Origin: a virus
Virus record (IMG/VR): IMGVR_UViG_3300027763_000144
Coordinates: 1-34,166 of that record
Reading direction: 5' to 3' (one strand)
Length of the DNA: 34,166 nucleotides
Shown: one piece after another, positions 1-34,166 of the stretch
How positions within the stretch are numbered: position 1 is the first letter of the stretch
Layout of the letters: every line of letters starts with the position of its first letter
The notes under the pieces: generated by a model
The model's input: the letters and a program-made list of their open reading frames with translations, nothing else
Told to the model about the DNA's origin: nothing
Databases searched by the model: none
Translations under genes and position numbers: made by a program

Positions 1-200
1 GCAGCTTGTTGCTCAAGTTTAGCTATTTCGGCTTTCCAAGATTCTTGGCTCATTAACCAACTTAAACAACCTACGCAAAAAACTGCAACCAAAAAGTTAT
101 AATTGCGCCAACGTTGACTATAACTAAAGCAAACAGCAAGGGTACTAAAAGTCAGCAACGTCCAGTATATCCAGTAGGGAATCCACTCTAAGATCCACAT
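1..200 (-). CDS. Small two-helix membrane protein, probable inner-spanin-like lysis protein (partial, runs off the left edge)
   Basis: The gene starts with ATG at 200 and leaves the window after 66 codons, so the C-terminus is unseen. A strong ribosome site (AGGAG, five bases before the ATG) lies inside the end of the endolysin gene, and the two frames overlap by 13 bases, indicating coupled translation. The visible product has a Trp-rich first hydrophobic segment (about residues 3-25), a short basic loop (QRWRN), a second hydrophobic segment (about 34-50), then the start of a charged helix (KAEIAKLEQQ) likely to form a coiled coil. Two N-terminal membrane helices followed by a coiled coil, directly after an endolysin, is a layout often seen in phage inner spanins. 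A holin is the alternative. The role is inferred from topology and position, because no family-defining motif is visible. Confidence 0.7.
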   Translation of the reverse strand, partial: MWILEWIPYWIYWTLLTFSTLAVCFSYSQRWRNYNFLVAVFCVGCLSWLMSQESWKAEIAKLEQQA

Positions 201-802
201 AAGATCTCCTTGGCACATTCGTAGTGATGTTGACGATCTTCTAAACCAATATAACCGCCATTAATGCGTTTAGTCATTGCTTTAATATCGCCACTATCTG
301 CTAGTTCATTAAGATTGTTGCTTTCCCAGAACCAACAAGCCGATTGTACTGCTCCCTCAAAAGTGGCTAAGTACTCAACTACTTCTTCTAGCGTACTACC
401 TAGCGAATCTGCAAAGGCTTGGTAGTTGTTTTTACCTGTTAGCTGAATAAGTCCGCGACCACAATAACGCCAACCGTCGCCCGAACTTTCAGGCCCGTTA
501 CCCATCCTATTAGCATATACACGATTAGCAATTTTTTCAGGTTGTTTGGCATATTGTTCGGCAAGTTCAGTTGTTGTAAAATACTTTGCAAATACCTTTT
601 GCAGGCTTTCGGCTCGGTAGTTTAGGTTTTCACGAATAGCAGTAAACTCAGCACTTTCATGCGCACATTGTGCAATAAATGCTGCAATGCGCTCAGGAGT
701 ATTAATGTTGTATTCAGGCAGCAACTGCGCAAGCGCTTGATGCCACTGTTCTACATTAGGATTTTTAGGAATAATTTGTTTTAATTGTTCTAGTGTAATC
801 AT
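188..802 (-). CDS. Endolysin, glycoside hydrolase family 19 (chitinase/lysozyme-like)
   Basis: The 204-residue product is a single GH19 catalytic domain of the type phages use to cut peptidoglycan glycan strands during lysis. Family blocks are visible in order: AHES (residues 47-50, with the expected catalytic Glu at 49), RENLNY (57-62), NRMGNG (98-103) and YCGRGLIQLTG (113-123), followed by the C-terminal NGG motif and helix. No signal peptide, membrane anchor or separate cell-wall-binding domain is seen, so export would need a holin. I chose the ATG at 802 because GGAAAG stands eight bases upstream and the preceding gene ends at 807. An in-frame ATG at 850 would add 16 residues unlike the family. 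GH19 endolysins are mostly found in phages of Gram-negative hosts. The fold call is firm; the exact substrate is inferred. Confidence 0.93.
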   Translation of the reverse strand: MITLEQLKQIIPKNPNVEQWHQALAQLLPEYNINTPERIAAFIAQCAHESAEFTAIRENLNYRAESLQKVFAKYFTTTELAEQYAKQPEKIANRVYANRMGNGPESSGDGWRYCGRGLIQLTGKNNYQAFADSLGSTLEEVVEYLATFEGAVQSACWFWESNNLNELADSGDIKAMTKRINGGYIGLEDRQHHYECAKEILCGS

Positions 803-806
803 AGAT

Positions 807-1250
807 TTAACTTTCCACAAGTGTGGGCCATGTAATGTTATAGGGATCACTTTGATTAGTTACGTCTCGTAGTGCTTGTATATAAGTGTCTAAATTGGCA
901 ATATTGTCTGTAACAGGTAGACCCATTCTTTGCTGACTTAGTGCACGAGATATTTTCCACTCTACATCAAGTATAAGTTTGTTGCGAATAGACCGCACAC
1001 TTTTCCACTCTAGCTCTAGCCTAGCGGCTAGTTCTTCTGGGGTAAAATCAACTAATTTCCAAGTTGTTTTATCCCAGACCAAGTGCTGCTGATTAGGGTC
1101 GTATGGCGGCGGATTATCTGCCGCTACATACCCTGCATCCAAAAGCTCTGCTTGAGTAAAAGTACTGCTATCAGTTCTAGTTAAACCAGTTGAAAGTCTA
1201 ATCCTGTCTGGTAAAAAACTGGGTATTTGTTGGTTATGTGAATATAACAT
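807..1250 (-). CDS. Tail fibre assembly chaperone-like protein (Phage_tail_APC type C-terminus)
   Basis: This 147-residue protein has a variable N-terminal half, including LVWDKTTWKLVDFT, which resembles the short domain seen in many tail-fibre assembly proteins. Its C-terminal half matches the phage tail assembly chaperone pattern: EWKSVRSIRNKLI (81-93), YIQALRDV (123-130) and a terminal NITWP (138-142). In that family the pattern is W..VR..R..LL, then YR.ALRD, then V.WP. These proteins help fold or attach the distal fibre, and they usually lie directly downstream of the fibre they serve. Here that is the 1,376-residue adhesin, whose stop codon is 12 bases upstream. An AGGA ribosome site precedes the ATG. 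The chaperone assignment rests on motif memory and position; the partner is inferred. Confidence 0.75.
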   Translation of the reverse strand: MLYSHNQQIPSFLPDRIRLSTGLTRTDSSTFTQAELLDAGYVAADNPPPYDPNQQHLVWDKTTWKLVDFTPEELAARLELEWKSVRSIRNKLILDVEWKISRALSQQRMGLPVTDNIANLDTYIQALRDVTNQSDPYNITWPTLVES

Positions 1251-1262
1251 TGTTTATTGTTC

Positions 1263-4200
1263 CTATATAACTACAGCATAAGGGCTACCATAACTTCCAG
1301 CAACACTCCAGATGGTTGCTTCAGCATTGTTTGCATAATACACTAAATTATACTGAGTATTAGTATATGGATGTGTATAATACGCATAATATGCGCTAGG
1401 GCTTGAAAGTGAAGGTGAATGAGAAGTACTACTAACTGTTCTGTTTGTTTGGTACTTCATTTCTATCATAGATATTCCACCTGTAAATTGTGGATTAAAT
1501 AGCTTAATTTCTGCAACTATTCCTGGAGAACCTACAGTTCCTGAAGTTGATGCATTACCTTCGTATCTAATAAGTATAAATCTATTTTGAGCATCAACTC
1601 TGTATAGTAGTCTTTGCATAGTGTTATTACCACCGCTCCAAACAAGTTTGTTGTAAGGAACAGCACTTGCAGCTGTTGAGTTAACAAAACCAGCTGAAAG
1701 AGCAGTACCTGTAGTACCAAAAACCATCCAAGCATTTTCATTAACCAGTACGTTTGTAAAATTAGTATTATTAATTTTAAATGAAAAAGGTAGTGGTATT
1801 GAAACGTAGCTATCAGCCGTAGCAGTAGCATTGGTTAAAAGTGTCCAGCCTTTTGCAGGATAACTAAAATTTAAAGTTGTTGATAGTGCTGTAGAAAGCT
1901 CATAAGCAGTTAAACCTTGAGGATTATACTGTACTATATTAGCAACGCTAAATACGGGGGCACTACCTGTAGAAGTATCGCTAATTGTTACTTGACTAGA
2001 AGTACCTACTGTGTACCTAATACCTCCAGTATTATAGTAAACTAACAAGCTAATAGCTTCTGTGCCTTCAGTGTAGCTATCGCTTGTATAACTAAGAGTT
2101 ACTTGTCCGACGCTGTCTGTTATTGTTACGCTTCCAGCAACACTGGGATAATAGCTGCCAAATTCATTAATACTTATACTTCCAGTATTAGCAATTAAGT
2201 TATAATAAAGTGTACCACTTATAAAACCAGTAGTTACTATATTAAAGGTTACACTTTGCCCTTCTGTTATACTACTAGCGGTTGGAGTAATTACTGCTGT
2301 AGCTCCAGTACTAATTGCAGTTACTTCTACATATCCGTTACTAGTGTTGCTACCTCCCCAACTATAGTTGTTAACAAGCTGCAAATTATAATAAGAACCA
2401 CCACAACCGCCAGCTGCTGTAGTACTACTTGTTCCGCCAGTATATCCGCCACCAGCACCACCGTCATCTAAATCGCCACCACCACCACCAAAACCACCAA
2501 TACCTCCTTCACCTACAGCACCTCCGCCATTAAAACGCAAGCCTGCTCCACTACCCAAACCATCACTAAACCAACCAGTACCACTACCGCCGCCGGCACC
2601 AGCATTTGCAGCACCTTGTCCGTCAGTAGGAGTAGCTCTTATAGAAGCACTATTAAGTCCAGCATAAAAATCTTCACGAGCACTTTGACCAGCAGTAAGT
2701 CCATCGTCGTCCGCACCACCGCCACCACCTGCAGCAAATATTAAACCTGTGCCGCCAACACTGCCAGTGTACACAAAAGTACCGCCACCGCCACCGCCAC
2801 CAACACCAGTGGTGCCAGCATTAGCGCCTTGTTTTCCTACTACAATGTTTACTACTTGACCGCGAGTTAGTAGTACGTCACCATTTAAAATAGCTCCCAA
2901 ACCCCCAGTGCCTCCTTGTGATTGCTGTACCCAATTGCCACCTTTGGCTCCTGCTACTTTAAATCGGTATACCCCAGTAAAAGGAACAGTCCACTGCTGT
3001 ATTCCAGAAGTAACATTATAGTAACTAGTATTATTTAACCAAGGATACCTGCTAGTACTGTAAATGCTGGCAAGAAATGTAGCAAGAGAAGTAGCCGTGT
3101 TATTGCCGTAGCCTCCACCGTATGTTATATCAGCAGCATAATTATGTCCACTTAAAAATTTAAAAGTTGAAAAATTGTATAAGTCTACAGGTTCTGCTGT
3201 ACCTGTTGAGGTGTCATTAACTATAAAATCTGAGCTAGTTAGTTCTGTGTTATTAGTTAATGATACTGTTAATTTAAAAGTTTCTGCACCTTCAGTAAAT
3301 GTATCTGCACGTGGTTTTACTGTAATTGTACTACTTCCACCATTAGTAACAGTTAATGTACCGCTATTAACTGTAAAAAAATCTGATACAGTAGGTACTG
3401 ATTTTACTAAACCTGAAGTTGTGTATATAGGTAGTGTTGCCACTATAGAAGGCGGAGTAAAATCATTAGTATATAAAGCAGCTCCTTTAACAATTCTTAA
3501 ATTTCTTAAATAACCATAAAAATTATACGATGATAATCCATAAGGAGTACCTCCAATAGTAGGGTAAGAAGAATTGTATGCTAATGCACCGCTAATACCA
3601 GTAGTAGTTAAAGCCGAGTCTAATACTCCATTTACATAACCTCTAAACGTTGTGCCTTCTCTAACTATTGCTATATGAGACCATGTATTAGTAGGTACAC
3701 TAATAGTTCCTGTTTTATCAAAGGTTGAACTAGTACCATCTAATGAGCAAGCAAATCGTAAAACATTACTAGCTGTTAAAATTACTGTAAGTGGGCCAGC
3801 ATTTGGGCTAGCATTAAAGTAACCCTTACTATAAATACATTGCAGCCTCTCCAACTGAGGATTTATCCAAGTTTCAAAAGTCCAGTCTGAAGAATCAAAG
3901 TCAAAATTAGTAGGATTGCTGGGGGTAATAACAAGTGAATCTACCCCTGAAATAACATAAATACCAATTGATTGACCACTATAGGTTGTAGTTGTAGCAT
4001 AGACACCAGATCCTTCTCCATAAATATCAGTACCATACATACTATAATTATAACTACCATTATCAACTAATGTTGTTGATTGTGCTGTTAATAACATTGT
4101 ATTTGATAGCACACTGGATGTATTTGCTAATTGGTTTATTACCCAGTTTAAGGTTCCACTATAGTTTGTGGTATTTACTACAAAAGCATTTGTTGTGCCT

Positions 4201-5393
4201 TCATTTATGCTAGCTATAGGCACAATAGTTGCTGTTGGCTGTAGTGGGGTTGTTACAGTAATAACTTGTGATGTGCCGTATAAGTAGCCACTAGTACTTT
4301 GCGCACGAAATTGTACTTGAAAAGTAGTTTCTGCTTCACTATAGTTAAAGTTATTAAGTGCAGTTAGGGTAATACCACCTGCACTTAGTTGAAAGTTTCC
4401 GCTTTGAGGACTAAATTTACTGGCAGCACTGCCTGTAATAATATAATAAATAGTAGTTTCTTGAGCATTTTGAATAGCAACATCAAAACGTATAGTTGTA
4501 CCTTTTTCTACTGTAGTTGCAGAAGGCGTAATTGTAGTTGTAGGTGTAGTACTAGTATCTATAATATTTATGTTTACAGTGCCTAGTGTCCAGCCATACT
4601 GTGCACTTGTTACAGTTATAGTTAAAGGTTCTGTGCCTTCAGTTAAGTAGTCTTTTTTACCGTAAATGTAGCCACTAATTCCATCATAGTTATTATTATC
4701 TACACCATTTGAAAAATATGTAGGATAATATATTAAATCTTGAGTTGTTGCAGTTCCAGAGTAAGCTATACTATAGATTTTTTCTGATACGGTGTTTGAG
4801 GTACCTACATTAGCCCAAGTAAGAGTTAAATACCATCCAGACTGAGTTTCGTCAAACTGTGTATAACTACTAAGATAAGGTACAAAATTTAGTGTAGGTA
4901 TAGGCGTAGGTATAGTAATAATTGAAGTGGTATTAACTATAGGCCCAGTAACGCTATCAGTTCGTATACTAACCGTAAATTGAATTGGTTGAAGGGTAGG
5001 ATTTGGTTCTTTATCCGTAGCTGGGTATATTGAAAATTGACCAGTGCCATTTACGCCAGTACCTTGTGTAAATGCTCCCCTTAAAACCGTTGTGGCATAG
5101 GGGGTACCACAAACATAATCATATAAAACCGTGGGAGCACTAATAGTTTCTAGTGTCCAGTATAGTGTAGTACCAGCAGGCACATCGTCACTAGTATTAG
5201 TTATTGTAATACTAGGACCATTGTTATACATAGTGTAACTACTAGCAGTTACAGATTTTGAATATTTTGGAGTAGCTGGCCAAATATTGCTTTTTTTCGC
5301 ATTATAGGCGTCAAAACTATCAAACACACCAGAAGAGCGTGTTAAAGAAGGAGTATATGAGAAACTATTAATAATTCCACTATTTCTACGCAT
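1263..5393 (-). CDS. Large tail adhesin with Calx-beta-like repeats, a LamG-like domain and a glycine-rich domain
   Basis: The 1,376-residue product is a mosaic of extracellular-type beta modules and is very rich in Thr, Ser, Asn and Gly. Three segments carry the TEGxE...DTST signature of Calx-beta domains (about residues 244-283, 698-733 and 1101-1143). A LamG/concanavalin-like domain spans about 478-651, with WTFETWINP, WSHIAIVREG and FYGYLRNLRIVKGAALY as landmarks. A glycine-rich domain (about 800-1025) has long Gly runs, GGGGDLDD and a closing GYVEV strand. The C-terminal 230 residues form a separate beta domain. LamG folds often bind glycans, so host-surface binding is likely. The start overlaps the previous stop (TAATG), with GGGAG upstream. 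No catalytic motif, signal peptide or coiled coil is seen. It is probably the distal adhesin of this unit; virion location is inferred. Confidence 0.85.
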   Translation of the reverse strand: MRRNSGIINSFSYTPSLTRSSGVFDSFDAYNAKKSNIWPATPKYSKSVTASSYTMYNNGPSITITNTSDDVPAGTTLYWTLETISAPTVLYDYVCGTPYATTVLRGAFTQGTGVNGTGQFSIYPATDKEPNPTLQPIQFTVSIRTDSVTGPIVNTTSIITIPTPIPTLNFVPYLSSYTQFDETQSGWYLTLTWANVGTSNTVSEKIYSIAYSGTATTQDLIYYPTYFSNGVDNNNYDGISGYIYGKKDYLTEGTEPLTITVTSAQYGWTLGTVNINIIDTSTTPTTTITPSATTVEKGTTIRFDVAIQNAQETTIYYIITGSAASKFSPQSGNFQLSAGGITLTALNNFNYSEAETTFQVQFRAQSTSGYLYGTSQVITVTTPLQPTATIVPIASINEGTTNAFVVNTTNYSGTLNWVINQLANTSSVLSNTMLLTAQSTTLVDNGSYNYSMYGTDIYGEGSGVYATTTTYSGQSIGIYVISGVDSLVITPSNPTNFDFDSSDWTFETWINPQLERLQCIYSKGYFNASPNAGPLTVILTASNVLRFACSLDGTSSTFDKTGTISVPTNTWSHIAIVREGTTFRGYVNGVLDSALTTTGISGALAYNSSYPTIGGTPYGLSSYNFYGYLRNLRIVKGAALYTNDFTPPSIVATLPIYTTSGLVKSVPTVSDFFTVNSGTLTVTNGGSSTITVKPRADTFTEGAETFKLTVSLTNNTELTSSDFIVNDTSTGTAEPVDLYNFSTFKFLSGHNYAADITYGGGYGNNTATSLATFLASIYSTSRYPWLNNTSYYNVTSGIQQWTVPFTGVYRFKVAGAKGGNWVQQSQGGTGGLGAILNGDVLLTRGQVVNIVVGKQGANAGTTGVGGGGGGGTFVYTGSVGGTGLIFAAGGGGGADDDGLTAGQSAREDFYAGLNSASIRATPTDGQGAANAGAGGGSGTGWFSDGLGSGAGLRFNGGGAVGEGGIGGFGGGGGDLDDGGAGGGYTGGTSSTTAAGGCGGSYYNLQLVNNYSWGGSNTSNGYVEVTAISTGATAVITPTASSITEGQSVTFNIVTTGFISGTLYYNLIANTGSISINEFGSYYPSVAGSVTITDSVGQVTLSYTSDSYTEGTEAISLLVYYNTGGIRYTVGTSSQVTISDTSTGSAPVFSVANIVQYNPQGLTAYELSTALSTTLNFSYPAKGWTLLTNATATADSYVSIPLPFSFKINNTNFTNVLVNENAWMVFGTTGTALSAGFVNSTAASAVPYNKLVWSGGNNTMQRLLYRVDAQNRFILIRYEGNASTSGTVGSPGIVAEIKLFNPQFTGGISMIEMKYQTNRTVSSTSHSPSLSSPSAYYAYYTHPYTNTQYNLVYYANNAEATIWSVAGSYGSPYAVVI

Positions 5394-6079
5394 TATACAC
5401 TCCCTACTGAAAATCCAATATGAGTAATACTTAAATTATCATATTCAGTTCTTTTACCAAGTACAGTATAATCACCAGCAACTGTTCCTCCAGCAGTAAA
5501 CCATCCACCGTTAGTGTGATTATATACTCCATTGCCAGGAAGATCTAGAACATACAGCAGAACCCAGCCCAAAGAAGGGGTAAATCCCCATACTCGTCCA
5601 CGAGTCACTGTACTGCCATTGCTGCCCCCGTTGGTACTGCTTTCACTACCAAAATATGCACCGCCACCAGCACTACCATCCATATCTCCACCACCACCAG
5701 CAAAGTGTATTACGGTCCAATCAAGTGCGTCCACTGTTCCGTCACCCTGAATAAAGCGCACACTGCCAGCCTGAGAAAAATAATTATTAGTGGTAATTGG
5801 TTGTGCTGTAAAATTTAGTGATCCGCTAAAACTGCTGTTCCAAGGTTCCTCTCCGTTATTGCTGGAATAGCCATATACTCCAAAACTGCTTATATAGTTT
5901 AAAAATGTTCTTGAGCCACCTGGTATAGGCAGATAGGCAAATGCTGTTGCACTAGTATTAGTAATAGCCGTAATTACATCGATTGGCGGAGGTTTTGGCG
6001 AGCTTAATCCAATAACACCACTTAAATTATTAGCAGCGCTTCCCACTTTACTATCATAATATGTGTAGTTAAATGTCAT
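5393..6079 (-). CDS. Glycine-rich virion-type protein of unknown function
   Basis: The 228-residue product is beta-rich and not recognised as a named family. Its centre has a Gly-rich patch (GGGGDMDGSAGGG at about residues 127-139) that closely resembles a patch in the glycine-rich domain of the neighbouring 1,376-residue adhesin (GGGGDLDDGGAGGG), suggesting a shared module or interaction. The N-terminus (MTFNYTYYDSKVG) has no signal peptide. The gene begins on the last base of the 120-residue gene's stop (TAATG) and ends with the same arrangement into the adhesin gene, so the three are tightly coupled. GAGGAAAT lies upstream of the ATG. A connector or small tip protein between fibre parts is plausible; this is inference from position only. 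Confidence 0.72.
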   Translation of the reverse strand: MTFNYTYYDSKVGSAANNLSGVIGLSSPKPPPIDVITAITNTSATAFAYLPIPGGSRTFLNYISSFGVYGYSSNNGEEPWNSSFSGSLNFTAQPITTNNYFSQAGSVRFIQGDGTVDALDWTVIHFAGGGGDMDGSAGGGAYFGSESSTNGGSNGSTVTRGRVWGFTPSLGWVLLYVLDLPGNGVYNHTNGGWFTAGGTVAGDYTVLGKRTEYDNLSITHIGFSVGSV

Positions 6080-6441
6080 TAGCTAATTTCCTCGTAACTG
6101 CAAACAGCTTCTAAATAAGAGTTAGCGCTTGCTTGTATTCTTAAGGAATCGTTTTCCTCCAAGTATATACTACTGTCTTTTGATAGCACAACTAAGGTAG
6201 CGTCAGCTGGTACAGCTATAGTATATGCTACACGATAACTAGTAGTTTGAGCTTTAAATACGTCGACTGTAACATCAGCACTAGCTGTTCCGTTTACGTT
6301 TGCAACAATTAGCGAGTTAATTTTTAAAATTTTGCCTGAGCCTGTGGTATTGGAAACAATAGCACTGTTGGTCGTGGTAATCACCAAACCTGCTGTTTTG
6401 CCATAAATATTTGCTACGTTTACTATATTAGGGTTTGCCAT
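6079..6441 (-). CDS. Small beta-sandwich-type virion protein
   Basis: This 120-residue protein is predicted to be all beta: alternating hydrophobic strands with KILKINSLIVANV, VDVFKAQTTSYRVAYTIAVP and IYLEENDSLRIQAS. I recognise the overall pattern (a 'fundamental values, forcing, strong epsilon' type strand order: nucleus strand, cross strand, EENDSLRIQA turn) from small proteins encoded among tail genes of many environmental phages, but I cannot give a family name. It shares a general plan with the 177-residue protein upstream, whose end also has GDRIQIRASS. An AAGGAA site precedes the ATG; the gap to the collagen-like gene is nine bases. Likely a small structural or decoration component of the tail-fibre apparatus, by context only. 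Confidence 0.75.
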   Translation of the reverse strand: MANPNIVNVANIYGKTAGLVITTTNSAIVSNTTGSGKILKINSLIVANVNGTASADVTVDVFKAQTTSYRVAYTIAVPADATLVVLSKDSSIYLEENDSLRIQASANSYLEAVCSYEEIS

Positions 6442-6450
6442 TTTTATTCC

Positions 6451-9400
6451 TTATCCAAATACTATGGCCATTGCAATAGCCTTGCCAGTAGTAACTCCGC
6501 TAGTAATTGTTATATCACCAGTGCCAGCTATACTAGTACCATTAATTGTTTTTAAACTTGACCAAGCAGTTTCATAGTCTGTGCTGCTAGATTTTACTAA
6601 AACTTGACCTTGTGTTCCACCAGTGGCAACACCTGCACCAGCACCGCCACCACCTGTACCATTAGCACCATTTGTTACTGTATAAGTAGAAGTAGTTGCA
6701 TCACTATAAGTAATAGTATAAGTATCTGTTGTACCTGCTGCACCATTACCGCTTGTTCTGCTTATTGATGTAATACCACGGCCATCTGTACCGTTTGTAC
6801 CGTCTGCTCCGTTTGTACCGTTTGTACCGTTTGTACCTGCAGCACCATTTGTTACTGTATAAGTAGAAGTAGTTGCATCACTATAAGTAATAGTATAAGT
6901 ATCTATTGAACCTGCAGTACCAGTTTTGGCTATTGATGTAATACCACGGCCATTTGTACCGTTTGTACCGTTTGTACCGTTTGTACCGTTTGTAACAGAA
7001 ATAGTAGCCCACTGAACACCCGTAGCAGTAGACTGTAAAAATTGTCCGCTAGTACCTACACTGCTATTAGCAGTAAGCGTGCCTGTAAGAACAGCAGCGT
7101 TAAGAGTTTTATTTGTAAGCGTATCGGTGGTTGCTTTACCAACTAAAGTATCAGTTGCAGCTGGTAAAGTTAATGTTCTTGTACCTGCAACTGCAGTAGC
7201 AATAACAGTAATTGTACCAGAAGTAGCACCATTAAATATTGAACCACTTTTAATAACAGGGCTTGTTAGTGTTGGGCTGGTACTAAGTACCATATTACCA
7301 CTACCTGTTATTCCAGTAAGGTTAAATTCTGTTAAACCAGCTCTCCAAGCAGCAGCAGTATTATCTGATACACTTACACAAGTAAAATAAGACGCTGAAT
7401 TAGCAGGTATAGAAGCTACTATTGCACCTGTTGATGTACAAACATAAGTAGGGTCTGTAGTAGAAGCATTATTTATTCTAAAAGACCAGCCTGTTTGCAA
7501 AGTTGAAGTATCTGGTAATACAAATCCAGCCCCTGTACCAGTATTGGTTTGATAAAAGCTACTTGTATTAGTAAGAAAAGTTGCTGCAACAACATAACCA
7601 TTAGTTAGACCTGTCATACTAAGCTGTCCGCTAGGTGTAAGCCATCTAATATATGATGTTCCAGCACTACTTACAAGCCATAAACCATTCCACCCAGTAC
7701 TATTGTTATTACCTGCTACAATAACATACGTTCCAACTGGAAAAGGAATAGAGGCTTGAGTATTAAATAAAACTTCGGCATAATATGGTAAAATACTACT
7801 ACTACCATAACCAAAAGTAACTTGACCAGTACCTACAGTACTAGTATAACCTAAAAGATTTGCTTGTGCTGCTGGCGCTGTTGTTTTGCCAGTACCGCCA
7901 GAGCTTAGTGCAATAGCAGTTGATGCGCTTAAAGTAGTAAATGAACCAGCAGCAGGATTTGTGCTACCAATTGGACCAGGGCTTGCTAAGTCTACTAAAC
8001 CACCATTTGTTACTGTATAAGTAGAAGTAGTTGCATCACTATAAGTAATAGTATAAGTATCTGTTGTACCTGCTGCACCATTACCGCTTGTTCTGCTTAT
8101 AGAACTAACACTACGACCGTTAGTTCCATTTACTCCGTCTGCTCCGTTTGCTCCATTTGTTACTGTATAAGTAGAAGTAGTTGCATCACTATAAGTAATA
8201 GTATAAGTATCTGTTGTACCTGCAGCACCTGTGCCGCTTGTTCTGCTTATAGAACTAACACTACGACCGTTAGTTCCATTTACTCCGTTAGTTCCATTTG
8301 CTCCATTTATTCCATTTTGAACAGTAAAAGTAGCAGTTGCACCACTAGCATAAGTTACGGTATAAGTATCTAGTGAACCTGCTAAACCAGTGCCACTAGT
8401 TCTTTGAATATTTGTAATACCAGCACCAGCAGCTCCTTTAATATTAAATACTATTGTATAAGATCCGCTAGTTTTACGATACACATCGCCATTTGCAGTA
8501 TCTAAATAAAAGTCGTCGTTAACGCCTAGTGTATTGCTGGGTGCTCCTGAACCACTTCTCCAAATAACTCTTTGTGCTGTTATAGCACTTGCGGCGGCTG
8601 CAGTAGCTGAACTACTAGCAGCAGTAGCAGAACTGCTAGCTGCAGTAGCTGAAGCTGCAGCATTACTTGCGGAAGCATTAGCTGTAGTAATTGCAGACGC
8701 AGCTGAGCTTGCCGAAGAGGCAGCGGATGTAGCCGAAGTTGCTGCTCTTCCTGCGGCACTGTCTGCTGAACTAGCATAGCTTGCAACACTTGAAACTGAT
8801 CCTGCGGCAGCTGTTGCAGAAGCAGCTGCTGCTGTTGCTGACCCAGCAGCAGCTGTTGCAGATATAGCTGAATTATTTTTATTTTCAGTACTTAAAGCAA
8901 GATTTGCATTAATTGTTATTATACTAGTTTCTAGCTGACCAAGCCCTGTTTCAATTGTTGCTTTACTTGTGTTAACACTAGCTAATGCTGCGGCTACTTG
9001 AATAGAGTTACTTAGTACTAGATTAGTTTTACTAACTACAGTATTTTGGTACTCTTCTACTGCTTCTGCAATATTAGTTACTGTTTCGACTGCTTCTTCA
9101 ACTGCACCTAGAGCATCAGTTTCAGCACTTGTAATTGCAGCTACTGCTGTAGTAGCAGTAGTAGCTACGCTACTAGCAGAAGCTGCGGCAGCTGTAGCGC
9201 TTGCAGCAGCACTAGTAGCAGACTCTCGCGCAGCGTTTGCAGAAGTGTTAGCTGCCGCGGCACTAGCTTCAGATGCGGCAGCTGATGCAGCAACGCTTAA
9301 GTTAGGAGTCTCCCAATTTACACCGTTGTAAAACTTTAAATCACCAATAACAGTATTATAGTATAGTGCACCAACTTTTAAAGTATTGTTATTTTTGTCT

Positions 9401-10056
9401 TTTGTTGGGTCTGTGGCGTAAGAACCAACAAAAGTAGCATCAAAATTTCCTAAGAGTGTATTAATGTTTGTATACGTTGTTGCTACTTGTGCTGCATTAT
9501 TGGAAGCTTCGGTGGCTTTAGTAGTTGCAGTTTGAGCACTATTTTGAGCATTAGTTACAGCCGTAGCCATATTTGTGTTGTAAACTAAGGCAGTATTTAA
9601 TGCAGTATCAACTTGAGTAGCTTTATTAGTAGCAGTAGTTGCTGCAGCAGCAGCATTAATTTCTGAAATATTTGCTGAGTTTTTTGACTGCAGTGCGCTT
9701 GCAGCATACGCTGCTGCTAAATCATTTTTACTAGCAGCAGTATTTGCAGAAACTAGAGCAGATGCAGCAGCAGTATTAGCAGACGTAACTGCATTAGTAG
9801 CTGTAGCAGCTGCAGCTTGAGCAGCATCTCTAGCAGTTTCTGTTGCTAATTGAGCTGCAGCGGAAGCATAAGGAGTACCAGGTATACCTTGTGGACCTTG
9901 AATACCTTGAGGGCCAAAATCAGATGTTACAACTACTGTAGACGTTACTTCATTGTCTATAACAACTATTTCGCCTACAGATGTTACAACTACTGTAGGC
10001 GTTCCTTCATTGTCTATAACAACTGTTTCGTCATTTATTTGTACAATACTGTCCAT
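6451..10056 (-). CDS. Collagen-like, alanine-rich coiled-coil tail fibre protein with internal repeats
   Basis: The 1,201-residue product reads as a long trimeric fibre. It opens with a duplicated 19-residue segment (VVIDNEGTPTVVVTS and variant), then a short collagen run (GPQGIQGPQGIPG). Alanine/serine-rich helical regions follow (about residues 60-185, 253-309 and 396-495), interrupted by a small domain with VGSYATDP and VGALYYNT, a pattern common in aquatic phage fibres. Next come GAPSNTLGVNDDFYLD, Gly-X-Y runs (NGTNGTNG), and repeats containing TYTITYSDATTSTYTVTNG: three in the middle (one divergent) and two near the end. A phage-fibre TLPAATDTLVGKATTDTLTNKT-type segment lies between. It ends in a hydrophobic GKAIAMAIVFG. 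AAAGGA precedes the ATG. Collagen-like triple helices give stiff fibres; the tip receptor, if any, is unknown. Confidence 0.88.
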   Translation of the reverse strand: MDSIVQINDETVVIDNEGTPTVVVTSVGEIVVIDNEVTSTVVVTSDFGPQGIQGPQGIPGTPYASAAAQLATETARDAAQAAAATATNAVTSANTAAASALVSANTAASKNDLAAAYAASALQSKNSANISEINAAAAATTATNKATQVDTALNTALVYNTNMATAVTNAQNSAQTATTKATEASNNAAQVATTYTNINTLLGNFDATFVGSYATDPTKDKNNNTLKVGALYYNTVIGDLKFYNGVNWETPNLSVAASAAASEASAAAANTSANAARESATSAAASATAAAASASSVATTATTAVAAITSAETDALGAVEEAVETVTNIAEAVEEYQNTVVSKTNLVLSNSIQVAAALASVNTSKATIETGLGQLETSIITINANLALSTENKNNSAISATAAAGSATAAAASATAAAGSVSSVASYASSADSAAGRAATSATSAASSASSAASAITTANASASNAAASATAASSSATAASSSATAAAASAITAQRVIWRSGSGAPSNTLGVNDDFYLDTANGDVYRKTSGSYTIVFNIKGAAGAGITNIQRTSGTGLAGSLDTYTVTYASGATATFTVQNGINGANGTNGVNGTNGRSVSSISRTSGTGAAGTTDTYTITYSDATTSTYTVTNGANGADGVNGTNGRSVSSISRTSGNGAAGTTDTYTITYSDATTSTYTVTNGGLVDLASPGPIGSTNPAAGSFTTLSASTAIALSSGGTGKTTAPAAQANLLGYTSTVGTGQVTFGYGSSSILPYYAEVLFNTQASIPFPVGTYVIVAGNNNSTGWNGLWLVSSAGTSYIRWLTPSGQLSMTGLTNGYVVAATFLTNTSSFYQTNTGTGAGFVLPDTSTLQTGWSFRINNASTTDPTYVCTSTGAIVASIPANSASYFTCVSVSDNTAAAWRAGLTEFNLTGITGSGNMVLSTSPTLTSPVIKSGSIFNGATSGTITVIATAVAGTRTLTLPAATDTLVGKATTDTLTNKTLNAAVLTGTLTANSSVGTSGQFLQSTATGVQWATISVTNGTNGTNGTNGTNGRGITSIAKTGTAGSIDTYTITYSDATTSTYTVTNGAAGTNGTNGTNGADGTNGTDGRGITSISRTSGNGAAGTTDTYTITYSDATTSTYTVTNGANGTGGGGAGAGVATGGTQGQVLVKSSSTDYETAWSSLKTINGTSIAGTGDITITSGVTTGKAIAMAIVFG
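6666..6994 (-). repeat. Repeat cluster near the 3' end of the collagen-like gene, with 9-base tandem repeats
   Basis: Two copies of the TYTITYSDATTSTYTVTNG module (cores starting at 6671 and 6848, 177 bases apart) are separated and followed by runs of the 9-mer ccgtttgta (6791-6835 with one variant, and 6959-6994, four exact copies), which encode Asn-Gly-Thr collagen triplets. Confidence 0.88.
8001..8420 (-). repeat. Repeat cluster encoding TYTITYSDATTSTYTVTNG modules, middle of the collagen-like gene
   Basis: Two near-identical copies start at 8001 and 8151 (150-base period, 50 codons), followed by a divergent third (about 8320-8420). Each module joins a short beta segment to Gly-X-Y runs. 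The first copy contains 100 bases identical to 6666-6765. Confidence 0.88.
9921..10030 (-). repeat. Tandem duplication of 19 codons at the start of the collagen-like gene
   Basis: Two 53-base copies (9921-9973 and 9978-10030) lie at a 57-base period and differ at only a few positions. They encode VVIDNEVTSTVVVTS and VVIDNEGTPTVVVTS. The period keeps the frame, so this is a recent in-frame duplication. Confidence 0.88.
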
Positions 10057-10065
10057 AGTATTCCT

Positions 10066-10650
10066 TTATCTTGTAACTTCTGGTACTAAGGAAACAGTTC
10101 CGCCAGCAAAAGGTACAACAGTAGTACCTTTTACTAACTCTAAACTATACACAGCTTGTTTAAATGTTAGTGTTTGTGTTACGCTTGCAGGAATACTAAA
10201 AACTATTGTTTTTAAAGTATTATCTATTTGAATTAAACCATTCTCAGTTGTTAACTCTAGCAAAACGGTAGGTGAAGTAAGTTTTTCACGAATTTGCATA
10301 CGTCCAGTTATACCAACTAAATCAATTGGTTGGTTATACTCTAAGATACCTCCGCTAGTATAGTTGCTATAAGTTGCACTATTTATAGCATTAAAAGTTA
10401 GAGTATCTGCAGTTGTTGCTGTATTGCTAATATAGTCAAAATTAGCAACTTCTTTCATGCCGCCAATATTTGTTAGCTTTGTGCGCCAACCTACGGGCAC
10501 CCCGTGAGCTGGCGCGGTTACTACCATAGGTGCTGTTTTACTAATAGCAGTAATTGGTATATATTTTTTAGTACTAGATTCCCATCTAAGTACTTTACTA
10601 AAAGTGCTGCCTTGATATACTTTTATGTTTAATTTAATTGGTGCTACCAT
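10066..10650 (-). CDS. Beta-rich tail protein with an inserted FCCH-like module
   Basis: The 194-residue product has a split outer domain. It begins KLNIKVYQGSTFSKVLRW and resumes at QPIDLVGITGRMQIREK (about 107-123), continuing with LLELTTENGLIQID, VYSLELV and a final VSLVPEVTR. I know this pattern from phage tail proteins related to the N-terminal domain of receptor-binding or baseplate proteins. Between residues 38 and 105 sits a small module with AHGVPVG, NIGGMKEV and YSNYTSGG, resembling the short beta module often annotated as 'E1 FCCH-like' in phage proteins. The ATG has a strong ribosome site (AAAGGAG, six bases away) and overlaps the upstream gene by 17 bases. Probably a small structural tail part; the exact position in the virion is unknown. 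Confidence 0.78.
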   Translation of the reverse strand: MVAPIKLNIKVYQGSTFSKVLRWESSTKKYIPITAISKTAPMVVTAPAHGVPVGWRTKLTNIGGMKEVANFDYISNTATTADTLTFNAINSATYSNYTSGGILEYNQPIDLVGITGRMQIREKLTSPTVLLELTTENGLIQIDNTLKTIVFSIPASVTQTLTFKQAVYSLELVKGTTVVPFAGGTVSLVPEVTR

Positions 10651-10987
10651 TTGGCTCTCCTTTGTGCAGTATAACTTGAAGCCTAGTAACTTCTCTTGTT
10701 AGTACTATTACTTCTTGTTGTAAACGTTGGTTTTCAACAGTTAATTTTTGTAATTGATTATTTAATTTTATTACTTCTTGTTGCAGCCTACCAAGTTCTA
10801 GACTTAAAGATGTATTTTGTTGAGACATGCGCTCTAATTCATTGTGCATTAGGGTAATAATAGAGCTCTCAGCAGTATTAGCCTTCCAATTAGTAAATAG
10901 TTTTTTGCTTAAAAATACTAATGCTATAGTGCAAGCAACAAACTCTCCTAGATACTGTGTAAGTATAGATGTTTCATTTGGACCCAT
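10634..10987 (-). CDS. Membrane-anchored coiled-coil protein, function uncertain (spanin- or holin-like topology)
   Basis: The 117-residue product has one hydrophobic segment (about residues 11-30, YLGEFVACTIALVFL) followed by positively charged residues and a long heptad-rich coiled coil (about 45-108) with Leu, Ile and Val at heptad positions and many Gln and Glu. It is the first gene after promoter P2, with a leader of about 100 bases. I chose the ATG at 10987 because AAAGGA stands seven bases upstream; an ATG 30 bases earlier would put that ribosome site inside the gene. An N-terminal anchor with a coiled coil would fit an inner spanin, but a spanin-like gene already lies at the left edge, so this could instead be a holin-like or superinfection-related protein. 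I cannot decide between these. Confidence 0.75.
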   Translation of the reverse strand: MGPNETSILTQYLGEFVACTIALVFLSKKLFTNWKANTAESSIITLMHNELERMSQQNTSLSLELGRLQQEVIKLNNQLQKLTVENQRLQQEVIVLTREVTRLQVILHKGEPNGSTN

Positions 10988-11094
10988 TTTAATTCCTTTA
11001 AAAATGAATATAAGCAAAAATTATAGTCCATATGTATTTTTGCACAATTATTAAAATAAATAATTATAATTAATTTACCCATTATTTTGGTATT
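10988..11094 (-). other. AT-rich untranslated leader of unit 3
   Basis: This stretch between the P2 -10 box and the first gene is strongly AT-rich with TTAATTATAATTATTTATTT-type sequence. It carries the AAAGGA ribosome site at its end. I see no supported gene, stable hairpin or riboswitch in it. Confidence 0.6.
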
Positions 11095-11123
11095 ATTATA
11101 CCATTTAAGCTAAGGTATGTCAA
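11095..11123 (-). promoter_or_regulatory. Promoter P2, exact sigma-70 consensus
   Basis: TTGACA (11118-11123) and TATAAT (11095-11100) match the consensus perfectly, with the ideal 17-base spacer and extended -10 TGGTATAAT. It begins three bases after the terminator's T-run. Transcription would start near 11088 with a leader of about 100 AT-rich bases before the coiled-coil gene at 10987. A six-base inverted repeat (TGGTAT-N4-ATACCA, 11088-11103) covers the -10 and start point. Confidence 0.9.
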
Positions 11124-11125
11124 CA

Positions 11126-11155
11126 TAAAAAAATACCAGCCCTAAAGCTGGTATT
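11126..11155 (-). terminator. Intrinsic terminator ending unit 2, bidirectional
   Basis: A nine-base-pair stem (AATACCAGC/GCTGGTATT) with a six-base loop is followed on the minus strand by a run of seven Ts, the classic Rho-independent form. On the plus strand ATTTTTT also follows, so it could act in both directions. It sits between the 49-codon gene and promoter P2. Confidence 0.88.
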
Positions 11156-11164
11156 ATTTTTTAT

Positions 11165-11314
11165 TTAACCATTGTATTTTGGTTCTATTTCTTTATTATC
11201 TTTAAAATTTTTATGTTCTAAATAACAGCCGCCTACTAGTGCTAAACCTATAAGTAAATCATAAAAAAATTGTTGTAAGCATAACTTATTGAGGATATGT
11301 TTCAAGAATTTCAT
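11165..11314 (-). CDS. Putative 49-residue small membrane protein or lipoprotein
   Basis: This short reading frame begins with ATG inside the 3' end of the heme-oxygenase-like gene (30-base overlap, different frame) and stops at 11165, ten bases before the hairpin of the intrinsic terminator. The product starts MKFLKHILNKL, has a hydrophobic stretch DLLIGLALVGGC ending in a possible lipobox (LVGGC, Cys at residue 30), and finishes with a charged tail (KNFKDNKEIEPKYNG). The hydrophobic-then-charged pattern and the fit into an otherwise unexplained gap support a real gene. Against it, the ribosome site is weak (no clear GGAG before the ATG), so it would rely on coupling. If real, it could be a small lipoprotein such as an outer spanin or an exclusion factor; this is speculative. 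Confidence 0.5.
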   Translation of the reverse strand: MKFLKHILNKLCLQQFFYDLLIGLALVGGCYLEHKNFKDNKEIEPKYNG

Positions 11315-11792
11315 CCATTGAATCTAATAAAGCTTTAAAACAATCTCTTGCTGGTTGAATAACTCCAGGAGATTCTCGCAGTTGAGTTAAACATTTAAGT
11401 GCTTCAGGGCGACTATCCCAAGATAGGTGTTCAGTAGGAAAACCTTCTAGTCGCCTGCGCATAATTTCACCGCCCATTAAGTGAGCTCCTGTTAGCACGT
11501 ACGCCGCACCAACTATTGCTGTTGAGTTAGTTAGTGTATTTGCGTAATTTTCAGCTGCTTTAATTGAAGTTACTTCAATATTAAGTGTAGCAATATCTGT
11601 TTTAATACGCTGAACACGATGTACTGTGCTTGGTAAATGTTGATCTACAACTTCATGTAGTTGCAATAAAACTTGTAGCCAAGCTCTATACCATATAGCA
11701 GGGGGTTTACCTATTGCCATTACACCTCCAACAGGATGTTGTTCACAAGCATGATGTAAGTCTCGTGTTGCGTTCCATAGTTCACTATTCAT
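11286..11792 (-). CDS. Heme-oxygenase-like protein
   Basis: The 168-residue, mostly helical product resembles bacterial heme oxygenases, which cut heme to biliverdin, iron and carbon monoxide using host reductant. Landmarks in family order: LWNATRDLHHACEQHP (residues 5-20), with His13 in the place of the proximal heme ligand (pattern AT..LH...E); WYRAWLQVLLQLHEVVD (34-50), like the second helix; and AAYVLTGAHLMGGEIMRRRL (96-115), matching the glycine-kinked distal helix (YVL.G..LGG..I). It is somewhat shorter than typical bacterial members (roughly 190-230). The start overlaps the upstream stop as ATGA. No other heme or bilin gene is in the window, so its place in a tail operon is unusual. 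Related helical folds (TenA-like or iron-binding oxidases) are alternatives. Homology is likely; activity is untested. Confidence 0.75.
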   Translation of the reverse strand: MNSELWNATRDLHHACEQHPVGGVMAIGKPPAIWYRAWLQVLLQLHEVVDQHLPSTVHRVQRIKTDIATLNIEVTSIKAAENYANTLTNSTAIVGAAYVLTGAHLMGGEIMRRRLEGFPTEHLSWDSRPEALKCLTQLRESPGVIQPARDCFKALLDSMDEILETYPQ

Positions 11793-12292
11793 GTTGTGCT
11801 TTCATTAAATAACATATCAATTTTACTGTACTCAGTTTCTGGGTCTATTTCAAATAAATTTAGTAGTTGTGCTACTTGCTGTATAAGAGGACTAGTTCTA
11901 TCTACGTCTACACTATATTCCCAATAAATTTGTATTTCTTTTGACAATGTTTTAACGGTTTCTTGCCAAGTATCTAATAAATTATTTTTTAGCAATGTTA
12001 AACGAAAATTACTATTACTAACTACTTTAGTACAATTAAAAGTATTAAGTATATGTTTTTGTTTAAGTATATTCCACTCTTCTTCTGAAATTTCTTTTAA
12101 AAACCCTTCTACATTTGTATCTGCAGAGTCTGCACAAGTACCAAATAAATAAGGTATACCTATTGTTAAAGATTCTTGCCACTCTACATGAATTCCTTCA
12201 ATATCAGGAAAAACTAACTCATTTATAGAAGGTTCTTTTAGTGCACTTATTCTAGTTTTTTTATCTATATAAGTAAATACTATATACTTCAT
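11789..12292 (-). CDS. Tail-fibre-associated accessory protein (assembly-like C-terminal domain)
   Basis: The 167-residue product has an N-terminal half of unknown type (MKYIVFTYIDKKTRIS) with ISEEEWNILKQ near its middle. The C-terminal 80 residues follow a pattern I know from phage proteins encoded beside tail fibres: a start like VSNSNFRLTLLKNNLLD, a helix, YWEYSVDVDRTSPLIQQVA and a final IDMLFNES. In relatives this reads as 'R...ALL..GLLD', then 'W.....F.R..P.V..LA', then 'LD.LF..A'. It follows the 1,119-residue adhesin after one base, suggesting it assists that protein's assembly or attachment. The start at 12292 has only a distant AAGGG, so coupling is probable. Assignment is moderate and partly from context. 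Confidence 0.6.
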   Translation of the reverse strand: MKYIVFTYIDKKTRISALKEPSINELVFPDIEGIHVEWQESLTIGIPYLFGTCADSADTNVEGFLKEISEEEWNILKQKHILNTFNCTKVVSNSNFRLTLLKNNLLDTWQETVKTLSKEIQIYWEYSVDVDRTSPLIQQVAQLLNLFEIDPETEYSKIDMLFNESTT

Positions 12293-12293
12293 A

Positions 12294-15200
12294 TTAGTAA
12301 ATTTCCCTTCTTATTAGTCTAAAAAGAGCGGCACCAGCAGTAGCATCATCTGTAAACCAAGTACCTATAGTAGCAGTGCCACCAAGTTTTATTTCTTGAT
12401 AATAATCATATCCAGAAAATACAGGATCATGTGGCTGAGGTTTTATTGGATTTGCAAGATACTGGGTTTTACTTGTAAGCCTACTATTATAAGTTACAAC
12501 TCCATCACCTTTTTGGTACGTAGTACAACTGTAGTGACTATATGCGATTGCAGTATAAAATTTTTGACTAGTAGGAGTTATAGTTCCCACAGGGTTTGGA
12601 GGTAAATTACTTAATCTATATTGTGCCTCTTGCGCGGAGCTCAATTTATCAAGATTAAACTCGTTTAGTGGTGTAACAGAGTTTCTGCAGGTTCCCATTA
12701 AATCATTACTTGTATAAGGAAAAGCACCATACATTGAATAAGTAAGATTAGACAAAGCTCCTAAATTTCCGCCTCTTTTATATGATGTAGTCGAGCTAGT
12801 AAATAAAGTAGAATTAAAATTACCTACGTAGTAATAACTTACTAAAGTTAACTCATCTCTACTAGGCATGTACCAGTCAGTATAGCCTTTGTTAACAGTA
12901 GAATTACCATTGAATTGCTTAATTAAATGAAATGCAGAAGTTGCAGCAGCTGGATCTTTAGCAGGAAGACTAAAAGCAAATGTATCGTAATAAGCTTTTG
13001 TAGCTCGTTGCCCTTCAGTAAAACTAAACGCTTCATAAGGAATAGCTGGAGCTGGATCCGTTTTTGAGTTGTACAACGCTCCCTCAAAGTAAGCATCAGC
13101 AGCTGAAGTTAGAATTGATGTAGCTATATCTCCAACAAGTATTCTGTGTTTAGCCATTATGCACCAAGTAACCGTATCGCTAACTCCGCCAGTAATTTCG
13201 CTTTGATAAACACCAACTGTTATTGTGTTACCATAGGCTCTTACTATATGTCCTTGCATTTTTTGATAAGGATTGGCTTTATTTCTAATGTCTACTACTT
13301 GACCTAGATAAAATAAAGGGCCTTGTACATCCTGATAGTAACGAGCACCTAAATCGTCTGCAAGCTCAAATGTAAATTGAAAATCCTTGTTTGCACGATC
13401 CATTACTTGCTGTCTTCTTGCGCTAAAACTAACGCTTGGACTTAAACCTATGTAAATATTATTTAAATATCCTGCCGTAGTAGACCGTACGTTAGTAGGA
13501 ATACTAATTACTTTAGGAACAGTTTCACAGACATAACCCCACATATCGCTAGAATAGTAGCCGCCCTTATAAAATTCACCAATAGTTAGGCTATTAACGC
13601 CAGTTTCTATATTATACCTATCTGGGTTTGGTATTACATTTTTATATTCTAGTGCAGTTTTAAAATAATAAAAATCACTGCTTTCTGATTCTGTAACTGT
13701 ACCCTTATATTTTACGGTTACTCTAAAAGAACTGTTTTCTTCAGCCTTCTGAGAAGTCCAAGATTGAAATTTATCTAAAGTATCACCAGTTACATAATTA
13801 TATATTCTACTGTCTACTTCGTTCCACTGCGTAAGTAGTAATGGATTTTGTTTTTCTAAAATCCACGTACTAGTAACGGGGCTTTCTACCAAACCTCCAG
13901 ATTTAAACGCAAACGTTGAGGCTGTAAAAGTAACTGTAGGACCTTCGTATGTAGTGCTATTTACAAGCGGAGTAATACCAGGTTTTTCTAAATTATAATC
14001 TTGTATAAATCTACCAAAAGCACTCCAATCACTATTAAATACAGGAGTTGTAGTACCAAATGTAACGCCTACGTATCTAGCTCTCCATAAGTAAGTAGTG
14101 CCTGCTACTAATTTTGGTAATCCTAACAAATTACTAGTAGTATTTTTAATATCTATATCTGTAGTAGTAAGTTCCTGAAAAGCTCTTCCATTGGTTTCTG
14201 TAAGCTGTTGCCCCTCACTACCCATCCTATAAAATTCCCACTCCGTTCTAGTATACGTTTTTCCGTATAAGGTAATGTAATCAGATATTTGCAGTCTAGT
14301 AACTTTTGAGTTATTAGGGGTTACTAGTGAGGGCGTATTAATAAAGTTAGGAATTAAAAAAGATAACGGAATTCTACTAGTATATTCTGAGCTTGCGTTA
14401 TTTTGATTAACGTATTTAGCTCTCCAGAAAAACGGAGTTTCAACTGGTAGAGCTGGCTCGCCAAAGGCAGAAATTTGTCTTAGTGTTTGAGTTTCTAAAA
14501 TCCTAGTTCCAGCCGCATTAACTGTGTACCTAGGATTACCGCTAGTGTTTACACTAGTAAATATTTCCCAAATAGTATCTTGAACTGGTACTTCTGGGTC
14601 TTCCGCACTTTTATACTGACTAATTACTAGTTGTGTTAATAGCTGAGACGGCAGCCATGGATCTGGTACTGTTTTAGGTGTAACTATTTTATCAACTTGA
14701 ATATTTTTTTGCAGCGCAGTCCAAGGTCCATTTACATAGCCTTTTCCAGGCGAACCAGCTGTGCCTGCATCGTTACCATTATGTCTAGCTCTCCAGTAGT
14801 AAGTATCCCCGTTTGGGATTTTTGTAGGAGCTGTTATAGCACTAATAGTATTATCTTGTATAATGTCTATGTATGGATCAAACACTCTAAACTCAGATTT
14901 AAAATCAGTGCTACCAGGTATTGTTAGCACACTAAGATCATTTGTAGTATAGGCTTCCCATTCAGTAGATACCCAAGTTATAACTCCAAGATAGCCAAGC
15001 GAATTTTTAACACTGCCTGAAATTGTAGTACTATTTGCTGAAGTTGTAAAAGGCGAACTAAATGCTGATACTATAAGTGTATCAACTACAGCATCTGCGG
15101 TTGTAACTATACTTGGTTTATCTATAAGTTCAGGGAATACTTGATCTCTGGGCTTTGAGTAGCCAGATTCAATTTGACCGCCTAAATAGGTTGCAACATA

Positions 15201-15653
15201 TTTACCTCTCCAGTAGTATTTTGTTCCAGGAGAAAGCAGCGTAGTTCCAATATATAATTCTGTAGGTAAGTTATAGGTGTTAGCAACGTCTGAAACAGCA
15301 GTAAGAACCCATGGATTAGACATATCCTTTTTTAAACTAATCTCAAATATTACAGATACTTGTTTTGCAGGATTAAGTACATCAGTAGTAGAAAAAGGAC
15401 TTAATCTTAGTTGTCTGTTATGTATTGCAGTAGTAGGAGTTAGAGCACTTGGCGTACGAACTACAGGAGGGTCAGTAGTTACCCAGTCTTCTCCATTTGA
15501 ATAGTACATTTCACCGTTAAAGTAGGTAAATGACCCTTCGTAAAACTTAGGGTCATATAAAATACCGCCAGTATCAGCTTTAAATATATCTACAGAATTG
15601 CCAAAACTAACAGTTTTACCTGACAATAATTTTGTATTACTTAAAGTACTCAT
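12294..15653 (-). CDS. Tail adhesin with fibronectin-III-like repeats and a C-type-lectin-like C-terminal domain
   Basis: The 1,119-residue product begins with a short attachment segment containing YFNGEMYYSNGEDW (about residues 45-58). At least four Ig/Fn3-like modules follow; each ends in a YxWRA+Y-type strand (WRGKYV near 148, WRARHN near 286, WRAKYV near 409, WRARYV near 521) and most carry a TEWE strand. After a central beta region, the C-terminal quarter contains GYTDWYMPSRDELTLVSYY (about 921-939) and closes with AALFRLIRREIY. This matches the DUF1566/formylglycine-enzyme-like variety of the C-type lectin fold (pattern DW.LPS.DEL ... VR.IRR), a common receptor-binding tip. The ribosome site is weak. 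The tip domain probably contacts the host surface; the ligand is unknown. No diversity-generating template is visible nearby. Confidence 0.82.
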   Translation of the reverse strand: MSTLSNTKLLSGKTVSFGNSVDIFKADTGGILYDPKFYEGSFTYFNGEMYYSNGEDWVTTDPPVVRTPSALTPTTAIHNRQLRLSPFSTTDVLNPAKQVSVIFEISLKKDMSNPWVLTAVSDVANTYNLPTELYIGTTLLSPGTKYYWRGKYVATYLGGQIESGYSKPRDQVFPELIDKPSIVTTADAVVDTLIVSAFSSPFTTSANSTTISGSVKNSLGYLGVITWVSTEWEAYTTNDLSVLTIPGSTDFKSEFRVFDPYIDIIQDNTISAITAPTKIPNGDTYYWRARHNGNDAGTAGSPGKGYVNGPWTALQKNIQVDKIVTPKTVPDPWLPSQLLTQLVISQYKSAEDPEVPVQDTIWEIFTSVNTSGNPRYTVNAAGTRILETQTLRQISAFGEPALPVETPFFWRAKYVNQNNASSEYTSRIPLSFLIPNFINTPSLVTPNNSKVTRLQISDYITLYGKTYTRTEWEFYRMGSEGQQLTETNGRAFQELTTTDIDIKNTTSNLLGLPKLVAGTTYLWRARYVGVTFGTTTPVFNSDWSAFGRFIQDYNLEKPGITPLVNSTTYEGPTVTFTASTFAFKSGGLVESPVTSTWILEKQNPLLLTQWNEVDSRIYNYVTGDTLDKFQSWTSQKAEENSSFRVTVKYKGTVTESESSDFYYFKTALEYKNVIPNPDRYNIETGVNSLTIGEFYKGGYYSSDMWGYVCETVPKVISIPTNVRSTTAGYLNNIYIGLSPSVSFSARRQQVMDRANKDFQFTFELADDLGARYYQDVQGPLFYLGQVVDIRNKANPYQKMQGHIVRAYGNTITVGVYQSEITGGVSDTVTWCIMAKHRILVGDIATSILTSAADAYFEGALYNSKTDPAPAIPYEAFSFTEGQRATKAYYDTFAFSLPAKDPAAATSAFHLIKQFNGNSTVNKGYTDWYMPSRDELTLVSYYYVGNFNSTLFTSSTTSYKRGGNLGALSNLTYSMYGAFPYTSNDLMGTCRNSVTPLNEFNLDKLSSAQEAQYRLSNLPPNPVGTITPTSQKFYTAIAYSHYSCTTYQKGDGVVTYNSRLTSKTQYLANPIKPQPHDPVFSGYDYYQEIKLGGTATIGTWFTDDATAGAALFRLIRREIY

Positions 15654-15659
15654 AGTATA

Positions 15660-16193
15660 TTAGGTCTCGTATATGTGTTCGGACGACGCTTTTTCTTCGC
15701 CAGTAGCCCATAGTTGTATAAGTTTAGTAGTAGTATCAGTAACAGTGTCAGAAGATGCTCTTATCTGTATTCTATCACCTTTAGTAGCTAAGTAATCTCT
15801 TTTAAATAAACTCCTACCTTGAACTGGTATCATAGCAGTATCAGTTGCAGGTATTGTCATTAAACCAGGACACTGAATTGCAGCAGCTGTTTCTGCTGCT
15901 GCATCTGCGTAAGTTCCTTCAGGTACTATTCTTACCTCAATAGTACATAAAACCCCGTCGGTAGCTGGAGTAATATTTCTTACAAAAATAGGTGTCATAA
16001 AAAATATTTCGCCAGGCCTAATACCGCGACCAGCGGTATTAGTAGGGTCTCTATCTATATATAATTTTCTAGCGTCTGGCACTGAAAAATCAGGTGCTTC
16101 GGCTATAGTTACCCATGTGTTTGATGCTACATTATTATTATAATAATTTATAAACTTACCTGTAGAAGGTGTTTTACAATAAATTCTTGCCAC
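15660..16193 (-). CDS. Small beta-rich virion-type protein, GTG start
   Basis: The 177-residue product begins (M)ARIYCKTPSTGKFINYY and is predicted beta-rich, with GRGIRPGEIFFMTPIFVRNI, CTIEVRIVPEG, a central PATDTAMIPVQGRSLFKRDYL, and GDRIQIRASS near the end. The GTG start overlaps the preceding TAG (TAGTG) and has an excellent ribosome site (AGGAG, six to seven bases away), which supports this unusual start over any internal ATG. Its strand pattern and the final 'GDRIQIRAS' recall the 120-residue protein of unit 3, so the two may be distant relatives serving the same role beside different fibres. I cannot name a family. Position between two giant fibres suggests a connector or decoration protein. 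Confidence 0.78.
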   Translation of the reverse strand: MARIYCKTPSTGKFINYYNNNVASNTWVTIAEAPDFSVPDARKLYIDRDPTNTAGRGIRPGEIFFMTPIFVRNITPATDGVLCTIEVRIVPEGTYADAAAETAAAIQCPGLMTIPATDTAMIPVQGRSLFKRDYLATKGDRIQIRASSDTVTDTTTKLIQLWATGEEKASSEHIYET

Positions 16194-19100
16194 TAGAAAC
16201 TCCTAGATATTGATGTTTTTGTTGCGACTCTGCGAACTGCCTGATCAAATGGCGCTCCGCCTAATTCACCAGTATCTGCGTTAATTTGAAGACCTCCCAC
16301 AAATAAAGCATTACCTTGATCATCTTGACCTGAAGCAATAACAACGCCGTTATTAGTTTCAAAAATTGAGTCTTGTATAGTAGCAGTATTATTAGCTGGA
16401 GGTATCTTTGTTAGTGCTACTCCAGACATAACCGCAGTCCATGTATGACCAATAGCTGTAATTCTACTAGGTTCATTTATAATTACTGGATTTGTAACGT
16501 TAGTTATAAGAGTGTCTATAAGTGTTGTTACTGCGTTTTGCGTAGTAGTAGTAGAAGTTTGAGCATCTATAAATTGATTTACTCTATTTCTTATAAATTT
16601 AAAAGAAAATAAGAATGGGTCTATAGGTTTATAAGGATTAATAGTTAACCTTAAGGCTTTAAATAAAGATTTAATTAATGCAACAGTTGGGCTAGAACTA
16701 CTAATACTAGCCAAGGCTATAACGGCTTTTTCTAGTAAATCTAAACTATAAATAAAAGCTTCTATCTTGGGGGTAGTAATAGTTAATCTACCTGGAGAAG
16801 TGTAAAAGCTAACAGCCATATCAAGCATATATTGTTCGCTACCATTTTGTAAAGTATTTATTAGTGCGGTTAGTACTGTATTTGCATTAGTTTTAAACGG
16901 TGTTTCATCTGCAACTGTTAAACTAGTACCAGTATACTTTGCAGCAACAGCAGTCCACATATTATTAATTATTGTAGTTTTATTGGTAGTAATAGTAGAA
17001 GCGGCTGAGGTATAAGCAGAAACTGATACTTCTGATTTAATTGCAGCAGGAGATATTGTAGTATTTAAAGCAGTAAATAAAGCATTTATTAAAGAAGTAG
17101 TTGTAGTAGTATTTCCAGGTAACGCTGTTATATAATCTCTTATTTTGTTAAAAGAAAATTTAACAGCAGGTATTTTTGCGTCAGAAAATACTAATTGTCC
17201 TGACGAGTTAAAAAACAAAGTAGCAAAATCAAGCATATACTGCTCATCACCAGATTCTAGTGTATTAATAATAGCAGTTATTAAAGTCTGGGTATCTCTT
17301 TTAGTTTTTGCTTCATCAGCACTTACTAAAGGCCCAGTAGTATTATTTACATACCCAGCAGTACCTAAGGAAGTCCATGTAGTGTTAACAATATCTGTTC
17401 TAAAAGAAGAAATTGTGCTTGCTAAGTTGGATTGTTTTGAAGCTGCAACTGTTGATTTAGTCGGCCTAACTTTTATAAGTGAAGTTATTAATGCTTCAAA
17501 TGCAGCCTTAATAATTCTATCTGCTTCGTCGTTTACATTAGATAAACTAATTATAGTATTTCTTATATAATTAAACGAATAAATTGTTGCACTTAATTTA
17601 TCTTCTCCTATTACACAAGTACCATTTGGATAATACATCCCCTTAATAAAAGTAGTAAGAGGTAATTCACTTGCATTACGTAATGTTTGTGATATAGCTG
17701 TTAGTAGTGTAATAGTATCTCTTTCAGTATAGGCTTTGTCTAACTCTGACCAAGTACTAACGTAACCGCTATTTAATAGTGCATTCCAAACTCCACCAGT
17801 AGTTGTAGTTACACCATTTACTATTGTTTTTGTTCCTGCAGATACTACAGCTTTATTAGCGTTTATTTGATCTGCGGCATTTTTTTGTATTGTTAGTACA
17901 ACTGAATTAGTAATATTTGGAGTGTTAATTGTTGAGCTTAATGCAGCAAATAATGCTGTAATCATTGAAGTAGCATTAGCTGCAGAAACGCTTGGTAGTG
18001 CTAAAACTAAATCTCTTAACTTATTAAAAGATGCTATAACTACAGGTAATTTAGTGCTAGAAAATACTGTAGTACCATTTGATTTAAATAGTGCTGCAGC
18101 AAAGTCTTTCATATACTGCTCATTGCCGTACTGAAGACAATTTGTTAAAGCTTGAAGTAAAGTTCCTGCATCTCTTCTAGTTTTTGCTTCGTCTGAAGGT
18201 ATTAATATTGTATCTACGCTTCCTGTCCAACCTTGATTGTATAGATATGTCCACATCGTATCAATCATTGTACTTTTTGAACTAGTTATTGCGCTAGCTA
18301 TAGTAGTTTGAGTAGTTACTTTTACAGTAGAGCTAGCAGGCTTTACTTTTATTATAGACGTTACTAATGAATCAAACAGTTGTTGAATAATTAAATCTGC
18401 TTCGGCACTTACATTTGCTAAGGCCATAACAGAATTTCTTATATAATTAAACGCGTAAATTGTAGCACTTAATTTTGATTCTGAAATAACCATATTACCG
18501 TCAGAATCATATAAATTTTTAACAAAATCAACTAACGGAGTTTGGTTTCCTTGTGTTAAAGAAGACTCAAGAGCAGTTAATAAAGTTTTGGTGTCTCTTT
18601 TTGTAAATGCTTGATCCTCGTCTGACCAATCAGATACATAACCACTTGCATATAAATTAGTCCAAGTATTATTTGCTATCGTATCAATAGAAAGTTGAAT
18701 ATCTGCTGTTGCTGCTGTTTGTGGTATAAAACCTAAATTTGGTTCAACTTTAGCAGGCCTTAAATATATTGGCGCACTTTTAACATCAAACATACCTTTT
18801 GCAAAATCAAGCATAGGTTGTTCATTACCAGATTGTAGAGACCAAGCTAAACATTGTAATAACAGCCTAGTATCATTTTCAGTTTTTTGTACTAAAGTAG
18901 AGTTATAGTTATCTGTATAACCTAAATTACTAAGTTCTGTTAATAAATTACTTACTACTGTATCAGCATTTTGTGTTAATAACTTATAGTATGTATCTAT
19001 TCCAGATATAGGAGATTTACTTTTTTGTGGAGAAATTAAATTTCTTACACCATCAGCTACTAAGGTATAATCACCAAATTGAGTAGAGCAACCCGAAAGA

Positions 19101-20272
19101 ATAAGTTGTCCACCTTTTATAGCCATAAAATGCTTATGGGGCCAAATTGAAACAGCATTAATAGCATTAATTAGTGCACCATTTTTAGCACAATAACCTA
19201 TACCATTTGGAAGAACAGGTGTAGCTCCCCAAGTCATTATGTTAGGAAATATACTGTATTGTGAAATTATAGCGCCATCAGCTAAACAAACACCACCAGC
19301 GCGCGGAACTAATGGATTACCATTAACAGCATCCAATGGTGGAGCTATTTTTGTCCATGTATTTTCAGCTGCTGTATAACCATTACCTGCAGGTAGTGCA
19401 CGCACAGCTATTTTATGTGCATAAGGCACACGTGTAATTACTGCACCAGGTCTAAAACTAACTGCAAACCCTTCGGTAGGATCATCAAAGTCGTCTACTT
19501 GCCAGCCTTCAAACATGACACCTTCAATAAAACAACCACTACCCATGCGAAATACGTTGCGTTGTTCATAGCCTCGCTCAGGACGCACAAACACGGTACG
19601 ATGTGTAGCTTTAACGACGCAATTATCTGGCATATCTAAATGCCCTCGAGTATATACTATGCTTTGAGCAGCCCATTCAATTAGTGTGGGTTTGTCAGCT
19701 ACAGTAGCTAGCTGTAACGCTTTTTCAATTGTACGTAAAGCTGTTTTCCAAGATTTTCCATCATTATTATCAGAACCATTCTCTTTTACGTGTAATGTAT
19801 TTTCTACAGTATATTCAATAGCAGCTACACTTGGATACCTTTGCACTTCTACAGCAGAACCGCTAGTGTTTTTGTATAAAATTAAATACTCTGTGTTAAC
19901 AGTAGACGGTACACTAAAATATTTACCATTAGTAGTAGCTGCTAAACCATCTGATATTGTTGCATAAATACCTGAGGATAGTACTGCTGCATCTCGCGCA
20001 GTTTCGGCACTAGTTTTTGCAGCAATAGCTGAGCTTGCTTGAGTAGTTGCATCTGCTAGAGCTTGATTACTTTTTACTAAATTAGCATAAGTTAAAGCTA
20101 CGTTAGCAGCAGTTACGCTTACATTACTATCAACTGCTGCTGCTTTATTTAAAAATAAATTAAGTTGCTCACTAGTAGCAATATCTACGGATACAGACGC
20201 ATCTTCGGCTAGTAGTAGTGTTGGCGGTTTATTTATTACAGCCTGATCGTAGTAATCTTTAAATGTTGCCAT
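16193..20272 (-). CDS. Tail fibre/tailspike-like protein: beta-helix region followed by tandem helical repeats in an A-B-A-B order
   Basis: The 1,359-residue product has an N-terminal helical, Ala-rich attachment region (about 1-115), a short YLILYKNTSGSAVEVQRYPS domain, and a right-handed beta-helix-type region (about 160-420) opening with VKENGSDNNDGKSWKTALRTIEKAL. From about 430 to 1215 come helical repeats with a shared core: RDT..LL.AL...L..GNEQ...DF...LF...G, then K..A.I.SFN.IRD.V.AL, then I..LF.AL...I. Equivalent Trp residues lie near 537, 674, 829, 966 and 1106. The end (GHTWTAVMSGVALTKIPP to FDQAVRRVATKTSISRSF) matches a terminal motif I know from cyanophage and other aquatic phage structural proteins, whose RDxxYIVDA...GGN repeats resemble these. 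A polysaccharide-degrading site is not identifiable. Promoter P3 lies just upstream. Confidence 0.85.
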   Translation of the reverse strand: MATFKDYYDQAVINKPPTLLLAEDASVSVDIATSEQLNLFLNKAAAVDSNVSVTAANVALTYANLVKSNQALADATTQASSAIAAKTSAETARDAAVLSSGIYATISDGLAATTNGKYFSVPSTVNTEYLILYKNTSGSAVEVQRYPSVAAIEYTVENTLHVKENGSDNNDGKSWKTALRTIEKALQLATVADKPTLIEWAAQSIVYTRGHLDMPDNCVVKATHRTVFVRPERGYEQRNVFRMGSGCFIEGVMFEGWQVDDFDDPTEGFAVSFRPGAVITRVPYAHKIAVRALPAGNGYTAAENTWTKIAPPLDAVNGNPLVPRAGGVCLADGAIISQYSIFPNIMTWGATPVLPNGIGYCAKNGALINAINAVSIWPHKHFMAIKGGQLILSGCSTQFGDYTLVADGVRNLISPQKSKSPISGIDTYYKLLTQNADTVVSNLLTELSNLGYTDNYNSTLVQKTENDTRLLLQCLAWSLQSGNEQPMLDFAKGMFDVKSAPIYLRPAKVEPNLGFIPQTAATADIQLSIDTIANNTWTNLYASGYVSDWSDEDQAFTKRDTKTLLTALESSLTQGNQTPLVDFVKNLYDSDGNMVISESKLSATIYAFNYIRNSVMALANVSAEADLIIQQLFDSLVTSIIKVKPASSTVKVTTQTTIASAITSSKSTMIDTMWTYLYNQGWTGSVDTILIPSDEAKTRRDAGTLLQALTNCLQYGNEQYMKDFAAALFKSNGTTVFSSTKLPVVIASFNKLRDLVLALPSVSAANATSMITALFAALSSTINTPNITNSVVLTIQKNAADQINANKAVVSAGTKTIVNGVTTTTGGVWNALLNSGYVSTWSELDKAYTERDTITLLTAISQTLRNASELPLTTFIKGMYYPNGTCVIGEDKLSATIYSFNYIRNTIISLSNVNDEADRIIKAAFEALITSLIKVRPTKSTVAASKQSNLASTISSFRTDIVNTTWTSLGTAGYVNNTTGPLVSADEAKTKRDTQTLITAIINTLESGDEQYMLDFATLFFNSSGQLVFSDAKIPAVKFSFNKIRDYITALPGNTTTTTSLINALFTALNTTISPAAIKSEVSVSAYTSAASTITTNKTTIINNMWTAVAAKYTGTSLTVADETPFKTNANTVLTALINTLQNGSEQYMLDMAVSFYTSPGRLTITTPKIEAFIYSLDLLEKAVIALASISSSSPTVALIKSLFKALRLTINPYKPIDPFLFSFKFIRNRVNQFIDAQTSTTTTQNAVTTLIDTLITNVTNPVIINEPSRITAIGHTWTAVMSGVALTKIPPANNTATIQDSIFETNNGVVIASGQDDQGNALFVGGLQINADTGELGGAPFDQAVRRVATKTSISRSF
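16600..18670 (-). repeat. Array of five related helical repeats within the 1,359-residue protein
   Basis: Equivalent Trp codons lie at 18662, 18251, 17786, 17375 and 16955, giving unit lengths of 137, 155, 137 and 140 codons. Units 1 and 3 resemble each other most, as do units 2 and 4, each pair exactly 876 bases apart. A partial related segment precedes the array near 18780-18880. Confidence 0.85.
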
Positions 20273-20299
20273 TTTTATATGCCCTTATTTTTATTATTG

Positions 20300-20328
20300 A
20301 TTATACCATTTGTATAGGTATAAAGCAA
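20300..20328 (-). promoter_or_regulatory. Promoter P3, upstream of the beta-helix/repeat protein
   Basis: TTGCTT (20323-20328), a 17-base spacer and TATAAT (20300-20305) with extended -10 TGGTATAAT. It shares the 12-mer AAATGGTATAAT with promoter P2. The start point would be near 20293, giving a leader of about 21 bases with AAGGG before the ATG at 20272. Confidence 0.72.
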
Positions 20329-20352
20329 GATAAAAATTTTTTATCCTGCTTT
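20322..20352 (-). terminator. Hairpin after the J-like gene, overlapping promoter P3
   Basis: The RNA can form a 13-base-pair stem (AAAGCAGGATAAA with TTTATCTTGCTTT, one G-U pair). It starts five bases after the J-like gene's stop. The expected terminal U-run is poor (TTTATACC), so termination may be weak. The downstream arm contains the -35 box of promoter P3, coupling the end of one unit to the start of the next. Confidence 0.55.
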
Positions 20353-20356
20353 ACTG

Positions 20357-23300
20357 CTATATTGATATAGAAATGAACTTATTAGTTAAATCTATAATAA
20401 AGTTACCATTTGCCGCATCTTGTAATAAACTAGCAGTTATAGTTCCTCTAAAAGTAGCTTCGCCTGTGGTGGCATCAATAGCAAAAGTTGTGTTACCACC
20501 TTTTTTACCAATAATACCTCCAGCATTTAAAAGCAATCCAGTTCCGGAACCATAATTAGGAGTTTGTATAGTAAAACCATCTGCTGCTGCTAATATGTTA
20601 GCTTCATTATTTTTTACAGTTTTAGTAAATTTAGTATTAAGTACAGGAATTTCTTCAATTGTTTCGCCAACTTCATCACTAGATGGAATCCAGTCTGTTA
20701 CTTTATTGCCTTGCTCTAGTTTAATAAACAAAGCATTTATTTGTGTACTTCTTATAGGATAAAAATAAAATCTACAGTACACTGGATTGCTGCTAGCAGG
20801 TGTTTTAAATGTTTGGTATATAGTTTTCCACGAAGTAGTTACAGCTGTATCATAGTTTAGAATAGTTGCCTTATAAATATTACCAGCAGCAATATCCGTA
20901 GGATCAGTCCAAACTCTTACATGCAAAGTACCATTAGAAGTACTAGGTATATTTGCAGTACCTTTAACTGTGGCACTTACTGTATATTCAGTATCTGCTT
21001 TTAATCGCATTACATTATTATTGTAAACTCCTTGAGAGCTTGCATTACCTATAATTTGTAAAGTATTATAACTACCATAAGTTATATTAGTACTGTTAAT
21101 ACTTAAAGCTGTACTACTATTTTCAGCAATCCAACCGTCAGTACTTCCAGCAACAAATCTACTACCTTTTCGCATTAAGTTTGCGCTGCCTACTGCTACT
21201 TTTGTATTATCAACAATTACAGTACTTGTAGTACCTGTACCTTCTAGCGCACCTGTAGTACTATTTACTTTAATAGCTTTATTGTCTATTGTATTATCAA
21301 AAAACGAAAAGGTAAGTCCGTCAAAAATTACTGTACCCTTAAAAGCACCGCCAGTAAAACCGTACCACGAACCGATTAAACATACTTGAATACCGTATAT
21401 TTGTTCATCAACATCTGTTCTAGCCGTAAATGCTAGCCTTTGCCAGTCACCAAAAAGTGCATTTGCTTGTACTTTAGTGTCTACATAAGTAGTTAAATCC
21501 CCATTAGTAAATAGTCTAACTAACATACCAGGTAATCCACCACTAATTTTTTCAGTTATTTTTAAATCTACAGTACCAGCTACAAAAGTATTTGCAGCCA
21601 TAGGCGCGCTTGCCCAGCTAGACGTTCTAGTAATACCAACATTATTTTCAGTAGTAACTACGAACTTTATACCATAGCTACCAAATCTAGTATCTGCCAC
21701 TTCTTTAGTAGGTGGGCTGCCAGTCCAGTTCTGCCAGTTTAAAGGATACTGACCTTGCCACTGTTCAAAAGATGGGTTAAAGCCTAGGGTAGTTGCGGCA
21801 TCGTTTGAAAGTATTTTATCATAAGGTATACTCTTAACGTTTTCCCATACGGCAGTAGTTGCAGCACTAGCTGTAGTTGTAATAGAGGACATGCCTCCTC
21901 CAACTAATGCCCACATTTCTGTTATTGGACCTGGAGTTATTTCTGATTTAGATGCTATAGCAGAACTAAATCTAAAAGAGTCGCTGGAGATTAATTTAGT
22001 CCAAACAATTTCTAGTACTGACCAGCCAGCTGGAAAACTAAGTGTTACGTCTTTTAAACTTGTACTAGTAGTACTGGAATTTACAGAAATTCCGTTAATT
22101 AATATATTATAAGGCACACTAGAAGTTACTTTAGTTGACCAAGTAATAGCAGTTTCACAATATACGTTAGTAGTTGCGCTAGCAAAATAATTGTTATAAT
22201 TACCAAATAAAGTACTTCCAGTAAAAACATTTGTGTCTTCCAACAATACAGTTTGTACTGGGCTAATAGTTGTATATTGACTATAAATAGGCACAGTATT
22301 TTCTGTTGGTGTAGTTGGATACCTACGTACTACCCAACTATTTTTACCCATGTTACCTTCTAAGTAGTTTTGAGTAAAATCAACTTTGTCTTTTGCATCA
22401 ACTGCTGCTGTGTTTACAGCAGAATACTGTACTCTATGACCTAGTGTTATATCTTCTAGCTTAATATCTTGTATTTGTACTAGTGTATTAGGGTCTCCAG
22501 TATTAGGGTATCCTAACACTGCGTGAACAGCTATTTTTGAAGTTTTTGCATTTAGGTCTCCAGGAGCAAAATAGGCATAGTATCTTTTAAAACTAGTAGT
22601 TAAATCGCTAACAGGTATCTTTTTTCCTAAGAACCCACCCCAGTCATATCTAGGCTGTTCGGTTTGATCAAACTCAAGTAAACCAATATGCACATCTCCG
22701 CTCCCCACTAGTGTTCCAGTTTTTCTAATTAAGGCGGACAGCTGGTATCTTTTTTGCGGGTCGTAATTAATATTAAAAGCTTTAGCGGTAGTTATACCTT
22801 CAAGCAAAGCAGCTCCAGCATTATCAGATAAAACTTTATTGCCCGTTACACCGTCTGTAATAGTTTTTATATAAGTTTTGTCCCATGCAGTAATACTACT
22901 GCAAGTAGGGTCAAGATTAATACTTGTACCTGCTCCAAGACTATAAGGCTTAATCTGCTCTTGTATGCTAAGACCTGCGTCTAGTATTGTCTCACCAGTT
23001 ACCGCATTTTTAATACTGAGTCCAGTACCATCTATATTCTTTGCCTTAAGTGTACCTCTAATAGATGCTGCATCAAACTGTGCTGTTCCATCCGCTTTTA
23101 TAATCCACCCAGTGCTACCTTCTACATACGTACTAGATGATATATTTGTGCCAACTTTTAAACTACCTGCAGTTAGTTTATTAACTGCCAAATCTGCAAT
23201 TTTAGCATTAGTTATTGACGCAGTTTTTATTTGAGCAGTACCTATTTGAGCAGTTTTAATAAATGACTGTGTTGCATAAGTTCCTGCAGTATAGGTTACC

Positions 23301-24466
23301 CCATCAGTAATTGACTTGGCTGCTGCCTCCGCTTCTGTTAATATAACAAAAGGTTTATCAGGTCCAGTTAGTGCATCAACAACTTTACTAGCATCAGCAC
23401 CAGTAGTTACTGCATATCCACCCAGAACTTGAGTAAGAACGTTATTTACAACTTCTGTTGGGTAAGGATTTACACTAGCTACTCCGTCAACAGTTACCCA
23501 CTTTAGCCATACTCTATAAGCAGTATTAGGTTTTGCATTAAATGAACCTACTGTGCCCTTAAACTCTGCAACTAACTTTGTTCTAGCAGTATCTCCGATT
23601 AGAGGAGTAATTGCTGAATTATATTCTTGAGCATATACTTGTGTTTTGTCGTGGCCGTGTCCAGTAGCGTAGTCTGGAGTTCCGCACTCAATAAAAACAT
23701 AGTTAAATCCTGGAGTAATTATTACTCCTGTAGGAGTAGGTGCTGGATCTAAAAGTTTTGTAGTACTACCGTCTCTTATTTTTGTAATAGTATATGTACT
23801 AGAGTAAACGCTTAAACCAAAAGTTGCAGTTAAGTTAAAAGTAGTAGAATCTTTATCCCAAGTAGTACCAGATAAGGTTAATTCTCCTGTACTAGAGTTT
23901 ATGCTTAGTGTTAAATCATCAACTGTTACACTAGTATCTGAAGTTCCTTGGAAACCAAATTTTACATCAGTAGTTAGCTTATTAGTACCATTATATAACT
24001 CAAGAGTATTAGTACGAGTAGGCAAAGTGTATCCGCTACCATCTGCTAAAGACCTTACACTATCATATGCCCTGGTTATTCTAGTTAGTATACTAGTATA
24101 TCTTTTAGATATAGATATTGGGCTAGATATATACTCTATGTTACCAAAAGTTAATTTAGCTGTTACAGTTACACTGTACGCCTCAAAACTTGCAGGGTCT
24201 AGTAGTAGAATATTTTTATCAGTGGAGTCTAAAACTAAAGTTGTGCCTGCTTTTAAGCCTGTTACAACAAAAGTAACAGTACCTCGTAGTACTCCCGATA
24301 GTTGAGCTTTTATATTTATAACTGAAGGTGCTGCTATATTAGCAGCACCATAAACAAATTCTAGCGAATTAGCCGCTAAAGAAATAAAATTACTAGTAGA
24401 AGCGGTTACTCTTGGTTGTAATGCCTGTAACCCAATATCCATACTATTAATAGGTGTTTGTGCCAT
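20357..24466 (-). CDS. Tail-tip host-specificity protein of the lambda J type, with carbohydrate-binding-like modules
   Basis: The 1,369-residue product has an N-terminal Ig-like segment, a beta domain ending TYTITKIRDGST, and an Fn3-like domain with the J-typical phrase AYRVWLKWVTVDGVAS (about 320-340), followed by GADASKVVDALTG. A DUF1983-like stretch (about 399-470) carries IGTAQIKTASITNAKIADL and GWIIKADGTAQFDAASIRGTL. Three jelly-roll, carbohydrate-binding-like modules follow (about 519-675, 892-1059, 1095-1265), the second starting NPSFEQWQGQYPLNW. The C-terminus (TTFAIDATTGEATFRGTITA) repeats the J-type motif. J proteins form the tail tip and bind the receptor. The start joins the previous stop (TAATG) with GGAG upstream. 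Unlike lambda J, the tip complex hub seems to be split off into the upstream 506-residue gene. Confidence 0.85.
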   Translation of the reverse strand: MAQTPINSMDIGLQALQPRVTASTSNFISLAANSLEFVYGAANIAAPSVINIKAQLSGVLRGTVTFVVTGLKAGTTLVLDSTDKNILLLDPASFEAYSVTVTAKLTFGNIEYISSPISISKRYTSILTRITRAYDSVRSLADGSGYTLPTRTNTLELYNGTNKLTTDVKFGFQGTSDTSVTVDDLTLSINSSTGELTLSGTTWDKDSTTFNLTATFGLSVYSSTYTITKIRDGSTTKLLDPAPTPTGVIITPGFNYVFIECGTPDYATGHGHDKTQVYAQEYNSAITPLIGDTARTKLVAEFKGTVGSFNAKPNTAYRVWLKWVTVDGVASVNPYPTEVVNNVLTQVLGGYAVTTGADASKVVDALTGPDKPFVILTEAEAAAKSITDGVTYTAGTYATQSFIKTAQIGTAQIKTASITNAKIADLAVNKLTAGSLKVGTNISSSTYVEGSTGWIIKADGTAQFDAASIRGTLKAKNIDGTGLSIKNAVTGETILDAGLSIQEQIKPYSLGAGTSINLDPTCSSITAWDKTYIKTITDGVTGNKVLSDNAGAALLEGITTAKAFNINYDPQKRYQLSALIRKTGTLVGSGDVHIGLLEFDQTEQPRYDWGGFLGKKIPVSDLTTSFKRYYAYFAPGDLNAKTSKIAVHAVLGYPNTGDPNTLVQIQDIKLEDITLGHRVQYSAVNTAAVDAKDKVDFTQNYLEGNMGKNSWVVRRYPTTPTENTVPIYSQYTTISPVQTVLLEDTNVFTGSTLFGNYNNYFASATTNVYCETAITWSTKVTSSVPYNILINGISVNSSTTSTSLKDVTLSFPAGWSVLEIVWTKLISSDSFRFSSAIASKSEITPGPITEMWALVGGGMSSITTTASAATTAVWENVKSIPYDKILSNDAATTLGFNPSFEQWQGQYPLNWQNWTGSPPTKEVADTRFGSYGIKFVVTTENNVGITRTSSWASAPMAANTFVAGTVDLKITEKISGGLPGMLVRLFTNGDLTTYVDTKVQANALFGDWQRLAFTARTDVDEQIYGIQVCLIGSWYGFTGGAFKGTVIFDGLTFSFFDNTIDNKAIKVNSTTGALEGTGTTSTVIVDNTKVAVGSANLMRKGSRFVAGSTDGWIAENSSTALSINSTNITYGSYNTLQIIGNASSQGVYNNNVMRLKADTEYTVSATVKGTANIPSTSNGTLHVRVWTDPTDIAAGNIYKATILNYDTAVTTSWKTIYQTFKTPASSNPVYCRFYFYPIRSTQINALFIKLEQGNKVTDWIPSSDEVGETIEEIPVLNTKFTKTVKNNEANILAAADGFTIQTPNYGSGTGLLLNAGGIIGKKGGNTTFAIDATTGEATFRGTITASLLQDAANGNFIIDLTNKFISISI

Positions 24467-25986
24467 TATACTAATACTCCTATTTCTACCATGCCAGTTA
24501 ACCAGTCTCTATTAATTGAGTAAACAATGCCAGGTGTTCCATCGCCATTATTGCTTAAGTTATATCTAGTAGAACTAATGTTTACTATATCGCCTAGTTG
24601 TACAAAAATTGACTCTGGAAAATAAGTTGCAGTTACTAGTACTCTTTGTTTGGACCATAAGTCTAATCTTTTCTGTGCTTCTGTGTTAGCTTCTGAAGTT
24701 ACAAGTAGTAATGTTTGTTCTTCTTCTATAGTACCAGTATCTTTATAAAGCGTTTTACTTGTAGAACTTTCTTTTGTTACATATAAGTATTCATTTGAAA
24801 AGTTTATTGCAGGGTTTAAACCTTCTGCTACTGAGGTTTGTACAGTATAATTTTTACAATAAGCTAGCTTTATAACAGGCTTAACAGGAAATGTTTGTGT
24901 AATTGCTAAAGTTCCTTGTACCATAGAAGCATCTGTAAAATAATACTTTGGAGTACCAGTAGGATTTTTTAATTCTACTAGTCTTAGTTTACTTGGCTCT
25001 ATAGTGCCATTATCATTAACTGTTATGCTTGGACAAATTAATCCAGCATTTACGCTTTTAGCTAGTTGTGAACATACATCTAGTATATTAGTTCTATCTC
25101 TTATGTATATACCAACTTTACTAGTATTTGTAAAACTTGAAAACGAAATATCAGAATCTGTAAACTTGTTGTAGTCTGCTACATAATTTTTAACAATATT
25201 TTTTATAATTTCAGGTACAGTATTAGTATAACCTCCAGCACTATTTCCTTGAGCACTACAAGTAACAGTACCTCTAACATAGGTATATAATGAAAAAGTG
25301 CCTTTAGTAGTAATTTCTTTTACTTCTGTTGGTATACCAGTATCACGTACTTCTATTGTACCATTGCTTGTACCATTATGATACATATATACAGAACCAG
25401 TATTTCCACTATAGCCGTTATCTACTAGTAGCGGACTTATATTAAAACACTCGCCAAATAAAAGTGGTAATATTGCGCTATTTGCACTATTATTAGTGCT
25501 TTGAGAATACTCTGTTTTTGAGGCTAAAGTTGTTTCAGTTATATTATCATTTAGCTTTTGTAACTTATCAAATATAGATATAGTTAAGGTATTTTCGTTG
25601 TTACAAGTTAAGTCTTCAATTAGCCCGTCAAATATTAATACAAAGTCAGCTTTAATCCAACTAGGATCGCCTAAATAAACTTTTATAGGTCTGCGCTTCC
25701 ACACATAGGTTAAATAGCTATCATAGGCTCCACCATCATTTGTTATTTCTAAACTACCAAAGCTTGCACTTATAGAGCCGTCAACACTTAAACTTTCGCT
25801 AAAGCTTAGCCCTCCACTAATTATTGGATAGTATATAGTATTACTGTCATTTAAGTATACTGTGCTAGATAAATTAAATGTAGATTTATTATCATATTTA
25901 TCACTTACTCCTTCTATGTCTACAAGGGTACACTTTATATGATTTGGCGTATTTAGCCATTGTATTAATTCGGTTACTGTTTTCAT
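24466..25986 (-). CDS. Baseplate/tail-tip hub-like protein
   Basis: The 506-residue product looks like the hub-type proteins that follow the tape measure gene and its distal tail protein in many siphophages. Visible parts: an N-terminal beta region with ITNDGGAYDSYLTYVWKRRP and a strand FVLIFDGLIEDL (a surface-patch pattern typical of these proteins), then LPLLFGECFNISPLLVD, then a middle helical stretch IRDRTNILDVCSQLAKSVNAG, and a C-terminal LDLWSKQRVLVTATYF ... LGDIVNISSTRY. I chose ATG at 25986, two bases after the previous stop; a TTG at 25995 would overlap that stop and has no better ribosome site. It probably forms the ring joining the tube to the J-like tip. The hub role is inferred from order and pattern. 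Confidence 0.72.
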   Translation of the reverse strand: MKTVTELIQWLNTPNHIKCTLVDIEGVSDKYDNKSTFNLSSTVYLNDSNTIYYPIISGGLSFSESLSVDGSISASFGSLEITNDGGAYDSYLTYVWKRRPIKVYLGDPSWIKADFVLIFDGLIEDLTCNNENTLTISIFDKLQKLNDNITETTLASKTEYSQSTNNSANSAILPLLFGECFNISPLLVDNGYSGNTGSVYMYHNGTSNGTIEVRDTGIPTEVKEITTKGTFSLYTYVRGTVTCSAQGNSAGGYTNTVPEIIKNIVKNYVADYNKFTDSDISFSSFTNTSKVGIYIRDRTNILDVCSQLAKSVNAGLICPSITVNDNGTIEPSKLRLVELKNPTGTPKYYFTDASMVQGTLAITQTFPVKPVIKLAYCKNYTVQTSVAEGLNPAINFSNEYLYVTKESSTSKTLYKDTGTIEEEQTLLLVTSEANTEAQKRLDLWSKQRVLVTATYFPESIFVQLGDIVNISSTRYNLSNNGDGTPGIVYSINRDWLTGMVEIGVLV

Positions 25987-25988
25987 TT

Positions 25989-26807
25989 TTACCAACTATT
26001 TATAGTAACACTACGATTATATAAATTAAACATAGCGTACTCTATATTGTTATCTTGTGCTCTACCGTATATTGAATAAGTTTGCGTAACTTCTGGGTTT
26101 GTATTATCAGGAAAAATACAAATATACATTAAACCATTTGAACCACAAGTACGCATAATTTGTAACAAATTCCGTCTATCAGTATCATATAAATATTGTA
26201 ATTGAAATTGCATAGTTTCATTTACATATCTACGATCTACATATACATCACCAGCTCTGCTAGTAGTTATTACGCTATTGTCTGTAAGACCTAAAGTAAT
26301 ACCATTACTAACCTGCCTACCACTTTCCCAGTAAGTACCACAAACTATTCTTGCGCAGTCTACGTATCCATTAGTACCATTATTAACTGTTATAACTACT
26401 TTTCTAACCAGATACTCGGTATTAAACCATACGCTAGTTTTAGTTGCCCCAATATACGGAAAATTACTGGCAGAGTAGCCACCAGAAACTGTTACTGCTC
26501 TATTTTTAGCAGCAGTAACAGTACCGCTATCTGCTATTGGTGTAGTTGCATCTATAGTAGTAAATAACTCAACTTTAATAGTTGCACCATCTACTAAATT
26601 AGTTGCAGGTAGTGCTACAGCGCTTACTTTTTGATCAGCAGACCAAGTTAAAGTATAGGTAACTAAACCCGTTGTTAAACTTCTGTGAACGCTGCTTTTT
26701 TTAATATTTTGTACGTTACCAATTGAAAAAGCACTTATTGGATTTACATACGAAGTTATAGCTGCAATATCTGCAATGTTATTATATATTATTCTTACAT
26801 TTGCCAT
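25989..26807 (-). CDS. Distal-tail-like protein following the tape measure
   Basis: The 272-residue product starts MANVRIIYNNIADIAAITSY and has a galactose-binding/discoidin-like beta segment (VSAVALPATNLVDGATIKVELF, about 62-83) followed by a second beta half containing RAGDVYVDRRYVNETMQFQLQYL and ending NLYNRSVTINSW. Proteins of this size and shape follow tape measure genes in many environmental siphophages, the position of distal tail (Dit) or lambda M-type proteins. AAGGAT precedes the ATG by four bases, and the gene is separated from the tape measure by the 12-base-pair hairpin at 26828-26857. The Dit role is mainly positional; no enzymatic motif is visible. Confidence 0.7.
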   Translation of the reverse strand: MANVRIIYNNIADIAAITSYVNPISAFSIGNVQNIKKSSVHRSLTTGLVTYTLTWSADQKVSAVALPATNLVDGATIKVELFTTIDATTPIADSGTVTAAKNRAVTVSGGYSASNFPYIGATKTSVWFNTEYLVRKVVITVNNGTNGYVDCARIVCGTYWESGRQVSNGITLGLTDNSVITTSRAGDVYVDRRYVNETMQFQLQYLYDTDRRNLLQIMRTCGSNGLMYICIFPDNTNPEVTQTYSIYGRAQDNNIEYAMFNLYNRSVTINSW

Positions 26808-26827
26808 AGTTATCCTTATAAAATAAT

Positions 26828-26857
26828 TAGTAGGAAACTACTAAAAGTTTCCTACTA
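26828..26857 (-). terminator. Hairpin directly after the tape measure gene
   Basis: A perfect 12-base-pair stem (TAGTAGGAAACT/AGTTTCCTACTA) with a six-base loop begins three bases after the tape measure stop. On the minus strand it is followed by ATTATTTTAT, an interrupted U-tract. It may be a partial terminator or an mRNA 3'-end stabiliser that lowers expression of the following tip genes relative to the tape measure. No promoter is visible between it and the next gene. Confidence 0.65.
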
Positions 26858-26860
26858 TAC

Positions 26861-29800
26861 TTACTTAATGGCAGCTCTAGCCTGTAAGCGATTTGATTGA
26901 ATAGTCTTATCGTTACTAGAAGTAATAACTTTAGTAATTTCTTCTGTATTACGATCCGTTGCCTTAGCATTAAGTATAGCGCCATTAGCTACAACAGCGG
27001 CTAATTCCTCTACTTGTTTAGTTAGCTCAGTAATTTGATTAACTAGTTCTTGTGTAGTTGCCGAATTATTAACAACACTTCTTGTTAATGTTACGTTGTC
27101 TACCGCAGGAATAATACGTTCGCCTTGATGAATTTCAGCAGTCATATCACGTGGTACATAACTAGTACCTACTGCATATCCAGTAAGTTTTATACCACCT
27201 GCTGCTACATATGCTGCTAATAACTCAGAAGTTGACTTAGAAGTATCTTTAATATCTTTTAAGTAAGTATTAGCTGTTTGAAGTTCGCTTAACTGCAAAT
27301 CTGCAACAGATTTTTCAGTTTCTAGTACTCCAACAGAACCAGAAATTCTTGATCTTAAATCATTAAAGTCTGATTGATACTGTGCACTATCTGCAAATAA
27401 GCGACGAGATAGTCCTAAGTAGGTATCTTTTGCTCCGCCTAATTTACTTATAGCATCTGCTCTTAGTTTAGTTTCTTCTTCATTAGTAGGAGCTTTATCA
27501 ATAATTGCAAATAAATTTGCAAGATTATCTTTTGCTACATTATACTGCTCTGTTGCAGTAAGAGTAGTATTTTCACCTAATAGTAAGCTATTATTATAAT
27601 CTTGTAGCGTAGTTATTTGAGATTTTAAAGTTTGTGAAGTTGTTTTTAAGCTATTATTTAGTGATAAGGTTATACTTTCAAAACTGTCTGCTGAGTTGTA
27701 GAATGTAGTAAGTGCGCTTGATATAGATACAATTGCTGTAGCTGTTTCAGGCGATGCAGTTTGTAGTCTGCTTACTAAATCTAGTAGTTCTGCTTTAGTT
27801 TTTGGTACTTGCAAGTTTAAATGTGTAAATGTTTTATTTACTAGAGCTATGTCCCTGGCAGTTTTTTCACTTGTTGTTGAAAATGCGTTAGTAAAAGACT
27901 CTAAATCAGAGTAATAACTATTAAGTGCGCTAGATAACCCAATTATTGCAGCTGCAGCATCAGGAGAACTAGTACGTAGTGATTCTACTAAACTTAGTAA
28001 ACCCTCTTTGCTTGATGGTAACTCTTGGTTAAATTTATCAAAAACTGTTGTTATTGATTCTGTATTTTTTACGCTTTTCTTTGTAGTGGTTGCAAATGTA
28101 TTAAAGAAAGCTTCCCAGTCACTTTGAGCTTTTTCAGCTGCACTAGCAACTATATCAAATGCTGGAGCTAAATTCATTAAACTTTGGTATAATTCAGCAT
28201 TTGCTGGAGTAAGATTTGCGCTTATAGACTGTACTAGTTCTCTGTACTGATCTCTAGTTGTTATATTTGCGTGCCCAAGATCAGTTAGACTCTTAGTAAC
28301 TTGTTGTTGGACTAGTTTTAAGTTTTCTGCAGGCGCAATAAATTTTTCAGTAAAAAAGTTTGCTTGATCTACAAAGTTCTTTAGTCCACCAGCACCATCT
28401 ACTAATGCTTGTGTAAACTCAACTGTTAAAACATGAAAGAATTTTGAGCTTACGCTGTCCAAAGCTAAGTTTACTTTGTCTTGAGCATCTATAACTCTAA
28501 ACACTGTTGCAGCTAAATCTTCGCCTGCAACTTGGAACTTTTTAAACTGAGGTAGTATTATATCAAATACTTGTGTAAGTGTGCTGCTAGCTAAACTTTG
28601 CAGTACCTTATTTTGGTCATCAATACTTAAGCCTTTTAAGTCTATTTTTTCATCAAGTTTTATTGACTTTATTGCCTTTTGTATTGTTTCGTTTGCTACA
28701 CCTGCTTTTTTACCTACTGCATAGCTAGTATCTATAATAGAATCAAATACTAAACCTAAAGCACTAGAAACTCTTTGGGCAACACCATTTAATTCGGTAC
28801 GTAGTTCGCTGTTAACTTCATCGCTGCCAAGTAAACCACCATCTTTACTAGTTGTTACTAAAACATCTTTGTATTGATTGATTGCAGATTGTGTGTTATA
28901 AGCTAAATCTTCTAAAGTACCTTGAAACTGTAGACCTGCTGCTTCTATGGTTGCAGTAACGCTTGTACTGCCGCCAAATAAAGCTCCGCCTATAGCACCA
29001 ACAACACCACCAATTGCTCCACCAATTATTGTGCCTAGCGGACCTACAAGACTACCTATAGCAGCACCTATTCCAGCCCCTCCAGCAGCATTTAAAAGAG
29101 TGTCTACAGTACCCATTGGTATAGTGCTAGTACCTCCCATGGTTCCAAAATTTCTGCCTTTGGTTATATTACCGTCTAACGCTATCATTGTAATAGCATT
29201 GCCTATAGTCATAACCATATTATTAATAGCTTTAAGCATACTCTTATCAACTTCTAAGCTTTTAACAGAGTTTTCGGCTAGTAGTGATTGGGTTTTAGTT
29301 AGGGTATCGCTTCGCTGATCTGAAGCACCTAGTACACCATAACCAGTTTCAACAATCTGTTTACCTTCATAGCGTTGTCCAGTACCATCAAGCTTTTGCA
29401 TATCTGCACCAGAAGGTCCGCTGTACTGACTACCGCCTCCGCCTCCGCCAATTCGTAAAAAGGCGGCAATAGCAGCTGCTGCAGCTGGGGGTCCCCATGG
29501 TCCAAGCTGTGCCATAAAGCTAGCGTAAATAGCAGGTATACTTGCACCAACTTTTGCAACCTGACCTGCAATATATGAGGCAAGTTGTTGTGCTTGCATT
29601 GCAAGTGCTGCTAATTGGCTAGCTTTTTCAATTCCAGCAAGTAACTTATGTGCATTTGTTCTTTCGCCAAACATCTTTTTAGCACTACTAGCTAGATCGC
29701 CTATACCTTTTATTTGAGATATGCTGTGTCTTGTTTCTAAATCTTTTACTTCTTTACTGTCTTTTCCATACTTTTCAATAGCTTTTAGTCTTTTTTCATC

Positions 29801-32800
29801 ATATTTTTCTTGAGAAACAGCTAAAGCATTTGTTTTAGTTAATATGTCTCCAAGATTTTTTCCAGCATCACCAAAAAGATTGCCTAAACTATCTGACAAA
29901 CTAGCAATATCTTGTAGTATTAGTTTTTCTTCTGTTAATTTATCATTATACTCTTTAGCCTGTTCTATTGCGGTTTTTTGTATAGTATTCTTTTCTGTTT
30001 GTTTTGTTAGTGCAAAATTAGCTAAATCTAATTCTGCTTGAGCAGCAACTTGTGCTTTAGTAGCTTGGTCCACTTTGTCTTTATTATTAGGGGACTCTTG
30101 TGTTACTTTTTCAGACAGTTTTTTAGCAGTATCTAAAGCAGCTTGTTTTTGAGCTATGTCTGCTTTAATTCTTGCTTCTTCTTCTAAAGATCTAATTTTT
30201 AATAGCTGTAAGTCGTAGTCAGCCTTCTTAGCATTAGCTGTTTTTTCATCTATAATACCTAATTGTAGTTGAAAACCTATTTCAGCTTGTTTATTACTTA
30301 TACTAGCTTCTTCTACTGAATTAGTTAGTCTTTGTCTTTCTAAAACTATTCCAGATTCTTGTGCTAATTTAGCTTGTATTGCTGCACCTCTTTCTCGTAT
30401 AGCATTAGTTTCTATAGCAAACTCTTTTGCTGCCTTATCTAGGTTTAAGTTTTTTGTTTTCTGCGTATTAGCAGCAATTAACTTATTGTATTCTTCTTCA
30501 CCAAATTTAAGGCCTATTTCTTCTATTTTAGTTTTTTCGTCTGCTATTTGTTTAGCTTTAATATCCGTATCTTCTTTTAGAACTGCAAGCTGTAAAGCTT
30601 CTTTTTGCTTTAATAAACTATCGCTCATATATGGGCCTAGTTGGCTGGTAGTATTAAGCTCTTCTAGTTGAATAGATAAATTTTCTTTGTTTAAACCAAT
30701 AGCTTCTATAATTTTTTTATTTACATATTCACGTTTTTTATTAAACTCGTCTAAAGCAATAATTTCTTTTTGGGAAGCAGTTTTTGCTAATTCAGCATCT
30801 CTTTTTTCGGCAGGAATACTACTACTTTTTATTGAAGCTCGAGCTAACTTTACGGCATCTTCACCATACGTTAATGTAGCGCTGGCTCTTTCTCTCATGT
30901 CCTTGCTACGCAAAGCTTTTTCAGCGTCAAGGCTTCTTAGTCTTTTTAAGGCAGGCTCTTCCATACTATCTGCTAATTTAGCGTTTGCTGCCCTTTCTTC
31001 TTCAGTACCAGATTTTGCTCTTAGTTGTTGTGCCGCAAGTATTTCTTGCGTAGCAGTAAGTCTTTGCAAAATTTTTGTGTTTTCAATAGTAGCCATTTCA
31101 GCACCATAGGAAGCGTTAATCAATCTTTCTTGAATATTTAATTCTTGACGTTTAATATTTGCTTCTTGAGAAGACGTGTCAAAGCCTGCTGCAGATGCAT
31201 AGCCTAACTTAGCAGACTCTACAGTTAAAGCAGCTTGTAGCTTAGCTTCTTTTAATCCAATTTGAATTCTTCTAAAGCCTTCGTCAGAAATTTTTGTAAC
31301 TAAATTAACTGAGTCACTGGCCAACTCTACTGCACGTTTTTTAAGATTTTTTAAATTTGTATCAGCAGTATTGTAAGCTTCCTGAGCTGCTTGTGTAGCT
31401 GCATCTGCTGTTTGAGAACTAAAATCAGATGGCGTACCTTCCATCATAGATACCATAGAAATTACACTACTAGTTTTATTTGCTTTTTCATACTCACTTT
31501 TAGCTTTTGCTACTTCTACTTGAGCTTCACTTATTTCTCTTACTAACTTATCTGCTTGTGCTAGATTACTTAAATCTTCTTTACCTATAATTGCCAGCAT
31601 TTTTGGAGATTTTCCAATTGCTGCAATATCAGTTAAAGCTTTTAGTGGATCATTTAATGCTTGGGCTAGTTTGTCTGAAGCGTTAACTAACTCAACACCT
31701 AATTTTCCCTGTAAATCTGTAAAAGCATTAGCTTGAATAATTTGATCTACTATTTTATCAATAGCAGTTAAACTTTCCATAAATGCTTTAGCTGCATTAG
31801 TACTAAACTGTTCTCGTTCTTCAATATTTTTAAATTCTTTGGCTAGTTTACCTAAGCCTACTTCATCTAATTCCTTTGTTGCTTTTTTCAAGGCATTAAT
31901 ATCATCTAACTGCTTAGGGTCAAGATTAAGAATGGCAGCAATACCTTTTTTAGCAGCATCTCCGCCACTGCTAAACTCTAATGATTTCATTACTGCTTGT
32001 ACGCTACTAACTGCATTTCTTTTAATATCATCAGTATTTGATTTGCCAAAAACACCTGCAATATCATCTTTTAATTGATCCCACCAGCCAGAAGCTTTAC
32101 GGAACTCATTTAACGCGTCTAATTGTTCGTCAAAAGACTTAGATACGCCTGATAATGCAGTTGTAAAAGCTACAATACCTTGTATACTAAAAGCATCTTT
32201 TTTCTTTTCGGTGTATAGTTTAAAAGTATCATTAACTGTTTTTACTGCTTGTTCGCCTTCTTGTATTTTTGTATTTAATTTTTCTTGTTCTACTGCGGCT
32301 TTTGAAGCTACAGAATTAAATATTTCATATACAGCTATAGCAACACCTACTGCTTGTGCAACCATTGCTATTTTAGCACCAAAACCGCTAATTCTTTCTG
32401 TTACTGCAGCTAAACCACCACGAGCTTGTGCACTAAATTTATCAAGTCCTTTTAAACCTTTTTCTGCAATTTCTTGGTTTAATGTTGCCCAAGACTGTCG
32501 CACACCTACAATGCTAGCATTTTGAGCGGCATTAGATACTAGCTCAGCTTGATCTACTTTGGTTTTTAATTTAGCGTATCTTTCTAGTGCAAGAGTTTCT
32601 GGATGAAATCTTCCCTGTTTATCTGCTTGTGCTTGTAGTCCCGCTTGTGCAGTACTAAGGGACATTTTTTTCTCGTATAGCTTTATAGTTTTTTGTATAT
32701 AATCACGTTCTGCTTTTGCGTTTTCAATTTGTTGATCTGTTGCAGCTTTAGAACCTTTCATGCCTGTTTCAATAATAGCATTTCTATTCTCTAACATTTT

Positions 32801-34054
32801 ATTAGCATTTTTTAAGGATGCTGCATCTGTGTCAGTAGCAGTACTTAATTTTTGTAAAGAAGGTGCCTTTGATAGTGCTGCAGGCATTTTTACAGAATCT
32901 AACTGTTTTTGTGTTTTTGCAATATCAGCCTGTAAATCAGGAATTTTAAAACGTTTTTCTAAAATTGACTGAAACTTATCACCAAAACCACTTTTAAAAG
33001 CTTCTGCAGCTTTTAACGCTTCTTTAGCGCTATCCTGAAAGCCTTTTCTAAATTCTCCAAGCGCAGGTATTGCTTGCTTTAATAGCACTGTAGCTATATA
33101 AGCAAAAACAGCCGCTAGTGCCATAGGAGATTCTGATAATAATCTTGCAATAGGGTCTAAAATTTTATTTACTAAAGTTAAGCCTGCTGTAGCTAAGTTA
33201 GTAATACTTGCTATAAGTTTATCGTAGGGATTTGCAGTTGCTTCAATAGCAGAAAACTTTTGTTTGCCTTGCTCTAACACAGCATTAGCAAAAGCCTGAC
33301 GCTTTTCAAAATCACTTAATGAAGCTACAGTTTTACCTACGCTAAGTGCGTATTTATTAGTAGCATCATCTACTTTTACAAAAATACCTAGTTCATCTAG
33401 TAGTTCAGGCTCAATTTTAGATATACCACGACTTAAACGACTTACCGCGTCAGTCATAGATATACCTAAAGCCTGTGAAGCTTTACCAGCAACAACTGCA
33501 ATATCTTGAATTTGTTGAGTACCTAAACCAGCACTACTAGCTTGTGCAACTGCTGTCATAGCATCGCGTAGTGATAAAGCACCACCAGTAGTAGCTGCTA
33601 TTTGCTTAGATAAACTGCCTAGGCTTTGTCCGCCAGATGCACTTAGTTGATCTAAGCCTTTAACCATATTTTCTGTATTAGCAGCTTCTTTAAGTGCAGT
33701 AAACGCAGCAGTTACCGCAAATAAGTTAGCAGCAAAAGTAGCATAAACACGTACTAGTCCACCTAAACCTTGCGATTGTTTAGCAAAGTCACGACCTGCT
33801 GCGCCAGTACCGCCTCCAGCCCTGGCTTGGTCATACATATCAACTTTATCAGCTGTAGGTGCGCTAGCGGCTTTAATGGCACTAGAAGTTTTTGGCGCAG
33901 CACTTGCAGCCATAGCAGATTTAGCCGCAGAACTAGCTCTAGTTGCTGCGGCTGCTACGTTATCTAAACCTTCTCTTAACTTAGCGGTTGCCTTAGTTCT
34001 ATTTTCAGTACTGCCACCGTCGTCTAATTCGTACTCTATTTTTGTTCCAGCCAT
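26861..34054 (-). CDS. Tape measure protein
   Basis: The 2,397-residue product sets tail length and is ejected with the DNA. Hydrophobic helices near the N-terminus (about 275-330, including LAAVFAYIATVLLKQAIP, and about 552-590) are embedded in a typical tape-measure start (LSLRDAMTAVAQASSAGLG). Long Lys/Glu/Ala-rich coiled coil fills about 590-1470. Then come an AAAAAIAAFLRIGGGGGG segment (about 1520-1541) and a glycine-zipper membrane stretch (about 1661-1695, IGSLVGPLGTIIGGAIGG). Three related segments of 70-83 residues occur around residues 1895-2110. The C-terminus has YVPRDMTAEIHQGERIIPA, a hallmark of these proteins. No lysozyme or peptidase domain is seen. ATG at 34054 is chosen for AGGAG five bases upstream. 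Promoter P1 drives it. At about 0.15 nm per residue, the tail would be near 360 nm. Confidence 0.93.
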   Translation of the reverse strand: MAGTKIEYELDDGGSTENRTKATAKLREGLDNVAAAATRASSAAKSAMAASAAPKTSSAIKAASAPTADKVDMYDQARAGGGTGAAGRDFAKQSQGLGGLVRVYATFAANLFAVTAAFTALKEAANTENMVKGLDQLSASGGQSLGSLSKQIAATTGGALSLRDAMTAVAQASSAGLGTQQIQDIAVVAGKASQALGISMTDAVSRLSRGISKIEPELLDELGIFVKVDDATNKYALSVGKTVASLSDFEKRQAFANAVLEQGKQKFSAIEATANPYDKLIASITNLATAGLTLVNKILDPIARLLSESPMALAAVFAYIATVLLKQAIPALGEFRKGFQDSAKEALKAAEAFKSGFGDKFQSILEKRFKIPDLQADIAKTQKQLDSVKMPAALSKAPSLQKLSTATDTDAASLKNANKMLENRNAIIETGMKGSKAATDQQIENAKAERDYIQKTIKLYEKKMSLSTAQAGLQAQADKQGRFHPETLALERYAKLKTKVDQAELVSNAAQNASIVGVRQSWATLNQEIAEKGLKGLDKFSAQARGGLAAVTERISGFGAKIAMVAQAVGVAIAVYEIFNSVASKAAVEQEKLNTKIQEGEQAVKTVNDTFKLYTEKKKDAFSIQGIVAFTTALSGVSKSFDEQLDALNEFRKASGWWDQLKDDIAGVFGKSNTDDIKRNAVSSVQAVMKSLEFSSGGDAAKKGIAAILNLDPKQLDDINALKKATKELDEVGLGKLAKEFKNIEEREQFSTNAAKAFMESLTAIDKIVDQIIQANAFTDLQGKLGVELVNASDKLAQALNDPLKALTDIAAIGKSPKMLAIIGKEDLSNLAQADKLVREISEAQVEVAKAKSEYEKANKTSSVISMVSMMEGTPSDFSSQTADAATQAAQEAYNTADTNLKNLKKRAVELASDSVNLVTKISDEGFRRIQIGLKEAKLQAALTVESAKLGYASAAGFDTSSQEANIKRQELNIQERLINASYGAEMATIENTKILQRLTATQEILAAQQLRAKSGTEEERAANAKLADSMEEPALKRLRSLDAEKALRSKDMRERASATLTYGEDAVKLARASIKSSSIPAEKRDAELAKTASQKEIIALDEFNKKREYVNKKIIEAIGLNKENLSIQLEELNTTSQLGPYMSDSLLKQKEALQLAVLKEDTDIKAKQIADEKTKIEEIGLKFGEEEYNKLIAANTQKTKNLNLDKAAKEFAIETNAIRERGAAIQAKLAQESGIVLERQRLTNSVEEASISNKQAEIGFQLQLGIIDEKTANAKKADYDLQLLKIRSLEEEARIKADIAQKQAALDTAKKLSEKVTQESPNNKDKVDQATKAQVAAQAELDLANFALTKQTEKNTIQKTAIEQAKEYNDKLTEEKLILQDIASLSDSLGNLFGDAGKNLGDILTKTNALAVSQEKYDEKRLKAIEKYGKDSKEVKDLETRHSISQIKGIGDLASSAKKMFGERTNAHKLLAGIEKASQLAALAMQAQQLASYIAGQVAKVGASIPAIYASFMAQLGPWGPPAAAAAIAAFLRIGGGGGGSQYSGPSGADMQKLDGTGQRYEGKQIVETGYGVLGASDQRSDTLTKTQSLLAENSVKSLEVDKSMLKAINNMVMTIGNAITMIALDGNITKGRNFGTMGGTSTIPMGTVDTLLNAAGGAGIGAAIGSLVGPLGTIIGGAIGGVVGAIGGALFGGSTSVTATIEAAGLQFQGTLEDLAYNTQSAINQYKDVLVTTSKDGGLLGSDEVNSELRTELNGVAQRVSSALGLVFDSIIDTSYAVGKKAGVANETIQKAIKSIKLDEKIDLKGLSIDDQNKVLQSLASSTLTQVFDIILPQFKKFQVAGEDLAATVFRVIDAQDKVNLALDSVSSKFFHVLTVEFTQALVDGAGGLKNFVDQANFFTEKFIAPAENLKLVQQQVTKSLTDLGHANITTRDQYRELVQSISANLTPANAELYQSLMNLAPAFDIVASAAEKAQSDWEAFFNTFATTTKKSVKNTESITTVFDKFNQELPSSKEGLLSLVESLRTSSPDAAAAIIGLSSALNSYYSDLESFTNAFSTTSEKTARDIALVNKTFTHLNLQVPKTKAELLDLVSRLQTASPETATAIVSISSALTTFYNSADSFESITLSLNNSLKTTSQTLKSQITTLQDYNNSLLLGENTTLTATEQYNVAKDNLANLFAIIDKAPTNEEETKLRADAISKLGGAKDTYLGLSRRLFADSAQYQSDFNDLRSRISGSVGVLETEKSVADLQLSELQTANTYLKDIKDTSKSTSELLAAYVAAGGIKLTGYAVGTSYVPRDMTAEIHQGERIIPAVDNVTLTRSVVNNSATTQELVNQITELTKQVEELAAVVANGAILNAKATDRNTEEITKVITSSNDKTIQSNRLQARAAIK

Positions 34055-34078
34055 AGTTTCTCCTATTAGCAAATACCG

Positions 34079-34099
34079 TAAAAGCTTTTTAAGCTTTTA
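34079..34099 (-). promoter_or_regulatory. Leader hairpin between promoter P1 and the tape measure ribosome site
   Basis: The arms aaaagctt and aagctttt flank a three-base loop (eight base pairs, nine with the closing T-A pair). It lies in the predicted P1 transcript, about ten bases upstream of the AGGAG site. It could stabilise the 5' end or modulate translation. No long U-run follows, so it is unlikely to be a terminator. Confidence 0.5.
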
Positions 34100-34129
34100 A
34101 AATTATATAAGTTCATTTCGATGTACCTT

Positions 34130-34158
34130 ATTATATCACTTTAGGTGCTTAAAGTCAA
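34130..34158 (-). promoter_or_regulatory. Promoter P1, upstream of the tape measure gene
   Basis: On the minus strand TTGACT (34153-34158) and TATAAT (34130-34135) are separated by exactly 17 bases, and TG one base before the -10 gives an extended -10 (TGATATAAT). Transcription would begin near 34123, leaving a leader of about 68 bases. This is a near-consensus sigma-70 promoter, so host polymerase should recognise it. Confidence 0.82.
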
Positions 34159-34166
34159 TACGGAAA

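Follow-up and report, generated by a model that had tools for sequence, protein, structure and literature searches.

Heme oxygenases cleave the heme ring and so release its iron. Among the bacterial ones, BphO is associated with phytochrome and PigA with the uptake of heme; to our knowledge, neither has been found with fibre genes. In HO-1, His25 is the heme ligand, Tyr134 and Arg183 form hydrogen bonds to the porphyrin and Gly143 is a further contact, and the human enzyme becomes a peroxidase when Asp140 is replaced by alanine (PMC5623701). Replacement of Gly139 also turns human HO-1 into a peroxidase, according to the title of reference 13 in PMC5542595.

The phage heme oxygenases of the literature come with pigment genes, and one that was taken from a pigment cassette is enzymatically active (PMC11480375). 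Heme oxygenase has also been listed, without context, among the auxiliary metabolic genes of Lake Baikal viral metatranscriptomes (PMC9611531). Phage heme oxygenases have so far been explained by light-harvesting pigments; the family described here is tied to fibre and lysis genes instead, which suggests that phages outside pigment cassettes break down heme as a function of late infection. It has in common with the HemO of cyanophages and pelagiphages, found with PcyX, PebS or PcyA (PMC11480375), that it is phage-borne and occurs in aquatic environments, whereas gene context, the basis of this comparison, separates their pigment cassette from the fibre/lysis setting seen here. A place of the new family in the bilin pathway was considered and rejected: ferredoxin-dependent bilin reductase (FDBR; PF05996) occurred in 0/44 contigs, some of which may be fragments, while the Synechococcus control was positive. 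That no bilin gene is in view of the gene itself, as a first-pass annotation had stated, was also borne out.

The gene lies on a virus record of 34,166 nt that comes from an environmental sample (IMG/VR IMGVR_UViG_3300027763_000144), the whole of which was analysed and is called the window below.

The gene and its transcription unit

The open reading frame of the heme-oxygenase-family (HO) gene (Table 1) is a true gene, and purifying selection on it is strong (dN/dS 0.08-0.10 against its three nearest relatives). Both the frame and its ATGA overlap with the upstream one are present as first annotated, and the tail-fibre neighbourhood proposed for the gene was confirmed. The transcription unit runs from the 1359-aa tail fibre gene through the genes of the 177-aa protein, the 1119-aa fibre-like protein and the 167-aa protein to HO, which ends it and is followed by a hairpin and then by a promoter. 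With a fibre gene on one side and HO on the other, the 167-aa protein fills the slot of a small protein or fibre chaperone. In many relatives, a homologue of the 1119-aa fibre-like protein is encoded immediately upstream of HO.

Directly behind the hairpin, the promoter splits the fibre region into two transcription units, the second of which holds the coiled-coil protein and the phrog_1084 gene. In one relative (L052) the phrog_1084 protein encoded after HO matches phrog_3304 (L-shaped tail fibre assembly) as well. At one end the window has an endolysin gene (188-850) and a fibre-assembly-like gene, at the other a tape-measure protein; it is probably a fragment.

Table 1. Features of the HO transcription unit and of the unit behind it, in window positions.
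Feature	Position	Strand	Remarks
Phrog_1084 protein	10066..10650	(-)	3e-20
127-aa protein	10634..11017	(-)	by reading, one transmembrane segment and coiled coil; holin-like place in relatives
Sigma-70-type promoter of next unit	11095..11123	(-)	12/12, TTGACA-17-TATAAT, extended -10; consensus match only
Terminator hairpin, end of HO transcription unit	11132..11155	(-)	terminator-like, both strands
HO gene	11286..11792	(-)	168 aa, ATG start; ORF list and profile, structure and selection evidence
HO codon R139	11376-11378	(-)	
HO codons G107/G108	11469-11474	(-)	
HO codon H104	11481-11483	(-)	
HO codon H46	11655-11657	(-)	
HO codon H13	11754-11756	(-)	
167-aa protein	11789..12292	(-)	ATGA overlap with HO gene; weak PHROG matches, function-unknown families
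Large fibre-like protein, 1119 aa	12294..15653	(-)	weak Lcl_C-domain match
177-aa module protein	15660..16193	(-)	in relatives conserved, flanked by both large fibre genes
Tail fibre protein, 1359 aa	16193..20272	(-)	phrog_5342 tail fiber, 1.2e-11

Family membership and the heme pocket

The phage protein belongs to the heme oxygenase family (PF01126 in the broad sense), of which it is a short (168 aa), phage-specific member with the HO-1 fold. The assignment proposed at first pass holds on profile, AlphaFold (AF2) fold and residue mapping. The Pfam search suggested with it gave a divided answer: PF01126 is matched by 32 of 44 relatives (best 2.9e-6), and the protein of the window taken alone stays under the Pfam cut-off (15.1 bits, E 0.021; gathering score 23). 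When a profile of the 44 sequences was run against the PDB, 25 of the 26 matches at E<=1 were heme oxygenases (best 2.6e-4), the sole other match being marginal (E 0.94). The comparison with BphO-type profiles, also suggested earlier, yielded a profile-profile match of 1.6e-9 to an alignment of bacterial BphO/HemO-type enzymes (A2). A search of NCBIfam returned no heme-oxygenase name for the protein, and PHROGs returned nothing for it.

The AF2 model was built on the 44-sequence alignment and reached a pLDDT of 96 and a pTM of 0.92; without the alignment the pLDDT is only 48. As far as overall fold and alignment ranges go, the structural check proposed at first pass came out in favour of a heme oxygenase. 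The model superposes on the solved rat HO-1, where VIA-align aligned 168/168 residues (Z 18.9, 2.6 Å), and the best fold matches are heme oxygenases and not a non-heme helical family, as were all of the 50 Foldseek matches listed. The nearest viral folds are two BFVD entries from uncultured Caudovirales that are named heme oxygenase (A0A6J5KN38 and A0A6J5RJ96; TM 0.86-0.90), which differ in being only 15-18% identical to the phage HO. In several VIA rows the alignment ranges pair model residue 1 with HO-1 residue 13. With this offset of 12, H13 falls on His25, and the sequence alignment agrees.

Down to about 35% identity, the 44 relatives have T9, H13, H14, C16, E17, H19, W38, H46, D50, D66, Y98, G102, H104, G107, G108, H122, R139 and F152 invariant. 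The three motifs quoted at first pass (ATRDLHHACE with H13, WYRAWLQVLLQLHE and YVLTGAHLMGGEI) were all found, and these invariant residues together with the low dN/dS make them more than chance.

All 44 sequences were mapped on human HO-1; residues 16-185 of the reference sequence used agree with PDB alignments. With the HO-1/HmuO-type enzymes (PF01126) the phage HO shares the full-length fold (Z ~18-19), the distal helix and an equal spacing from Tyr134 to Gly143-Gly144. The proximal His25 is H13, invariant in 44/44 and also in the sister group. Glu29 (E17), Tyr134 (Y98), Arg183 (R139), Gly143/Gly144 (G107/G108), Asp92 (D66) and Phe207 (F152) are likewise invariant in the 44 sequences; Lys22 is R10 (43 R, 1 K), and Arg85 (R59) and Glu62 (D50) are invariant or nearly so. 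The proximal His and the glycine-kinked distal helix of the earlier annotation thus stand. Among the kept residues are the ligand of the iron, the residue hydrogen-bonded to that ligand, the propionate-binding set (Lys22, Tyr134 and Arg183) and porphyrin contacts. Lys18 and Lys179 are not kept (W6 and L135).

Apart from its length, some 40 residues below that of the solved domains, and an identity of about 14-18%, the phage HO differs from the HO-1/HmuO-type enzymes in its distal residues. Asp140 is replaced by H104, Tyr58 by H46, Gly139 by A103, Arg136 by L100, Asn210 by L155 and His132 by A96. The Asp140-Tyr58-Arg136-Asn210 hydrogen-bond network is absent, with H104, H46, L100 and L155 in its place, and, judged from the alignment, membership in the HO-1/HmuO-type subfamily with a distal Asp is excluded. 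The invariant His at the Asp140 position had been missed at first pass. In the sister group, position 104 is H, H and Y, one member carries D at position 14, and A and Q occur at positions 16 and 46.

Bacterial BphO/HemO-type enzymes (A2; P. aeruginosa PigA/HemO) share with the phage HO the proximal His, an acidic residue at 29, in many cases a His in place of Tyr58, and the absence of a distal Asp, the Asp140 column containing N, K, T, S or R. Therefore, loss of the Asp alone is no argument against oxygenase activity. They differ in a distal motif of their own that is one residue shorter (EGSxLG), in Gly144, which is mostly Ala, and in having no Arg183 equivalent by alignment. The phage family offers a natural remodelling of the distal pocket at residues that separate oxygenase from peroxidase chemistry, and a natural sequence set for testing how a heme oxygenase could activate oxygen without the distal aspartate.

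Distribution and gene neighbourhoods

The family is widespread in viral metagenomes, with relatives encoded at at least 146 loci in IMG/VR, and is absent from the 50,697 phage records searched by tblastn with three divergent members; the plasmids searched held no homologue. A pattern scan of GTDB gave three contigs, all of which we take to be Rhodobacteraceae, two of the three being named at genus level. Among Rhodobacteraceae genomes, 5/395 had matches, one of them weak only. We considered whether the gene is a host bacterial gene acquired by chance and set this aside for two of three genome loci: every gene of L130 has its counterpart in the viral contig L203, and L132 has the same fibre module. 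Both look like prophages, and the third genome locus, L131, has no fibre module in its surroundings. One member (L014:7983-8660) has a C-terminal extension of about 55 residues that is rich in Trp, Pro and Asp.

Neighbour clustering covered 80 loci, which collapse into 34 lineages when HO identity is cut at 85%; 17 loci whose HO was missed by the simple gene caller were left out of the neighbourhood count. The proposal to look for the same gene beside tail genes in other phages proved fruitful, as tail or virion genes lie at most 4 or 5 genes from HO in 26/34 lineages. A frequent order is a fibre (cluster 1), a protein of about 150 aa (cluster 3), a fibre-like protein (cluster 4 or 2), a small protein and HO. 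Downstream of HO come, in one type, tail-fibre-assembly-like genes (phrog_3304/1084) and, in the other, holin-like and endolysin genes (M15 peptidase, GH19). The fibre module with HO occurs on different backbones, including Rhodobacterales prophage-like regions in which baseplate-hub and NlpC/P60 genes come after it, and the fibres that adjoin HO fall into several unrelated clusters. In a clade of 17 loci HO lies away from tail genes, among genes for an RlpA-like lytic transglycosylase, an L,D-transpeptidase and a Dps-like ferritin. Across these varied settings the HO gene thus acts as late cargo at the fibre/lysis boundary and is not part of one fibre system.

Some neighbours lie outside these patterns. 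At L080:8186-10043 and L017:8852-10537, the genes after HO encode SLOG-like (L080), RNaseH-like, L,D-transpeptidase and Dps proteins and form a non-structural block that is conserved. A 354-aa protein with TPR and glycosyltransferase-2-like parts (cluster 13; L037:434-1495) is encoded 2 or 3 genes before HO in several lineages, and methyltransferase genes (Methyltransf_24, FkbM) stand directly upstream of HO at L054:7466-8005 and L055:3677-4357, with no fibre genes near. PADLOC returned an empty result, giving no link to defence.

Heme, iron and the proposed function

Our leading reading, to which we give a probability of about 0.6, is that the protein, expressed late, acts as a heme oxygenase and opens the heme of the host. 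Heme binding is very likely. Production in the host cytoplasm, late in infection, is suggested by the lack of a leader sequence and by the fibre operon. There, host heme b would be bound via His13, with Arg10, Tyr98 and Arg139 gripping the propionates, and electrons would come from the ferredoxin/flavodoxin-NADP reductase of the host, or from a phage-encoded one in one relative. The invariant His104 and His46 would order the distal water and deliver protons, the role of Asp140 and Tyr58 in human HO-1, and the macrocycle would be opened to give biliverdin, CO and Fe2+. The gain for the phage may be iron, removal of heme or both during late protein production, and not iron for its own fibres.

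As a leading hypothesis, the release of iron from host heme is reasonable, and it is helped both by the Dps-like ferritins that several relatives have and by a gene directly upstream of HO in L084. The latter (L084:7263-7997; PF00970+PF00175) encodes a ferredoxin-NADP(H) reductase (FPR), lies 3 nt upstream of HO and matches P. aeruginosa FPR (2qdx) at 2.3e-59. The P. aeruginosa Fpr is the implicated electron donor for PigA/HemO (PMC6018153), so that the partner of PigA is also found beside one phage HO copy. In L084, a contig of low quality, the HO frame is shifted by one base close to a C run, which is probably a sequencing error. Since FPR was found in only 1/44 contigs and a 2Fe-2S ferredoxin in 0/44, the donor must usually be the host's. 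The L084 contig also encodes a 2OG-Fe(II) oxygenase and, by reading, an LpxC-like protein.

Counted against an oxygenase is that the Tyr58-Arg136-Asp140-Asn210 network and His132 are all replaced, with Ala at 139 and His at 140. With His at 58 as well, the protein could be a heme-binding HO relative that has lost oxygenase function, and its distal pocket could act as a peroxidase- or catalase-like site, a heme buffer or a bis-His heme carrier and protect late infection from heme or peroxide. The invariant His104 and Ala103 stand at the two positions that, when mutated, make human HO-1 a peroxidase (PMC5623701; for one of them, the reference list of PMC5542595), position 104 is nearly fixed as His even in the sister group, and the heme-anchoring side is largely kept. 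However, bacterial BphO/HemO-type enzymes are also without Asp140, an electron donor for heme oxygenase is encoded directly upstream in L084 and no peroxidase-linked neighbour was seen, so we consider such a loss of activity rather unlikely.

The replaced distal network also suits a fold repurposed for tail-fibre assembly, as a fibre chaperone or virion component for which heme is irrelevant or only structural. This would fit the association with the fibre module in 26/34 lineages, in many of which HO sits directly between fibre and fibre-assembly-like genes, and the ATGA coupling in the window. It is made quite doubtful by the heme-pocket and heme-anchoring residues among the invariant ones, by the unrelated clusters of the neighbouring fibres, by the 17-locus clade among cell-wall and Dps genes and by the dedicated chaperone already possible in relatives (PF16778 in L034). 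A non-heme di-iron enzyme (HO-like oxidase) or other metalloenzyme using H14, E17, H46, D50, H104 and H122 would account for the large number of His and carboxylate residues that never vary in the viral set. We consider it very improbable, as the sister group does not retain all of H14, C16 and H46, and the best matches, by sequence and by fold, are heme oxygenases that bind heme.

We also give little credence to the idea that the phage HO clade is a functional cargo of tail-fibre modules, swapped together with receptor-binding fibres because the phages would enter via heme or iron receptors and the enzyme (or a heme-loaded peroxidase-like form) would exploit or remove host heme. If true, the choice of receptor would be tied to heme catabolism, and natural His/Ala substitutions would be in use at the oxygenase/peroxidase switch positions of HO-1.

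Under the oxygenase reading that we prefer, the destination of the iron proposed at first pass, the tail proteins, found no support. Iron loading has been proposed for T4-type fibres (PMC11705849), and the fibre clusters next to HO are nearly without HxH motifs (per 1000 aa, 0.03-0.04 in clusters 2 and 4 and 0.8 in cluster 1), which leaves T4-style loading of these fibres unsupported.

No ferritin-family gene occurs within the window. Ferritin genes were found in 4/44 contigs; L002 carries two such genes and an HO that shares 86% identity with that of the window. On L129, the contig of this closest long relative, two Dps/ferritin-like genes (3798-4589 and 4696-5157), one of them N-terminally extended, are flanked by PhoH-like and ribonucleotide-reductase-like genes.
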